NCBI RefSeq assembly: GCF_900090275.1
Contig: NZ_LT607755.1
Span: 1-64,000 of the forward strand
Direction: 5' to 3'
Source of the DNA: Micromonospora zamorensis
GTDB taxonomy: Bacteria > Actinomycetota > Actinomycetes > Mycobacteriales > Micromonosporaceae
DNA length: 64,000 bases
The position numbers were made by a program, and so were the translations under genes. Shown here one piece after another: positions 1 to 64,000 of the stretch. The first letter of the stretch is position 1; every line of letters starts with the position of its first letter. A model generated the notes under the pieces. The model was not told the origin of the DNA. It saw only the letters and a list, made by a program, of their open reading frames with translations, and ran no database searches.

Positions 1-96
1 GGGCGGCGTGGTGCCGGTCACCTGGGAGCGCTATTGTCGCTGGCCAAGGGGGGAAAACCGGCCTTGCGCCGGCGCGAGCAGACAGGAAGATCCGCC

Positions 97-776
97 GTGA
101 CCGTTGCTGCCCCGGACCCACGTGAGGTGCGCGAGGCGAGTCTGGACGAGTTGTCCCGGCTCGGCCTGCCGTTGCCGCCGGCCCAGTTTCCCCTCGTCTG
201 GGAGCCGGGCGACCGGATCGAGCTGCGCCCCACGGCGGAGATCGAGGCGCGGATCGCGGTGCTGCACCTGATCCTGGCCCGCTGCTTCGGGATGCCCCCG
301 CAGGCGGCGATGAGCTGGCTGCTCGGCTCACACCTGGTCGAGATGGTCACCCCGCCGGAATGGCAGTTCGTGATGGGCGGCAAGGGTGACCACCGTTCGT
401 TCGTGCTGCACCACGACGCGCTGTTCGCGCTGGCCTGGGTGCTCGGGCTGAGCAAGCAGCTCGACCCCACCCTGGCCGTGGACGAGCGGCTGGTCGAGCG
501 GCTGCCGCACATCGCCGAGGGGGAGAGCTTCCCGCACTGGCGCTCGCGGATCCTCACGGCGCCGCAGCACCCGGCCGACGCGGCCGCGCTGCTCGATTTG
601 CACTACTGCCTGGACTGGGCGTACCTGGAGACCGAGCGCGACGGTCGGAGGGCACCGGGCCTGGTCGACGCGAACGCGATCGGGCAGCGGCGCTGGGCCC
701 TGGAGTGGGCGGTGATCCTGCGCGGGCCGTACCACGACGAGCCCCCGGCTGGGAAGAGGTCGACCTCTCCACCTGA
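97..776 (+). CDS. DUF4272-family protein (apparent frameshift near its end)
   Basis: Conserved protein of unknown role, about 226 residues. The middle is typical of DUF4272: an all-helical stretch around MSWLLGSHLVE, then a Trp-rich part containing FALAWVLGLSKQLDP. The GTG at 97 is chosen because AGGAAG lies 7 nt upstream; an upstream TTG at 34 has no such signal. Read without interruption the frame runs on into a Pro/Arg-rich tail to 960. If one C is restored in the C5 run at 742-746, it instead ends GWEEVDLST at 774-776, three bases from the end of the convergent methyltransferase gene, which is the more natural end. I treat the missing C as a likely sequencing error. Function unknown. Confidence 0.7.
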
Positions 777-778
777 GG

Positions 779-1648
779 TCAGCGGGGTCGGTACGCGTCC
801 AGCCGGACCGCGACGGTCACCCGGACCGGCTCGGGCAGGGCGGCCAGCCGGTCGGCGAGAGCGCCCGGGTCGGTGTGCCAGGCGCTCGGGCCCATCCCGA
901 CCAGGCTGGCGGCCTCCCGGCGGGTCAGGGCCAGCTCCGCCCGGTGCACCGCCGAACTGACCGGGGTGAAGTGCCCGCCCAGGCTGCCGGTCACCCGGTC
1001 CGCCTTGTCCGGGTCCACCCGCAGCAGGTCGAGGGCATCCACCAACTCGGCGAGATGGTCGGTGTCGGGCGTGACCACCAGCAGCGTCCCGGCCGGGTCG
1101 AGCACCCGGTGGAACTCCGCGCCGTTGCGCGGGGCGAAGACGTTCAGCAGCACGGCCGTCGAGGCGTCCGCCACGGGCAGCCGCTGCCAGGTGTCGGCGA
1201 GAGCCGCGGCGGCCCGGGGATGCGCGCGGGCCGCGCGGCGCAGCGCCGGCTTGGACACGTCCAGGGCCAGACCCACGGCGTCCGGCAACGCCGCCAGCAC
1301 CGCGCCGAGGTACCGGCCGGTGCCGGCGCCGGCATCCACCACCAGGGGGTACGCCCCGACGTCGGGCTCCGGCGGTTCGAGCCGGGCCACGGCCTCCGTC
1401 GCGGCGGCGGCGAGAGCGGCCGAGATGACGTCGTAGTGCCCGGCGGCCTGGAAGTCCGCGCGGGCCGCGACCATTTCGGGGGTGTCACCGACGTGCGGTG
1501 CACGACCGGTGAGCAGGTTGACGTAGCCCTGGCGCGCGATGTCGAAGCTGTGCCGGCGTGGGCAGCGCAGCGCGCTCGTGTCGATGGCCTGCCCCAGGGG
1601 TTCGCCGCAGACCGGGCAGCGCAGCCGGTCGAGGATGCGGGGATCCAC
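779..1648 (-). CDS. RlmA-family 23S rRNA (guanine-N1)-methyltransferase-like protein
   Basis: Probable S-adenosylmethionine-dependent methyltransferase of the RlmA type, 289 residues. RlmA proteins methylate N1 of G745 or G748 in 23S rRNA, and the G748 enzymes (TlrB) give tylosin resistance in producers. The N-terminus has the family's zinc site, Cys11-x2-Cys14 and Cys29-x3-His33, followed by RQGYVNLLTG. The SAM-binding motif is VVDAGAGTGRYL near residue 105. The GTG at 1648 puts the zinc site at the normal distance from the start; the frame stays open upstream to 1969 but that part looks non-coding. Which base is methylated cannot be read from the sequence. Confidence 0.8.
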   Translation of the reverse strand: MDPRILDRLRCPVCGEPLGQAIDTSALRCPRRHSFDIARQGYVNLLTGRAPHVGDTPEMVAARADFQAAGHYDVISAALAAAATEAVARLEPPEPDVGAYPLVVDAGAGTGRYLGAVLAALPDAVGLALDVSKPALRRAARAHPRAAAALADTWQRLPVADASTAVLLNVFAPRNGAEFHRVLDPAGTLLVVTPDTDHLAELVDALDLLRVDPDKADRVTGSLGGHFTPVSSAVHRAELALTRREAASLVGMGPSAWHTDPGALADRLAALPEPVRVTVAVRLDAYRPR

Positions 1649-1753
1649 GTCAGGCGCACTCCATCCGCTCAGTTTAGACGTGCACCGGATCGGAGGCCGT
1701 GACACCCGGCGGCCCTGTCCCGGTCCGCCCGGGGCGCTGACTAGGGTCTGAGC

Positions 1754-2826
1754 ATGGTCGCAACTATCCGGTATGAGGACATCGTCAAGGTTCCGAAGGC
1801 CCTGCTGCACGACCACCTCGACGGCGGGCTGCGGCCGGCGACGATCGTCGACCTGGCCGCGGAGGTGGGCCACGAGTTGCCCGCCACCGATCCCGACGCG
1901 CTCGGACGCTGGTTCGCGGCCGCGGCCGACTCCGGCTCCCTGGAGCGCTACCTCGAAACGTTCGCGCACACCGTCGCGGTCATGCAGACCGCGCCGGCGC
2001 TGCGGCGGGTCGCCCGCGAATGTGCCCTGGACCTGGCCGCCGACGGGGTGGTCTACGCCGAGGTGCGCTTCGCCCCGAGCAGCACCTGGAGCAGGATCTC
2101 AGCCTGGACGAGGTGGTCGAGGCGGTGCTGGCCGGGTTCGCCGAGGGCACCGCCCAGGCCGTCGAGGCGGGCCTGAGCATCCGGGTGGGCACCCTGCTCA
2201 CGGCGATGCGGCACGCCGCCCGCTCCCAGGAGATCGCCGAGCTGGCCGTGCGCCACCGGGACGCCGGGGTGGTCGGCTTCGACATCGCCGGCGCCGAGGC
2301 GGGCTTCCCGCCCACCCGCCACCTGGACGCCTTCGAGTACCTGCAACGGGAGAACTTCCACTTCACCATCCACGCCGGTGAGGCGTTCGGTCTGCCGTCG
2401 ATCTGGCAGGCGATCCAGTGGTGCGGAGCGGACCGGCTCGGCCACGGGGTGCGGATCGTCGACGACATCGGCCCGGACGGCACGCTGGGCCGGCTGGCCG
2501 CGTACGTCAGGGACAAGCGGATCCCCCTGGAGCTGTGCCCCTCGTCGAACGTGCAGACCGGCGCGGTGGCCTCCATCGCGGACCACCCGATCGGTCTGCT
2601 GCGCGACCTGCGCTTCCGCGCCACAGTCAACACCGACAACCGGCTGATGAGCGGCACCTCCATGTCACGGGAGATGTCGCTGCTGGTGGAGACGTTCGGC
2701 TACGGCTGGAAAGAGTTGCAGTGGTTCACCATCAACGCGATGAAGAGCGCCTTCATCCCGTTCGACGAGCGACTGCGGATCATCGACGAGGTGATCAAGC
2801 CGGCGTACGCCAAGCTGATGGCCTGA
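1754..2826 (+). CDS. add: Adenosine deaminase (apparent frameshift near 2083)
   Basis: Deaminates adenosine and deoxyadenosine to inosine and deoxyinosine in purine salvage; about 357 residues. The zinc-binding pair is His19/His21 (LLHDHLDGG). Later come the catalytic HAGEAFG segment, the LGHGVRI histidine and the C-terminal Asp in [11 protein letters not shown]. The frame breaks at RFAPSST. Restoring one G near 2083 gives [18 protein letters not shown], the normal family sequence, so this is probably a sequencing error. The ATG at 1754 starts the conserved N-terminus, and TAGGGTCTGAGCATG upstream resembles a leaderless promoter. It faces the uridine kinase gene across a short hairpin. Confidence 0.9.
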
Positions 2827-2827
2827 C

Positions 2828-2844
2828 GGTCAGCCGTGCTGACC
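2828..2844. terminator. Short hairpin between convergent add and udk
   Basis: GGTCAGC-CGT-GCTGACC is a perfect 7-bp stem with a 3-nt loop, right after the add stop codon and 7 bp before the end of the opposing gene. There is no T-run, as is usual for actinomycete terminators. Its placement suggests a bidirectional terminator. Confidence 0.5.
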
Positions 2845-2850
2845 TGACCA

Positions 2851-3454
2851 TCAGCCGTGCGGGTGGCCGGCGAGCAGGCCGGCCACCCGGCGCAGCACCT
2901 CCCTGGCGCGGGCCGCCTCCGCACCCAACCCGGTCTGCCGACGCAGGATCGCGGGCTCGGCCCGGAGCAGCGCCACGCCGCGCCGGACCAGCACCCGGGG
3001 GGCCTTGCGCTGCTCGGACAGGTCCCGGGCGAGCCGGCGCAGGAAGGTCGCCCCGCGCGGACGGCGCAGCGGCGTACGCCCCAGCGAGCAGTCCGCGGCG
3101 ACGGCATTCCTCGACGATCTCGGCGGCGAAGATCCCTTCGGCCACGAAAAGTGGCGATCCGGCGACATCAAATGTCCGGGTGGCCACCCGTCGGTCTGCG
3201 CCGATCGCATAAACCGGCACATCGGCGCGGCCTTCCCGAGCAAGTCGGGCAATGATTTCCACAGCGGTGGGGGCATCCCAGGACTGCGGCGATTCCCAAT
3301 CCACCTGGCCGTTTCGTCGCGGCAACGTAGGGTCATCGCCGTCTTTGTAGAAGTCGTCCAGACAGAGCACCGGTAAACCGGTTTGCTGCGCTATGTACGA
3401 CTTTCCGGAGCCGGAAGGACCGGCGAGCAGGACAACGCGGTGCGGATGTTCCAT
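2851..3454 (-). CDS. udk: Uridine kinase-like P-loop kinase (apparent frameshift near 3070-3090)
   Basis: P-loop nucleoside kinase of the uridine kinase family, about 200 residues, expected to phosphorylate uridine or cytidine. The ATG at 3454 is followed by the Walker A motif AGPSGSGKS at residues 11-19 and by LCLDDFYKDGDD, the acidic substrate-site segment typical of the family. ADRRVATRTFDVAGSPLFVAEGIFAAE matches the segment around the second acidic motif. Around 3070-3090 the frame changes from GLLAGAYA to the frame that ends TFLRRLARDLSEQRK...HPHG, so one base seems lost or gained. It sits beside adenosine deaminase, consistent with nucleoside salvage. Substrate is inferred from family only. 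Confidence 0.75.
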
Positions 3455-3647
3455 TACCTTCAGTTACTCCGGCCAGACGGACTGCTATCAAATCGCATCA
3501 ACATCTCATCACACCTCCGGCCGGTGACAACCTGGGCTTTCTTCTTGTCGACCGGCGTGATGGAATCTCGGGGGTCCGACCCGCCGGGTCGGTCGCTGGG
3601 CGTTGCCCGGGGCAACGCGTTGAAGCTGTAATCGCGAGGGCGGTGTT

Positions 3648-6600
3648 GTGAGCAAACGGCCAAAGACGGCGGGCTCCTTCCTGTCGCGGCTGCGCCGGCC
3701 GGCCAGCCGGCTCCGGGACATGCCGATCTGGTCCAAGCTCGGTCTCATCATGATCGTGCCGACCATCGCCACGGTCGTGGTGGGCACCAGTGGTCTTGTC
3801 GACCACGTGGAGACGCTCAACAATGCCAACCGAGCCGGCGACCTGGCCAACCTGTCGAGCTATTCCGGCAGCCTGGTCGACAGTCTGCAGGATGAGCGGA
3901 CTGCCGCCGTGCTGCTGCTGGGGGCGGACGGGACGCAGCCGACGGCGCAGTACCAGGAGGCCTACAACCGGGTGACCTCCCGGGTGGACCGTGAGACGTC
4001 CCCCTACCGGCAGCAGCGTGCCGAGATCGAGGACCTGCCGGGCAGCCTGGAAGGTCTGCTCGACGGCATCGACCAGAACCTGCAGGACCTGTCGGGCATC
4101 CGCAGCCAGGTGTTCAACGGCAAGCTCGCGCTCACCGAGACCGTGCAGGCGTACGAGGGTCTGATCAGTGACCTGCTCGCCATCCGCGACTCGGCCACGC
4201 AGCTCGCCGGTAACAACGAACTGAGCGACCGGATGCGCGCCGCCGCGGCGGTCGCCCGCGAGAAGGAGTTCCTCGCCGCACGCCGGGTCGTGGTGCACCG
4301 CGCGCTGGGTGTGAAGGGCGGCAAGCGCCTCACTCCGGCGCTGCGCACCGACTACATCGCCAGTGGCACCGGCCAGCAGCAGGCGCTGCAGAGCTTCAAG
4401 GCCGTCGCCACCCCGGACGACGCGAAGTTCCACGACCAGACGGTCGCGGGCGGCGACCGCCGGGAGGCACAGAACTACACCGGCTGGATCGACGGCAACA
4501 CCACCGGCGACATGCGCAACGCGCCGTTCGGGCCGGACCAGTGGGAAGCCGCCATGACGGCCAACGCCAAGCTGATCCGCAACGTCGAGACCAAGCTCGA
4601 CGGCGAAGTGGTCGACGAGGCCAACAGTCTCCGCTCGGACGTGCAGCGCCAGGTCTTCCTGGAGACCGGCCTGCTGCTCAGCATGCTGTTGCTGGCCATC
4701 CTCTTCGCGTACCTGGTCGCCCGCTCCATGGCCCGTTCACTTCGTGAGCTGCGGCAGGGTGCGCTCTCCGTCGCCCAGTACGGCCTACCCCAGGCGGTTG
4801 CCCGACTGCGTGACCCGCAGGTCGTCGGGCAGCTCTCCCCGGTGCAGCTGGCCAACCAGATCGCCGAGCCACTACCGGTCCGCAGCCGGGACGAGTTCGG
4901 CCAGGTGACCGAGGCGTTCAACGCCGTCCACCTGGAAGCCGTCCGTACGGCCGCCGAGCAGGCGGCACTGCGCGCCTCCGTCGCGACCATGTTCGTCAAC
5001 CTGGCCCGCCGTTCACAGATCCTGGTCGACCGCCTCATCGGGCACCTCGACCGGCTGGAGCGCGGCGAGGAGGACCCGGACCGGCTGGCCGAGCTGTTCC
5101 AGCTCGACCACCTGGCCACCCGGATGCGCCGCAACGACGAGAACCTGCTGGTGCTCGCCGGTGCCGACTCCACCCGTGTGCAACGTGAGCCGGCCGCGCT
5201 CATCGACGTGCTGCGGGCCGCGCAGTCCGAGGTCGAGCACTACACCCGGATCGAGTTCGGCGTCATCGACCGCGACATCGAGGTCGCCGCGCACGCGGTC
5301 AACGACCTGGTGCACCTCGTCGCCGAGCTGTTCGACAACGCCACCGCGTTCTCTCCGCCCGACTCGCAGGTGATGGTCGAGGCCCGTCGGGTCGGCGACC
5401 GCTCCTCGCTCTACGTCGAGGACCGCGGCATCGGCATCAGCGCCGAGCAGTTGCACGACCTCAACGAGCGGCTCGCGACGCCGCCGCAGGTGGACGTCGC
5501 CGTCTCCCGGATGATGGGCCTGGTCGTGGTCGCCCGACTGGCGTCCCGGCACGGCGTCCGGGTGGAGCTGCGCCCCGGCTCCGACCGTGGCACCGTCGCG
5601 GACGTGACACTGCCCACCTCGGTGCTGGTGCCCCGGGCGCTCTCCGGTCGGGTGCAGCAGCCCCCGGCCCTGCCCGCAGCCGGTGGCCCCCAGCAGAACG
5701 GGCCCGCACCGGCCTTCGGCGCCCTGCCGGCGCTGGGCAACGGCCCTCGTCCGAGCGAGTCCGGCAACCAGGTCACTCTCGGCGGTCGGCCGTTCGAGCC
5801 CGCCTCGCGCAACGGTGCCGGCACCCCGCCAACTCCGGTGGCTACCGCTCGATGCCGGCCTGGTCCGACCTGACCGGCGCTGCCGGGACGAACGGCGTCA
5901 ACGGTGGTGACGGGTTCACCCCGCGGACCGCCAACGGCCAGCCGATCGACCCGCTGCCGCAGCGTCGCGCCGGGGACGACAGCCCGACCTCCGGCCAGCA
6001 GCCGTCGATTCCACGGCAGCTGCCGAGCAGCCCCGAGGCACACCCGTACTCGGCGCCGCCGGTCTCCGCGCAGCCCTACTCCGGCGCGCCGGTCTCCGCC
6101 TCGCCGGCCTCCGGCCAGCCGTACTCCGGGCAGCCCTACTCGGGTGCCCCGTACGGCGGCCCGCCGGTCTCTGCGGCCCCGGCCTCCGGGCAGCCGTACG
6201 CCGGTCCGCCGGTGTCCGCGTCGCCCGTGTCGGCGTCGCCGGCGTCCGGCCAGCCGTATTCGGGTCAGCCCTACTCGGTGCCGCCCGCCTCCAGCCAGTC
6301 GTTCGCCGGGTTCGCACCCCGGTCGGCCCGCCCGCGCAGGCGCCCAGCACCCCGCGCCGCCGGCCTGGCCGCCGGTGCCGGGTACCGACCGCGACGCTTC
6401 GGCGCCGCCGGTGCCCGAGCGGCTCGCCGCTGCCCTGGACATGACGACGGAGCTGCCGCGGGTGCCGCGACCCGGCGAACAGCCGGCCGCAGCAGCCCAG
6501 CCTCCGACTCGGCCATCGGCTCCTGCTCCGGCTCCGGCCCGCAGAAGAATCGGCCGGCCCCGCAGAATCGGCCGGCACCGCAGCAACCGCAGGCGCAGAA

Positions 6601-7261
6601 CCGCCAGCGCTACGCGGACGAGACGATGGAGCTGCCGATCTTCCGGGAGCTCGAGTCGGCTTGGTTCCGTACCCGCCGTCCGGGTTCGGAGGAAGCGGGA
6701 CCCGGCGCGCAGCCGGCGACGAACGGCGACTCCGCGACCCAGCAGTTCGCTACGGTCGAGGCCACCGGTCGGGCAGTCCACAAGACACCACCCGGGACGA
6801 CAGGTAACACACCGATGGCAGACACTCCGACGGCCGGAGGAGCGCCGCGGGACAACGGCTCCACAGCGAACGAGGGCGGTCGCCCGAGCGTCGCTGAGAG
6901 CCTGCCGAACCGCCGGCCCCAACCGCAGACCAACGGCTGGCAGACCGCTGCCGACGACGGCTGGCGTGCTGCCTCGGCGGCGGCCGGCGCGGTGCCGGTG
7001 AGCGAGACCACCACGACCGGCCTGCCGAAGCGCAAGCCGATGGCGCAGTTGGTGCCGGGCGCGGTGGAGAAGCCCACCACCTCGGTCCAGCGGCGCTCCC
7101 CGGAGGCGGTCCGTGGCCTGCTCTCCGCCTACCACCGGGCGTGCAGCGAGGGCGTAGCACCTCGGACAACCCGACCAGCCCGGAGGCGACTCCGGGAGGG
7201 CAATCCTCGCAGTCTGGCTCAGGCCGGTGGCCGGGAGCGGCAGAAGGAGCAAGAAGGATGA
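3648..7261 (+). CDS. Conservon-type nitrate-sensing histidine kinase (CvnA-like), several apparent frameshifts
   Basis: Membrane sensor kinase of about 1200 residues, first gene of a conservon-type operon. Order seen: transmembrane helix (LGLIMIVPTIATVVVG, residues 32-47), an extracellular helical NIT-type sensor, a second membrane segment (GLLLSMLLLAILFAYLVA), a HAMP-like linker, the phospho-acceptor region with QLDHLATRMRR, and an ATPase domain with N box ELFDNATAFSPPDS and G box VEDRGIGIS. A long Pro/Ser/Gly-rich tail follows, ending in LPKRKPMAQLVPG and RRSPEAVRGLLSAYHRG, which CvnA kinases share. The frame breaks near 5828, 6325, 6540, 7138 and 7230, always returning to sensible sequence; I read these as sequencing errors. 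The stop overlaps the next start (ATGA). GTG start at 3648. Confidence 0.85.
6050..6310 (+). repeat. Degenerate Pro-Tyr-Ser-Gly coding repeats in the kinase tail
   Basis: The kinase tail contains repeated units such as SGQPYSGQPYSGAP, PPVSASPVSASPASGQP and APASGQPYAGPPVS, encoded by imperfect direct repeats of about 15-60 bp. This is low-complexity, probably disordered, cytoplasmic sequence. Such repeats are prone to expansion, contraction and misassembly. Confidence 0.7.
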
Positions 7262-7738
7262 CAACTACGCAGGATCTTGGTTGGCTGCTGGCCAACTTCG
7301 CCGACCGGGTGCCCGGTGTCGCTCATGCGGTCGCCGTCTCGGCCGACGGCCTTCTCCTGGCGTCGTCACGGACCTGCCGCGCGACCGGGCCGACCAGCTC
7401 GCCCGATCTCCTCGGTCTGGTCAGCCTGACCAGGGGCAGCCGCTGCTTCGAGGAGCGCGGTGTTGCAGACCGTCGTGGAGATGGACAATGGCTTCCTGTT
7501 CCTGATGTCCATCTCGGATGGTCGTCCTTCGCCGTGCTGGCCGCCGCAGCTCTGACGTGGCCAGTCGGCTACGAGATGGCGCTGCTGGTCGACCGGGTGG
7601 GCGACGCACTGACTCCGCAGCCGCGTGCGGCTGCGGCATGCTGGCTGACGCCCCGCCGCTGATCGTGAGGTCGGCACCAACGCAACAACGACAACGACGG
7701 CTTCACCGGTGGAGCCGGTAACGGTACGAAGGAGGTGA
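7258..7738 (+). CDS. Roadblock/LC7-domain protein (CvnB-like), with several apparent frameshifts
   Basis: MglB-like roadblock protein, expected to act with the GTPase encoded two genes downstream. The N-terminus MTTTQDLGWLLANFADRVPG and then HAVAVSADGLLLASS are diagnostic. Later pieces in other frames (DLPRDRADQLA, VVEMDNGF, SFAVLA, VGYEMALLVDRVGDALTPQPR) cover the rest of the family, so at least five single-base errors are needed to read it through. The most plausible end is the TGA at 7736-7738, after NATTTTASPVEPVTVRRR, overlapping the next gene's GTG. That gives about 159 residues. The ATG at 7258 overlaps the kinase stop. Confidence 0.7.
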
Positions 7739-8117
7739 GCGGCGAGATGGCCGATCGTGACGAACCGACCGGAGCGTTGGTCCGTCCATACGCCGTGACC
7801 CGTGGCCGTACCCGTCCCGGCTCGACATCGCGCTGGAGGCGCTCGTCGAGACGACGGTGCGCGGCCGCACCGCTGCCAGTGGCAACGGTGGTGGCCGCGA
7901 ACACCAGTACATCGCCGCGCTGTGTGACGGACGCGTGCAATCGCTCGCGGAGATCGCGGCGCGGCTGCAGCTCCCGCTCGGTGTGGCCGGGTGCTCATCG
8001 CCGACATGGCGAGGACGGCCTGGTCGCGGTCCACGAGCCGACCATCCTGGACGACTCCGACGACGCGGTGGGCACTGAACTGCTGGAGAGGTGCTGAGTG
8101 GACTTCGCAGGCTCTGA
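7735..8117 (+). CDS. DUF742 protein (CvnC-like), with apparent frameshifts
   Basis: Third gene of the conservon-type operon, about 127 residues, DUF742 family. The start reads MSGEMADRDEPTGALVRPYAVTRGRTRP, with GTG at 7735 directly after GGAGG. The middle is in another frame (YIAALCDGRVQSLAEIAARLQLPLGVA, the winged-helix-like core), and the end returns to DGLVAVHEPTILDDSDDAVGTELLER. The expected family ending VLSGLRRL lies in a third frame to TGA 8115-8117; an alternative in-frame stop is at 8097. Family members are small partners of the roadblock and GTPase proteins at the membrane; their biochemical role is poorly known. Confidence 0.7.
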
Positions 8118-8697
8118 CATGTCGCACCGCCGCCGAACCCGAGCGCCGCGTGACGTCGGCGAAGATCGTTATCGCCGGTGGATTCGGCGTCGGTAAGACG
8201 ACGCTGGTCGGCTCGGTCTCGGAGATCACGCCGCTGACCACCGAGGCCATCATGACCTCCGCTGGCGTGGGCGTCGACGATACCCGGCAGGTGCCGGGCA
8301 AGACGACGACCACGGTGGCCATGGACTTCGGCCGGATCTCGATCGACCGTGACCTGATCCTGTACCTGTTCGGTACGCCGGTCAGACCCGATTCTGGTTC
8401 ATGTGGGACGAACTGGTTCGGGGTGCGATCGGCGCGGTCGTGCTGGTGACACTCGCCGGCTGGCCGACTGCTTCGCGGCGATCGACTTCTTCGAGCACCG
8501 ACGCCTCCGTACCTGGTGGCGATCAACTGCTTCGACGGGATGCAGTACCACGACCCGCAGGACGTTCGGACGCCTTGGCGATCTCGAGCGACGTGCCGTG
8601 GTGGCCTGCGACGCCCGTAACGGGAGTCGACGAAGCACGTGCTGATCTCGCTGGTCGAGTACGTGCTCACCATGCGCGCGCGCCCGCCCCGGCCTGA
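8098..8697 (+). CDS. Conservon GTPase (CvnD-like, ATP/GTP-binding), with apparent frameshifts
   Basis: Small Ras-like/MglA-like GTPase, about 199 residues, last gene of the operon. The P-loop is KIVIAGGFGVGKTTLVGSVSE, followed by the family segment TTTVAMDFGRISI and the switch strand LILYLFGTP. The rest (FWFMWDELVRGAIGAVVLV, RRLADCFAAIDFFE, VAINCFDGM, DALAISSDVPVVACDAR, LISLVEYVLTM) is spread over three frames, so several single-base errors are likely between 8130 and 8660. GTG 8098 begins VDFAGSDM and overlaps the upstream gene by about 20 nt, as is common in these operons. GTP cycling with the roadblock partner is family knowledge. Confidence 0.75.
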
Positions 8698-8884
8698 TCG
8701 GGACGCCGCACCCCGGTGGTGGCTCAGGCCGCCACCGGGAGCACTACCCTGCTCGCCGACGCCCCTACGTCGGCGCGCGCTCTACGCCGTCTCCTGAGGC
8801 CCTGGAAGCCACCGGCCCCCGCACCCTGGGCCGTTGAGCTGCGGGCTTCGAGAGGCGGCGTTGCCGCGTCCAGGGGCACGTCTG

Positions 8885-8934
8885 CACACGCGACAGCGCC
8901 CTCAGTCAGCTGACTGAGGGCGCTGTCGCGTGTG
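8885..8934. terminator. Perfect 50-bp palindrome between the conservon and the opposing gene
   Basis: All 25 bases on the left are matched on the right with no loop; the centre lies between 8909 and 8910, in CAGTCAG|CTGACTG. It starts 188 bp after the GTPase stop and ends 8 bp before the stop of the minus-strand gene. The obvious role is a bidirectional transcription terminator. I see no gene between 8698 and 8884. Confidence 0.75.
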
Positions 8935-8941
8935 ACGAGGG

Positions 8942-11446
8942 TCAGGACTGGTAACCGGCGGAGCGGTACTCGTACTCCCGGTCGTCGTCGCGGTCGCCGT
9001 GGTCCCGGCTGAAGTCCCAGCCACCGGCCGCCTCGCGGCCGGGTCGACCACCCACCGCGAAACCGCCGATCTCCTGGCCGCGACGCCAACCACGGAAGTA
9101 GCCGGTGGTGTTCCGCGCGAGGCTTGCCGCATCGCGCTATCCGCAATGGACGCTCCTCGCGCAGCGGGGAACCAGGGACCAGGTTGGCCTGAGGCACGCG
9201 CTTCGGCAGCCCGGCGTTGGTCTCGGCGCCGACCGCGGGGCGGGCGGCCTGCTCTGCGGCCTGCCAGCCGGTGTCGGCCGTGGTCGACCAGTCCAGGTCG
9301 GACTCCTCGGCCGACGAACCAGGCCGACTTGGCCTGCGCGAAGAGCAGGTCGCCGTCACCCTCGTCGGCGACCGGTGGCGGACGGTGCTCGACCGGCGGC
9401 GTCCGGCGCTCCAACGGAGGGGTCCGGCGCTCCATCGGCGGCGTCCGCTGCTCCAGCGAGGGCGTGCGAGGCTCCAATGAGGCCGCGACTCCGGCCCTCG
9501 GCGGCGGTGCTCTGGCACGGTCGGGCCGAGCGGCGGTCGGCCGCCGCGAGCGGCCAACTCCCGGTCGACCAACCGCAGCGGCGGGGTCTCCAGGTGCGCG
9601 TCCGCAGACGGGTTGAGCCCCTCGCGCAGCGCCCGGTCGGCCAGTGGCGGTGGCTCCACCAGTCGCAGCATGGGCGGCTCCTGCGGCAGGTCGTCCGCCA
9701 ACCAGGGCGGGGTGACCCGACCGTCGGCCCGACCCGGGTCGGTCGGGGCCTCGATGCCGCGGCTGCCACCGTACGGGTAGGCCACCGGGTTGTTCGGCGA
9801 GCTGTCGGCCGGGTCCTCCGGGCTGTTGACCAGCGGCCAGTTGGCGCGGGAACCGGGGGGTGCGGCGGCCTCCTGGCCAGGACGGGGATCGGCACCGGGA
9901 TGCTGAGATCGGTGGCGCTGAACCCGCCCGTGGGTGGCTCGTCCACCGGGCGTTGCAGATGGCTCGGCCGGGGCTCGCCGTTCGTCTTGGGGCGGGAGGA
10001 ATGACCGTCCGCTGCCGTTCGGCCCCGCGCGTTGTGATCGCGGCGGTGGTCAGCGTCGGCCGGAACGGCTCGCCCGCCTCGGCCGGAGGCACCATGCCGC
10101 GCTGTGCCGGTGCGATCGGGGTGATCCCGGGCGGCGGGGGCGGCGGCGAGGAGACCGGTCGGTTGGTCGGACCGTCGATCCGGCTGGGCGCCGGCTCGGC
10201 GCGGCCGGGAAGCGTGGACGACGGCGGCTTGGCCATGGCGGCCGGGGCCATCGGTGCGGGCGCGACCGGCGGCGGCGTGACCGGAGCCGGGGCGACCGGG
10301 GGCGGCCCGAGTGGGCGGGGCGACGCGAGCGGCGCGTTACCGGGGATCGGCTCGGGGCGGCTGCGTCGCCCGACGGCGGTGCGGGGTCGGCGGCCGGGGT
10401 GGGCCGGAGCGACCGCAGCCCGGCGCCGGTGCCGGCCAGCCCGGTCGGCTCACCGGCTGGCTCGCCACGGCGGGCGCCGTTGCCGGCCATCCCGGCCAGC
10501 TCGCCGACCGACTCGCCACGGCGGGCGGCGGCACGGCGGCCGGGTGCCTGGGCAGGGGGCGGTCACCCGCGAGCCGAGCGCGCTGACCAGGGCCTCACAG
10601 CCTGCGTCGCAGGCCCGCACCGAAGCGACGGCCTGGCGGACGTCTCGGCCACCGCGGAGGTGAGCGCCCGGTTGACCGCGGCGCGCCGCGGCGTTTCGGA
10701 GATGGCGACCCGCAGAGCGGTGACCGCCTCGTTGATCTCGTCGGCGTCGGCCACCCCGTCGGGCGGCGAGGTGCGCGGCGATGGCGTCCGCCGCGACCGA
10801 CACCTCGCGGCCCCGGGCGACGGTGCCGCCGAGCATGCCCGGCTCGGGCAGCGCGTCCAGCACCGCCAGCGAGACCGGCTCGGCCGGGTCCGGGTATGCA
10901 CGCAGAGCTGCCGGGTAGAGCTCGCGCAGGACCTCGCGCAGGGCCACGGCGGCGGAGTGTCGGCCGGTGGCCAGCGCGGCGTGCGCGGCGAGCACCTGCT
11001 TGTAGCCGGCGAGATCCCGGGGTGCCGGCAGGGTGACCGCGGAGAGCGCGCCCGCCTGCAACGCGCGGGGCCAGGCCGACGGCCCGTCGTTCGGCCGGAG
11101 GCGACTGCATCTCCTCCAGGGAGTCGTCGTCGGCGAACCGCTCGGCGAAGTCGTCCACCGAGTCGTCGTCGGCGATCGCCAGGGGCCGACCCGCCGCGCT
11201 CAACAGCGAGATGACCGTGTGGTCGTCGCTGTCGGCGGCGATGGCCGCACCGCTCGGCCCGCCCGACCGCTCCACGAGCAGCGCGACGAGCTGGGCGTAG
11301 CCAGCGGCCTCGTCGCTGATCTCGCAGACATGCAGCAGACGGCCTGCGTCGTCGACCACAGCGGACGTCAGCGTCGATCCGGCGGAGGCCGGTCGGTCAG
11401 CCGGATCCGCCGAGGCCAGACCGCAGTAAACGCGCACGAGCGCCAC
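8942..11446 (-). CDS. Degenerate IS110-transposase-like domain fused to a CvnA-like tail, with apparent frameshifts
   Basis: About 830 residues. The N-terminal part has the layout of the IS110 DEDD domain: VRVYCG, then VVDDAGRLLHVCEISDEAAG, then SLLSAAGRPLAIAD, and later a segment like the IS110 C-terminal half (LREVLRELYPAALRAYPDP...VLDALPEP). The catalytic acidic residues are not in their places (GLA where IS110 has GID). A Pro-rich middle leads to SAWF, TADTGWQAAEQAA and LPKRVPQANLVPGS near 9170-9340, closely resembling the tail of the neighbouring histidine kinase. It ends EYEYRSAGYQS at 8942. GTG 11446 has AGGAGGA upstream. Frame changes occur around 9130, 9340, 9800, 10450, 10760 and 11060. 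Not an active transposase; role unknown. Confidence 0.65.
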
Positions 11447-11509
11447 GGCGTCGTCCTCCTCCCGGGACAGGTCTTTCCTCTGCCAGCAACTGATGCTCCC
11501 CGGTACGGG

Positions 11510-12436
11510 TCAGTCGCGCCAGTCCACCACCGCAGAGATCTTGCCGACAATGGTGCGCCAACCCAAACTCGCGGTCTGCGCACCGATCTTCTTCAGCCGC
11601 CGCCGACCCATGAAAGCGCCGATCCCACCGTTGGCGGTGGCACGCAGCGCCTCGTCCAGGTCGTCGAGGCTGGAGCCGGCGGAGAGCATGTCGAGTACCG
11701 CAGGCAGCCGCAATGCGTACGAGAGGTCACGCGCGACCTCGCCGGCCTCGATCAGCAGGGTCGAATCCCAGGAGTCGTGCCCGCCGCGCAGGTTCTCCAC
11801 GACGAGGTCGAGCTCGTAGGTGTCCTCGTCGAGGGGCGCGATATCCGCGGGCTCCACCCGTTCGGACAATTCATTCCAGCTGTCCAGTTGGGACAGATCG
11901 TTTGGCGCACCGGACCGGATGAAACTGACCAACGACTCGGGGGTCTTGAACAGCAGCAGCTTGCCCTGGTTGCTGAGGAAGACCGGCACCTCCTCGTCGT
12001 CCGCCTCGTCCGTGGCGTCCTCGTCGGCCTCGGCCTCGTCGTCGGCCGCGTCGGTGTCGGTGGCGCCGTCGCGTCGGCGGCGCTTCGACTCGTCCTCGTC
12101 GTCGGCGAACTCCTCGGCCAGGTCCTCGTCGAGGATGACGACGGTCTCGTCGTCCTCTTCCTCCTCGATCACCTGACGTCGGGCGAGGAACGGGTCGTCC
12201 AGGTCGCGCTCGGTCACGTCGGTCGGGGTCAGCGAGCTGGCCGGCCGGTATGCCCGCAGCGTGAAGCCGGTGCCGGCGGGCAGGGCGATCTCCACCGGGT
12301 CGATGCGCAGCTCGTCCCAGAGTGCACGGTCGACCGAGGCCGAGGGGCCGTCGGTCTCATCTGGCTCGACCGCGCCGGTGGTGTCGTCGAGCTCGGGCTC
12401 GTCGGCGTCGGGCCGTTGGGGCGACTGGCGGGCCAC
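11510..12436 (-). CDS. Conserved acidic actinobacterial protein of unknown function
   Basis: 308 residues. The N-terminal 150 are very acidic and probably disordered (runs of Glu/Asp such as VIEEEEDDETVVILDEDLAEE). The C-terminal half is folded and well conserved in look: VPVFLSNQGKLLLFKTPESLVSFIRSGAPNDL, then LDLVVENLRGGHDSWDSTLLIEAGEVARDL, ending LGWRTIVGKISAVVDWRD. GTG 12436 is chosen because GGAGG lies 6 nt upstream; the frame is open for 23 codons before it. The next gene on the same strand begins 64 bp downstream, so the two may be co-transcribed. I do not recognise a function. Confidence 0.75.
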   Translation of the reverse strand: MARQSPQRPDADEPELDDTTGAVEPDETDGPSASVDRALWDELRIDPVEIALPAGTGFTLRAYRPASSLTPTDVTERDLDDPFLARRQVIEEEEDDETVVILDEDLAEEFADDEDESKRRRRDGATDTDAADDEAEADEDATDEADDEEVPVFLSNQGKLLLFKTPESLVSFIRSGAPNDLSQLDSWNELSERVEPADIAPLDEDTYELDLVVENLRGGHDSWDSTLLIEAGEVARDLSYALRLPAVLDMLSAGSSLDDLDEALRATANGGIGAFMGRRRLKKIGAQTASLGWRTIVGKISAVVDWRD

Positions 12437-12615
12437 GCTGACCTCCGTGTGCTTCGGGTTGCCCACCCGCCGGGGTCTCTGACCGGCGAGTGACTCTGGG
12501 CACATACCCTAGTCGGCGGCCCTGGGTGACCGATGCCCGCACCCCGGTGGCCGGCTGGCGCACGGATTCGACCTGCTGGTGGTGGGCGCTGGCGATCTGA
12601 CCGTTCGACAAGTAG

Positions 12616-12625
12616 CGTAGCTACG
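12616..12625. promoter_or_regulatory. Perfect palindrome before padR, candidate operator
   Basis: CGTAGCTACG, a 10-bp perfect palindrome, ends one base before the ATG of the PadR gene. Its position over the likely transcription start suggests autorepression. Confidence 0.45.
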
Positions 12626-12626
12626 T

Positions 12627-12968
12627 ATGAAGGCCCAGGCGTTGCACGGCCATCTCGACGCTCTGCTGCTCGCCGTTCTCGAACAGGGCGCGCTGCACGG
12701 CTACGCCATCATCGAGGCGTTGCGCGCGCGCAGCGACGGCACTCTGGATCTGCCTACCGGCACCATCTATCCGGCGTTGCGTCGGCTGGAACGCGCCGGG
12801 CACGTGGCGAGCACCTGGAGCACCGTCAACGGCAGGGAACGACGGACGTACGAGCTCACCGATTCCGGCCGGGGAGCGTTGGCCGGGGAGCGCGCGGGTT
12901 GGCGCGACTTCCAGCTGACCGTCGGCCGGTTCCTCGACCCCGGCAGCCCGCCCACCACCCCGGCCTGA
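12627..12968 (+). CDS. PadR-family transcriptional regulator
   Basis: 113-residue winged-helix DNA-binding protein, the short PadR form that is little more than the DNA-binding domain plus one dimerisation helix. Typical sequence: LLLAVLEQGALHGYAIIEALR, then LPTGTIYPALRRLERAGHV and the wing RERRTYELTDSG. PadR proteins usually repress a neighbouring membrane or efflux gene. The convergent gene 51 bp downstream encodes a permease-prefix membrane protein, a common PadR partner, though normally it lies on the same strand. Confidence 0.85.
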   Translation: MKAQALHGHLDALLLAVLEQGALHGYAIIEALRARSDGTLDLPTGTIYPALRRLERAGHVASTWSTVNGRERRTYELTDSGRGALAGERAGWRDFQLTVGRFLDPGSPPTTPA

Positions 12969-13019
12969 CCCCGGTCGAGCTGGCGACCACCGGCGGGACC
13001 GGGGCACCGGCGACGTGGC

Positions 13020-13724
13020 TCAGTGGGCCACGCTGGTGAGCGACTCCGCTCGGCGGGCGGTGGCCTGCAGCCAGCCGCGCACCGCACGGGCCAGCGAGAA
13101 GTACGCGCCGCCCACCAGCACCGCACCGATGATCATCGGTGGCCAGCGCAGCGCGTCGTCCCAGAGAGTCATCGACCAGGCGAACAGGGCGCAGCCGGCG
13201 ATCATGGCGAGAGCAAGCATGGCGGTCAGGCCGGCGCCCACCGCGCGTTGCACCAGGGCCAGACCCGGACGTGTCGAACGGGCGCTCGCCGCGACCACCA
13301 GCAGACCGGCCACCGCGAGCAGCAGCGAACCCATCCAGATCCAGTCGACCGAGCTGGCGAGCAGCTGGTAGCCGGCCGGTGGACGGGGGCCGCTGCTCCA
13401 GCTCGACCCCCGCCAGGTCAGATCCCCGGCGACCACCCCGACCCCGGCGATCGCCAGCATCCGCAGGGAGAGCCCGCGCAGAGCGCCCACCGCCAGCTCG
13501 GCCTGCCAGGAGGGAAGGACCTGCGCCGGCGAGCCGAACTCGACCACGGCCCGGCGCTGCGCCTCCGTGGACGGCACACCGCTCTCCCGGTACGCCTCCA
13601 CGGCGTCCAACAGCCCGTGCCGGGCCTCGGTGAGCAGGTCGGACTTGAGTCGCGCCGGCCCCTGCAACCGGGCGGCCAACTCCCGCAGGTGCTCGTCGAC
13701 CAACACGTCCTCACGGTGCGGCAT
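13020..13724 (-). CDS. Permease-prefix-domain (HAAS-like) membrane protein
   Basis: 234 residues. The N-terminal 80 form the helical permease-prefix signature (ELAARLQGPARLKSDLLTEARHGLLDAVEAY, then EAQRRAVVEFGSPAQVLPSWQAELA). About four membrane helices follow (LRMLAIAGVGVVAG, WIWMGSLLLAVAGLLVVAA, VGAGLTAMLALAMIAGCALFA, MIIGAVLVGGAYFSLA). Proteins with this prefix are commonly encoded beside PadR regulators, and here the PadR gene is the convergent neighbour. Biochemical role unknown. ATG start at 13724. Confidence 0.75.
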   Translation of the reverse strand: MPHREDVLVDEHLRELAARLQGPARLKSDLLTEARHGLLDAVEAYRESGVPSTEAQRRAVVEFGSPAQVLPSWQAELAVGALRGLSLRMLAIAGVGVVAGDLTWRGSSWSSGPRPPAGYQLLASSVDWIWMGSLLLAVAGLLVVAASARSTRPGLALVQRAVGAGLTAMLALAMIAGCALFAWSMTLWDDALRWPPMIIGAVLVGGAYFSLARAVRGWLQATARRAESLTSVAH

Positions 13725-13793
13725 GGCACCACCCTGCCACGGGTCAGGGAGTCCTGACGTCGGGGAGAACCCTGGTCCGTCCCCGAGCCCCGG

Positions 13794-15583
13794 TCAGGGG
13801 GCGAGGGCCAGGTAACCCCGCTCGGCCGCAGCCTGGAGCAGCCACTGGTCCCGGTACCAGCCCGGGGCGGCGACCAGGTCGGCGTGCCGGCCGCGCTGGA
13901 TCACCCGGCCGCCGTCGAGGACGACGATCTCGTCCAGCTCGGCCAGCCCGCTGAGCCGGTGGCTGATCAGCAGCACCGAGTGCCCGGCGGGGGTGGCGGC
14001 GAGAGCGGACGCGAGCACCGCGTCGGCGGCGGCCGGATCAAGACCTTCGGTGGGCTCGTCGAGCACCAGCACCGGCGGCGCGGCGAGCAGGGCCCGCGCG
14101 AGCGCCAGCCGCTGCCGCTGGCCACCGGAGAGCTGCCCGCCCTCCTCGCCGACCAGCGTGTCCCAACCCGCCGGCTGGGCGCGTACCCAGTCCAGCAGGC
14201 CCGCGGCGGCGGTGGCCGCCGTCAGTGCCTCCTCGTCGGCCCCGGCCCGCCCGAGCAGCAGGTTCTCCCGCACCGTGGCGTGAAAGACGTACGCCTCGGC
14301 CAGCAGGCCGCCGACCGCCCGCGGCAGTGCCTCCTCGGCGTACGCCGAGAGGTCGTGACCGTCGAGGGTGACCCGCCCGGACACCGGTTGGACGGTGCCG
14401 GTCAGGACGGCGGCCAGGGTGCTCTTGCCGGCGCCGCTCGGGCCGACCACCGCGATCCTCCGCCCCGGCGGCAGGTCCAGGCTGACGCCGTCGAGGGCGG
14501 GTGCCGCACCGGCCCGGTACCGCACTGTCACGTCGACGAAGCGCAGCTCGTGGGGGCCGACCAGGTCCGTCATACCGGTCGTGGGCGGGGAAGCCGGCGT
14601 GCCGGCGTCCAGCAGGTCGGCCACCCGGGCCAGACCGGGCCGCAACTGCGTCCACTGCCGGGCCGCCGTGACCAGTGCCAGCGTCACCTCGACGGCGGCC
14701 AGCGCGCCGACGGCCAGGACACCCACCAGCACCCCGACACGTCGGCGGCCAGCGCTGCCAGCACCACCGCCGCGGCGGTCAGCCCGGCGGTCAGCACCCC
14801 GGCCGCGTCCACCGCGAACCCGGTGGCGGCCAGCCGACGTTCCAGGCGGGCCAGCCGGCGGGCCCGCTGCGCTGCGGCACGCAGTGTGACGTCGGTGGCT
14901 CCGAACGCGGCCAGGTCGGCTGCGCCGTGGGTGAGGTCGATCGCGTCGGTGGCCAGTGCGCCGCGCAGGGGTGCCACCTGGGACGCGCTGCGGCGGGTGA
15001 CAGCGGTGGCCAGAGCGGGCAGCGCCACTCCGGCGACCAGCAGCCCGACGGCGAGCGCACCGGCGGCAGGTGGTGAGATCAGCGCCGCCACGCCGACCGC
15101 CAGCACACCGACCAGGGCCGCCGCCGACCCAGGGACCAGCACACGCAGCAGCAGGTCCTGGACGGCCTCGACGTCGGAGACCAGCCGGCTCAGCACGTCC
15201 CCCGACCGGTGCGCGGCGCCACGCCGGGCGGCGAGGGTGGCGAAGACCCGGGCCCGGACGTCGGTGATCATGCGGAGCACCGCGTCGTGCCCGGCGAGCC
15301 GTTCGGTGTAGCGGAACACGCCACGGCTGATCGCCAGCGCCCGGACAGCGACGATCGCCACTGTGAGCCGGTCCAGCGGAGGCTGGCCGGCGGCGCTCAT
15401 CAACAGCCAGGTGGCGGTGGCCATCAGGGCGAGCCCGGCGAACTCGGTGGCGGCCGCGAGCAGCCCGGCACCGACCAGCCGACCCAGGTACGGGCGGGCC
15501 AGTCGCAGCACGGCGCGCTCGGCGGCGGTCCGCCCGCCCGATGCCACGCCGGCGACCGCCTCCGGTCCGTGTTCCGTGCTCAT
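13794..15583 (-). CDS. cydC: ABC exporter CydC for cytochrome bd assembly (apparent frameshift near 14735)
   Basis: Half of the heterodimeric CydDC exporter, which moves thiols such as glutathione or cysteine outward and is needed to assemble cytochrome bd. About 597 residues. The membrane domain includes VAIVAVRALAISRGVFRYTERLAGHDA, typical of CydC. The ATPase has Walker A GPSGAGKST, signature [16 protein letters not shown] and Walker B VLVLDEPTEGLD. The frame breaks within a run of C at about 14733-14736; adding one base joins AADVSG to VLVGVLAVGALAAVEV. The ATG overlaps the cydD stop by 4 bp (ATGA). Last gene of the cyd operon. Confidence 0.85.
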
Positions 15584-17256
15584 CGGGTCGCCTTCCCGGT
15601 CGGTTCGGGCGTCAGCTCGGTGACCCGACCGTCCTCGACCCGCAGGATCCGGTCGGCGTCGGCGAGCAGCGCCGGTCGGTGCGCGACCAGGAGCGCGGTG
15701 CGCCCGGCGACCAGGCGGCGGGTGGCGTCGAGCACCACCGCCTCGGCCGCGGTGTCCAGGCGGGCGGTGGGTTCGTCGAGCAGCACCACCGGGGCGGACC
15801 GCAGAAATGCCCGGGCCAGCGCCACGCGCTGCCGCTGCCCGCTGGACAGCCCGTGGCCGCGTTCGCCGAGCAGGGTGTCCAGGCCGTCCGGCAGGCCGGC
15901 CACCACGTCGTCCAGAGCGGCGTCGTGCACCGCCGCGGCGAGCGCGTCGGGCGTGGTGTCCGGTGCGCCGAGCCGGATGTTGTCGGCCAGCGAGGCGGCG
16001 AAGAGATGGGCCCGCTGCGGCACCCAGGCGAGTTGTCGACGCCAGGCGTCCGGGTCGGCCGTGGCGAGGTCGACCCCGTCCACCGTGATCCGGCCGCTGG
16101 TCGGGGTCACGAAGCCGAGCAGCAGGCCGAGCAACGTGCTCTTGCCGGCGCCGCTGGGCCCGATGATGGCGATCCGTTCGCCGGCTCGGATGGTCAGGGT
16201 CACGTCACGCAGGGCGGTGGTCCGCTCGTACGCAACGGTCACCCCCTCGAACCGGATGTCACGTCGCGCGTCCGGGACGGTGGCGCCCTCGGCGGCCCGG
16301 GGCGCGGTGGGCGCGGCCGAGATGGTCAGCGCCTCGTCCAGCGCGGCGAGCCCCTCCATGCTGGCGTGGAAGCGGCTGCCGGCGGCCCGCAGTGGCAGGT
16401 ACGCCTCCGGGGTGAGCAGCAGCACCAGCAGCGCTGTCTGCAGGGCCAGCCCGCCGCCGAGCAACCGGATGCCGACCGGCACCGCGACCAGTGCCACCGA
16501 GAGGGTGGCGACCAGCTCCAGCACCAGCGCGGAGAGGAACGCGATCCGCAGTGTCTTCATGGTGGCGACGCGGTGCCCGTCGGCCATCCGGCGCACCACC
16601 TCGGTCTGTGCCCGGGCCCGCCCGAACGCGCGCAGCGTGGGCAACCCGGCGACCATGTCCAGGAAGTGCCCGCCGAGCAGCGAGAGCCGCCGCCACTGCC
16701 GTTCGGTGGCGGCCTGGGCCTGCCAGCCGAGCAGCGCGCCGAAGACCGGGATCAGCGGCAGGGTCACCGCGATGATCACCGCCGAGCTCCAGTCGGCGAA
16801 GACGACCCGGGCGAGCACCGCCAGCGGCACGGTGACGCTGAGCACCAGTTGGGGCAGGTATCCGGTGAAGTAGGCGTCCAGCGCGTCCAGCCCGCGCCCG
16901 GCCAGGGTGGCGATCTGACCGGCCCGCTGCCCGGCCACCCAGCCAGGACCATGGCGGCCGACCGCGCCGAGCAGGTCGGCCCGCAGCGTCGCCTTGACCG
17001 TGGCGGCGACCCGCGCGGAGACCGTGCCCTGTGCCCAGACCAGCGCCGAGCGGGCAGCGACCGCGACCATGAAGGCGCCCAGCGCCGGCCGATCCAGTCG
17101 ACCGTCGATCGCCGTGGCCAGCACCGCCGCGAGGGCGGTGGCCTGCGCCACGATCAACCCGGCGGCGAGCACACCGAGGAGCGCGAGCACGGCAAGATCG
17201 CGCCGGGCCGCAGGGACCCGGCGCAGCAGACGCGGGTCGAACGGACGGCGTTTCAC
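15580..17256 (-). CDS. cydD: ABC exporter CydD for cytochrome bd assembly
   Basis: 559... residue-class membrane-ATPase fusion, 558 residues, partner of CydC. Membrane domain: DLAVLALLGVLAAGLIVAQATALAAVL, then the CydD-like GPGWVAGQRAGQIATLAGRGLDALDAYFTGYLPQL. ATPase: Walker A GPSGAGKSTLLGLLLG, WVPQRAHLF, signature LSSGQRQRVALARAFL, Walker B VVLLDEPTARLD. The GTG at 17256 overlaps the cydB stop as GTGA, which settles the start; the frame stays open upstream inside cydB but reads as shadow. Translation is probably coupled through cydB-cydD-cydC. Confidence 0.88.
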   Translation of the reverse strand: MKRRPFDPRLLRRVPAARRDLAVLALLGVLAAGLIVAQATALAAVLATAIDGRLDRPALGAFMVAVAARSALVWAQGTVSARVAATVKATLRADLLGAVGRHGPGWVAGQRAGQIATLAGRGLDALDAYFTGYLPQLVLSVTVPLAVLARVVFADWSSAVIIAVTLPLIPVFGALLGWQAQAATERQWRRLSLLGGHFLDMVAGLPTLRAFGRARAQTEVVRRMADGHRVATMKTLRIAFLSALVLELVATLSVALVAVPVGIRLLGGGLALQTALLVLLLTPEAYLPLRAAGSRFHASMEGLAALDEALTISAAPTAPRAAEGATVPDARRDIRFEGVTVAYERTTALRDVTLTIRAGERIAIIGPSGAGKSTLLGLLLGFVTPTSGRITVDGVDLATADPDAWRRQLAWVPQRAHLFAASLADNIRLGAPDTTPDALAAAVHDAALDDVVAGLPDGLDTLLGERGHGLSSGQRQRVALARAFLRSAPVVLLDEPTARLDTAAEAVVLDATRRLVAGRTALLVAHRPALLADADRILRVEDGRVTELTPEPTGKATR

Positions 17257-18260
17257 CAGTACACCGGTGCCCTGCCGTCGGTCCGTCCTCGGAAAACCCA
17301 CCAACACATCGCCTGGAAGCCTAGTAGGGCCGGAAGTAGCGGCAGCGCCACCCAGCCGAGGAGCCGCAGCGTCGGTGCGCTCGCAGCGGCGTCGGTCACT
17401 GTCAGCGAGGCGCCCGGGTCGGTCGTGGAGACCAGCACATAGGGCCAGAGAGCCGCCCCGACCAGCACCACCGGCAGCGCCAGGGCCGCGCCGGTTGCGG
17501 CCAGTGCCCACCCCGGCCGCCGCCGCGCCAGCGCCGCGCGGGCCGCCAGCAGCGCCGCCGCGAGCAGCACCGGCAGGAGTACGGCCACCGCCGGCCGCTG
17601 GACGGCGTCGCGTACCCGGGAGGAGAGCAGGCCCACGACGGTGGCCAGGGCGACCGCGGTGAGCGCCACCGGCACCAGTCGGCGGGCCGTGCGGCCGACC
17701 ACTGCGGCGGCGTCGGCCGACAGACGCAGCGCGAGGAAGGTCGCTCCGTGCACCGCGACCAGTGCGACCATGGCCAGCCCGACGGTGGCTGCGAACGGGG
17801 TGGCCAGGTGCGACACCCCGGCGACGTGCCCGTCGGCCTGACGGGGCACGCCCTGGAGCAGCGCGGCGAGCACCACCCCCCAGCCCACTGCGGCGAGTGC
17901 GCTGCCGATCATCACGACGCGGTCCCAGCGCGCGCGGATCCGTTCGTCGGCGGGCCGGCTACGCAGTTGCACCCCGACGGTGACCAGGATGACGCCGACC
18001 AGGGCACCGGCCACGGCCGGATAGCAGCCGGAGAGCAACTCGCCCTCCAGCACCGGGAACGCACCGAAGAGGATGCCCACGGCGGCCACCAGCCAGACCT
18101 CGTTGCCGAGGAAGAACGGGCCGAGCGCGGTGAGCGCCTCCCTCCGCAGAGCGGGGCCGCCACCGCGGGCGAGCAGCAGCCCGACGCCGTAGTCGTAGCC
18201 GGCGAGCACCAGGTAGCCGGTGAAGAAGAGGCCGAGCAGGGCGTACCAGGCGAGGTCCAC
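17253..18260 (-). CDS. cydB: Cytochrome bd-type quinol oxidase subunit II
   Basis: Membrane subunit of the bd oxidase, 335 residues with about eight or nine helices. It begins LAWYALLGLFFTGYLVLAGYDYGVG, the CydB quasi-signature. The usual GPVWDGNE(T/V)WL motif reads GPFFLGNEVWL at residues 47-57, so the Trp-Asp pair of the canonical motif is missing. The C-terminal part has SLTVTDAAASAPTLRLLGWVALPLLPALLGFQ, matching the family. GTG 18260 has GAGGAG 6 nt upstream. It lies 26 bp after cydA and overlaps cydD by 4 bp. Confidence 0.85.
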   Translation of the reverse strand: MDLAWYALLGLFFTGYLVLAGYDYGVGLLLARGGGPALRREALTALGPFFLGNEVWLVAAVGILFGAFPVLEGELLSGCYPAVAGALVGVILVTVGVQLRSRPADERIRARWDRVVMIGSALAAVGWGVVLAALLQGVPRQADGHVAGVSHLATPFAATVGLAMVALVAVHGATFLALRLSADAAAVVGRTARRLVPVALTAVALATVVGLLSSRVRDAVQRPAVAVLLPVLLAAALLAARAALARRRPGWALAATGAALALPVVLVGAALWPYVLVSTTDPGASLTVTDAAASAPTLRLLGWVALPLLPALLGFQAMCWWVFRGRTDGRAPVYW

Positions 18261-18286
18261 GGTGTTCTCCTCAGTTCCTCAGTGCC

Positions 18287-19540
18287 TCAGACGAGCGCGG
18301 GTTCGGGGTGGGTCGACTCACTCGGCGGCGCTGGTGGGCGGCCGAGTGCCGGATCGGCCGCGCCCCGCGCCGCGTGCCGGGCGAGCAGCACCCAGTTGGT
18401 GACGGCGAGGGTGCCGAGCAGCAGGCTGAACCCGATCAGCGAGGCGAGCATCACCGGTGCGCCGACCGGGGACACGGCCTGCTCGGTGGGGAGCAGCCCG
18501 TACGCCACCCAGGGCTGGCGGCCGACCTCGCGGGCGATCCAGCCGAGGACCACCGCGACGAACGGCAGCGGCAGGGCGAGCAGGACCAGCCAGAGCGGGA
18601 AGCGCAGCCGGATGATCCAGTCCCGGAAGAGCAGGGGGAGCAGCAACCAGACGCAGCCGAGGGTGAAGCCGATCAGGATCATGAAGCCCAGCCCGACGCT
18701 GGCCAGCACCGGTGGCGTGTAGTCGCCGGGGCCGAACCGGGTGGTCCAGTCGGCGATCAGCGCTTGCGCCTCCGGGCTCTGGCCGCCGAACTTGGTCGGC
18801 TGCACGCCGCCGACCGGGCCGAACTGGGCGAAGCCGAAGCCCTGCACCAGGCTGATCGCCAGCGCCGAGGTGACCAGGCCGATCCGCAGCGAGGTGCGGA
18901 AGAGCACGAAGTCGGGAGTACGCCGGATCAGGTGCCAGGCGCTGACCGCCGCCATCAGCATCCCGCCTACCAGCAACGCGGCCGAGACCACGTGCCCGAA
19001 CGCCATGCCGAGGCTGGGGTTGGAGAGCAGCGCGCCAAAGTCGGTGAGGTGGGCGATGCCGTCGCGTACCTCGTAACCGACCGGGTGTTGCAGCCAGGAG
19101 TTGGCCACCATGATCCAGAACGCCGAGGCGTACGCGGTGATGGCCACGCCCCAGAGCAGCGCGAGATGGACACCCTTACCGAGCCGGTGCCAGCCGAAGA
19201 TCCACATCCCGAGGAACGTGGATTCGAGGAAGAACGCCACCAGCGTCTCGATGGCCAGCGGCGCGCCGAAGACGTTGCCGACGTAGCGCGACAGGCCACT
19301 CCAGTTCAGCCCGAACTGGAACTCCATCACGATGCCGGTGGCGATGCCGAGCACGTAATTGATCACGTAGAGCTGACCCCAGTAGCGGGTCAGCCGCTCC
19401 CACTTCGGGTTGCCGGTGAGCACCCAGGCGGTCTGCATCCCGACCAGCAGGGTGACCAGCCCGAGCGTGACGACCACGAAGAGGAAGTGGATCGAGGTGG
19501 TGGTGGCGAACTGCAGGCGGGCGAGGAGCAGGGTGTCCAT
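18287..19540 (-). CDS. cydA: Cytochrome bd-type quinol oxidase subunit I (divergent)
   Basis: Quinol-oxidising, haem-binding subunit, 417 residues with about nine helices. Recognised residues: His18 (SIHFLF, haem b595/d ligand position), Glu98 and Glu106 in AIETLVAFFLESTF, His183 (MAFGHVVSAA, haem b558 ligand position) and the GRQPW motif. Two canonical features differ. The short Q loop reads QPTK250-FGGQS, so the Glu expected five residues after the Lys is Ser. The segment that normally carries the axial Met (fRxMVG) reads PVLASVG. It is therefore a divergent bd-type oxidase; haem content and cyanide response cannot be predicted. First gene of cydABDC, with a 200-bp upstream region that carries BlaI-type dyads. 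Confidence 0.8.
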   Translation of the reverse strand: MDTLLLARLQFATTTSIHFLFVVVTLGLVTLLVGMQTAWVLTGNPKWERLTRYWGQLYVINYVLGIATGIVMEFQFGLNWSGLSRYVGNVFGAPLAIETLVAFFLESTFLGMWIFGWHRLGKGVHLALLWGVAITAYASAFWIMVANSWLQHPVGYEVRDGIAHLTDFGALLSNPSLGMAFGHVVSAALLVGGMLMAAVSAWHLIRRTPDFVLFRTSLRIGLVTSALAISLVQGFGFAQFGPVGGVQPTKFGGQSPEAQALIADWTTRFGPGDYTPPVLASVGLGFMILIGFTLGCVWLLLPLLFRDWIIRLRFPLWLVLLALPLPFVAVVLGWIAREVGRQPWVAYGLLPTEQAVSPVGAPVMLASLIGFSLLLGTLAVTNWVLLARHAARGAADPALGRPPAPPSESTHPEPALV

Positions 19541-19581
19541 GGCCGGCTCTCCGTAGTGTTGGCTCCCTTGTCGTAGCCACC

Positions 19582-19651
19582 CTACACGTAGTTTCTCTAC
19601 ACGTCTGTCTACTACGTGACGTCGTAGAAGACGGTACTACAGCACGTAGTA
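19582..19651 (-). promoter_or_regulatory. Cluster of CTAC/GTAG dyads upstream of cydA, candidate BlaI operators
   Basis: The 200-bp region before cydA holds repeated CTAC and GTAG half-sites. The best dyad is TACTAC-N5-GTAGTA at 19635-19651, about 95 bp before the cydA start. Others are CTAC-N8-GTAG at 19612-19627 and CTAC-N2-GTAG at 19582-19591, plus a CTACACGT half-site between them. The 19635 site has the same CTAC-N5-GTAGTAG form as the dyad before blaI. BlaI/MecI repressors are known to bind TAC...GTA-type dyads. Control of cydABDC by the adjacent BlaI is inferred. Confidence 0.55.
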
Positions 19652-19740
19652 GTCATGGGTTTGGAAGATCGCGCTCTTGCGGCGGGACACGGCGGCGCGG
19701 CACCCATGCGGGGGCGCGGCGTGTGACGTGCTATTTCAGG

Positions 19741-20646
19741 TCAGGACAGGAAGAGGGTGACCGGGAGGGCGACCAGCGTGCTGGCCACCGCGAGGGCGGT
19801 GGCGCCGAGCACCCGGGGCGGCCGGTCGGTGACCAGGAGGCGCTGGACCCGTACGTCGAGATCCCGGTCGCCCATGCCCAGCGCGCCGGCCGGGGTGATC
19901 CGGTGACCGGCGGCGGCGAAGCGGCGCAGCGCTCCGGCCAGCGGCGCTTCCGCGTGCAGCTCACGGGCCTTGTCGTCGGCGCGCATCTCGACCAGCAGGG
20001 CGACCCGTTCGTGGGCGTCGCGGACCCAGCCGAACCACGGCAACGCCCGGCACAGCGCGGTGAACGGCAGCAGCACCAGATCGTGCCGCTCGTGGGCGTG
20101 CGCGCGCTCGTGGCTGAGCACCGCGGCCAGCTCGGCGCGGTCGAGCAGGCTCAGAGTGCCGGCGCTGACCACCACCTGCGGCTTCACCCCGGGCAGGCAG
20201 TATGCGGCGGCGCTCGGATGATCCAGCACCAGCGCGCCGGGGGCGGCCGGATCGTCCCGGGCGACCAGGGAGAGCAGGTCCCGGTGCCGGCGCTGGGCGC
20301 GTACGGTGCCGTGGATGCTGCGGACGGTCGTGGCGACCAGCACCGCGCCGATGCCGAAGCCCACCCCGACGCCGGCGAGGTGGAAGGTGTTCACCCCGAT
20401 CGGCAGTGTGCCGTGGGCGAGGTCGTTGGCCAGGGCGAGCAGCGCGCTGCCGGTCGGCAGGTCGTACGCGCTCAGCCCGAGCGCCATGGGCAGGCCCATC
20501 GCCGAGAGACCCACCGCCAACCCGACGGCCTGCCAGCAGATGATCGCCACCCGGGGGCTGCGCCACGTCCAGGTGGAGCGGGCCAGCACCTGAGCCGTCA
20601 GGTAGCAGGCCAGCATGGTGGCGGCGAAGTGCACGGCGTACGCCAT
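19741..20646 (-). CDS. M56 (BlaR1-type) membrane metallopeptidase without a sensor domain
   Basis: 301-residue integral membrane zinc protease of family M56. The catalytic motif is SHERAHAHERHD (HExxH form), with a preceding AAYCLPGVKPQVVVSAGTL segment typical of the family. Hydrophobic segments lie at residues 2-20, 33-56 and 83-106, with one at the C-terminus. It lacks the extracellular penicillin-binding sensor that BlaR1/MecR1 carry, so any signal must be sensed differently. It lies 10 bp after blaI on the same strand. In the family, the protease is activated by a signal and leads to BlaI loss. Here the next gene downstream is cydA. Confidence 0.85.
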   Translation of the reverse strand: MAYAVHFAATMLACYLTAQVLARSTWTWRSPRVAIICWQAVGLAVGLSAMGLPMALGLSAYDLPTGSALLALANDLAHGTLPIGVNTFHLAGVGVGFGIGAVLVATTVRSIHGTVRAQRRHRDLLSLVARDDPAAPGALVLDHPSAAAYCLPGVKPQVVVSAGTLSLLDRAELAAVLSHERAHAHERHDLVLLPFTALCRALPWFGWVRDAHERVALLVEMRADDKARELHAEAPLAGALRRFAAAGHRITPAGALGMGDRDLDVRVQRLLVTDRPPRVLGATALAVASTLVALPVTLFLS

Positions 20647-20656
20647 GGCGTGGGTC

Positions 20657-21127
20657 CTACCGCTCCGCTGCCTCGCCGGCGGTTCGCCGGCCCGTCGGCC
20701 CGTCCAGGCGGTCGGTCAGCTCGGTGTCGCCCGGGTCGCCGCTGGTGGAACCCGGACCGGTCAGGCCGGCCTCGCTCCCCAGGGCCGCCCGCAGCACCTC
20801 GGCCTCGGTGCCGGTCACCGAACGGGCGAACCGCACGAGTGCGGCGTCCCGGCTGCCGCCCAGGTCGAGGGCGTCGAGCATGAGCTGGGCGATGTGCGCC
20901 TCACGGCTCGCCGCCGGCCGGTAGCGCCAGGCCCGACCCTCGCGCTCGCGCTGCACCATGCCCTTGCCGGCGAGCCGGTCCAGCACGGTCATCACCGTGG
21001 TGTACGCCAACTCGCGGCCGTCGAGCGCGTCGGCCACCTCGCGCACGGTCACACCGTCCGACGTGCCGGGGACCACGTCCCACAACACGTCCATCACCGC
21101 ACGCTCAAGATCGCCCAACCGAGTCAC
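20657..21127 (-). CDS. blaI: BlaI/MecI/CopY-family repressor
   Basis: 156-residue winged-helix repressor. The family core is clear: LGDLERAVMDVLWDV, then VREVADALDGRELAYTTVMTVLDRLAGKGMVQREREGRAWRYRPA. The last 40 residues are a poorly conserved Gly/Asp-rich tail. GTG 21127 lies 6 nt after TAGGAT (-10-like), so the transcript is probably leaderless. A dyad just upstream suggests autorepression. It forms a pair with the M56 protease and stands directly upstream of the cyd operon. No beta-lactamase gene is in the window. Confidence 0.9.
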   Translation of the reverse strand: MTRLGDLERAVMDVLWDVVPGTSDGVTVREVADALDGRELAYTTVMTVLDRLAGKGMVQREREGRAWRYRPAASREAHIAQLMLDALDLGGSRDAALVRFARSVTGTEAEVLRAALGSEAGLTGPGSTSGDPGDTELTDRLDGPTGRRTAGEAAER

Positions 21128-21136
21128 GAAGCAATC

Positions 21137-21149
21137 CTACCCCCGGTAG
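21137..21149 (-). promoter_or_regulatory. BlaI-type dyad before blaI
   Basis: CTACC-CCC-GGTAG is a perfect dyad that can also be read as CTAC-N5-GTAG followed by TAG. It overlaps the upstream edge of the -10-like TAGGAT of blaI (complement of 21134-21139). It is the expected position for an autoregulatory operator. Confidence 0.6.
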
Positions 21150-21205
21150 TAGACCCCCCACGCCCCCGAGCCCACCCCACCCGAAGATCCGCACAAGAAC
21201 AGGGA

Positions 21206-21239
21206 TGTTGCTGCCTCCAAGGCGCTGGAGGCAGCAACA
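21206..21239. terminator. Hairpin after the ALDH operon
   Basis: TGTTGCTGCCTCCA and its exact complement are separated by 6 nt (14-bp stem). Outer flanks (AGATCCGCACAAG and GTTGCGCAGATCT) are partly complementary too. It lies upstream of blaI and just downstream in the map of the end of the ALDH-like gene's neighbour strand; a terminator or intergenic palindromic element is most likely. Confidence 0.45.
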
Positions 21240-21304
21240 CCCCCGAAGTTGCGCAGATCTTGACCGCGCCCCCGGCCCGCGGCAACCCAAAGGCCGAGGA
21301 GGAC

Positions 21305-22129
21305 TCACACCCCCTTGGGATGCCACACAGTCTTCGTCTCCAGCAGCGCGGTCATCCGAGCCAGACCCGGGTCGACGGACCAGTCGTGGTCGGCCGGGGC
21401 CGGTCGGAGCACCCGCTTGAGGTTCTCCGCCGCCCTGACCTCCAGGTCGGTGGCGAGCGCGGTGTCGGTCACCCCGGTCAGGTCGATCGCGTTGACGTCC
21501 ATGTGCGCCGCCAACGCCGGCGCGGTCTCGGTGATCGCGCCGGTGAGGATGTTGACCACCCCGCCGGGCAGGTCGGAGGTGGCCAGCACCTCGGCCAGCG
21601 TCACCGCCGCCAGTGGCTCGGAGGGCGATGCCGCCACGACCACCGTGTTGCCGCTGACGATCGCCGGGGCGATCACGCTGACCAGGCCGAGCAGCGCCGG
21701 GCGCTCGGGGGCGACGACGGCGATCACGCCGGTCGGTTCGGGCGCGGAGATGTTGAAGTACGGGCCGGCGACCGGGTTGGCGCCGCCGTACACCTGGGCG
21801 AGCTTGTCGGCCCAGCCGGCGTACCAGACCCAGCGGTCGACGGCGGCGTCCACCTCGTCGCCGGGCACGCCCAGGGCGACGAACTGCTCGCGGCGGCCCT
21901 CCAGCATCTCGGCGGCCCGGTAGAGGATCTGACCCCGGTTGTACGCGGTCGCGCCGGCCCAGCCCTTCACGGCGGCGCGGGCGGCGACCACCGCGTCCCG
22001 GGCGTCCTTGCGGGAGGCCAGTGACACATTCGAGGACTGCACGAGATACGACCGTCCCGACTCGCTGCGCGGGAACTTCCCGCCGATGAAGAGCTTGTAC
22101 GTCTTACGTACCGCGACCCGCTCAGACAT
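21305..22129 (-). CDS. Aldehyde-dehydrogenase-like protein without a catalytic Cys
   Basis: 274 residues, corresponding to the N-terminal NAD-binding part of the ALDH family. It has KLFIGGKFPRSESGRSY, WVWYAGWADKLAQVYG, TGVIAVVAPERPALLGLVSVIAPAIVSGNTVVV and PGGVVNILTG. It stops before the catalytic region and contains no cysteine at all, so it cannot be a classical ALDH. The ATG at 22129 lies inside the end of the preceding full-length ALDH gene (overlap ATGTCTGA), so the two are surely co-translated. It may be a structural partner of that enzyme, like the non-catalytic half of ALDH16 proteins. That is inference. Confidence 0.75.
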   Translation of the reverse strand: MSERVAVRKTYKLFIGGKFPRSESGRSYLVQSSNVSLASRKDARDAVVAARAAVKGWAGATAYNRGQILYRAAEMLEGRREQFVALGVPGDEVDAAVDRWVWYAGWADKLAQVYGGANPVAGPYFNISAPEPTGVIAVVAPERPALLGLVSVIAPAIVSGNTVVVAASPSEPLAAVTLAEVLATSDLPGGVVNILTGAITETAPALAAHMDVNAIDLTGVTDTALATDLEVRAAENLKRVLRPAPADHDWSVDPGLARMTALLETKTVWHPKGV

Positions 22130-23552
22130 TGAGGTAGCCCTCCAGCCCGTGCCGGCCGCCCTCGCGACCGTAACCCGACTCCTTGTAGCCACCGAACGGC
22201 GAGGTGGGGTCGAACTTGTTGAACGTGTTGGCCCAGACCACGCCGGCGCGCAGCCGGTCGGCCATCCACAGGATCCGGGAACCCTTGTCGGTCCAGATCC
22301 CGGCCGACAGGCCGTACGGCGTGTTGTTGGCCTTTTCGACGGCCTCGGCCGGGGTGCGGAACGTGAGCACCGACAGCACCGGGCCGAAGATCTCCTCGCG
22401 GGCGATCCGGTGGGCCTGGGTGACCCCGGTGAAGATGGTGGGCGCGAACCAGAAACCACGGTCGGGCAGCTCGCACGGCGGTGACCAGCGCTCGGCGCCC
22501 TCGGCGGAGCCGGCGTCGGACAGCTCGCGGATCCGCTCCAGCTGGGCGGCCGAGTTGATCGCGCCGACGTCGGTGTTCTTGTCCAGTGGGTCACCGACCC
22601 GGAGCTGGGCCATCCGCCGCTTCAGCGACTCCAGCACGCGGTCGGCCACGTTTTCCTGCACCAGGAGTCGGGAGCCGGCGCAGCAGACGTGCCCCTGGTT
22701 GAAGAAGATGCCGTTGACGATGCCCTCGACGGCCTGGTCGATGGGCGCGTCGTCGAAGACGATGTTGGCGGCCTTGCCGCCCAGCTCCAGGGTGAGCTTC
22801 TTGCTGGTGCCGGCGACGGATCGGGCGATGGCCCGGCCGACCTCGGTGGAGCCGGTGAAGGCGACCTTGTCGACGCCTGCGTGCTCGACCAGTGCGCGGC
22901 CGGTGTCGCCGGCGCCGGTGACGATGTTGACCACACCGGCCGGCAGGTCGGCCTGCTGGCAGATCTCGGCGAAGAGCAGCGCGGTGAGCGGGGTGGTCTC
23001 GGCGGGCTTCAGCACCACCGTGTTGCCCGCGGCGAGCGCCGGGGCGATCTTCCAGGCCAGCATGAGCAGCGGGAAGTTCCACGGGATGACCTGCGCGGCC
23101 ACGCCGATCGGCCGCGGGTTGGCACCGAAACCGGCGTGCGGAAGCTTGTCGGCCCAGCCGGCGTAGTAGAAGAAGTGCGCGGCGACCAGCGGCAGGTCGA
23201 CGTCCCGGGACTCCCGGATCGGCTTGCCGTTGTCCAGGGATTCCAGGACGGCCAGCTCGCGGGAGCGCTCCTGGATGAGTCGGGCGATCCGGTACAGGTA
23301 CTTCGCCCGGTCCCGGCCCGGCATCGGACCCCAGACCTTGTCGTACGCCTTGCGGGCGGCACGCACCGCGCGTTCCACGTCCTGAGCGCCGGCCTCGGCG
23401 ATCTCGGCCAGCACCTCCTCGGAGGCGGGGTTGATCGACTTGAAGCTGCCACCGTCGGTCGGATCGACGAACGCGCCGTCGATGAACAGCCCGTACGAGG
23501 GTTTGAGGTCCACCACCGAGCGGGACTCGGGGGCGGGGGCGTATTCGAACAT
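22122..23552 (-). CDS. NAD(P)-dependent aldehyde dehydrogenase
   Basis: 476-residue aldehyde dehydrogenase with all main motifs: PWNFPLLMLAWKIAPALAAGNTVVLKPAE, GSTEVGRAIA, the general-base Glu in LTLELGGKAANIVF, and the catalytic Cys in NQGHVCCAGSRL. It follows deoC by 6 bp. DeoC splits 2-deoxyribose-5-phosphate into acetaldehyde and glyceraldehyde-3-phosphate, so acetaldehyde oxidation is a reasonable job. That substrate is inferred from context only. ATG start at 23552. A cysteine-free paralogue follows with an 8-bp overlap. Confidence 0.88.
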   Translation of the reverse strand: MFEYAPAPESRSVVDLKPSYGLFIDGAFVDPTDGGSFKSINPASEEVLAEIAEAGAQDVERAVRAARKAYDKVWGPMPGRDRAKYLYRIARLIQERSRELAVLESLDNGKPIRESRDVDLPLVAAHFFYYAGWADKLPHAGFGANPRPIGVAAQVIPWNFPLLMLAWKIAPALAAGNTVVLKPAETTPLTALLFAEICQQADLPAGVVNIVTGAGDTGRALVEHAGVDKVAFTGSTEVGRAIARSVAGTSKKLTLELGGKAANIVFDDAPIDQAVEGIVNGIFFNQGHVCCAGSRLLVQENVADRVLESLKRRMAQLRVGDPLDKNTDVGAINSAAQLERIRELSDAGSAEGAERWSPPCELPDRGFWFAPTIFTGVTQAHRIAREEIFGPVLSVLTFRTPAEAVEKANNTPYGLSAGIWTDKGSRILWMADRLRAGVVWANTFNKFDPTSPFGGYKESGYGREGGRHGLEGYLNV

Positions 23553-23558
23553 CGGCTA

Positions 23559-24518
23559 TCAGTCCAGGGTGAAGTAGTCGGGACCGGAGTAGGTGCCGGT
23601 CGTCAGCTTGGTGCGCTGCATCAGCAGGTCGTTGAGCAGGCTGGACGCGCCGAAGCGGAACCAGTCCGGGTCGAGCCAGTCCGGGCCGACGGTCTCGTTG
23701 ACCATCACCAGGTACTTGATCGCGTCCTTGGTGGTCTTGATGCCACCGGCGGGCTTCACGCCCACCTGCCGCCCGGTGGCCGCCCGGAAGTCACGGACAG
23801 CTTCCAGCATCACCAGGGTCACCGGCAGTGTCGCCGCGACCGGGACCTTGCCGGTGGAGGTCTTGATGAAGTCGCCGCCGGCCAGCATGGCCAGCCAGGA
23901 GGCCCGCCGCACGTTGTCGTAGGTGGCCAGCTCGCCGGTCTCCAGGATCACCTTGAGGTGGGCGTCCCCGGAGGCCTCCTTGGTGGCCACGATCTCGTCG
24001 TAGACCTCCTTGTAGCGCCCGGCCAGGAACGCACCCCGGTTGATCACCATGTCGATCTCGTCGGCGCCGGCCGCGACGGCGGCCCGGGTGTCGGCCAGCT
24101 TGATCTCCAACGGCGCCTGACCGGACGGGAACGCGGTCGCCACGCTGGCCAGGTGCACGCCACTTCCGCGCAGCACCTCGGCCACGTGCGGGACCATCGC
24201 CGGGTAGACGCAGACCGCGCCGACGTGCGGGCAGGACGGGTCGGCCGGGTCCGGGCGCAGTGCCTTCGCGGCGAGCGCGCGCACCTTGCCCGGGGTGTCC
24301 GCCCCCTCCAGGGTGGTCAGGTCGACCATCCGGATCGCCAGGTCGATCGCCTGGGCCTTGGCGGTGGTCTTGATGGATCGGGTGCCGAGCTGTGCCGCCC
24401 GCTGCTCCGCGCCGACCTGGTCCACGCCGGGAAGCCCGTGCAGGAAGGTCCGCAGAGCGGTCTCGGATCGTCCCAGCTCGGAGAGCTCCGACCGGGCCGA
24501 CGTCGTTGTCGCCGTCAT
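23559..24518 (-). CDS. deoC: Deoxyribose-phosphate aldolase
   Basis: Cleaves 2-deoxy-D-ribose-5-phosphate to acetaldehyde and glyceraldehyde-3-phosphate in deoxynucleoside breakdown. 319 residues, the long form of DeoC. Recognised parts are CVYPAMVPHVAEVL, VATAFPSGQAPLEIK, EIDMVINRGAFLAG, KVILETGEL and the Schiff-base lysine in DFIKTSTGKV; the second active-site Lys is in VGVKPAGGIKTTKDA. The ATG at 24518 lies 7 nt after TAGACT, consistent with a leaderless transcript. It heads a deoC-ALDH-ALDH-like operon. Confidence 0.92.
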   Translation of the reverse strand: MTATTTSARSELSELGRSETALRTFLHGLPGVDQVGAEQRAAQLGTRSIKTTAKAQAIDLAIRMVDLTTLEGADTPGKVRALAAKALRPDPADPSCPHVGAVCVYPAMVPHVAEVLRGSGVHLASVATAFPSGQAPLEIKLADTRAAVAAGADEIDMVINRGAFLAGRYKEVYDEIVATKEASGDAHLKVILETGELATYDNVRRASWLAMLAGGDFIKTSTGKVPVAATLPVTLVMLEAVRDFRAATGRQVGVKPAGGIKTTKDAIKYLVMVNETVGPDWLDPDWFRFGASSLLNDLLMQRTKLTTGTYSGPDYFTLD

Positions 24519-24641
24519 GGCGAGAAGTCTACGCACCGGACGGCTGAGTGATCTTGGTCACGGCGGGCTCGACGTGAGCGGCGTCGCTGGTCCGACCGCA
24601 CCGACACCACCGCGCCGAACGGACCGGTAGGTTGAGCGATC

Positions 24642-25274
24642 GTGGACGTACACGTCATTGACCACCCGCTGGCGCAGTCTCGGCTGACCGCCATGCGGGA
24701 CGCGCGCACCGATTCCTCGACGTTTCGGGCGGCGCTGCACGAACTGACCACCATGCTGGTGTACGAGGCGGCGCGCTCCTTCCCCGTCGAGCGGTACGAG
24801 GTGCAGACGCCGGTCACCGGCACCGAGGGCACCCGGCTGGCCAACCCGCCGCTGCTGGTGCCGGTGCTGCGGGCCGGCCTCGGCATGGCGGACGCCGCAC
24901 TCGGCCTGCTGCCCGAGTCCTCGATGGGCTTCGTCGGCCTGGCCCGCGACGAGGAGACCTACGAGCCGCGCGCGTACATGGAGTCGCTGCCCCGCGACCT
25001 GTCCGGGCTGCCGGTGCTGGTGCTCGACCCGATGCTCGCGACCGGTGGCTCGCTGGAGCATTCCTGCCGGTTGCTCGCCGACCGTGGCTGCACCGACATC
25101 ACAGTGCTCTGCGTCCTCGCCGCCCCGGTCGGCATCGAACGGCTGGAACGCTCCGGCCTGCCGTTGCGCCTGGTCACGGCCTCGATCGACCAGGGGCTCA
25201 ACGACAGCATGTTCATCGTTCCCGGGCTCGGGGACGCCGGCGACCGCCAGTTCGGCGGCATGCCCCGGTTCTGA
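24642..25274 (+). CDS. upp: Uracil phosphoribosyltransferase
   Basis: Converts uracil and PRPP to UMP in pyrimidine salvage. 210 residues, the usual length. It starts [20 protein letters not shown] (GTG at 24642), with [15 protein letters not shown], the PRPP-binding loop DPMLATGGS and the C-terminal uracil-binding segment [15 protein letters not shown]. It is divergent from deoC, 123 bp away. Adenosine deaminase, uridine kinase, deoC and a phosphohexomutase in the same window make a salvage neighbourhood. Confidence 0.95.
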
Positions 25275-25348
25275 GTTCGACACCCGGTGGGTGCCGGGTC
25301 TGGCGGGTCCGTGCGCGGTGGTGCGCGGACCCGCTACCGTCTCGGGCC

Positions 25349-26026
25349 ATGACTGGTGTTGCGCTCGCCGAGGAGTTACTGCTCCTCGCCTACGACGACA
25401 CGACCGGCAAGGCGACCATGCCGCGGATCAGCCTGGACCTCGGCATGGCCGCCGCGGTGCTGGTCGAGCTGGCCATCGCCGGCCGGATCGCGTACGCCGA
25501 AGGGTCGTTGACCGTGGCCGACCCGACGCCGACCGGCGAACCGGTCGCCGACGAGGTGCTGAGCCGGATCGCGGCCGACACCCCGCACACCCCGGCCTCC
25601 TGGGTGCAGCGCCTGCGGCACGGCCTGCGGGACCGGATCCTCGGTGACCTGTGCAGCCAGGGTGTGGTCCGCGACGTCGACGAGACCGAGCTGGGCTTCA
25701 TCCACGTGCACCGTTACCCGGTGGTCGACGCCTCCGTCGAGGCGGAGACCCGCCAGCGCCTGGCCGAGGCCCTGACCGGCGCGGCGGCCCCGGACGAGCG
25801 GACCGCCGCGCTGGCCACCCTGGTCGTGGTGCTGCGGATGGAGTCGGCGCTCGGGGTGGACGGTGAGACCGCCGCCGACGCGCGCCGCAGGCTGGAGGCG
25901 ATCGCCACCGGCGCCGGCTTCTCCGGCGAGGTGAGCACCGACGACTCGGTGGTCCGCCCGTCGGTCGGCCTGGTCGTCGCGGCCCTGGGCCGCGCCGTCG
26001 ACCAGGCCCTCGGCCCTCGCCGCTGA
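25349..26026 (+). CDS. GOLPH3/GPP34-family phosphoprotein
   Basis: 225 residues of the GPP34 (GOLPH3/Vps74) fold, mostly helical. It begins LAEELLLLAYDDTTGKATMPRISLDLGMAAAVLVELAIAGRI, the family signature. Later helices include SWVQRLRHGLRDRILGDLCSQGVV. Eukaryotic members bind phosphatidylinositol-4-phosphate on Golgi membranes; bacterial members, frequent in actinomycetes, have no established function. It follows upp by 74 bp and faces a phosphomutase gene across a spaced inverted repeat. Confidence 0.85.
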   Translation: MTGVALAEELLLLAYDDTTGKATMPRISLDLGMAAAVLVELAIAGRIAYAEGSLTVADPTPTGEPVADEVLSRIAADTPHTPASWVQRLRHGLRDRILGDLCSQGVVRDVDETELGFIHVHRYPVVDASVEAETRQRLAEALTGAAAPDERTAALATLVVVLRMESALGVDGETAADARRRLEAIATGAGFSGEVSTDDSVVRPSVGLVVAALGRAVDQALGPRR

Positions 26027-26081
26027 CCGTCGGCCGTCGCCGCTGGCCCTCGCCGCTGACTCTCGGGCCCCGCTCGACGGG

Positions 26082-26191
26082 CCCTTTGCTCTGCACCCAC
26101 CCAGGCACCACGGTGCCGGGCCCCCGGCAGGAGTCGGGCGCGGAGGACCGCTGTTCATTCAATGGCGCTTCCGCGGGTGCAGAGCAAAGGG
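26082..26191. repeat. 17-bp perfect inverted repeat with a 76-bp loop
   Basis: CCCTTTGCTCTGCACCC at 26082-26098 is exactly complementary to 26175-26191. It fills the space between the convergent GPP34 and phosphomutase genes. The stretch just before it (26027-26070) is an imperfect tandem repeat of GGCC(G/C)TCGCCGCTG. It may act as a bidirectional terminator; the long loop is unusual. Confidence 0.55.
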
Positions 26192-26221
26192 CGGACCTGT
26201 CATGGGTGGGCGCTGCGGGGT

Positions 26222-27889
26222 TCAGATGCCAAGGGCCGCGCTGACCTCAGCGCGGAGCGCGGCGACGGCCGACGCCGCCCTGCTGCGGGCCGTCTGGACG
26301 TCACCGTCCACGACCGGTTCCACCACCTCGAGGTACGCCTTGAGCTTCGGTTCCGTCCCGGAGGGCCGGATCACCACCCGGGCGGCCGCGGTACGCAGGA
26401 TCACCACGTCCGACTCGGGCAACAGGTCCCGGACGCTGTCCACCGGCTGCCCGAGCAGGGTCGTCGGGGTGTCCGCCCGGATCCTGGCCATCGCGTCGGT
26501 GATCACCCGCAGGTCGTCCACCCGGGCGGAGAGCTGGTCGGTGTGGTGCACGCCGAACTCGGCGGCCAACTCGTCGAGCCGGTCGGTCAGCGTCCGACCC
26601 TGTGTCTTCAGGCCGGCGGCCAGCTCGGCCACGGTCAGCGCCGCCGTGATGCCGTCCTTGTCCCGCACGTGCGCCGGTGCGACGCAGTAGCCGAGCGCCT
26701 CCTCGTAGCCGAAGACCAGGGGCGTGCTCCCGCCGCCGGCCCGCACGATCCACTTGAAGCCGGTCAGCGTCTCGTCGTAGGGCAGGCCCCGGGCCGCGCA
26801 CATCGCGCGCAGCAGTGACGAGGACACGATGGTGGTCGCGTAGAGCCCGGTCACCCCGCGCCGCATCAGGTGGTCGGCGAGCAGCACCCCCACCTCGTCG
26901 CCGCGCAGCATCCGCCAGCCGTCGCTTCCGTCACGGACGACCACCGCGCAACGGTCGGCGTCCGGGTCGTTGGCGATGGCGAGGTCCGCGCCGGTGGAGT
27001 CGGCCAGGGCGATCAGCCGGTCCACCGCCCCCGGCTCCTCCGGGTTGGGGAACGACACGGTCGGAAACGCCGGGTCGGGCTCGGCCTGGTCGGGGACCAC
27101 GCCGGGCACCGGGAAACCGGCGCGGGCGAAGGCGGCGGTGAGGACCGCCGCGCCCACCCCGTGCAGAGGGGTGTACGCCACCGTCAGGTCCCGTGGCCCG
27201 TCCGGGTCGATCACGGCGGTGGCCTGTTCGACGTACGAGGCGGTCAGGTCGTCGCCGAGCACCTGCCCGGGGGGGCCCAGCGGCACCTCAGCCAGTGGGC
27301 CGACCGATCGGATGGCCGCCTCGATGCCGGCGTCGGCGGGCGGCACGATCTGCGCGCCCCAGCCCAGTTCACCGCCCAGCTCCGCGCCGAGATAGACCTT
27401 GTAGCCGTTGTCCTGGGGTGGGTTGTGGCTGGCCGTGACCATCACACCGGCGACTCCGCCGAGGTGGCGCACCGCGTACGCCAGCACCGGGGTGGGCAGC
27501 GGGCGGGGCAGCAGCAGCGCCGGTCGACCCGCCCCGGTGGCCACTTGGGCGGTGCTCTCGGCGAACTCCCGGGAGCCGTGCCGAGCGTCGTACCCGATCA
27601 CCAGGGGGCCGGTGCCGCCCTGGGCCGCGAGCCAGCCGACCAGGCCGGCAGCGGCCTGGGTGACCACGGCGAGGTTCATTCCGTTCGGGCCGGCGCGCAG
27701 TGGGCCGCGCAGGCCCGCGGTGCCGAAGGTCAGCGGGCCGGCGAACCGGTCGGCCAGCTCCGGCGCGCTCGCCGGCAACCGGTCGAGCACCGCCGTCAGC
27801 TCGTCCCGGCTGGCCGGGTCGGGGTCGTCGGCCAGCCAGCGCCGGGCTTGCTCGCGAATGTCGTCGATGTCAGTCGTGTCCGCCGCCAT
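26222..27889 (-). CDS. Phosphohexomutase (phosphoglucomutase/phosphomannomutase family)
   Basis: 555-residue alpha-D-phosphohexomutase, matching in length the PmmB/PGM2 group. It has the phosphoserine loop VTASHNPPQDNGYKVY, the metal loop NDPDADRCAVV, the sugar loop FGYEEALGYC and the phosphate loop VIRPSGTEPKLKAY. The family moves phosphate between positions 1 and 6 of glucose or mannose; this subgroup may also act on (deoxy)ribose phosphates, which would suit its salvage neighbours (inference). ATG 27889 is preceded closely by AAGGGG; a GTG five codons upstream at 27904 is an alternative start. Confidence 0.88.
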   Translation of the reverse strand: MAADTTDIDDIREQARRWLADDPDPASRDELTAVLDRLPASAPELADRFAGPLTFGTAGLRGPLRAGPNGMNLAVVTQAAAGLVGWLAAQGGTGPLVIGYDARHGSREFAESTAQVATGAGRPALLLPRPLPTPVLAYAVRHLGGVAGVMVTASHNPPQDNGYKVYLGAELGGELGWGAQIVPPADAGIEAAIRSVGPLAEVPLGPPGQVLGDDLTASYVEQATAVIDPDGPRDLTVAYTPLHGVGAAVLTAAFARAGFPVPGVVPDQAEPDPAFPTVSFPNPEEPGAVDRLIALADSTGADLAIANDPDADRCAVVVRDGSDGWRMLRGDEVGVLLADHLMRRGVTGLYATTIVSSSLLRAMCAARGLPYDETLTGFKWIVRAGGGSTPLVFGYEEALGYCVAPAHVRDKDGITAALTVAELAAGLKTQGRTLTDRLDELAAEFGVHHTDQLSARVDDLRVITDAMARIRADTPTTLLGQPVDSVRDLLPESDVVILRTAAARVVIRPSGTEPKLKAYLEVVEPVVDGDVQTARSRAASAVAALRAEVSAALGI

Positions 27890-27937
27890 GCCCCTTGATA
27901 GCACGGCGGCGGATCACCGCTGTCGGTTCCCTCCGGC

Positions 27938-30047
27938 TCAGCCGTCCCCGGTGAGCTGGAACGTCCGCACCATCTCGTCGAAGATCGGCTTGCTCTCCGC
28001 GAACTTGGTGTCCGTCGAGGTCAGGTAGAACGAGTAGGCCTTGCCGCCCTCGGCCACCCCACGCCAGACGCCGTGCCGCATGGCGTCGCCCTCGCCGCAG
28101 GTGTATTCGAACTCGGCGGCCGGCTTGCTGGCCAGCTCGGTCTCGGTGGCGCTGACCTGCTGGTATGGCTTGACGCAGGAGGTGCTCCTGGTCTTGAGGC
28201 CGTTCTCCGCCGTCTCCGCCCAGCGGTTGGAGTCGCTGGACCACTTCTCGGTGATGATGCGCACCTTGCGGCCGCTGTCCTCCGGGTCGATGTAGTCGGT
28301 GTAGGAACCGCCGGTGGCCTTCTTCCAGCCCTTCGGCACCATGAGCTGGATGCCGCGGGCGGTGTGTTCCTGCATCTCGACGCTCGGCACCGCTGCGGCG
28401 GACGGGGTGGGCTGCGCCTGGGGAGTGCTCGGCGGGGCGTCGTCGCCGCCGGAGAGCGCCACCACGGTGAGCAGCAGCACGACGGCCAACCCGCCGGCCG
28501 CGGCGAGCTGCACCTTGCGTGGCCAGCCCTTGACGGTGCTGACGAGCTGGCCACCGGTCGCGCGGACCTTGCCCAGAGCGCCGCCGCCGCCACCGGCGGA
28601 AGCGGCAGGCGACGTGGCCCAGGGTTGACCGGTGCCCGGCACCGACCACTGGTTGCCGCCGCCGTAGGTGCCGCCGATGCGCTGGGTGGCCTGCGGTGCG
28701 CCGCCGTAGCCGACCTGCTGGGTGGCACCGGCCGGACTGCCGTAGGTGACCCGCTGGGTGGCGTCCGGGTGCGCGCCGGCGTCCACCCGCTGGGTGGCGT
28801 CCGCGTTGCCGCCGTAGGCGCGCCCAGCGGACTGTCGGCCGGGCGGGGGCATCGCGCCGGTGGGTGTGTGCAGCGGGCCGGCCAACGCGTCGGCGCTGGT
28901 CTCGTCGAGCCCGGTGGCGCCGGCAGTGCCGGTCGGCTCCGGGCGTTCGCCCCGGCTCAGCGCTGCCAGCCGGTCGGTCAGGGACTCACCGGGGGCCAGC
29001 ATGGCGGGCCCGCCGATCTGGCTGTCCGGCTTCGGCTCCGGCTGGGGCGGCGGCAGGACGGGCACCGGGCGCTGCTGCACCGGCACCACGTTGTACGGGT
29101 CGGTGACCGAGTGCACGGCGGTCGCGGTGCTGCCCAACGGGCCGGCGAGCAGCTCGCGCAGCATGGCCCGGGCGGTGTGCACGTCCAACCGGCGCGCCGG
29201 GTCCTTTTCCAGCAGACCCATCAGCACCCGGGTCAGCGGGCCGCTGCGCTGCGGTGGGGCGGGCGGGTCCTCGACCACGGCGTGCATGGTCTCGATCGGG
29301 TCGCCCTTGTCGAACGGGGGGGCGTCCCTCGACTGCTGTGTAGAGCGTCACACCCAGCGAGAAGAGATCGCTCGGCGGCCCGAACTCCTGGCCCATGGCG
29401 CGCTCGGGCGAGATGAAGTGTGGTGAGCCGAGCACCATGCCGGGGGTGGTGAGCTGGACGTCGGTGGGCATCCGGGCGACCCCGAAGTCGGTCAGCACGC
29501 AGCGCCCGTCGGTGCAGATCAGCACGTTGGCGGGCTTCACGTCCCGGTGCAGCACACCGATCGCGTGTGCGACCTCCAACGCGCCGAGCAGCGCGATGCC
29601 GATCTTGGCGACGGCCCGAGGTGCCACCGGACCGTCCTCGATCACCATGTCGGCGAGGCTGCGGGCGTCCAGCAGCTCCATCACGATCCACGGCCGGCCG
29701 GCCTCGGTGACCACGTCGTACACCTGCACCACGGCGGGGTGCTGGATGGCGGCGGCGGCGCGGGCCTCGCGCAGGGTGCGTTCGTACATGGCGTCGCGGT
29801 CGCTGGGGGCCAGACCCGGAGGAAGGACGACCTCCTTCACCGCCACGTCACGGCGCAGCAGGGTGTCTGTGGCACGCCACACCGTGCCCATGCCGCCGTT
29901 GCCCACGGAGGACCGCAGCGAGTACCGGCCACCAATGGTGGTGCCGGGCGCCGCTCGTCCGTTGGCGGGACTAACTGGTCCGCCGCTCCACGTCGGGATC
30001 TGAGTCACAGAAAAGCCACCGGGGGAAATCGAGGGGGGCTGGGACAC
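27938..30047 (-). CDS. Receptor-type Ser/Thr protein kinase (apparent frameshift at 29316-29322)
   Basis: PknB-like transmembrane kinase, about 703 residues. Kinase domain: GNGGMG loop, VAVKEV lysine, HRDVKPANV catalytic loop and DFGVAR. The frame breaks in a run of seven G at 29316-29322; changing it by one base joins EGRPP to [27 protein letters not shown] Gln/Thr-rich linker with repeated ATQ(R/Q)V units follows. A single membrane helix ([18 protein letters not shown]) leads to an outer domain of about 170 residues with two cysteines (TSC and YTC). The second Ser/Thr kinase at 61.4 kb has the same plan. Start is GTG 30047. Confidence 0.85.
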
Positions 30048-30214
30048 AACCCCCCTATCTTGCTGGTTCCGACGCCCGATGCGAAAGCCGACGCGGCGGA
30101 CGTTTATCGAAGTCGACAGAACGTGCCCTGTCGTTCACCTGGTGTCGACCGGTCGGGACGCACTGTGCGGTATCCCTCACGCGAGGGTGTGGCCAGGCGT
30201 CCTACCATCCGGGG

Positions 30215-31798
<1,584 letters not shown>

Positions 31799-31848
31799 CC
31801 GTCGCCGGCCGCGACGGCGTGTGTCCGTCCGGTTCAGCGGGTACCCCT

Positions 31849-31885
31849 TCGACCACGGACGCACACAGTGTGCGCCCGTGGTCGA
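31849..31885. terminator. Hairpin downstream of the mutase gene
   Basis: The arms TCGACCACGG...CGCACAC and GTGTGCGC...CCGTGGTCGA pair with one mismatch. It lies 50 bp after the mutase stop and is a likely terminator. Confidence 0.55.
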
Positions 31886-32237
31886 CGCGTGCGTGTGAGC
31901 GTCCTTATCCGGTCGTCGCGGAGTGTGGTCGGCTAATTGTCGGAGTGTCAGTTCACCACCCCGACTAATGCGACAATTTGCAACAGGTCCCGGAGTGGCC
32001 CTCCGGAATCGCGACCGCCACGGTTGGTTACGCGTTGTAGGAGGTGAGGGGCGCATGACGGCATTCGAGCACGATCTACCTGCTGTCCCGCACATCTCCG
32101 AGCGCCCTCAGCAGGGCATACGTGACGCTATGCGGTCTGATCATCACCGTAACGAGGTTGCGCAGCGTCACCGCCGGAGGTCTAGGCTGTCTGCTGTCCC
32201 CGATGATCCATCCATCTCTAGTGATCGAGAATTCGAC
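31886..32237 (+). promoter_or_regulatory. Upstream region of the amidohydrolase, with an alternative start
   Basis: 352 bp. It contains the inverted pair AATTGTCG (31935-31942) and CGACAATT (31971-31978) around an AT-richer stretch that may hold a promoter. The amidohydrolase frame is open through it: an ATG at 32055 with GAGG upstream would add a 61-residue basic, low-complexity N-terminus. I see no other gene here. Confidence 0.35.
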
Positions 32238-33497
32238 GTGACGAGTGCGTTGACGCTGCCCACTGGTGGCCAGCTGGCGTCGTCCTGGCCGGAGACGCCA
32301 CCCGGGTCCCAGCCCCTTCCCCGCGACCTGGACCACCTCCTCGCCCTCCGGGTACCGGGGCTCATCGCCACGCGCCGTCACCTCCACTCGCACCCCGAGC
32401 TCTCCGGCACGGAGTTCGAGACGGCGGCCCTGATCGCCCGGGAGCTCTCGCTGGCCGGGCTGCACCCTCGGCTGCTGCCCAAGGGCAACGGCGTGATCTG
32501 CGACATCGACGGCCGCCCCGACGGCCCGGTCGTCGCGCTGCGCGCCGACATCGACGCCCTTCCGCTGGACGACATCAAGGACGTGCCGTACCGCTCCACC
32601 GTGGAGGGCGTCTGCCACGCCTGCGGCCACGACGTGCACACCACGATCATGCTCGGCGTCGGCATGCTGCTGGCCCAGCTCGCCGACCTCGGCGAGCTGG
32701 ACGGCCGGGTCCGGCTGATCTTCCAGCCGGCCGAGGAGATCCTGCCCTGCGGCTCGCTGGAGGTCATCGAGGCGGGCGGCCTGGACGACGTGGTGCAGAT
32801 CTTCGCGCTGCACTGCGACCCGAACCTGCCTGTGGGTCAGGTCGGCCTGCGGGTCGGTCCGATCACGGCGGCTGCCGACAACGTCACGGTCCGGCTCTCC
32901 GGGCCGGGCGGTCACACCGCCCGTCCGCACCTGACCGTCGACCTGGTCGACGCGCTCGGCCGGTTGATCACCGAAGTGCCCGCCCTGGTCAGCCGCCGGG
33001 TGCCGGCCAACAGTGGCCTGCTGCTGGTTTTCGGCCACGCCTCGGCCGGCACCCGTTACAACGTCATCCCCTCCGAGGCGAGCGCCTCCGGCACCCTGCG
33101 GGTGATGGACCGCGACACCTGGGAGCAGGCTCCCAAGATCGTCGCTCAGGTCGTCCGGGACGTGATCGCCCCGACCGGCGCGACGGTCGACCTGGAATAC
33201 CTTCGCGGCCGGCCGCCGGTGAGCAACGACTCGCGGGCGATCCAGGTGCTCACCGCCGCCACCGGCGCCGCGCTCGGCCCGGAAGGGATCGCCGAGACAC
33301 CGCAGAGCATGGGCGGCGAGGACTTCTCCTGGTATCTGGAGTACGTCCCCGGCGCCCTCGCCCGCCTCGGCGTGGGCCGCTCCGGCCCCAACGTCGACCT
33401 GCACCGGGCAAGCTTCGACGTGGACGAGCGGGCCATTCCGGCCGGCGTACGCGTCATGGTGCAGACCGCGCTGCGGGCACTGGCGGCGGCGCGCTGA
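32238..33497 (+). CDS. M20-family amidohydrolase/aminoacylase
   Basis: 419-residue metal-dependent amidohydrolase of the M20D (hippurate hydrolase, IAA-amino-acid hydrolase) type. Metal and catalytic residues are in CHACGHDVHTTIMLG, FQPAEEILPCGS, and GPGGHTARPH of the dimerisation domain, with GGEDFSWYLEYVPGALARLG near the end. The GTG at 32238 gives the usual family length, so I prefer it to ATG 32055. It lies in the position of the AmiA1/AmiB1 amidohydrolases near lpdA in mycobacteria. It overlaps the convergent DUF4349 gene by 44 bp. The natural substrate is unknown. Confidence 0.82.
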   Translation: MTSALTLPTGGQLASSWPETPPGSQPLPRDLDHLLALRVPGLIATRRHLHSHPELSGTEFETAALIARELSLAGLHPRLLPKGNGVICDIDGRPDGPVVALRADIDALPLDDIKDVPYRSTVEGVCHACGHDVHTTIMLGVGMLLAQLADLGELDGRVRLIFQPAEEILPCGSLEVIEAGGLDDVVQIFALHCDPNLPVGQVGLRVGPITAAADNVTVRLSGPGGHTARPHLTVDLVDALGRLITEVPALVSRRVPANSGLLLVFGHASAGTRYNVIPSEASASGTLRVMDRDTWEQAPKIVAQVVRDVIAPTGATVDLEYLRGRPPVSNDSRAIQVLTAATGAALGPEGIAETPQSMGGEDFSWYLEYVPGALARLGVGRSGPNVDLHRASFDVDERAIPAGVRVMVQTALRALAAAR

Positions 33498-34395
33498 CCG
33501 GACCGACCAGAGCCGGGATCTTCCGTCGCCGTCGCAACACCACCAGCAAGACCGCCAGGGGTACGCCGAGCGCCACCAGCCACGGCAGCAGCGCGCCCAG
33601 CACGGTGAGCAGGACGGTCAACGAGGCGACGAACGCCTTCCAGCCGCCCTTGAGCCCGACCAGGAAGCCGGTCTCGGCCTTCTCCTCGGCGGCCTTGGCG
33701 GCCGGCCCGGCCAGCGACACGGTGATCGTGGACAGGGCGGTCAGGTCGGCCAGGCGTCGCTTCTTGGCCTCCAGCGACGCCAGGTCGGCCTCCCGGCGAC
33801 CCAGCTCGTTCTCCAACGACACCAGGTCGGTGATCGAGGTGGCGCGGGTCAGCAACCGGCGGGCGCTGTCCACCCGGGCCCGCTGACTGGTGATCCGGGC
33901 GTCCAGGTCGACGGTCTCCTCGGTGACGTCCTGGGTGTTGATCTCCCGGTTCTGCTGCCGACCCAGCTTCGCGACCTCCTCCACCACGCCGGCGAACTTC
34001 GGCGCCGGCACTCGCAACTGCAACTCCGCCACCGCGTCGGCGTCGGCGCTGCGCCGCTGGTCGCCCCCGATGAAGCCACCGGCCCGAGTGGCTATGGCGG
34101 TGGTCTCGCGGGCCGCCGCGTCCACATCGTCCACCTGCACGCGCATCGTTCCGGTGTAGATGATCGCCCGTTGGTCGACCCGCAGGTCTGCTGCGCCGGC
34201 TCCGGCCGCACCCGCCGCGTCCGCGGCGGTGTCCCTGTTCGCCTCGCCGGCCTTTGCTGGCGCCTCGGCCGCCGAGCCCGCGGAATCCTTCGACCCGCTG
34301 TCGTCGCCGGCGCCGCATCCCGTCAGCACCAGCGTCGCCGCCAGCGCCGTCGCCGCCAGCAGTGTGCCGTGGCGTCGTACCACCTTTCCGTCCAT
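33454..34395 (-). CDS. DUF4349 lipoprotein
   Basis: 313-residue predicted lipoprotein. Signal peptide with lipobox LVLTGC near residue 22, then a low-complexity Ala/Gly/Asp linker. The DUF4349 domain has DLRVDQRAIIYTGTMRVQVDDVDAAARE and a coiled-coil hairpin (ARITSQRARVDSARRLL, LVSLENELGRREADLASLEAKKRRL). A C-terminal membrane helix (GALLPWLVALGVPLAVLLVVL) precedes RRRRK. The third Met (34395) is chosen because GGGAG lies just upstream and it leaves a normal signal peptide; two earlier ATGs start at 34416. Function unknown. Confidence 0.8.
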   Translation of the reverse strand: MDGKVVRRHGTLLAATALAATLVLTGCGAGDDSGSKDSAGSAAEAPAKAGEANRDTAADAAGAAGAGAADLRVDQRAIIYTGTMRVQVDDVDAAARETTAIATRAGGFIGGDQRRSADADAVAELQLRVPAPKFAGVVEEVAKLGRQQNREINTQDVTEETVDLDARITSQRARVDSARRLLTRATSITDLVSLENELGRREADLASLEAKKRRLADLTALSTITVSLAGPAAKAAEEKAETGFLVGLKGGWKAFVASLTVLLTVLGALLPWLVALGVPLAVLLVVLRRRRKIPALVGPVSAPPPVPAARSAP

Positions 34396-34509
34396 CCCCG
34401 CTCCCATCGTCGTCATCCGGTGTGGCGATAGCTCGGACGCTGCGCACGCGTCGGCTGGTTCCGGCAGACTGCGCTGAGGACGTCACGATTCGATAATCGA
34501 GGAGTCACG

Positions 34510-35142
34510 ATGCGGCTCACCAAGTACGCCCACTCCTGCCTCCGCGTGGAGCACGACGGGGGAGTGCTCGTCATCGACCCCGGCATGTTCGGCGATCCAG
34601 CGGTGGCTCTGGACGGTGCGGACGCGGTGCTGATCACCCACGAGCACCCCGACCACCTCGACCTGGCGGCGGTGCGCCTGCAGCTCGACCGGCAACCGTT
34701 CCCGATCCACGGGCCCGCCTCGCTCGCCGAGGCCCTGGGCGACGCGGCCGAGGCACTGCACCCGGTCACCGCGGGTCAGTCGTTCACCGCCGCCGGGGTC
34801 GCCGTCCGCGCGTACGGAGGGCGGCACGCGGTGATCCACCCGGACATCCCGGTGGTGGACAACCTCGGTTACCTGATCAACGACGCGGTCTACCACCCGG
34901 GCGACTCACTGGTGGTGCCCGACGAGACACCCGTCGACACGCTCTTCGCGCCGATCCACGCCCCCTGGTCGAAGTTCTCCGAGGTGCTCGACTTCATTCG
35001 GGCTGTCGCGCCGCGGCGCGCGTACGCCCTGCACGACGCCCTGCTCAACGAGAACGGGCTGGGTGTGCTCAATCGGCAGTACACGGCGATGTCCGGCACC
35101 GAGTACCAGCGACTGGAGCCCGGTAGCCGGGTGGACGTCTGA
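34510..35142 (+). CDS. Metallo-beta-lactamase-fold hydrolase
   Basis: 210 residues, small MBL-fold protein of the UlaG/YtnP-like kind. Metal motif THEHPDHLD (HxHxDH), preceded by HSCLRVEHDGGVLVIDPGMFGDP. Later DAVYHPGDSLVVPDE supplies the bridging Asp, and IHAPWSKFSEVLDF and YALHDALLNENGL supply the last His. Start ATG 34510 has GAGGAG 6 nt upstream. The next gene begins 4 bp after its stop, so they form an operon. Substrate unknown. Confidence 0.82.
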   Translation: MRLTKYAHSCLRVEHDGGVLVIDPGMFGDPAVALDGADAVLITHEHPDHLDLAAVRLQLDRQPFPIHGPASLAEALGDAAEALHPVTAGQSFTAAGVAVRAYGGRHAVIHPDIPVVDNLGYLINDAVYHPGDSLVVPDETPVDTLFAPIHAPWSKFSEVLDFIRAVAPRRAYALHDALLNENGLGVLNRQYTAMSGTEYQRLEPGSRVDV

Positions 35143-35146
35143 CCCG

Positions 35147-36166
35147 ATGCCCGGCCCCTCGACGGAGCTGGTGCAGCAGCTCTACCGCACCCCACCGGAC
35201 CGGTTCGTGGCCGCCCGGGACGCCGCCGTGGCCGACGCCCGCCGAGCCGGCGACCCGAGCACCGCGCGACAGTTGGCCCGGCTCCGTCGCCCGACGGTGG
35301 CCGCCTGGCTGGTGAACCTGCTCGCCATCAGGCGCCCCGAGCTGGTCGCCGACCTGGTCGAACTCGCCGACGAGCTGCGCACCGCCCAGCGGGAGCTGCG
35401 CGGCCCCCGGCTGCGGGAGTTGTCCGCGCAGCGTCGGGCGGTGGTCGGTGCCCTGGTCGCCGAGGTCCGCAAGCTCGCCGCGGCGGAGCCGGACGCGCCA
35501 CCGGCGGGTCGACTGCCGCTGGCCGAGGTGGAGGCGACCCTCAACGCGGCGTTCTCCGACGCCGAGGTCGCCGAGCAGGTCCGGGCCGGCCGCCTGCTCC
35601 GGGCGGCCAGCTACGCGGGTTTCGGTGAGGTGCCCCGCCCACAACTGCGGCTGGTCACCGGCGACGACGAGGAGCCGGAGGAGGAGGAGGAGCGCCCGTC
35701 CCGCCGACCCGGTGCCCAGCGGGCGCGCCCCGAGCCGGCGACCCGCACGGACCGGGCAGCACCGGGCACGGACCGGGCCGCCTCCCGCAAGGACCGGGCA
35801 GCGGGGCGCGCCGAGCAGGCCGAGCGGGCGGCCCGCGCCGAGCGGGCCCGGCAGCGCCGTGCCCTGGAACGGGAGCTGGCCCTGGCCCAGGCCGACCAGA
35901 AGCGCGTCGAGGCCGAGCTGACCGAGGCGACCGGGCAGGAGCGGGACAGCGTTGCCGTACTCGACGGGATCGAGGCCGAGCTGGCCGAGCTGGAGCGGCG
36001 GCGGGCGGTCGCCGAGCAGGATCTCAGCCGCGCCAAGCTGGCTCGGCGGGCCGCGGAACGAGCGGTCACCGTGGCTCGGCGGCGCGCGGGTGAGGTGGAG
36101 GGGGCCATCGAGGCGCTGGCGGCCGAAGAGGGGGATGCGGACGGGGGCGCTGGCGCGGCAGACTGA
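35147..36166 (+). CDS. Conserved actinobacterial protein with a long coiled coil
   Basis: 339 residues, no function recognised. The N-terminal half is a globular helical domain (ELVQQLYRTPPDRFVAARDA, LRRPTVAAWLVNLLAI, AEVRKLAA). A charged linker with an EEPEEEEE stretch and repeated TDRAA/KDRAA units follows. The last 110 residues are a strong coiled coil of Glu/Arg/Ala heptads (LERELALAQADQKRVEAEL and on). It starts 4 bp after the MBL-fold gene and is probably translationally linked to it. Confidence 0.75.
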   Translation: MPGPSTELVQQLYRTPPDRFVAARDAAVADARRAGDPSTARQLARLRRPTVAAWLVNLLAIRRPELVADLVELADELRTAQRELRGPRLRELSAQRRAVVGALVAEVRKLAAAEPDAPPAGRLPLAEVEATLNAAFSDAEVAEQVRAGRLLRAASYAGFGEVPRPQLRLVTGDDEEPEEEEERPSRRPGAQRARPEPATRTDRAAPGTDRAASRKDRAAGRAEQAERAARAERARQRRALERELALAQADQKRVEAELTEATGQERDSVAVLDGIEAELAELERRRAVAEQDLSRAKLARRAAERAVTVARRRAGEVEGAIEALAAEEGDADGGAGAAD

Positions 36167-36270
36167 CCATCGATGGACGACTACGGGTGTGCGGACCGTC
36201 CACGGCGGGTGACCCCGGATCGGGGAGTCGTCGTGGGCGACGGGTCGGGCTGGTCGACTGTGGCGCGCGA

Positions 36271-37005
36271 ATGACACCGGAGCAGGCCGCAGCGGCCAGC
36301 AAGCCAGTCGTGCTCGACCTCGGCGACGCGTTCAGCCGGGACCCGGTCACGTTGCGCCGGGCCCGGTTGCTCGGCATCTCCGGCTGGGCCTTCTACATCG
36401 GTGGTCGGGCCGGTGCCCTCGGCGATGTGCGGGCCGAGACGGCCGCCGCCGCTCTCGGCTTCATCGCCCCGGACGCGGTCGCCGACGGTTGGGACGCCGC
36501 AGGCCGGGTCGTGCCCCCGTTCGAGGTGGCCGCCGCGAGCCTCGCCGAGTGCTGTCGGTGGGGGGCGCAGCAGCTCGGCGCTCTGCCCGGCACCGAGCGC
36601 CTGGCGACACTCGTCGAGCGGGCGGTGGTCGCCGCGGACGCCAGCGGGATGCCGCTCTTCGCCGCGTGGCGGGCCATGCCCCTGCCGGACCTCTCCCCGG
36701 GCGCCCGCACCGCAGCCGGGCTGCGGCTGCTCCGCGAACACTTCACCGGCGCCTACCTGTTGGCGGTGCGCGCCGCCGGGATGACCCCGCTGGAGGCCGT
36801 GCTGTCCGGGCCCGAGGGGGAGGCCGGGGCGGTGGCCTGCGGCTGGTCGCCTCCGTACCCGCCGATTGGGCCGCTGGTGCGTCGACGACTCTGGGCGGAG
36901 GCCGTGACCAACAGACTGGCCGCGCCGGCGTTCACGGCCCTCGGCCCCGCCGACGGCAACGAGTTGGTCGAGTTGCTGCACCGCACCCGGGCCCACCTCG
37001 CCTGA
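36271..37005 (+). CDS. SCO6745-family protein
   Basis: 244 residues, all-helical protein of a family named after Streptomyces SCO6745, present across actinomycetes and without known function. Typical segments are ARLLGISGWAFYIGGRAGALGDV, AVADGWDAAG, ARTAAGLRLLREHFTGAYLLAV and ERCxx-free helices ending ELVELLHRTRAHLA. The ATG at 36271 is preferred; the frame is open 28 codons upstream but that part is low in similarity. It may be co-transcribed with the GNAT gene 60 bp downstream. Confidence 0.7.
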   Translation: MTPEQAAAASKPVVLDLGDAFSRDPVTLRRARLLGISGWAFYIGGRAGALGDVRAETAAAALGFIAPDAVADGWDAAGRVVPPFEVAAASLAECCRWGAQQLGALPGTERLATLVERAVVAADASGMPLFAAWRAMPLPDLSPGARTAAGLRLLREHFTGAYLLAVRAAGMTPLEAVLSGPEGEAGAVACGWSPPYPPIGPLVRRRLWAEAVTNRLAAPAFTALGPADGNELVELLHRTRAHLA

Positions 37006-37065
37006 GCCTCCCGCCGGCGAAAAATGGGCGGCGCCCGACGAGGTCGGCTGCCAGGATGTTCTGCC

Positions 37066-38025
37066 GTGACTCTTCCCGCTGGTTGGACAACGCGCAGGCC
37101 CACCCTCGACGACGTGCCCGCGATCCTGGCGGTGGTGCACGCCGCCGACACCTTCGCCATTGGCCATCCCGACTTCGATGCCGAGGACGTCGCCGCGTCA
37201 CTGACCGCCCCCTACTTCGACCCGGCCCGGGATTCCTGGCTGGCGGTCGACCCGGAGGGCGATGTGGTCGGCTGGGCGACTGTGGACAACCCCACCGGGG
37301 TCGGCCGGGAGTTCGTGGAGATCTACGTCGACCCGGTACGCGCCGCGACGGTCCGGGCGCCGCTGCTGGCCCGACAACTGGACCGGGTCGCCGAGCGCGC
37401 CGCCGACCGAGGGCTGCCGTTGCTCACCGTCCGTTGCGCGGTCTTCGCGCCGGAACGTGACTGGGAACGGAGCCTGCGCGAGGTCGGGTTCACCCTGGTC
37501 AAGAGGTACGTCCGGATGAGCGGGCCGCTGACCGACCTGCCCGAGCAGCCCGCCGGGCCGTCCGGTGTGACGGTGCGGCAGGTACGCCCCGACGACGAGG
37601 CCGACCTGCGGGAGTTCCACCGCATCACCGAGACCGCCTTCGCCGACACCGCCGATCACGAGCCGGTGTCGTACGAGCGGTGGCGGGCCCGGATCGGTGA
37701 CCTGAACGCCTGGGACGAGTGGTTCGTCGCCGAGGTGGACGGGGTGCCGGTCGGCGCGTTGCAGTCCTCGGACCAGGCGCTCGACCAGCAGCAGGGCTGG
37801 GTGAAGAGCCTGTCGGTGCTGTCCGCGTACCGTCGCAGGGGTGTGGGTGCGGCGCTGCTGCGCCGCGCCTTCGCCCGCTACGCCGAGAAGGGGCGGCAGT
37901 CCGTCGGACTGGGTGTGGACCTCACCAACCCGACCGCCCCGCTGTCGTTGTACGAGTCGGTGGGCCTGCGGGAAACCCTGTGGATCGACATGTACGAGCT
38001 TTCCGTCCCGGCCGCCGGTGTGTGA
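37066..38025 (+). CDS. GNAT-family acetyltransferase with two tandem domains
   Basis: 319 residues holding two GNAT folds. The N-terminal copy (residues 1-150: TRRPTLDDVPAILAVVHA, GDVVGWATV, EIYVDPV) has a degenerate acetyl-CoA site. The C-terminal copy (165-319) has VRQVRPDDEADLREF, VAEVDGVPVGAL, and the acetyl-CoA loop SVLSAYRRRGVGAALLRRAF, then GVDLTNPTAPLSLYESVGL. This double form resembles mycothiol synthase MshD, but the length and motif set do not settle it. GTG 37066 is chosen because it starts the conserved fold. Confidence 0.75.
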   Translation: MTLPAGWTTRRPTLDDVPAILAVVHAADTFAIGHPDFDAEDVAASLTAPYFDPARDSWLAVDPEGDVVGWATVDNPTGVGREFVEIYVDPVRAATVRAPLLARQLDRVAERAADRGLPLLTVRCAVFAPERDWERSLREVGFTLVKRYVRMSGPLTDLPEQPAGPSGVTVRQVRPDDEADLREFHRITETAFADTADHEPVSYERWRARIGDLNAWDEWFVAEVDGVPVGALQSSDQALDQQQGWVKSLSVLSAYRRRGVGAALLRRAFARYAEKGRQSVGLGVDLTNPTAPLSLYESVGLRETLWIDMYELSVPAAGV

Positions 38026-38100
38026 TTGACGACCCCGGTCGGGCCCGACCGACGATCCGGTCGACGGCGGTAGCAGACTGGGAGCGTGCGATACGCGCTG

Positions 38101-38556
38101 CTACGCCGATGCGGTGCCGGTGGGGCGGGACCGCAGCTCGGTGACGTAGTCGTCCGGGGCGCCCGCCTTCTCGGCGGCGTTCGCGATCTCGGACAGATAC
38201 CACGAGGTCGGAAGGCCGCCCTCGTACCCGTTGAAGACGTAGATCCACGCGGTCACGTCCCCGTCGAGGGTGGAGACCCGGACGTGCAGCTTGCGGTACG
38301 TGCCGGCGGTCACCCCCTCGAGCTCGTCGAGCTGACCCGCGTCGTAGGGGTGGATGTCGTAGAGCGCCACGAAGACCCGGTCACCGGGAGACTCGACCAG
38401 GGTGCTCACCGCACCCTCCCAGCCGATCACGTCAGCCCCGGCGAAGGTCAGCCGCCAGCCTTCCAGCCAGCCGGTGCCCACCATCGGCGAATGCGGACAG
38501 TAGGCGCGCATCCGGGCAGGATCGAGATTTGAGCCGTAGGCGGCGTGATGACGCAC
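38101..38556 (-). CDS. Gamma-glutamylcyclotransferase-like protein
   Basis: 151 residues of the GGCT/AIG2 fold. The N-terminal HHAAYGSNLDPARMRAYCP is diagnostic of the substrate-binding loop, and LDELEGVTAGTYRKLHV carries the acidic residue region. Family enzymes release 5-oxoproline from gamma-glutamyl peptides; the true substrate here is unknown. GTG start at 38556. It lies divergently before lpdA, as does a similarly sized gene (Rv3304, from memory) next to lpdA in M. tuberculosis. Confidence 0.8.
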   Translation of the reverse strand: MRHHAAYGSNLDPARMRAYCPHSPMVGTGWLEGWRLTFAGADVIGWEGAVSTLVESPGDRVFVALYDIHPYDAGQLDELEGVTAGTYRKLHVRVSTLDGDVTAWIYVFNGYEGGLPTSWYLSEIANAAEKAGAPDDYVTELRSRPTGTASA

Positions 38557-38662
38557 GGCGATGACGATAGCCCGGCGGACGGGTGGGGGAGAATACGACA
38601 GTGCGTGTCGAATGCGCTCAGGAGAAGAAAGTCACTGTGAGCATGGACGAAGGGCGAACGCT

Positions 38663-40066
38663 GTGAGCCAGATCGTGATCATCGGTGGGGGGCCGGCCGG
38701 GTACGAGGCGGCCCTGGTCGCCGCCCAGCTGGACGCCGATGTCACAGTCGTGGAGGCCGACGGTGCCGGTGGAGCATGTGTGCTCTCCGACTGTGTGCCG
38801 TCGAAGACCTTCATCGCCAGCTCGCAAGTGGTGACCGGTTACCGCGACACCGAAGAGTTCGGGGTGCACTCGGACGGCCTGGAGGCGGTCACCGTCGACG
38901 CCCGGGCGGTGCACGAGCGGGTCAAGCGGCTGGCGTTGGCGCAGTCCGCCGACATCCACGCCAAGCTGCTCAAGGCGGGCGTCACCTTCGTGGCCGGCAC
39001 CGCGCGGCTCGGCGAGGATTCCCTCGGGCACACCCACCGGGTCGTCGTCACCCCCGCCGACGGGGGCGAGGAATACTCCATCGCCGCGTCGACAGTGCTG
39101 GTGGCCACCGGCTCGACACCCCGCCAGTTGCCCACCGCCGTACCGGACGGTGAGCGCATCCTGACCTGGCGCCAGGTGTACGACCTGCCGGAGCTGCCCG
39201 AGCACCTGATCGTGGTCGGCTCCGGTGTGACCGGCGCGGAGTTCGCCAGCGCGTACCTGGCGATGGGGGTCCAGGTCACCCTGGTCTCCAGCCGGGACCG
39301 GGTGATGCCGCACGAGGACGCCGACGCCGCGTCCGCCATCGAGCGGGTGTTCCGTAACCGGGGCATGGAGATCCTCAACAACTCCCGGGCCGACGCGGTC
39401 CGGCGTACCGCCGACGGTGTCGAGGTGGAGCTCTCCGACGGCCGCAAGGTGACCGGTTCGCACGCGCTGATCACGGTCGGGTCGATCCCGAACACGGCCA
39501 ACCTGGGCCTCGCCGAGTACGGGGTGGAGCTGGGCCGGGGCGGCTACGTGACAGTCGACCGGGCCTCCCGGACCAACGTGCCCGGCATCTACGCCGCCGG
39601 CGACTGCACGGGCGTGCTGCTGCTGGCCAGTGTCGCCGCCATGCAGGGCCGGATCGCCATGTGGCACGCGCTCGGCGAGGCCGTTCGCCCGCTGCGGCTG
39701 CGTACCGTCGCGGCGAACGTCTTCACCGACCCGGAGCTGGCGACGGTGGGTGTCTCGCAGGACGAGGTGGACGCGGGCAAGGTGCCGGCCCGGCAGGTGA
39801 TGCTGCCGCTGTCCGGCAACGCCCGGGCCAAGATGGACGACCTCTCGGACGGCTTCGTGAAGCTGTTCTGCCGGCCGGCGAGCGGTCAGGTGATCGGCGG
39901 TGTGGTGGTCGCCCCGAAGGCCAGCGAGCTGATCCTGCCCATCACCATGGCGGTGGAGAACAACCTGACGGTCAACGAGCTGGCCCAGACCATCACCATC
40001 TACCCGAGCCTCTCCGGCTCGATCACCGAAGCAGCACGCCAGCTGATGCTCCACGAGCTGGAGTGA
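38663..40066 (+). CDS. lpdA: Flavoprotein disulfide reductase / NAD(P)H quinone reductase LpdA
   Basis: 467-residue FAD protein of the pyridine-nucleotide disulfide reductase family. FAD site IIGGGPAGYEAALVA, redox Cys pair in GACVLSDCVPSKTFIAS, NAD(P) site VVGSGVTGAEFA, and FAD-binding YAAGDCTGVLLLAS. The C-terminal HPxxxE that dihydrolipoamide dehydrogenases need for catalysis reads YPSLSGSITEA, so the catalytic His-Glu pair is missing. This is the hallmark of M. tuberculosis LpdA (Rv3303c), a quinone-reducing, redox-protective enzyme. GTG 38663 follows AGGGCG. It overlaps the convergent DUF998 gene by 44 bp. Confidence 0.88.
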   Translation: MSQIVIIGGGPAGYEAALVAAQLDADVTVVEADGAGGACVLSDCVPSKTFIASSQVVTGYRDTEEFGVHSDGLEAVTVDARAVHERVKRLALAQSADIHAKLLKAGVTFVAGTARLGEDSLGHTHRVVVTPADGGEEYSIAASTVLVATGSTPRQLPTAVPDGERILTWRQVYDLPELPEHLIVVGSGVTGAEFASAYLAMGVQVTLVSSRDRVMPHEDADAASAIERVFRNRGMEILNNSRADAVRRTADGVEVELSDGRKVTGSHALITVGSIPNTANLGLAEYGVELGRGGYVTVDRASRTNVPGIYAAGDCTGVLLLASVAAMQGRIAMWHALGEAVRPLRLRTVAANVFTDPELATVGVSQDEVDAGKVPARQVMLPLSGNARAKMDDLSDGFVKLFCRPASGQVIGGVVVAPKASELILPITMAVENNLTVNELAQTITIYPSLSGSITEAARQLMLHELE

Positions 40067-40664
40067 CCCGCCGGGTCTGGGTTACCGCCACCGTGGCCAG
40101 GACGGCTACCTCGGTGAGGATGAGGAGGCGTTCGGCCAGGCCGATGAGCATTCGGTCGCCGGGGTAGGCGGACCAGATCATCGCCGCCGCCAGGGCGAGG
40201 CTGAGCAGGACGAGGGTTCGTAGCGTCCGGGCGGCGGGGGTCAGGGCCGGCCGGCGGGCGAGCAGCCAACCGCTGACCGGGAGTGCCAGGAAGGCGACGA
40301 CCGAGGCGTACCGGTGCAGGTAGGCGGCGGTGGTCATGGCGGTGCCCGGCTCGTTGGTCGGCACCACGGCGGCCAGCAGCAGTCCACCCACCCATGCGCC
40401 GAGCAGCAGCTCGGCCGTTCGAGCCGAGCGCGATCGGGGTGGGTCGGCGCGGCGCAGCCCGTACAGCAGCGCCACAGTGGCGAGCGCGAGCACCACCATG
40501 GCGACGTCGATGACGCCGCCTCGATCGGAGACCGCGAAGTCGCTGATGGTCAATGCCCACGGGTTGAGGTCGTCGTTGACTTCGAGGTGGCCGATCACGG
40601 TGAGCAGCGCCGCCAGGGCGATCCCGCCGAGGGCCAGCAGGCCGGTACTCCGGGTAACAGGCAT
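40023..40664 (-). CDS. DUF998 membrane protein
   Basis: 213 residues with six predicted membrane helices (GLLALGGIALAALLTVIG, VIDVAMVVLALATVALLYGL, LLLGAWVGGLLLAAVVPT, YASVVAFLALPVSGWLLA, LRTLVLLSLALAAAMIW, LLILTEVAVLATVAVT). The NDDLNPWALTISDFAVSDRGG loop between helices 1 and 2 is typical of DUF998. Function unknown. ATG start at 40664; it overlaps the end of lpdA. Confidence 0.75.
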   Translation of the reverse strand: MPVTRSTGLLALGGIALAALLTVIGHLEVNDDLNPWALTISDFAVSDRGGVIDVAMVVLALATVALLYGLRRADPPRSRSARTAELLLGAWVGGLLLAAVVPTNEPGTAMTTAAYLHRYASVVAFLALPVSGWLLARRPALTPAARTLRTLVLLSLALAAAMIWSAYPGDRMLIGLAERLLILTEVAVLATVAVTQTRRVTPARGASAGVLLR

Positions 40665-40759
40665 GCCTCAGCCTGTCGCCGCGGGCACCCCAGCCGAATC
40701 CGGGACAGCCACCGAAATCGTCCCCCGGGACCACCCCTAGAGGTACGCCAGTCGCGGCA

Positions 40760-40806
40760 ATCTTGGACAGTTTCCGTTAGCCCCGCTGACGGAAACTGTC
40801 CAAGAT
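40760..40806. terminator. 18-bp-arm intergenic hairpin
   Basis: ATCTTGGACAGTTTCCGT at 40760-40777 pairs exactly with 40789-40806 across an 11-nt loop. It lies between two minus-strand genes, 32 bp before the end of the DedA gene, so it is placed as that gene's terminator. Confidence 0.55.
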
Positions 40807-40837
40807 CTCCGAGTCTTGCGGGCCGGAGGGATGCCGC

Positions 40838-41470
40838 TCAGTCGATGGGGACTTTGACGACTGCGGCGGCGGCGCGGGCGTGGCGAGCGCTGACCAGTGT
40901 CATCGCCCATCCGGCTGCGGCGAACCCGCCTGCGGCGGCGGTGGCGATGATGGCCAACCGCCAGGCCGACTCGGTGAGAGCGGTGCCGCCCAGGTGCCCG
41001 ACCATCGCGCCGTAGGTGGCCCAACCCAGCGCGGCGACCGCCTCGTAGAGCACGAACAGGCGGTACGGGTAGCGGCTGCGCCCGGCCGAGAAGCAGGCCG
41101 CCATCCGGCCGCCGGGCACGAACCGGCAGAGCAGGATGACCAGCGGCCCGGGTTGTCGCAGCCCCTGGGTGACCCGACTGGCCACTCGGCGGGCGCGGCT
41201 CAGCTCGGCGTGCCGGGGTGGCCGCCGGTCCGGTGCGCTGCGCCCGAGCAGGTAGCAGGCCAGGTCGCCGGCGAACACGCCGAGCGCGCCGACGGCGATG
41301 GTGACCGGCAGGCTGAGCCCGCCGTAGACGGTGAGGGCGCCACTGGTGATCATGACGATCTGGGTGGGGATCACCGGCACGAAGGCGTCCGCGATCAGCA
41401 GAGCGAGCAGCACCAGGTACGCCCACGTCGGCGATGCGACGTCAGTCAGTAGTTCGGGCACGCCTGCCAC
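40838..41470 (-). CDS. DedA-family membrane protein
   Basis: 210 residues of the DedA/SNARE-associated superfamily, whose members act in lipid transport or flipping at the membrane. Recognised segments are DAFVPVIPTQIVMITSGAL, GALGVFAGDLACYLLGR and the conserved RFVPGGRMAACFSAGRSRYPYRLF. Around five membrane helices. The GTG at 41470 is the first start. The 354 bp upstream contain no gene on this strand. Confidence 0.82.
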   Translation of the reverse strand: MAGVPELLTDVASPTWAYLVLLALLIADAFVPVIPTQIVMITSGALTVYGGLSLPVTIAVGALGVFAGDLACYLLGRSAPDRRPPRHAELSRARRVASRVTQGLRQPGPLVILLCRFVPGGRMAACFSAGRSRYPYRLFVLYEAVAALGWATYGAMVGHLGGTALTESAWRLAIIATAAAGGFAAAGWAMTLVSARHARAAAAVVKVPID

Positions 41471-41824
41471 CTCGCCGGATGCGGCCGATTGGGTGTCTTG
41501 AGCCTGACGGCGTGTCCGCCGTCACCGTGGACGGCCCTGGCCCGTCGTGACCGTCGACACGGCCAGGCCACCCAGGTACAACGAGGCGAACCGGCCTCGG
41601 GTGACGGGTCCGGTGGCCCTCCCAACCGTCCCGGAGCGGTCGGCGGATCGGCGTTCGTCGGCGTACCGTTGTCGGCGCGGCCACGCCCGTCGGGTCCCCC
41701 GTTCCTGACGTTTCGGGCCGCCAGGGCCGCCGGCGGGTCCCGCGCCGGCGGCCCACCCCCTGCCCGCTCTCCCACTGTCGTAATTCAGGTGCGTCCTGGA
41801 CCGCCTGAGACGTAGCATCGCGGC
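41471..41824. other. 354-bp intergenic region with a 12-bp-arm hairpin
   Basis: No convincing gene. A perfect 12-bp hairpin (GGGCCGCCGGCG, loop GGTCCCG) lies at 41724-41754. The right end holds a -10-like TAGCAT at 41812-41817, 7 bp before the ATG of the Thr-rich leader peptide. A plus-strand open frame at 41489-41815 has no family look and is probably chance. Confidence 0.5.
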
Positions 41825-41881
41825 ATGCGCAGTGCGGTAGTGGTGACCACGACGCCGGGTGTCCCCGGCGCGCCGCTCTGA
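41825..41881 (+). CDS. Threonine-rich leader peptide upstream of ThrRS
   Basis: An 18-codon open frame, MRSAVVVTTTPGVPGAPL, with three consecutive Thr codons (ACC ACG ACG) near its middle. It starts 7 bp after a -10-like TAGCAT, as leaderless actinobacterial leader peptides do, and ends 103 bp before the threonyl-tRNA synthetase start. A perfect GC hairpin follows at 41904-41922. The layout is that of ribosome-mediated attenuation sensing charged tRNA-Thr. Three Thr codons in a row by chance are unlikely but possible in so short a frame. Confidence 0.6.
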   Translation: MRSAVVVTTTPGVPGAPL

Positions 41882-41903
41882 CGTAACCACCGTCGACCAG
41901 GCC

Positions 41904-41922
41904 CCGGGGCGATCCGCCCCGG
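41904..41922 (+). promoter_or_regulatory. Candidate attenuator hairpin before thrS
   Basis: CCGGGGCG-ATC-CGCCCCGG is a perfect 8-bp stem with a 3-nt loop, 23 nt after the leader-peptide stop. There is no T-run. It could be the terminator stem of an attenuator. I could not define a convincing antiterminator by eye. Confidence 0.45.
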
Positions 41923-41984
41923 ATGGCCGCGCGGCGTTCGGTGTCCAGGTCGCCTCCGGGTCGTACCCGATCCAGGAGCCCGAC

Positions 41985-43202
41985 ATGATCGACCACCGCA
42001 GGCTCGGCCGTGAGCTGGACCTCTTCGTCTCCGATCCGCTGGCCGGCGCCGGCCTGCCGATCTGGCTGCCGGCCGGCGCCGCCGCCCGGCACGCCGTCGA
42101 GGAGTACGTCCGGGAGTTGGAGCGTCGCTCCGGCCACCAGCACGTCTACTCGCCGCCGCTGGGCAAACGCGAACTCTTCGAACTCTCCGGGCACCTCGGC
42201 TACTTCGCCGACGACATGTTCCCGCCCATGCGGCTCAGCGCCGACGACGAGTTCGTGCTCCGCCCGGCGCTCTGCCCGCACCACGCGCTGGTGTTCCGGG
42301 CTCGGGGCCGCTCCTACCGGGAGTTGCCGCTGCGGATCGCGGAGCTGGGCGGGATGTACCGCTCGGAGCGCTCCGGGGTGCTCGGTGGGCTGTCCCGGGT
42401 ACGCGCCATCTCGCTCAACGACGCGCACACCTTCTGCGCGCCCGAACAGGTGGGCGCGGAGGTCGCGGAGATCCTCGGGCTGATCCGTGCCGCGCACGCC
42501 GCGCTCGGCGTCCGACCGGCCGGGTTCCGGCTGTCGTTGCGGGGGCCGGGCGAGAAGTACGTCGGCGACGACGCGCAGTGGGCCCGCGCGGAGGACCTGC
42601 TCCGCGCCGCGCTGGCCGGGATGGCGTACGTCGAGGCGCCCGGGGAGGCCGCCTTCTACGGACCGAAGATCGACATTCAGATCGTGGACGCGGCCGGCCG
42701 GGAGTCGACCATCTCCACCATCCAACTCGACTTCGACAAACCCGAGCGGTTCGACCTGTCGTACACCGGTGCCGACGGCAACCGGCATCGGCCGGTCATG
42801 CTGCACCGCAGCCTGGTCGGCAGCATGGAGCGGCTGTTCGCGTACCTCATCGAGGTGCACGAGGGCGCCTTCCCGGCCTGGTACGCGCCCGTCCAGCTGG
42901 TGTTGCTGCCGGTCGACGACGGTCAGGCGGACGCGGCGGCGGACCTGGCCCGGCGGGCCGCCGACGCCGGCCTGCGGGTCGAGGTCGACGCCGCCGGCTC
43001 GCTGGGTTCCCGGATCCGGGACGCGGCCCGCCGCCGCGTCCCGTACCTCGGGGTGTTGGGTGCCCGGGAGGCCGCCGATGGTCGTCTCGCGCTGCGCCTG
43101 CGCGGCGGCCGTGCCCTGGACCCGATGCCCGCCGAAGCCGCGCTCGCCCTGATCGGCGGGCAGGTCGCCGCTCGCGCGACCGACCTGCTGCCGTCGGACT
43201 GA
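41985..43202 (+). CDS. thrS: Threonyl-tRNA synthetase, short form lacking the TGS and editing domains
   Basis: 405 residues: only the class II catalytic core and the anticodon-binding domain. Motif 2 region is MYRSERSGVLGGLSRVRAI. Zinc ligands lie in RPALCPHHALVF (Cys) and in the motif 3 region PVMLHRSLVGSMERLFAYLIE. The anticodon domain begins PVQLVLLPVDD. Normal ThrRS is about 650-680 residues with an N-terminal TGS and editing domain. The ATG at 41985 has CAGGAG 7 nt upstream and starts MIDHRRLGRELDLF, a natural beginning, so it is a genuine short form, not a truncation. Without editing it may mischarge Ser unless helped in trans. Probably controlled by the Thr leader. Confidence 0.85.
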   Translation: MIDHRRLGRELDLFVSDPLAGAGLPIWLPAGAAARHAVEEYVRELERRSGHQHVYSPPLGKRELFELSGHLGYFADDMFPPMRLSADDEFVLRPALCPHHALVFRARGRSYRELPLRIAELGGMYRSERSGVLGGLSRVRAISLNDAHTFCAPEQVGAEVAEILGLIRAAHAALGVRPAGFRLSLRGPGEKYVGDDAQWARAEDLLRAALAGMAYVEAPGEAAFYGPKIDIQIVDAAGRESTISTIQLDFDKPERFDLSYTGADGNRHRPVMLHRSLVGSMERLFAYLIEVHEGAFPAWYAPVQLVLLPVDDGQADAAADLARRAADAGLRVEVDAAGSLGSRIRDAARRRVPYLGVLGAREAADGRLALRLRGGRALDPMPAEAALALIGGQVAARATDLLPSD

Positions 43203-43241
43203 CCCGCCCACCGATCGTCTCGCGCGCACGGCCGCCCGACC

Positions 43242-45371
43242 TCAGACCGACGCCGGTTGGGCGGCCGGTTCCTCGTCGACCACCGCACCGGTGAACTGGG
43301 AGCGGTAGAGCCGGTGGTACGCGCCATGGGCGGCGAGCAACTGCTCGTGGGTGCCCTGTTCGACGATCCGGCCGTTCTCCATCATCAGGATCAGGTCGGC
43401 GTCCCGGATGGTGGAGAGCCGGTGCGCGATGACGAAGCTGGTCCGGTCCGAACGCAGCGCGGCCATCGCCCGCTGGAGCAGCACCTCGGTGCGGGTGTCC
43501 ACCGAGCTGGTGGCCTCGTCGAGGATTAGCAGGGACGGTTCGGCGAGGAACGCGCGGGCGATGGTGATGAGCTGCTTCTCGCCGGCGCTGACGTTGCTGC
43601 CCTCCTCGTCGATGACCGTGTCGTAGCCGTCGGGCAGGCTGCGCACGAACCGGTCCACGAAGGTGGCCCGGGCCGCCGCGAGGATCTCCTCCTCGGTGGC
43701 GTCCGGCCGCCCGTAGGCGATGTTGTCCCGGATGGTGCCGCCGAAGAGCCAGGTGTCCTGGAGCACCATGCCGATCCGGCCGCGCAGGTCGTCGCGGCGC
43801 ATCGTCGTGATGTCCACCCCGTCGAGCGTGATCCGGCCGGCGTCCAGCTCGTAGAAGCGCATGACCAGGTTGACCAGCGTGGTCTTGCCGGCGCCGGTCG
43901 GGCCGACGATGGCCACCGTGTGCCCCGGCTCGGCGACCAGCGACAGGTCGTCGATCAGCGGCTTGTCCGCCTCGTAGCGGAACGAGACGTGCTCGAACTC
44001 GACCCGACCGTGCGGGTCGGCGACCCGGGCGGGTTCGACCGGGTCGGGCGTCTGCTCGTCGGCGTCGAGCACCGCGAACACCCGCTCGGCCGAGGCCACC
44101 CCGGACTGGAGCAGGTTGGCCATCGACGCGAGCTGGGTGAGCGGCTGGGTGAACTGGCGGGAGTACTGGATGAACGCCTGCACGTCGCCGAGGCTCATCG
44201 TCCCGGAGGCGACCCGCAGCCCGCCGACCACGGCGATCGCCACGTAGCTCAGGTTTCCGATGAACATCATCGACGGCATGATGATCCCGGAGACGAACTG
44301 CGCCCCGAAGCTGGCGCGGAACAACTCGTCGTTCTTCGCGTGGAACGCGGCCTCCACCTCACGCTGCCGGCCGAAGACCTTCACCAGCTCGTGACCGGTG
44401 TACGCCTCCTCGATCTGACCGTTCAGCTCACCGGTGTGCGTCCACTGGGCGATGAACTGCTTCTGCGAGCGCTTGGCGATGCGCTGGGTGACCAGCACCG
44501 ACAGGGGCACCGCGACCAGGGCCACCAGGGCCAGCAGCGGCGAGATCCAGAACATCACGGCCAGCACGCCGACCACGGTCAGCAGCGAGGTGAGCAGCTG
44601 GCTGAGGGTCTGTTGGAGGCTGGTGGAGATGTTGTCGATGTCGTTGGTGACCCGGCTCAGCAGCTCGCCGCGAGGCTGCCGGTCGAAGTAGGGCAGCGGC
44701 AGCCGGTTGAGCTTCTCCTCCACCTCGGCGCGCAGCCGCAGGACGGTGCGCTGGACCACACCGTTGAGCAGCCAGCCCTGCCACCAGGAGAGCAGGCTCG
44801 CGGCCAGGTACAGCCCGAGGGCCAGCAGCAGCACCCGCTTCAGCGCGTTGAAGTCGATGCCCGTCCCGGGCACCACGTCCATCCGGGCCAGCATGTCGGC
44901 GAAGCTGTCGTTGCCGCTGGCCCGGGCTGCGGCAACGGCCTGGTCGGCGGTGGTGCCGGCGGGCAGTTGCCGGCCGATCACGCCCGTGAAGATCAGGTCG
45001 GTGGCGTGGCCGAGGATCTTCGGCCCGGCGACGCTGAACCCGACGCTCACCACCGCGAGCGTGATGATCGCGGCCAGGTGCAGCCGGTGTGAGCGCAGGC
45101 GGCCGAGCAACCGGCGGGCCGAGGGCCCGAAGTTCATCGACTTCTCGGCGGGCATCCCGGCGCTCATCCATCCCGGGCCACCGCGCTGACCGCCCGGTGG
45201 CAGCCGCTTCGGCGTCGCCGCGCCACCGCCGGTCTCCGGCGCGGTTTCCCCGCCGGGTTGCTGCGCGGGTCCCCCGCCGGGTTGCTGCGCGGTCTCATCC
45301 GGTGTCCGTCCGTCGCCGGCCGGCTTCTGACTGGGTACGGCCGGGGTACGCGTGTTGTCGGGCTCGCTCAT
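43242..45371 (-). CDS. ABC exporter half-transporter (second of a pair)
   Basis: 709 residues, membrane domain fused to ATPase. A disordered Pro/Gln/Gly-rich N-terminus of about 80 residues is followed by six helices ([23 protein letters not shown] and on) and a Walker [10 protein letters not shown]. The signature is degenerate or alternative ([16 protein letters not shown]), with Walker [13 protein letters not shown]. The insertion between the first two helices ([26 protein letters not shown]) is typical of the TM287/288-like heterodimeric exporters. It overlaps the upstream partner by ATGA, so the two surely form a heterodimer. Cargo unknown; multidrug export is a common role. Confidence 0.87.
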
Positions 45372-47101
45372 GCCGCCACCTCCGCCGTCTGCTGGGAGGC
45401 CACGATCTCGGCGTACGTCGGGCAGGTCTCCAACAACTCGGTGTGTCGTCCCACTCCGACGACCCCTCCGTCCTCAAGAACGATGATCTGGTCGGCGTCG
45501 ATGATCGTGGAGACCCGTTGGGCGACGATCACGACTGCGGACTGCGCGGTGACCGGCCGCAGTGCCGCTCTCAGCCGCGCGTCGGTGCCCAGGTCGAGCG
45601 CGGAGAACGAGTCGTCGAAGAGGTAGATCTCCGGTTGCCGGACCAACGCCCGCGCGATGGCCAGGCGCTGCCGCTGTCCACCGGAGACGGTGGTGCCGCC
45701 CTGGGCGATCGGTGCTTCCAGACCGCCCGGCATCTGGGCCACGAAGTCCCGGGCCTGGGCGATCTCCAACGCCGTCCACAGTTCCTCGTCGGTGGCGTCG
45801 GGGTTGCCGTACCGCAGGTTGCTGGCGACCGTCCCGGTGAACAGGTACGGCCGCTGCGGCACCAGGCCGATACGTCGCCACAGCTCGTCCGGTGCCAACT
45901 CCCGCACGTCCACCCCGTCGACCAGCACCGCGCCCCCGGTGACGTCGACCAGACGGGGAATCAACGACAGCAGGGTCGTCTTGCCGGCGCCGGTGCTGCC
46001 GATGATCGCCGTGGTGGTGCCCGGGGTGGCCCGGAAGGAGATGTCCCGAAGCACCGGGTCGACCGCGCCCGGATATTGGAAGCGCACCCCGCGCATCTCC
46101 AACTCGGCCCGGGTAGGCAGGTCGGTGACCGGCTCGGCGGCGGGGACCACCGAGGAGTCGGTGTCCAGCACCTCGGTGATCCGCTCGGCGCAGACCGCGG
46201 CCCGGGGCACCATCATCAGCATGAAGGTGGCCATCATCACGGCCATCAGGATCTGCATCAGGTATTGCAGGAACGCGGTGAGCGCGCCGACCTGGATGGC
46301 GCCGGAGTCCACGCGCTGTGCGCCGAACCAGAGCACCGCCACGCTGGAGACGTTCAGCACCAGCATGACCACCGGGAAGATCAACGCCATCAGCCGGCCG
46401 GTCCGCAGCGCGGTGGCGGTCAGGTCGGCGTTGGCGACGCCGAAGCGGTCCGTCTCGTACGGCTCGCGGACGAACGCGCGGACCACCCGGATGCCGGTGA
46501 TCTGCTCGCGCAGCACCCGGTTGACCGTGTCGATCCGGGTCTGCATGAGCCGGAAGCCCGGCACCATCCGGCGGATGATCGCACCGAGCGTGATGGCCAG
46601 CACCGGCACGCTGACCAGCATCAGCCAGGACAGCCCGATGTCCTCGCGCAGCGCCATGAACACGCCGCCGACACTCATGATCGGCGCCGCGACGAGCATC
46701 GTGCAGCTCATCAGCACGAGCATCTGCACCTGTTGCACGTCGTTGGTGTTGCGGGTGATCAGCGACGGCGCACCGAACCGGGCCACCTCGCGGGCGGAGA
46801 AGCGGTTGACGTGCCCGAACAGCCTGGCGCGTACGTCCCGGCCGAAGCCCATCGCGACCCGCGCGCCGAGGTAGACCGCGGCGATCGAACAGACGATCTG
46901 GATGAGGCTGACCAGCAGCATCCACCCGCCGGTGCGCACGATGTAGTCGGTGTCGCCGCGCGCCACGCCCTGGTCGATGATGTCGGCGTTGAGGCTGGGC
47001 AGGTAGAGCGAGGCCATGGTGCCCACGAACTGGAGCAGCACCACCGCCAGCAACGGTCGTTGGTAGGTGCGCAGTTGGCTGCGCAACAGTCGGATCAGCA
47101 C
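45368..47101 (-). CDS. ABC exporter half-transporter (first of a pair)
   Basis: 577 residues. Membrane domain begins [42 protein letters not shown], and the ATPase has Walker [10 protein letters not shown], signature [16 protein letters not shown] and Walker [13 protein letters not shown]. The Walker B ends in Asp where the catalytic Glu is expected, so this is the degenerate site of a heterodimeric exporter. GTG 47101 lies inside the end of the marR gene (overlap GTGCTGA), so marR-exporter1-exporter2 is one operon. Efflux controlled by MarR in response to its ligand is the likely role. Confidence 0.87.
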
Positions 47102-47577
47102 GCCGGATCCTTCGGTTCGGTAGGGCGTCCGGTCATCCGCGGGTCGTCCCCGCTGCCGATGACCTCCAACAGGAACTCGCGGATCACCTGGGCCTTCACC
47201 GGGTCGGCGTCGACCGAGGTGAGCGGGCGTCCGGAGTGCATCAGTGCGCTGAGCGCGGACACTCGCTCCCGCCCGGCAGGGGTGAGGGCGAGTCGGACGC
47301 TGCGTCGGTCGCTGTCGTCGCGTTGCCGCTCGACGAGCCCCTCCCGGGCCAGCGTGTCCACGATGCCGGTGAGGGTCGCCGGGCGCACGAAGCCTTTCTC
47401 GGCGACCTCCCGGTGGGGCAGCTCGCCGTGTCGTGCGAGTGTCATCAGGGTGACCATGCCGGCCTGGGTGAGGCCGTGCTCCTCGGCGAGGTAGCGGTTC
47501 CACCGCTGCCCGACCAGGTGCCCGGCCACCACCAGCAGTCGGCCGAGCGGCACGTCCTGGAGGGTCACGAGTTCCAC
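47095..47577 (-). CDS. MarR-family transcriptional regulator
   Basis: 160-residue winged-helix regulator. Core: LTQAGMVTLMTLARHGELPHREVAEKGFVRPATLTGIVDTLAREGLVERQRDDSDRRSVRLALTPAG (the DxRxxxLxLT wing). GTG 47577 is chosen: the -10-like TAATCT lies 8 bp upstream of it, and the upstream extension of the frame overlaps the putative promoter. It is the first gene of the exporter operon and probably represses it. Confidence 0.88.
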   Translation of the reverse strand: MELVTLQDVPLGRLLVVAGHLVGQRWNRYLAEEHGLTQAGMVTLMTLARHGELPHREVAEKGFVRPATLTGIVDTLAREGLVERQRDDSDRRSVRLALTPAGRERVSALSALMHSGRPLTSVDADPVKAQVIREFLLEVIGSGDDPRMTGRPTEPKDPAC

Positions 47578-47593
47578 GACGGGTAGATTAGCT

Positions 47594-47608
47594 CCCTGAT
47601 AGTCAGGG
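47594..47608 (-). promoter_or_regulatory. Palindrome CCCTGA-TAG-TCAGGG, candidate MarR operator
   Basis: A perfect 6-3-6 palindrome, 3 bp upstream of the -10-like TAATCT (complement of 47585-47590) of the marR-exporter operon. It also overlaps the last codons and stop of the upstream doxX gene. The position is ideal for autorepression. Confidence 0.6.
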
Positions 47609-48049
47609 CCCAAACGAAATTGCCGCAGCAGTGGTGACGAACACGATCTGCAGGACCGTGCGCTGTGCGAGCGGGGTGACGGGACGCCCGGCGAGGGTGA
47701 GCCTCCGGCGGGCGGCCGAGACGTTGGCCGGGAACATCGCCAGCATGAGCAGGGCGAGCCCGGCCGCCGCCACCCGGGCGGTCGCCGGGATCAGCAGGCC
47801 GACCGCGCCGACCAGCTCCAGCACGCCGGTGAGCGTGACCAGCAGATCCGGGCGGGGCAGCCGCGGCGGGACCATCGCGATCAGGTCCGCCCGGCGCTGA
47901 CCGACGAAGTGCGCGACGGCGGTCAGCGCGAACATCACGGCCAGCCCGACCCGTAGTGCGGGATGCCAACCATCCAGTGCGGAGATGCCGGCCAGGCCGG
48001 CGATTCGGGCCAGCGCGGTGCCGACGACCAGAGCGATCAGGGGTGCCAT
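47603..48049 (-). CDS. DoxX-family membrane protein
   Basis: 148 residues, four membrane helices. VGLAVMFALTAVAHFVGQRRADLIAMVPPRLPRPDLLVTLTGVLELVGAVGLLIP is typical of DoxX proteins. In mycobacteria a DoxX protein works with a thiosulfate sulfurtransferase and superoxide dismutase in redox balance, but the family is broad. ATG 48049 has GAGGAGG upstream. It is divergent from a TetR gene with two operators in the shared 83-bp region, and its stop overlaps the MarR operator. Confidence 0.8.
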   Translation of the reverse strand: MAPLIALVVGTALARIAGLAGISALDGWHPALRVGLAVMFALTAVAHFVGQRRADLIAMVPPRLPRPDLLVTLTGVLELVGAVGLLIPATARVAAAGLALLMLAMFPANVSAARRRLTLAGRPVTPLAQRTVLQIVFVTTAAAISFGP

Positions 48050-48069
48050 CGAAAACCTCCTCGGTGAAA

Positions 48070-48121
48070 CTTGTCAGTGACAAGATTGCGCGCCGGGGGA
48101 GCATCTTGTCAATGACAAGAT
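48070..48121. promoter_or_regulatory. Two TetR-type operators between doxX and tetR
   Basis: CTTGTCA-G-TGACAAG at 48070-48084 and ATCTTGTCA-A-TGACAAGAT at 48103-48121 share the core CTTGTCA-N-TGACAAG. Their centres are 35 bp apart. The second overlaps the start of a -10-like TAGGAT (48121-48126), 6 bp before the tetR ATG. They very likely let TetR repress both divergent genes. Confidence 0.8.
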
Positions 48122-48132
48122 AGGATTGGGGC

Positions 48133-48690
48133 ATGACCGAGACGCGTGCGTACCATCACGGCGACCTGCGCCGCGCCCTGCTCGCCGCAGCTCTGGAGGC
48201 CATCGCGGAGGTCGGGCCCGCCGCGCTGAGTCTGCGCGACCTCGCCCGTCGGGCCGGTGTCTCGCACGCCGCGCCCGCGCACCACTTCGGCGACAAGGCG
48301 GGCCTGCTCACCGCGCTTGCCGCCCAGGGCTTCGACCTGCTGGCGCAGAAGCTCATCGAAGCGGACGACGTGCTGGAGGCCGGCGTCGCGTACGTCGATT
48401 TCGCCGTCACGCACCGCGCGTACTTCGAGGTGATGTTCCGGCCCGAGCTCTACCGGGCCGACGACGCCGAGCTGATCGCGGCCCGGGAGCGCTCCGGCGC
48501 CGCGCTCCGTTCCGGGGTGGCCACCCTGCCCACCGGTGGCGCCCCGGGTGACACCGACCGGGACGCGCTCGCCGCCTGGTCGATTGCGCACGGCTTCGCC
48601 ACCCTCTGGCTGGCCGGCGCGCTGCCCGAGCGGGTGGGCGACGACCCCCGCAAGGCAGCCCGCGAAGTCCTCCGCCGCCTGGCCACCTGA
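48133..48690 (+). CDS. TetR-family transcriptional regulator
   Basis: 185 residues. The DNA-binding domain reads RRALLAAALEAIAEVGPAALSLRDLARRAGVSHAAPAHHFGDKAGLLTALA. The C-terminal part (DFAVTHRAYFEVMFRPELY, AWSIAHGFATLWLAGALP) matches the TetR_C_33/WHG-domain group. ATG 48133 is preceded by TAGGAT at 7 bp, suggesting leaderless mRNA. The two inverted repeats upstream are probable operators; DoxX is the likely target. Confidence 0.88.
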   Translation: MTETRAYHHGDLRRALLAAALEAIAEVGPAALSLRDLARRAGVSHAAPAHHFGDKAGLLTALAAQGFDLLAQKLIEADDVLEAGVAYVDFAVTHRAYFEVMFRPELYRADDAELIAARERSGAALRSGVATLPTGGAPGDTDRDALAAWSIAHGFATLWLAGALPERVGDDPRKAAREVLRRLAT

Positions 48691-48728
48691 GGGCGCGGTG
48701 CCCCCGCCGACCTCGGCCTTTCTCGGTC

Positions 48729-48783
48729 GATCATGAAGTTATTGCCATGACACGCCGATGCGAGAGGCAATAACTTCATGATC
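48729..48783. terminator. 18-bp-arm hairpin between convergent tetR and guaB1
   Basis: GATCATGAAGTTATTGCC at 48729-48746 pairs exactly with 48766-48783 across a 19-nt loop. It is notably AT-rich for this genome. It separates two convergent genes and is probably a bidirectional terminator. Confidence 0.6.
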
Positions 48784-48803
48784 AACGAGGATGGGTGGTG
48801 GGG

Positions 48804-50315
<1,512 letters not shown>

Positions 50316-50325
50316 TCAGAGCTGG

Positions 50326-50922
50326 TCAGCCCACCAGGAGCGCCACGGCGAGCCCGGCCATCACGACGGCGATGACCGCGTCCAGCACCCGCCAGGCGCC
50401 AGCACGGGCGAGCAGCGGCGCGAGGCGCTGCGCGCCGACGCCGAGGGCGGTGAACCAGACCCCGCTGGCCAGGGCGGCTCCGGCACCGAACACCCACCGG
50501 TGCGGGTGCTGCTGGGCGACCCCGCCGAGCAGCAGCACGGTGTCCAGGTAGACGTGGGGGTTCAGGTAGGTGAAGGCGGCGCAGGCGAGCAGGGTCGCCC
50601 CCAGCGTGGCCGGCGGCCGCTCGGTGGGCAACAGGGTGCCGGGACGCAGCGCGCGGCGGGCGGCGAGCAGCGCGTAGCAGAGGAGGAACGCCGCGCCGCC
50701 CCACCGGATCGCCGCCAGGAGGCCCGGCCGACCCGTCACCAGCGTGCCGACCCCGGCCACGCCCGCCATGATCAGCAGCGCGTCCGACGCGGCGCAGGTC
50801 AGCACCACGGGTACGACATGCTCGCGGCGCAGGCCCTGACGCAGGACGAAGGCGTTCTGGGCGCCGATGGCGACGATGAGGGCGATGGAGATCGAGAAGC
50901 CGGCGACGGCGGAGGTGAGCAC
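50326..50922 (-). CDS. argO: LysE/ArgO-type amino-acid exporter
   Basis: 198 residues with six membrane helices. SISIALIVAIGAQNAFVLRQGLRREHV is the LysE signature, and AAFTYLNPHVYLDTVLLLGG follows the family pattern. LysE/ArgO proteins export excess lysine and arginine. It is divergent from an ArgP-like LysR gene, the classical pairing (lysE-lysG, argO-argP), which supports the assignment. Confidence 0.88.
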   Translation of the reverse strand: MLTSAVAGFSISIALIVAIGAQNAFVLRQGLRREHVVPVVLTCAASDALLIMAGVAGVGTLVTGRPGLLAAIRWGGAAFLLCYALLAARRALRPGTLLPTERPPATLGATLLACAAFTYLNPHVYLDTVLLLGGVAQQHPHRWVFGAGAALASGVWFTALGVGAQRLAPLLARAGAWRVLDAVIAVVMAGLAVALLVG

Positions 50923-50991
50923 GGATCGACGCTAGGGCTTTCGACCTCCACCAGTCCAACTAAAGATTCTGACGCAACTTAAGCTCTGCTT

Positions 50992-51885
50992 ATGGACGGT
51001 CTCGACTCGGCGCAGCTGCGCACGCTCGCCGCGGTGGTGTCGGAGGGCAGCTTCGACGCGGCGGCCCGGCTGCTGCACGTCACGCCGTCGGCGGTGAGTC
51101 AACGGATCAAAGCACTGGAGGAGACGGTCGGCCAGGTGCTGGTCCGCCGCGCCCGACCGTGCGTGGCGACCGACGCCGGCCGCCCACTGCTGCGCCTGGC
51201 AGGCCAGCTCACGCTGCTCGAACGGGAGGCACTGGCCGACGCCCGAGGCCCGCTGGCCGGTGGTGGCCGCGTCCGGGTCGCCGTGGTGGTCAACGCGGAC
51301 TCACTGGCCACCTGGTTCCCCGCCGCGCTGGCCCGGTTGCCGCAGGAGGCCGGGCTCTCCTTCGACCTGCGGCAGGACGACCAGGACCACACCGCCGAGC
51401 TGCTCCGGGACGGTTCGGTGACGGCGGCGGTCACCGCCCAGCGGGAGGCCGTGCAGGGCTGTCGTGTGCTGCAGCTCGGGGCCATGCGCTACCGCGCGCT
51501 GGCCACCCCGGAGTTCGCGTCGTCCCACTTCGCCGGGGGTTTAACCGCGTCCGCGCTGGCGGTCACGCCGCTGATCGTCTTCGACCGGAAGGACCGGGTG
51601 CAGCACCGCTTCATCCGTGCGGTGGCGGGCCGACCGCTCGACCCGCCGGTGCACTACGTGCCGTCGGTGCCGGCCATCAGCGAGGCCCTCCGGCTCGGGT
51701 TGGGCTGGAGCCTGGTGCCAGAGCAGATCGCCGAGGCCGACCTGGCCGCCGGTCGCTGCGTCGACCTCGTGCCGGGCCGACACCTGGACGTCCCGCTCCA
51801 CTGGCAGCACTGGCGACTGGAGTCGGACGTGCTGAACGCCCTGACCGCCGCCGTCCGCGCGGTCGCCGCCGAGAGCCTGCGCTGA
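50992..51885 (+). CDS. argP: LysR-family regulator ArgP/LysG
   Basis: 297 residues. DNA-binding domain AQLRTLAAVVSEGSFDAAARLLHVTPSAVSQRIKALEETVGQVLV, followed by an effector domain with LFDRKDRVQHRF-like segment (VFDRKDRVQHRFIRAV) and PSVPAISEALRLGLGWSLVPE, both typical of ArgP/LysG. It should switch on the divergent exporter when lysine or arginine is high. The 69-bp shared region includes an AT-richer stretch around 50958-50985 where LysR boxes would lie. Confidence 0.88.
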   Translation: MDGLDSAQLRTLAAVVSEGSFDAAARLLHVTPSAVSQRIKALEETVGQVLVRRARPCVATDAGRPLLRLAGQLTLLEREALADARGPLAGGGRVRVAVVVNADSLATWFPAALARLPQEAGLSFDLRQDDQDHTAELLRDGSVTAAVTAQREAVQGCRVLQLGAMRYRALATPEFASSHFAGGLTASALAVTPLIVFDRKDRVQHRFIRAVAGRPLDPPVHYVPSVPAISEALRLGLGWSLVPEQIAEADLAAGRCVDLVPGRHLDVPLHWQHWRLESDVLNALTAAVRAVAAESLR

Positions 51886-51889
51886 CCGC

Positions 51890-51920
51890 CGGCCCCGTCT
51901 AACCCGGCACGTCGGGGCCG
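51890..51920. terminator. Hairpin between convergent argP and the carboxylase gene
   Basis: CGGCCCCG (51890-51897) pairs with CGGGGCCG (51913-51920) across a 15-nt loop, just after the argP stop. It is a likely terminator. Confidence 0.45.
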
Positions 51921-51960
51921 ATCGCCCGCCGCAGCCGTCAGGGGCCTTCCGGGCAGTCGC

Positions 51961-53712
51961 TCAGGCGATGGTGCAGATGGGGGCGCCGGCGGTGATCACG
52001 GCGCCGACCTCGGCGCTGAGACCGCTGACCGTACCCGCCTTGTGGGCGTGCAACGGCTGCTCCATCTTCATCGCCTCCAACACCACCACCAGGTCGCCCT
52101 CGGCCACGGTGTCGCCGTCCGCCACTGCGATCTTGACGATGGTGCCCTGCATCGGTGAGGCGAGAGTGTCGCCGCCGACCGGAGCGCCGGCCTTGGCACC
52201 GCCACCGCGCCGGCCCGCCTTGCGGGAGGCGGGTGCTGCGGTGGTCGTACTCCCGCCGAAGCTGGCGGGGAGGCTGACCTCGAGGCGCTTGCCACCCACC
52301 TCGACCACGACGGTCGCGCGTTCGGCCGGCGCCTCGGCGGTGCCGGCGGCGGCGGTGAACGGCGGCACGGTGTTGTGGAACTCCGTCTCGATCCACCGGG
52401 TGTGCACGCTGAACGGCTCGGCGGTGAACGCCTCGTCTCGCACGACCAGCCGGTGGAACGGCAGCGCGGTGGCCATGCCGTCGAGGACCATCTCGTCCAG
52501 CGCGCGACGGGCGCGCTCCAGCGCCTCGGTCCGCGTCTCACCGGTGATGATCACCTTGGCGAGCAGCGAGTCGAAGTTGCCGCCGATCACGTCGCCGGCC
52601 GAGATGCCAGTGTCGACCCGCACGCCCGGGCCGGTGGGCAGCCGCAGTGCGGTGACCGTGCCCGGGGCCGGCAGGAAGTTGCGGCCCGGGTCCTCGCCGT
52701 TGATCCGGAACTCGATGGAGTGCCCACGCGGCGTCGGGTCCTCGGTGATCCGCAGCTTCTCACCGTCGGCGATCCGGAACTGCTCGCGGACCAGGTCGAT
52801 GCCGGCGGTCTCCTCGGTGACCGGGTGCTCGACCTGGAGTCGGGTGTTGACCTCCAGGAAGGAGATGGTGCCGTCCACGCCGACCAGGTATTCGACAGTG
52901 CCGGCGCCGTGGTAACCGGCTTCGCGGCAGATCGCCTTGGCGCTGTCGTGGATCTGGGCCCGCTGGGCGTCGCTGAGGAACGGCGCGGGAGCCTCCTCCA
53001 CGAGCTTCTGGTGCCGACGCTGCAACGAGCAGTCCCGGGTGCCGACCACGATCACGTTGCCGTGCTGGTCGGCGAGGACCTGCGCCTCGACGTGCCGGGG
53101 CTTGTCCAGGTAACGCTCGACGAAGCACTCGCCCCGGCCGAACGCCGCGACCGCCTCCCGGGTGGCCGACTCGAAGAGCTGCGGGATCTCCTCCATCGTC
53201 CGGGCGACCTTGAGGCCGCGTCCGCCGCCACCGAAGGCGGCCTTGATGGCGACCGGCAGGCCGTGGTCGACGGCGAACGCCATCACCTCGTCCGGGTTGG
53301 CCACCGGGTCCGGGGTGCCCGGCACCAGCGGAGCGCCGGCGCGCTGGGCGATGTGCCGCGCGGTCACCTTGTCGCCCAGGTCGCGGATCGCCTGCGGGGT
53401 GGGGCCGATCCAGGTCAGCCCGGCGTCGATGACAGCCTGGGCGAAGTCGGCGTTCTCGGAGAGGAAGCCGTAGCCGGGGTGCACGGCGTCGGCGCCGGAC
53501 CGGGCGGCGACGTCGAGCAGTTTGTCGATGCGCAGGTACGTCTCGGTCGCGCTGTCGCCGCCGAGCGCGTACGCCTCGTCCGCGAGAGTGGCGTGCAGGG
53601 CGTCACGGTCGGAGTCCGCGTACACGGCGACGCTGTCCAGACCGGCGTCGCGGCACGCACGAATCACCCGGACGGCGATCTCGCCGCGGTTGGCGATGAG
53701 TACCTTGCGCAC
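51961..53712 (-). CDS. Acyl-CoA carboxylase alpha subunit (biotin carboxylase plus biotin carrier), AccA3-like
   Basis: 583 residues. The biotin-carboxylase part begins [21 protein letters not shown], with the ATP-grasp glycine loop [13 protein letters not shown] and catalytic [16 protein letters not shown] short linker rich in Ala/Thr/Lys leads to the carrier domain with the biotinylated lysine in EAMKMEQP. It loads CO2 on biotin for acetyl- or propionyl-CoA carboxylase complexes with separate beta and epsilon chains; accE is at 61.1 kb, no beta gene is in the window. GTG 53712 has GGAGGAG upstream. The order accA-maf-accE follows M. tuberculosis. Confidence 0.92.
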
Positions 53713-53845
53713 CTTCGTGGCTCCTCCCGGGCAGGTTACTGACGGGGAGTGTATCGGCCACCCTGCTGGCCCTAACGATCGCTCAGTGTGGGATGCCGCA
53801 CTGTGCCGCAACGCTCTAGTCAAACTTGTCTATTACGCTTGTGTG

Positions 53846-54472
53846 GTGTCTTCGACTCGATTGATGATCCTCGGTCTGGTGCGGTGGATGCAGCCCGTGC
53901 ACGGCTACGACGTGCGCCGTGAGCTGCTGAGCTGGGGTGCCGACAAGTGGGCGAACGTGCAGCCCGGCTCGATCTATCACGCCCTGCGCAAGCTCAGCGA
54001 GGAAGGGCTGCTCAGGGCCGTTGCCACCGAGCAGGTCGGTGCCCGTCCGGCGCGGACCACGTACGAGGTGACGCCGGTGGGGGAGGACGAGTTCCAGACG
54101 TTGCTGCGCGGCTTCTGGTGGGGCCTGTCCGAGCCGCTGGACCCGTTCTCCGCGGCGTTCGGCTTCCTGCCGGCGCTGCCCCGCACCGAGGCGGCGGCGG
54201 CCCTACGGAACCGGGCCAACCTGCTGCGCGCCAGCGTCGCCTCGATGCGTGCCTCGTTGGAGTCCGACTGGATGCGCAAGAGCAAGCCGGTGCACGTCGG
54301 TTGGTTGTTCGAACTCTGGTCGGAGCGGGCGGAGGCTGAGCTGGGCTGGTGCGAGCGGATCGCGGAACGGATCGAATCCGGTGTGTCGTACCTGCCTGCT
54401 GAGCTGGAGAACGCCGAAGGTTGGTCGGGTTGGGGGAACGACGGGGACCCGCCGGGCTCGAACGCGAAATAA
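53846..54472 (+). CDS. PadR-family regulator with C-terminal dimerisation domain
   Basis: 208 residues, long PadR form. DNA-binding: LMILGLVRWMQPVHGYDVRRELLSWGADKWANVQPGSIYHALRKLSEEGLL, with a wing of PARTTYEVTPVGEDEF. The C-terminal part is a helical dimerisation region (AAALRNRANLLRASVASMRASLE). GTG 53846 is preferred, with TATTAC about 10 bp upstream as a possible -10. It lies directly before a DrrAB-type exporter operon, which it probably represses. Confidence 0.88.
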   Translation: MSSTRLMILGLVRWMQPVHGYDVRRELLSWGADKWANVQPGSIYHALRKLSEEGLLRAVATEQVGARPARTTYEVTPVGEDEFQTLLRGFWWGLSEPLDPFSAAFGFLPALPRTEAAAALRNRANLLRASVASMRASLESDWMRKSKPVHVGWLFELWSERAEAELGWCERIAERIESGVSYLPAELENAEGWSGWGNDGDPPGSNAK

Positions 54473-54508
54473 TCAACGTTGACCATAGAAGCTATATCGC
54501 GTTAGCCT
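54473..54508 (+). promoter_or_regulatory. Promoter of the drrAB-type operon with overlapping palindrome
   Basis: TTGACC (54479-54484), 18 bp, then TAGCCT (54503-54508) fit a housekeeping promoter. The palindrome TCAACGTTGA (54473-54482) overlaps the -35 box, and ATAG-AAG-CTAT (54485-54495) lies in the spacer. These are good candidates for the PadR operator; PadR's own stop codon abuts the palindrome. Confidence 0.6.
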
Positions 54509-54593
54509 GCTGACGGCACAGCGGGGGAGTGCGCCGTCCGGCGTCGTCCCACTCGGAGGTCGGCCCGGCCGACCCGAACGACCAGGAGCAGAG

Positions 54594-55553
54594 ATGATCG
54601 AGACCAGGGGGCTGCGGAAGTCCTTCCGCTCCCGCGCGGGTCGAGAGACGAAGACGGTGGACGCCGTGCGGGGCGTCGACCTCAAGGTCACCGAGGGCGA
54701 GATCTTCGGCTTTCTCGGCCCGAACGGCGCAGGCAAGACCACCACGCTGCGGATGCTCGCCACGCTGATCGAGCCGGACGGCGGCGACGCCACCATCGCC
54801 GGCGCCGACCTGCGCAAGGACCCGGCCGAGGTGCGCCGACGGATCGGCTACGTCCCGCAGGGCGGCAGCACCTGGGACGAGTCCACCGCCCGCGAGGAGT
54901 TGGTGCTGCACGCCCGCATGTACGGCATCGGCAAGGCCGACGCGCAGCGCCGCGCCGCCCGCGCGCTGGACGCCTTCCAGCTCACCGAGTACGCCGACCG
55001 CAAGTGCAAGACCTACTCCGGTGGACAGCGCCGGCGGGTCGAGATCGCGCTCGGCATCATCCACGAGCCGAAGATCGTCTTCCTGGACGAACCGACCACC
55101 GGCCTCGACCCGCAGAGCCGCGCGCACATGTGGGACGAGATCCGGAGGCTGCGCAACGACGGGATGACCGTCTTCATCACCACGCACTACCTGGACGAGG
55201 CCGACGCGCTCTGCGACCGGATCGCGATCATGGACAACGGCGAGATCGTGGCCGAGGGCACCCCCGCCGAGCTCAAGCGGGAGATCTCCGGCGACGTCGT
55301 GCTGGTCGGCCTCGACCTGGCCGCGACCCCGCAGGCCGCCCAGTCGCTCGACGGCGAGGCGTACGTCAACAAACTGGAAACCGTCGACGAGGGCGGCCTG
55401 CGCCTCTACGTCGACGAAGGCGCCACCGCCATCCCGCAGGTGCTACGCCGACTCGACCACGCAGGCCTGGAGCTGCGCTCGATCGAGCTGCACCGACCCA
55501 GCCTGGACGACGTCTTCCTCACCAAGACCGGCCGCTCGCTGCGCGAGTCCTGA
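54594..55553 (+). CDS. DrrA-type ABC exporter ATP-binding protein
   Basis: 319 residues. Walker A GPNGAGKTTTLRML, Q-loop YVPQGGSTWDE, signature YSGGQRRRVEIALGI, Walker B IVFLDEPTTGLDP, H-loop THYLDEADALCDRIA. The C-terminal extension ending SLDDVFLTKTGRSLRES is typical of daunorubicin-resistance (DrrA) ATPases. ATG 54594 has AGGAG 6 nt upstream. Its last 22 bases are repeated twice downstream. It works with the permease encoded 94 bp further on. Substrate unknown. Confidence 0.9.
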   Translation: MIETRGLRKSFRSRAGRETKTVDAVRGVDLKVTEGEIFGFLGPNGAGKTTTLRMLATLIEPDGGDATIAGADLRKDPAEVRRRIGYVPQGGSTWDESTAREELVLHARMYGIGKADAQRRAARALDAFQLTEYADRKCKTYSGGQRRRVEIALGIIHEPKIVFLDEPTTGLDPQSRAHMWDEIRRLRNDGMTVFITTHYLDEADALCDRIAIMDNGEIVAEGTPAELKREISGDVVLVGLDLAATPQAAQSLDGEAYVNKLETVDEGGLRLYVDEGATAIPQVLRRLDHAGLELRSIELHRPSLDDVFLTKTGRSLRES

Positions 55554-55630
55554 CCAGCAGCGGGCCGGGCTCTTCTACCGGCACCGCTCGCTGCGCGAGT
55601 CCTGACCACCGCTCGCTGCGCGAGTCCTGA
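55532..55630 (+). repeat. Three copies of the last 22 bp of the ATPase gene
   Basis: A 22-bp unit, CCGCTCGCTGCGCGAGTCCTGA with flanks, occurs at 55532-55553 (the true end of the gene, SLRES-stop), 55584-55605 and 55609-55630. The repeats are perfect over 22 bp. Each copy includes the stop codon. It looks like a local slippage or duplication product in the gap before the permease gene. CGCTCGCTGCGCGAG is itself partly self-complementary. Confidence 0.8.
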
Positions 55631-55647
55631 TCACCCGGAGACCACTC

Positions 55648-56403
55648 ATGAAATTCGCCCGTGACACGTGGCTGATCTTCCAGCGGCAGACCCAGTTGCT
55701 GCTGCGCAACCCGGTCTGGGTCTTCGTCGGCGTCTTCCAGCCGGTGATGTACCTGCTGCTCTTCGCCCCGCTGCTCAAGCCAGCCCTGAACGCACCCACC
55801 CAGGCCGCCGCCTACAAGATCTTCGTACCCGGTCTGCTCGTCCTGCTGGCCATCTTCGGTGGCCTGTTCCAGGGCTTCGGCCTCATCGCCGAGCTGCGAG
55901 CCGGGGTCATCGAACGCTCCCGGGTCACCCCGATCAGCCGGCTCGCCCTGCTGCTCGGCCGCTCGCTGCGCGACGTGGTCTCACTTCTCGTGCAGGCCGT
56001 CATCATCACCCTGTTGGCGCTCCTGTTCGACCTGCGGGTGTTCATCGGTGACCTGCTACTGGCGTACCTGATGCTCGCCCTCATCGCCCTCATGACCTCG
56101 GCCGTCTCCTACGGCGTGGCGCTCAAGGTCAAGAGCGAGGACGCGCTGGCCCCCCTGATGAACACCGTGGCACAGCCGGTGCTGCTGCTGTCCGGCATCC
56201 TGCTGCCGCTGACGTTCGCGCCCGGTTGGTTGCAGGGCATCGCCGACTGGAACCCGTTCTCCTGGGCGGTCGACGGCACCCGCGCGTTGTTCGCCGGTGA
56301 CCTGGGCAGCGACAAGGTCTGGCAGGGCCTGAGCATCACCGCGGTGCTCGCCGTGCTGGGCGTCTACTGGGCGGCACGTCAGTTCGCCCGCAGCGTCCGC
56401 TAG
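55648..56403 (+). CDS. DrrB-type ABC exporter permease
   Basis: 251 residues, ABC-2 type permease with six helices. It starts FARDTWLIFQRQTQLLLRNPVWVFVGVFQPVMYLLLFAPLL; the conserved GLIAELRAGVIERSRVTPISRLALLLGRSLRDV segment and PLTFAPGWLQGIADWNPFSWAVDGTRALF complete the DrrB pattern. ATG 55648 has GGAGA upstream. It forms the exporter with the preceding ATPase under PadR control. Confidence 0.88.
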   Translation: MKFARDTWLIFQRQTQLLLRNPVWVFVGVFQPVMYLLLFAPLLKPALNAPTQAAAYKIFVPGLLVLLAIFGGLFQGFGLIAELRAGVIERSRVTPISRLALLLGRSLRDVVSLLVQAVIITLLALLFDLRVFIGDLLLAYLMLALIALMTSAVSYGVALKVKSEDALAPLMNTVAQPVLLLSGILLPLTFAPGWLQGIADWNPFSWAVDGTRALFAGDLGSDKVWQGLSITAVLAVLGVYWAARQFARSVR

Positions 56404-56461
56404 AAGCTGGCCGGCCTGCCGGCCTGCCTGCCTGGGGCTGTCCTGGCTTGCCTGCTCGCCC

Positions 56462-56539
56462 TTGATCGACTCGGTTTCCTGGAAGTCGGGGTGTCCTACC
56501 GCGTGGGATGCCGCGACTTCCAGGAACTCGAGTGGATCA
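56462..56539. repeat. 78-bp palindromic intergenic element, copy 1
   Basis: Starts TTGATCGACTCGGTTTCCTG and ends near its complement; the outer 26 bases pair with 23 matches. It has the same length and largely the same sequence as the element at 57919-57996. It fills the gap between the convergent permease and O-methyltransferase genes. It resembles a REP-like element or a bidirectional terminator. Confidence 0.65.
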
Positions 56540-56545
56540 TCGCGC

Positions 56546-57199
56546 TCAGCGCACCCGGGCGAGGGTGAGACCGTCCGCGATCGGCAGCATCACCGGGTCC
56601 ACCCGTACGTCGGCGAGCACCTCGTCGTTGAAGGCGGCGATGGCGCGGTCGCCTTCGTTCTGCGGCGCGAGGATCCGCCCGCCGCGCAGAACGTTGTCGA
56701 CCGCGATCACTCCACCGGGTCGCATCCGGGGCACCAACTCGGCCCAGTAGACCGGGTAGCCCGTCTTGTCGGCGTCGATGAACGCAAAGTCCAGGTAGCG
56801 CTCGTGCGGCAACTCCCGCAACGTTTCCCCGGCCGGGCCGATCCGCAGGTCGATCCGGTCCTGCACACCGGCACGCGCCCAGTAGCGCCGGGCGATGCCG
56901 GTGAACTCCTCGGAGATGTCGAAGCAGGTCAGTTGCCCACCGTCGGGTAGCCCACGGGCGATCGCCAGCGACGACAGCCCGGTGAACGTGCCGATCTCGA
57001 CGGCCTGCCGCACGTCGAGGAGCCGGGTCAGGAAGGTCAGGAAGGCCGCCTGCTCCGGTGCCACCTGCATGGAGGCGTGCTCCGGCAACACCGACCGGGT
57101 TTCCTCGGCCAGGTCCTGGATGATCTCGTCGGGCGGAGCGCCGTGTGCGACAAGGTACGCGTGCAGCTCATCGGTGAGCGGGATCGACTTGGTGGTCAT
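56546..57199 (-). CDS. O-methyltransferase family 3 (CCoAOMT-like)
   Basis: 217 residues, SAM- and metal-dependent O-methyltransferase. SAM motif AVEIGTFTGLSSLAIARGLP, metal site DFAFIDADKTGY and VIAVDNVLRGGRI, with DPVMLPIADGLTLARVR at the end, are all standard for the family. Bacterial members methylate catechol-like compounds. It overlaps maf by 4 bp (ATGA), so they are co-translated. Physiological substrate unknown. Confidence 0.88.
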   Translation of the reverse strand: MTTKSIPLTDELHAYLVAHGAPPDEIIQDLAEETRSVLPEHASMQVAPEQAAFLTFLTRLLDVRQAVEIGTFTGLSSLAIARGLPDGGQLTCFDISEEFTGIARRYWARAGVQDRIDLRIGPAGETLRELPHERYLDFAFIDADKTGYPVYWAELVPRMRPGGVIAVDNVLRGGRILAPQNEGDRAIAAFNDEVLADVRVDPVMLPIADGLTLARVR

Positions 57200-57864
57200 G
57201 ACCGGACGTTACCGAGTGGCTCGACAGATTGGCCGCCCGGCGCGACCTTCGTCCAGAGGTCGGTGATCCGCAGATCGAGTTCGGCGAGGAGGCGGCGCAG
57301 CAGCGGCATCGACAACCCGACCACCGTGCCCGGGTCTCCCTCGATCCGCTCCACGAACGCCCCGCCGAGCCCGTCGATCGTGAACGCGCCGGCCACGGCC
57401 AGCGGCTCGCCACTGGCCACGTACGCGGCGATCTCGTCGTCACTGATGTCGGCAAAGTGGACGGTTGTCGAGGCGACCGCCTCCGCGCGTCGTCCGGCGA
57501 CGACGTCGATCAGGCAGTGCCCACTGTGCAGAACACCGCTGCGCCCCCGCATCCGCAGCCAACGTCGGGTCGCATCCGCCGGGTCCGCCGGCTTACCGAG
57601 GATCTCCCCGTCGAAGGCCAGCACTGAATCACAGCCGATCACCAGCGTCCGTTGATCGCTGGCCGGGCTCAGCCGGGTCAGCACCGCCTGGGCCTTGAGC
57701 CGCGCCAACTCCAGGCACAACTCCTCGGCCCGGTCGGTCACCACCAGGGATTCGTCCACCCCGCTGACCAGCACGTCCGGCTCGATGCCGGCGGCCTGGA
57801 GGGACTTACGACGGGCAGGGCTCGCCGAAGCGAGCACGAGGCGGAGCGGCAAAGAGTCAGACAC
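57196..57864 (-). CDS. maf: Maf-family nucleoside triphosphate pyrophosphatase
   Basis: 222 residues. Begins LPLRLVLASASPARRKSLQAAG (Maf signature SxSPRR/K), with the catalytic region VIGCDSVLAFDGEILGKPADPADA. EPLAVAGAFTIDGLGGAFVERIEGDPGTVVGLSMP is the conserved C-terminal part. Maf enzymes hydrolyse non-canonical or pyrimidine nucleotides to monophosphates. GTG 57864 lies 7 bp after TAACGT, possibly leaderless. It is next to accA/accE in mycobacteria also (Rv3282). Confidence 0.9.
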   Translation of the reverse strand: MSDSLPLRLVLASASPARRKSLQAAGIEPDVLVSGVDESLVVTDRAEELCLELARLKAQAVLTRLSPASDQRTLVIGCDSVLAFDGEILGKPADPADATRRWLRMRGRSGVLHSGHCLIDVVAGRRAEAVASTTVHFADISDDEIAAYVASGEPLAVAGAFTIDGLGGAFVERIEGDPGTVVGLSMPLLRRLLAELDLRITDLWTKVAPGGQSVEPLGNVRS

Positions 57865-57918
57865 GAGCCCGACGTTACCGGCAAGCCCTCCACCACGACT
57901 CAAGACTCGGGCTCGCCT

Positions 57919-57996
57919 TTGATCGACTCGGGTTCCTTGAAATCGCGGTGTCCTGCTGGCCTGGATACCGCGACATCAAGAAACCCGAGTCGATCA
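57919..57996. repeat. 78-bp palindromic intergenic element, copy 2
   Basis: Starts TTGATCGACTCGGGTTCCTT and ends at its near-perfect complement AAACCCGAGTCGATCA. It shares most positions, and the identical 78-bp length, with 56462-56539. It lies between the maf start and the end of the mycosin gene, all on the minus strand. The two copies flank the O-methyltransferase-maf pair. Confidence 0.7.
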
Positions 57997-58012
57997 GCCT
58001 GCCGCAGACCGA

Positions 58013-59185
58013 TCAGCGACTAATTCTGGGCGGCGGATCATCACTGCGACGCCGACGCCGCGCCACCACCGCCCAAGCCACCCCGGTAGCCACGATCACG
58101 CCCAGAGTGGCCAGGCCACGTGCCGTCGCGCCGCTGCCATCATCACCCGGCCGCTGCCCGGCCGCCGTCGTCGACGGGCCAGCACCGGCCGGCGCGCTCA
58201 CAGACTCAAACCCAAGCGGCGGTACGTCTGCGGTCAGTGCCGCCACCAGGTCGATCACGCCATAGCCGTACTCGTCGTCACGCCCAGGCGGGCCCTTGTC
58301 GACGGCGGTCGCAGTGAGCCGGTGCGCTACCTCACGTGCGGGCAGATAGGGGTACTTCGACCTGATCAAGGCCGCCGCCCCTGCCACGATCGCCGTCGCG
58401 TCAGAGGTCCCAGTCCCTTTGCGGTACTTGCCGTCGATGCTCGTGCTGTAGATGTCGACCGCAGGTGCGACCACGTCAATCTCCGGTCCGGTAACGGAGA
58501 CAGCAGCGCGGTTCCCATCCCGGTCGACTCCACCAACAGCGATAACGCCGTCTTCTGAGGCTGGATAACCAACTGCGGAGTCTTGCGGGACATTGCCAGC
58601 GGATGCCACCACTATGACATTTGCTGCAAGTGCGGCCTTGATGGATCGTTGTAAAGGGATCCCTGCGCCACCCACCGAAGATATGCTGATTATGTCAGCC
58701 CCGTTGTGTACGGCGAAATCGATGCCGGCGGCCAATTTTTCAGGGTCACCCCGACCGTCAACAGGCGTGTCTCGAATAGGCAGAATGTGGGCATCCGGCG
58801 CGATGCCTAGGGCCCCTAGATCTGCCCCCTGTCCGTGAGCAGCGATGAGACCGGCCATGCCAGTGCCGTGACTGTTCTGGTCCTGCTGACCGTTGCCGTC
58901 GCCGCCGGCGATGATGTCAGTCCCTACAAGGAGATTTCGGTGTAGATCAGGGTGTGGTTGGACGCCGGTATCTGGAACCGCGACAGTTACTCCTGCTCCC
59001 CGGCTGAGGAGCTGCGCGTCGGGGGCCTTGAGGTAGCCCAAGTGCCACTGATCCGACCTGATTCGCTGGGCCTGGCTGGGGTTGTTGCTTGAGTTCTGAC
59101 TGCTTCTTTCCATGGGATGAAAAGCGAAAACTGCTACTGCGGAGATGGCCGCCAGCATTTTCGAGGGCAGTGTGTAGTAGTGCAT
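58013..59185 (-). CDS. mycP: Type VII secretion mycosin-like subtilisin protease
   Basis: 390-residue subtilase. Catalytic triad Asp72 (VAVPDTGVQPHPDL), His106 (NSHGTGMAGLI) and Ser261 (GTGTSDATAIVAGAAAL); oxyanion Asn198 in SAGN. An N-terminal hydrophobic stretch (residues 11-22) and a C-terminal membrane helix (358-375) before RRRRR match MycP topology: protease outside, anchored in the membrane. Mycosins process or stabilise ESX secretion machines. The DNA from about 58.35 kb is clearly poorer in GC than the window. ATG overlaps the upstream stop as TAATG. No EccB/C/D genes are present here. Confidence 0.85.
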   Translation of the reverse strand: MHYYTLPSKMLAAISAVAVFAFHPMERSSQNSSNNPSQAQRIRSDQWHLGYLKAPDAQLLSRGAGVTVAVPDTGVQPHPDLHRNLLVGTDIIAGGDGNGQQDQNSHGTGMAGLIAAHGQGADLGALGIAPDAHILPIRDTPVDGRGDPEKLAAGIDFAVHNGADIISISSVGGAGIPLQRSIKAALAANVIVVASAGNVPQDSAVGYPASEDGVIAVGGVDRDGNRAAVSVTGPEIDVVAPAVDIYSTSIDGKYRKGTGTSDATAIVAGAAALIRSKYPYLPAREVAHRLTATAVDKGPPGRDDEYGYGVIDLVAALTADVPPLGFESVSAPAGAGPSTTAAGQRPGDDGSGATARGLATLGVIVATGVAWAVVARRRRRSDDPPPRISR

Positions 59186-60567
59186 TACCGATTAAAGCCA
59201 ATGGCTGGGCCAGGGTCGGGCGGGCTCTGTTCCTCGGGGGGTCGGACGACAGGCTCTACCCCCTTCTCAGTCTCCCATGGCTGGTCCGGATCCCAGGCGT
59301 GTCGGTGTTCGTCCTGTTCCTGCCTGTGCCTCATAGGGTGGCCGGGTGGGTAGCTAGGCCCAAGGTTCGATGCGCCGCCAGAGCCGGGAGCGCCACCTAT
59401 TGGCGGCAAGTGCTGACCTCCGGGTAGGCCGCGACCTCCGCCTGGGCGAGAGCCCGCCCCACCAGTTGGCGTGGTGCCGGCACCACCGCCACCAATCACG
59501 CCCCCGATCGGATTAACTCTTCGTGTCGAGTTAGTGGGGGATGCAGGTTGGCCGAGACCAATGCCGGGCGCCCCTCCAATAAGGCCACCTGGCGGCATCG
59601 CTCGCGTTGGCGGCGGCGTGTGCGGAACTCCGTCTCTTATTCCGCCGATCGTACGGCTGTTTGCTCCGGAGCCTTCGCTTGGAGGTGGAGCTGAGGATCT
59701 AATTATCGGACCAGGTGGCAGAGGCGGTGACAGCCCGATGCTGGTCGGCGAGATGGGAACTCCGGCGCCCGGTGCTCCAAGACTGGCTGGTGGTGGCACC
59801 ACTCCAGCACTGGTGCCGCCAAGTATCGGACCCGTTATGGGCGTGGCCTGGGTGGGTAGCGGGCCAGTCGCCACAGTGGGCGACGGTGGCTGTGGGGCCG
59901 CACGGGCGGGCATAGGCATCGGAAGAATCGGAGGAATTATTGGAGCGGTGGCGCTATAGACGTCTGGGTCTGAGGGATCTCTTCTCGGGCGTAGAGGCGG
60001 CGGCGGTGGTTTTTGGAGCGTCGCTTGGGCTTGTTGAAGTTCTCCGCTGAGGCTGAACATCATGGCCCGTGCCTGCGAATTCAGCCGTTCCAGCTCGCCG
60101 TCCGTAACGGGTGCCTCGGTGACCCGGTTGCCCATCACGGCTTTCGGGTCGGCGGCCATCGAGTCGTACGCCTGCTTCTGCTGGAGCTTGGCCGCGTACT
60201 CCTCGTAGATCTTGCCGAGCGCGGCGCGGGTGGTGCCGATGGCCTGGGTGGCGGCGGACAGGGCGGTGTAGTTCGCGGCGGCTGCATCGTGGGTGCGCCG
60301 CACCTTGTCGATCAGCTGGTCGAGTTCGGCGAGGTACGTGCTGGAGGCGGCGCTGGTCTCGGGTGGCCAGGCCTCGGCGAGCCCGCGCCGGTATTCCTGG
60401 AGGCGGCCGAGGTGGATCTGCGCCAGGTCGCAGACCTTGCGCCAGCCGGCGACCTGTTTCCAGTGGTTGGCGGTGTCGTGGTCGTGCAGGCAGGCCCACA
60501 TGCTGTTGACGTCCATGAGCTGCCAGTCGGTGAGGCCGGAGGTGCGGCCGGTGCCCCGTTCGATCAC
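59185..60567 (-). CDS. Proline-rich protein with a WXG100/PPE-like N-terminal helical hairpin
   Basis: 460 residues. The first 185 are helical: EYRRGLAEAWPPETSAASSTYLAELDQLIDKV has a Trp67-Pro-Pro turn between two long helices, like the WXG turn of type VII substrates, and KIYEEYAAKLQQKQAYDSM follows. The rest is Pro/Gly/Ser/Ala-rich and probably disordered. GTG 60567 overlaps the upstream stop (GTGA). The N-terminal coding part is GC-rich; the tail from about 60.05 kb down is AT-richer, including many codons rare elsewhere in the window. A secreted or secretion-associated role with the mycosin is inferred from context. Confidence 0.7.
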   Translation of the reverse strand: MIERGTGRTSGLTDWQLMDVNSMWACLHDHDTANHWKQVAGWRKVCDLAQIHLGRLQEYRRGLAEAWPPETSAASSTYLAELDQLIDKVRRTHDAAAANYTALSAATQAIGTTRAALGKIYEEYAAKLQQKQAYDSMAADPKAVMGNRVTEAPVTDGELERLNSQARAMMFSLSGELQQAQATLQKPPPPPLRPRRDPSDPDVYSATAPIIPPILPMPMPARAAPQPPSPTVATGPLPTQATPITGPILGGTSAGVVPPPASLGAPGAGVPISPTSIGLSPPLPPGPIIRSSAPPPSEGSGANSRTIGGIRDGVPHTPPPTRAMPPGGLIGGAPGIGLGQPASPTNSTRRVNPIGGVIGGGGAGTTPTGGAGSRPGGGRGLPGGQHLPPIGGAPGSGGASNLGPSYPPGHPMRHRQEQDEHRHAWDPDQPWETEKGVEPVVRPPEEQSPPDPGPAIGFNR

Positions 60568-61022
60568 GGCAGCACCACCGGTCCTTCGGCGTCGGGGCCG
60601 GTCGGGTCGGTCAGCATGGGTGTCGGGCGGCCGGGCAGGACGGTGCTCGGGTCGGCGAGGGCCCGTCGCACGTCGACGACGCGGGCGGCGGTGAAGGCGT
60701 CGCTGTCGGCGTAGTGGGTGGCGACCCGATCGGCGGCGGCGGCCAGGTGGCCGGTGGCGCCCCGGACGGCGTAGACCATGTCGGCGGTGGCCTGCTGCGT
60801 CTCGTGGTGCGCGTGCAGGAACGTGACCAGCTCGACGAACGCGTCGCACGGGTTGGGCAGCTTCGCGGACATGTCCTCGGCGATGTACGACAGGTGTGGC
60901 GCGTAGTTGCTCTCGACCTCGGCGGCGAGCCGGTCGGCGAAGTCGCGCAGTTGGCTGATGTCGGCCTCGATGCCGCCGTAACCGCGCAGCCAGGGCGCTG
61001 GCCGGCCCTCTTCGGGGATCAT
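60564..61022 (-). CDS. EspC/WXG100-like type VII secretion target with a YxxxD motif
   Basis: 152 residues, mostly helical. ISQLRDFADRLAAEVESNYAPHLSYIAEDMS and ATGHLAAAADRVATHYADSDAF look like EspC-type targets. Tyr104-Ala-Asp-Ser-Asp108 fits the YxxxD/E type VII export signal just after a helix. ATG 61022 has GGGAGG 6 nt upstream, the best ribosome site of the trio, so this is probably the first gene. The three genes overlap by 1-4 bp and should be translated together. I infer the function from motif and neighbours only. Confidence 0.7.
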   Translation of the reverse strand: MIPEEGRPAPWLRGYGGIEADISQLRDFADRLAAEVESNYAPHLSYIAEDMSAKLPNPCDAFVELVTFLHAHHETQQATADMVYAVRGATGHLAAAADRVATHYADSDAFTAARVVDVRRALADPSTVLPGRPTPMLTDPTGPDAEGPVVLP

Positions 61023-61111
61023 GGATCCTCCCTACCTGTGACGGCACCGCTTCTCTGAGTGAGGGTAACGGCTGGGCGTGCCCCTGGCAGCCCCCGCCCG
61101 GGCGGGTCGGG

Positions 61112-61306
61112 TCAGCGGGGCAGGCCTGCGGCGCGCCACCCGCGGGAGCTGGCCGGTCGGCCGCTGCGCGCCCAGGCGGACGTGGTCGCCGGTGCGGGGG
61201 CCGTGGCCGGGCGGGAGCGGACGACGATCGCCCCCACGAGGGCGGCCAGTTCCTCGGCGGTGGGTACGCCGCGGACGACCCGGATCAGCGGCTCTTCGGC
61301 AGACAT
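61112..61306 (-). CDS. accE: Acyl-CoA carboxylase epsilon subunit
   Basis: 64 residues, the usual very small epsilon subunit. PLIRVVRGVPTAEELAALVGAIVV and the C-terminal AWARSGRPASSRGWRAAGLPR are diagnostic. It stabilises complexes of the AccA3-like alpha chain with a beta chain of the AccD5/PccB type. In mycobacteria and streptomycetes it directly follows its beta gene. Here the upstream neighbour is a divergent Ser/Thr kinase instead, so the beta subunit gene has moved away or lies outside the window. Confidence 0.85.
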   Translation of the reverse strand: MSAEEPLIRVVRGVPTAEELAALVGAIVVRSRPATAPAPATTSAWARSGRPASSRGWRAAGLPR

Positions 61307-61396
61307 GACGCCAGGGTACGCGGGGCGAAGTTGCGGGAAGCGGACAGTGGCGTGCCGGCGGTGTGAGCGTCGGCGGGTCCGGGTACCGTCTCACCG

Positions 61397-63421
61397 ATGT
61401 CGAACGCGCTTCCCCAACTTGTCGCTGACCGATACCGGCTTCTGTCGCCGCTCGGCCAGGGCGGCATGGGCCGGGTGTGGAAGGCGCGCGACGAGGTGCT
61501 GCACCGGGACGTCGCCATCAAGGAGTTGGTGCCGCCGCCCGGTCTCACCGACGAGGAGCGCCGCGAGATGCGGGAGCGCTCGTTGCGGGAGGCCCGGGCC
61601 ATCGCCCGGCTCAACCACGCCAATGTCGTCCGCATCTTCGACGTGCTGCGCACCGATGGCGATCCGTGGATCGTCATGGAGTACGTGGCGTCGAAGTCGT
61701 TGCAGGACACTCTCGCCGAAGACGGCCCGGTGTCGGTGGCCCAGACGGTGGAGATCGGCCTCGGTGTGCTGGGTGCCCTGAGCGCCGCGCACAAGGCGGG
61801 CGTCATGCACCGCGACGTCAAGCCGGGCAACGTGTTACTCGGTGACGACGGGCGGGTGGTGTTGACCGATTTCGGTCTCGCCACGATCCCGGGTGACCCC
61901 AATGTGACCCGCACCGGCATGGTCCTCGGCTCACCGGCGTACATCTCCCCGGAGCGTGCCCGTGACGGCACCGCCGGGCCGGAGGCCGACCTGTGGTCGC
62001 TGGGCGCGACGCTCTACGCGGCCGTGGAGGGCAAGTCTCCGTACGCTCGGCCGTCGGCGATCGGCACCCTGGCCGCGCTGGCCACCGAGCCGATCCCGCC
62101 GCCGAAGAACGCCGGCCCGCTCAAGGCCGTGCTCAACGGGCTGCTGCGCAAGGACCCGAACGAGCGGATCACCGCCGAGGTGGCGGAGCGGTTGCTGCGC
62201 CGCGCCGGGGGCAAGCGGGCGCGCGGGATTTCACTGCTCGATGGCGTACGCCGGCCGGGGCCGAACGGCCCGCGCGAGCCGCGCCTGCCGGTGGTGCCGG
62301 CGCCGCGACCTGCCGAGAGTGTCGACCGGCCGGTGTCGCCGCCGCCGCCGGCCGCTGCCGCAACCTCCGCTGCAACCTCCGCCGCTGCCGCAACCTCTGC
62401 CTCTGGCACGACCTCTGCCGCCGACGCCACGCCGACGACTGTCGTTCCGTCCGGTGTGGACGACGCCGACCCGACCGCGGCGGTGCCGGCCGAGCCGACC
62501 GCCACGATCGACCGCCCGTCCGATGCCGAGCCGACCACGAAGGTCGCGGCCACTGGCGACACGACCGGCGACAGTACGACGAACACCGGCGACGGCACGA
62601 GCACCCCCGACGACGAGCCGACGGTCGTCGACGGCCCGCCGGTGGCTCCGGAACAGCGCAAGCCGTCGACGCCGACGTCGCTCATGCCGCCGGTGAGCCC
62701 GGCCGGTCGTGCGGCGGTGCCGACGTACGGCGGTACGAGGCCGAGCAACACCCGACGCAACGTGCTGATCGGGGCCTTGGTCGCGCTGCTGCTGGTCGGC
62801 CTCGTGGTGATCGTGCCGCTGCTCAGCAAGGGTGACGACAAGACCCCGCAGGCCAACCCGACCGGGGCCGCCGCGACGTCCGCGCCCGCACCGACCACCG
62901 CTGCCGCGCCTCCGCCGCCCACCAGCGGTGCCCCGAGTCCGTCCGCCTCGGCCACCCCCTCGGTCGACCCGAACGCGTTGCCGGCGGGCTGGAAGCTGCA
63001 CCGGGACCCGGCCGGCTTCGCCCTGCCGATGCCCGACGGTTGGGTGCGTAGCCAGGTCAACGGCAACACGGTCGTCTTCAACCAGTCCAACGGGCCGGGA
63101 AAGCTGCTCGTGCAGTGGACCCCTTCCCCGAAGAAGGATGCGGTCGCGGACTGGCGGGAGCAGGAGCCGAACCGCAAGAACCTCGTTGGCAACTACAAGT
63201 TACTCGGCATCGTCGGCTGCGACTTTTGGAAGACCTGCGGGGACTGGGAGTGGCTGGAGACCCGGGACGGGCAGCGGATCCACGTCCGTAACCGTGGGTT
63301 CGTGACGGCCAAGAACCGCGGCTACGCCCTGCGGTGGGAGATCGCGGAGAAGGACTGGCAAGCCAACCTGCCGAACTTCGACCGCATCGCCAAGGGTTTC
63401 GTGCCCGACCGTCAGGACTGA
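61397..63421 (+). CDS. Receptor-type Ser/Thr protein kinase
   Basis: 674 residues. Kinase domain: GQGGMGRVW loop, VAIKEL lysine, HRDVKPGNV catalytic loop, DFGLAT and YISPERA. A Pro/Ala/Thr-rich linker (residues 295-445) is followed by a membrane helix, LIGALVALLLVGLVVIVPLL, and an outer domain of about 150 residues. That domain has a Cys pair (GCDFWKTCGDWEW) likely to form a disulfide. ATG 61397 lies 7 bp after TACCGT, suggesting a leaderless transcript. It is divergent from accE. The plan matches the kinase at 27.9-30.0 kb. Ligand unknown. Confidence 0.92.
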   Translation: MSNALPQLVADRYRLLSPLGQGGMGRVWKARDEVLHRDVAIKELVPPPGLTDEERREMRERSLREARAIARLNHANVVRIFDVLRTDGDPWIVMEYVASKSLQDTLAEDGPVSVAQTVEIGLGVLGALSAAHKAGVMHRDVKPGNVLLGDDGRVVLTDFGLATIPGDPNVTRTGMVLGSPAYISPERARDGTAGPEADLWSLGATLYAAVEGKSPYARPSAIGTLAALATEPIPPPKNAGPLKAVLNGLLRKDPNERITAEVAERLLRRAGGKRARGISLLDGVRRPGPNGPREPRLPVVPAPRPAESVDRPVSPPPPAAAATSAATSAAAATSASGTTSAADATPTTVVPSGVDDADPTAAVPAEPTATIDRPSDAEPTTKVAATGDTTGDSTTNTGDGTSTPDDEPTVVDGPPVAPEQRKPSTPTSLMPPVSPAGRAAVPTYGGTRPSNTRRNVLIGALVALLLVGLVVIVPLLSKGDDKTPQANPTGAAATSAPAPTTAAAPPPPTSGAPSPSASATPSVDPNALPAGWKLHRDPAGFALPMPDGWVRSQVNGNTVVFNQSNGPGKLLVQWTPSPKKDAVADWREQEPNRKNLVGNYKLLGIVGCDFWKTCGDWEWLETRDGQRIHVRNRGFVTAKNRGYALRWEIAEKDWQANLPNFDRIAKGFVPDRQD

Positions 63422-63486
63422 AACTGATTCGCATGACCTTGCGCCGTCCTGGGTAATTGACCTTCGACGACGGAGGGAGGCACGAC

Positions 63487-63714
63487 ATGGGTTACCGACG
63501 GAGGGACGCCCGGCCTCGGCTGGCACTGTGGATGCTCGTCGCGCTCGGCGACGCGATTCTGCTGCTGGTCACCATGGGGATTCCGGCGCTCATCGCACTG
63601 TTCGGCGTCGTGATCGTTGCCGGTTTCGGGGTGGCCGCCTGGCGGCTCACCCGCAGGGGCGCGTTGGCCCGTGAGGAAGCTGTGGTGCCGGCGTTGAGCC
63701 GGCGGCGGGCCTGA
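63487..63714 (+). CDS. Small membrane protein
   Basis: 75 residues: basic N-terminus (MGYRRRDARPR), two adjacent hydrophobic helices (LALWMLVALGDAILLLVTMGIPALIALFGVVIVAGFGVAAW), and a basic tail. ATG 63487 follows GGAGGGAGG closely, a strong ribosome site. No family recognised. It follows the kinase by 65 bp and may share its transcript. Confidence 0.6.
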   Translation: MGYRRRDARPRLALWMLVALGDAILLLVTMGIPALIALFGVVIVAGFGVAAWRLTRRGALAREEAVVPALSRRRA

Positions 63715-63796
63715 CCCGTAGCCCGGTGTGTGGCGGCAGCCGGACCGATTGTCGACCGTGTGGTGACCGTCGATCCCGCTGCCGCCAACGGCCCGG

Positions 63797-64000
63797 TCAG
63801 GTGTTGTTGGCCAACGCGATCAGTCGACTCCGGTCGCCGTTCCAGTAGTTGCGGTCCACGTTGCCGCTGATCCCCGACACGGCCCCGGTGCTGGTGTACT
63901 GCCAGAAGCTCCACACCGACGCGCCTGCCGGTAGGGCACCCGGCGTGCTCGACCAGCGGGCCAGCCAGAGCGGGTGGTTCGCCCACGGGCCGGTCCAGCT
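63797..64000 (-). CDS. C-terminus of a GH25 muramidase (lysozyme), partial
   Basis: The last 67 codons of a minus-strand gene that starts outside the window. The reading NHPLWLARWSS, then ASVWSFWQYTSTGAVSGISG, NVDRNYWNGDRSRLIALANNT and stop, is the typical end of glycoside hydrolase family 25, with the WQYTS and G-x-VDxN elements. GH25 enzymes cut the MurNAc-GlcNAc bond of peptidoglycan, usually outside the cell. Stop TGA is the complement of 63797-63799. The catalytic residues lie in the missing part. Confidence 0.8.
   Translation of the reverse strand, partial: SWTGPWANHPLWLARWSSTPGALPAGASVWSFWQYTSTGAVSGISGNVDRNYWNGDRSRLIALANNT

Follow-up and report, generated by a model that had tools for sequence, protein, structure and literature searches.

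The fusion gene and its assembly

The window (the whole stretch of DNA that we analyzed) covers the opening 64 kb of one Micromonospora contig, which is 7,095,932 bases (7.1 Mb) long. It includes a reverse-strand gene with an IS110-derived N-terminal part and a kinase-type C-terminal tail, which we call the fusion gene. This gene is convergent with a conservon, cvnA-cvnB-cvnC-cvnD. (Conservons are common in actinobacteria.) The features are as follows, in window coordinates unless stated otherwise.

1-20548: assembly duplicate, deletion-rich, matching contig positions 7064887-7085520
3648-7261, + strand: cvnA, the conservon kinase, with NIT, HAMP and HATPase_c domains and an LPxR tail; the window copy has frameshifts, and the other copy encodes the intact protein of 1206 aa
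7258-7648, + strand: cvnB, Roadblock/LC7
7735-8117, + strand: cvnC, DUF742
8098-8697, + strand: cvnD, Ras-like GTPase (Pfam ATP_bind_1)
8885-8934, between the convergent genes: perfect 50-nt palindrome, a hairpin (z -8.6)
8942-11446, - strand: the fusion gene (GTG at 11446, TGA at 8942), in several broken frames
9077-9375, - strand: CvnA-type tail with DLLIF, SAWF, W..ADxGW.AA, GLPKRVPQANLVPGS (9168-9212) and GYFRGWRRG; the low end, 9077, is counted on from the mapped position 9089
9409-10547, - strand: proline-rich low-complexity linker (residues 300-690), which varies in length between genera and is under the weakest constraint
10548-11446, - strand: N-terminal domain (residues 1-299), an inactive RuvC-like fold (about 4-140) and a Nop5/IS110-like helical region (about 141-297)
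11510-12505, - strand: SatS-like gene (331 aa; NF050072), directly upstream of the fusion gene
Contig 7073872-7076418, - strand: intact copy of the fusion gene

The palindrome is probably a transcription terminator shared by the convergent genes. Its hairpin is strong, and a T-run is not obvious. The SatS-like protein has an acidic middle part, and its gene is the most constant neighbor of the fusion gene across the family.

When the contig was compared with itself, window 1-20548 matched 7064887-7085520 with 6 mismatches and 65 gaps (98 bases in total). Most of the gaps (49 of 65) are single-base deletions in the window copy, and 22 of the indels fall within the fusion gene. In the other copy, this gene is one ORF of 848 codons, which maps exactly onto window 8942-11446. 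Because the window copy is error-rich and the other copy is intact, we attribute the frameshifts in the fusion gene to assembly errors. Any frameshifted gene in window 1-20548 should therefore be read in the other copy first.

We considered a real segmental duplication of the locus and rejected it in favor of an assembly artifact. Among 48 long loci from named genomes, 38 continue past window 20548 as the window does, and none continues as the copy near the contig's end does (after 7085520). Also, from the final 10.4 kb of the contig (7085521-7095932) we compared a 2-kb piece, which is an exact copy of 7016762-7018761, 71 kb upstream. Together, the continuations and the exact copy indicate that the contig ends are mis-assembled.

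These results bear on how the gene was first described. The original prediction had allowed that the two halves might prove to be separate genes, and the 848-codon ORF makes them one. It had also treated the gene as a local chimera. That view does not hold: each of the family genomes that we sampled carries the gene, and errors of assembly account for the breaks seen in the window.

An inactive IS110-derived domain joined to a kinase-type tail

The N-terminal half was predicted to be a degenerate IS110 transposase domain. The broken window pieces of the fusion gene gave no Pfam match. Among 19 N-domains from the family, however, 10 matched PF01548 at E ≤ 0.1 (best 1.3e-10). A profile-profile comparison between the N-domain and IS110 gave 99.2% (E 1.2e-19, 263 columns), while the negative control gave 0.1%; the absence of such a match had been named as grounds for dropping the idea. 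The predicted fold is RuvC-like, and its best structural match was to IS621 and ISCro4 in both models. Foldseek returned nothing at E ≤ 0.001, and a PDB sequence search returned no relative (best E 0.27). The N-terminal half is indeed a degenerate IS110 domain. A tree built from 19 members of the family and 17 IS110s has a single branch that divides the two sets (support 100/100); the fusion gene has a single origin.

As in the IS110 recombinases (such as IS621 and ISCro4, with PF01548 and PF02371), a RuvC-like fold with the motifs in the same order is followed by a coiled-coil region. Unlike them, the fusion protein lacks the catalytic tetrad and has a linker and a kinase tail where the Tnp/serine domain would stand; its gene is found at a single locus; and its N-domain is acidic. 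The median pI of the N-domain is 4.7 in the 19 family members (one is at 6.6), versus 9.3 in the 17 IS110s. At pI 5.4-8.8, the five IS110s with the most similar sequences are less basic than the full set of 17, so the acidity argues only mildly against nucleic-acid binding by the N-domain.

The loss of the catalytic acids, also predicted, extends across the family. We aligned 270 relatives (271 were collected and one of less than 380 aa was dropped; near-copies are included), and the DEDD tetrad was complete in none of them. The first catalytic D is not present in any relative (3 have a gap there). The catalytic E at the second position is kept in just one, and 257 have D instead. The third position is D in 17 relatives, of which 16 belong to the Actinocatenispora group of 18 proteins (P0121-P0138), and the fourth is D in 40, all of them among the 46 proteins of the Glycomyces group (P0226-P0271); these groups reflect the search that retrieved each protein rather than a checked taxonomy. 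Such patchy retention of the third and fourth acids is the pattern expected from independent decay of an active ancestor.

The domain with the catalytic serine (Tnp, PF02371) had no match in the intact protein (E ≤ 10) or in 9 full-length relatives (E ≤ 0.1), and the profile alignment between the N-domain and IS110 stops short of it. Given the loss of the catalytic acids and the lack of a match to Tnp, we conclude that the fusion protein is no longer a recombinase.

The C-terminal tail was predicted to repeat that of the neighboring kinase, and it does: both of the strings quoted for this are present, and a profile-profile comparison between fusion tails and conservon kinase tails gave 99.2% (E 1e-19, 77 columns). 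In a control, fusion tails versus IS110 gave 0.1%. The blocks that are common to the fusion and kinase tails are [I/L]F....AWF; W....D.GW.AA; T..GLP[KR]R.P...LVPG; and R......Y.RG. The upstream [I/L]F...AWF and downstream Y-x-R-G blocks are shared in addition to the strings that had been quoted. An alignment of 23 tails (11 fusion and 12 kinase; the first row is without the last block) has 13 invariant columns, including the G, L, P, R, and P of GLPxRxP. In a model of a full-length homolog, the linker and tail are predicted with low confidence; two short helices coincide with the D.GW and Y.RG blocks.

The tail blocks are in the same order as in CvnA kinases with an LPxR tail (PMC4316618). Unlike those kinases, the fusion protein has an IS110-derived N-terminus. 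The kinase domains NIT, HAMP and HATPase had no match in the intact fusion protein (Pfam, E ≤ 10).

The tail occurs in 40 of the 118 genomes of a class sample (counting this genome and one congener). We checked 28 tail loci from outside the family, and 27 are kinases: a kinase catalytic region was found in 21 at a short span and in 6 more after extension. The 28th runs into a contig edge on its upstream side, and conservon genes, as read by eye, follow it. Because 27 of the 28 loci are kinases, we consider the tail to be a kinase feature, and the fusion gene is the sole non-kinase bearer found among the loci checked. In this genome, the tail is on the fusion gene and the adjacent kinase, and also on conservon-type kinases at 2.35 Mb and at 5.49 Mb; two further long ORFs match it more weakly. 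(The additional LPxR-tailed conservon-type kinases lie in contig regions 2343001-2359000 and 5478001-5496000.)

Distribution, neighbors and selection

The N-terminal domain is present in all 21 genomes (20 genera) that we sampled from one family of soil actinobacteria, although 7 of these matches are weak (E from 1e-38 to 6e-9, 29-47% identity). We identify the family as Micromonosporaceae by named homologs of the same proteins, from Actinocatenispora, Natronoglycomyces, Glycomyces, Allocatelliglobosispora and other genera. A complete gene with the tail at its end is present in 18 of 20 family loci, and the other two are cut by a contig edge. In a sample of the order (81 genomes), all 9 family genomes have the full-length domain. 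Matches in the other 72 genomes are confined to 6 of them and are all partial, and those that we read are IS110. In a sample of the class (148 genomes), 9 genomes match the N-domain, 7 of them outside the family. The non-family proteins that were read, at 9 loci (L100-L103, L105, L106, L257, L260 and L262), are all normal or fragmentary IS110 proteins. A further locus, L104, was read by its first 60 residues alone, and the matches in genomes G188 and G240 are not part of this count.

Relatives of the fusion protein are numerous, with 867 database matches at E ≤ 0.001; the closest among the best 120 of these are from Micromonospora. NCBI labels many relatives as transposase, and some carry the name IS110 family transposase or IS110-like N-terminal domain protein. 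Many proteins in public genomes that are called transposases are thus misnamed.

The gene's surroundings are nearly fixed. Its place was confirmed 114 times in named genomes, and the following counts cover the best 80 of these places (nearly all Micromonospora, and some are two pieces of one strain). The SatS-like gene adjoins the fusion gene at each of the 69 loci that allow the test. All 55 loci that could be tested for a convergent conservon kinase have one, at a distance of 1.6-3.9 kb downstream. At the loci from other genomes, the SatS-like gene is present in 19 of 20. The kinase is present in 15 of the 18 with a visible downstream side (one of the 15 is a C-terminal part at a contig edge) and is absent from the other 3. 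In these three genomes, a tail-bearing ORF lies 176 kb off, on another contig, and about 15 kb off, respectively. The original prediction proposed a search for the same fusion beside conservons in other genomes, and this is where it usually is.

The domain search gave a single match in 19 of the 21 family genomes. Of the other two, this genome has the assembly duplicate, and in G002 the second match falls at a place that PF01548 also matches. Because the gene has a single locus and constant neighbors, we rejected the idea that it is a mobile IS110 element. Rfam gave no match in window 3000-13500, and the gap upstream of the fusion gene is short, as the SatS-like gene's last codon lies 65-69 nt away.

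The fusion gene is under purifying selection. Versus 58 orthologs, the median dN/dS is 0.127 for the N-domain, 0.296 for the linker, and 0.101 for the tail; these pairs are not independent, as one sequence is common to all of them. The proposal that the transposase domain was domesticated is supported by the single origin, the family-wide presence, the single locus, and the purifying selection. Overall, the fusion gene is a clear example of how an IS110 (bridge-RNA-type) transposase lost catalysis and turned into a cellular gene.

A possible role in conservon signaling

What might the fusion protein do? A dead piece of IS110 was kept for a long time and is joined to the tail of the neighboring kinase, so it is probably an unrecognized component of conservon G-protein signaling. 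Our preferred reading, to which we give a probability of somewhat under one half (roughly 0.47), is that it is a conserved dimeric scaffold of dead RuvC domains whose kinase-type tail docks on the conservon's roadblock/GTPase module. The N-terminal half of an IS110 protein (RuvC and the coiled-coil region) would have been joined once, near the root of the family, to the LPxR tail of a conservon kinase. The coiled-coil region would form a dimer, as in IS621, where the coiled coil is responsible for dimerization (PMC11208158). The dead RuvC domains would provide a platform for binding proteins, much as the RuvC-like domain of archaeal Nop5, which is inactive, recruits fibrillarin (PMC12045711). 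These two precedents suggest, by analogy, a dimeric scaffold with a flexible tail.

In this scaffold, a disordered linker would carry the kinase-type tail, which would dock on the conservon component that is used by CvnA's own tail. CvnB or CvnD is favored. In one conservon, CvnB9 and CvnC9 each interact with both CvnA9 and CvnD9 (Komatsu et al., cited in PMC8510531), so the simplest expectation is that a tail-bearing protein would bind CvnB or the CvnD complex. The fusion protein might then act as a soluble, sensor-independent partner or brake of the convergently encoded G-protein module. Two points weigh against this model: it leaves unexplained the SatS-like gene, which is a more constant neighbor than the kinase, and the adjacent kinase is absent from three genomes.

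A more specific version, which we consider doubtful, is that LPxR is a portable docking element, perhaps similar to an arginine finger, and that its placement on a dead IS110 dimer defines a new class of component for actinobacterial G-protein systems. The LPxR arginine has been called remarkable, since an arginine finger is missing from Group 2 MglA and MglB, and the role of this arginine is stated cautiously (PMC4316618). If this version is true, LPxR in trans would determine which state the CvnD GTPase adopts, without dependence on the sensor kinase.

The architecture also resembles that of archaeal Nop5 and eukaryotic Nop56 and Nop58, in which a RuvC-like N-domain is followed by a long helical domain (as predicted for the fusion protein). 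Unlike for Nop5, no counterpart of the C-terminal RNA-binding part was found, and the nearest relative by sequence is IS110. Pfam's Nop family had no match in the intact fusion protein or in 9 full-length relatives. If the more specific version above is true, an RNA-guided transposase became a protein scaffold by a route that the architecture of Nop5 suggests.

Instead of being a scaffold, the fusion protein could be a downstream effector, that is, the output of the conservon GTPase, with an IS110-derived domain that still binds nucleic acid. The parallel would be MfpA, which is encoded next to the conservon of mycobacteria and connects its GTPase to DNA gyrase. Its N-domain does derive from a nucleic-acid enzyme, and the fold seems to be kept. 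There is also a precedent beside a conservon, as MfpA interacts with GTP-bound MfpB (PMC4316618), and the Cvn8 study weighs a DNA-binding output protein that it had not identified (PMC13343842). We nevertheless find this unlikely. The N-domain is acidic (although, as discussed above, the nearest IS110s are also less basic); a PF02371 match was not found in the intact protein or its 9 relatives; and the 65-69 nt upstream leave scant space for a stretch resembling a bridge RNA.

Another idea, suggested earlier, is that the protein is a decoy that does nothing except titrate whatever the CvnA tail binds, which would dampen the kinase's input. The order of the tail blocks is identical to that in a kinase encoded just 1.6-3.9 kb away, and the arginine of LPxR, along with other residues, is invariant in both the fusion and kinase sets. 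But a pure decoy has no need for a folded domain of 300 residues under strong constraint (dN/dS of 0.127), which makes this explanation quite improbable.

We think it still less probable that the protein's partnership is with the SatS-like protein, for instance as an export-chaperone scaffold, and that its kinase-type tail makes a contact unrelated to the adjacent conservon. SatS is a chaperone of the SecA2 pathway (PMC6333443), and the SatS-like gene is a more constant neighbor than the kinase (69 of 69 testable loci among the best 80 of 114 places, and 19 of 20 other loci). On the other hand, the match to NF050072 is partial (E 2e-10) and, at 40 bits, far below the curated cut-off of 700, and elsewhere, among the loci checked, the tail is characteristic of kinases.

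Finally, despite the broken frames of the window copy and NCBI's labeling of many relatives as transposases, we reject a decaying transposase pseudogene or functionless assembly chimera as extremely improbable, given the intact second copy, the 867 database matches (best 120 listed), the purifying selection, the fixed synteny, and the single origin; this description fits the window's frameshifts only.

We return to the scaffold reading and how it compares with known conservon accessories. CvnE (a P450) and CvnF (with GAF) occur with CvnA proteins that lack a NIT sensor (PMC13343842), and MfpA is a mycobacterial conservon accessory (PMC13015309 and PMC4316618). Like these, the fusion protein is an extra protein that is encoded beside a conservon. 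Unlike them, it has another fold, its gene is convergent with the operon instead of within it, and it carries a kinase-type tail. P450 and GAF had no Pfam match in the intact fusion protein (E ≤ 10), and the predicted fold is RuvC-like plus helices. Also in contrast to the situation of CvnE and CvnF (PMC13343842), the adjoining CvnA keeps its NIT sensor (Pfam E 8.6e-42).

Among open-licence PMC articles, we found no published description of the fusion protein or of an LPxR tail on a non-kinase. The fusion protein is probably a new accessory of a known signaling system, built from a known transposase family. Conservon accessories such as CvnE, CvnF, and MfpA were known already; what is new is the fold, the gene arrangement, and the kinase-type tail on a non-kinase. 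Since every sampled genome of the family has the same tail on a protein without a kinase domain, the tail is open to study as a module in its own right.
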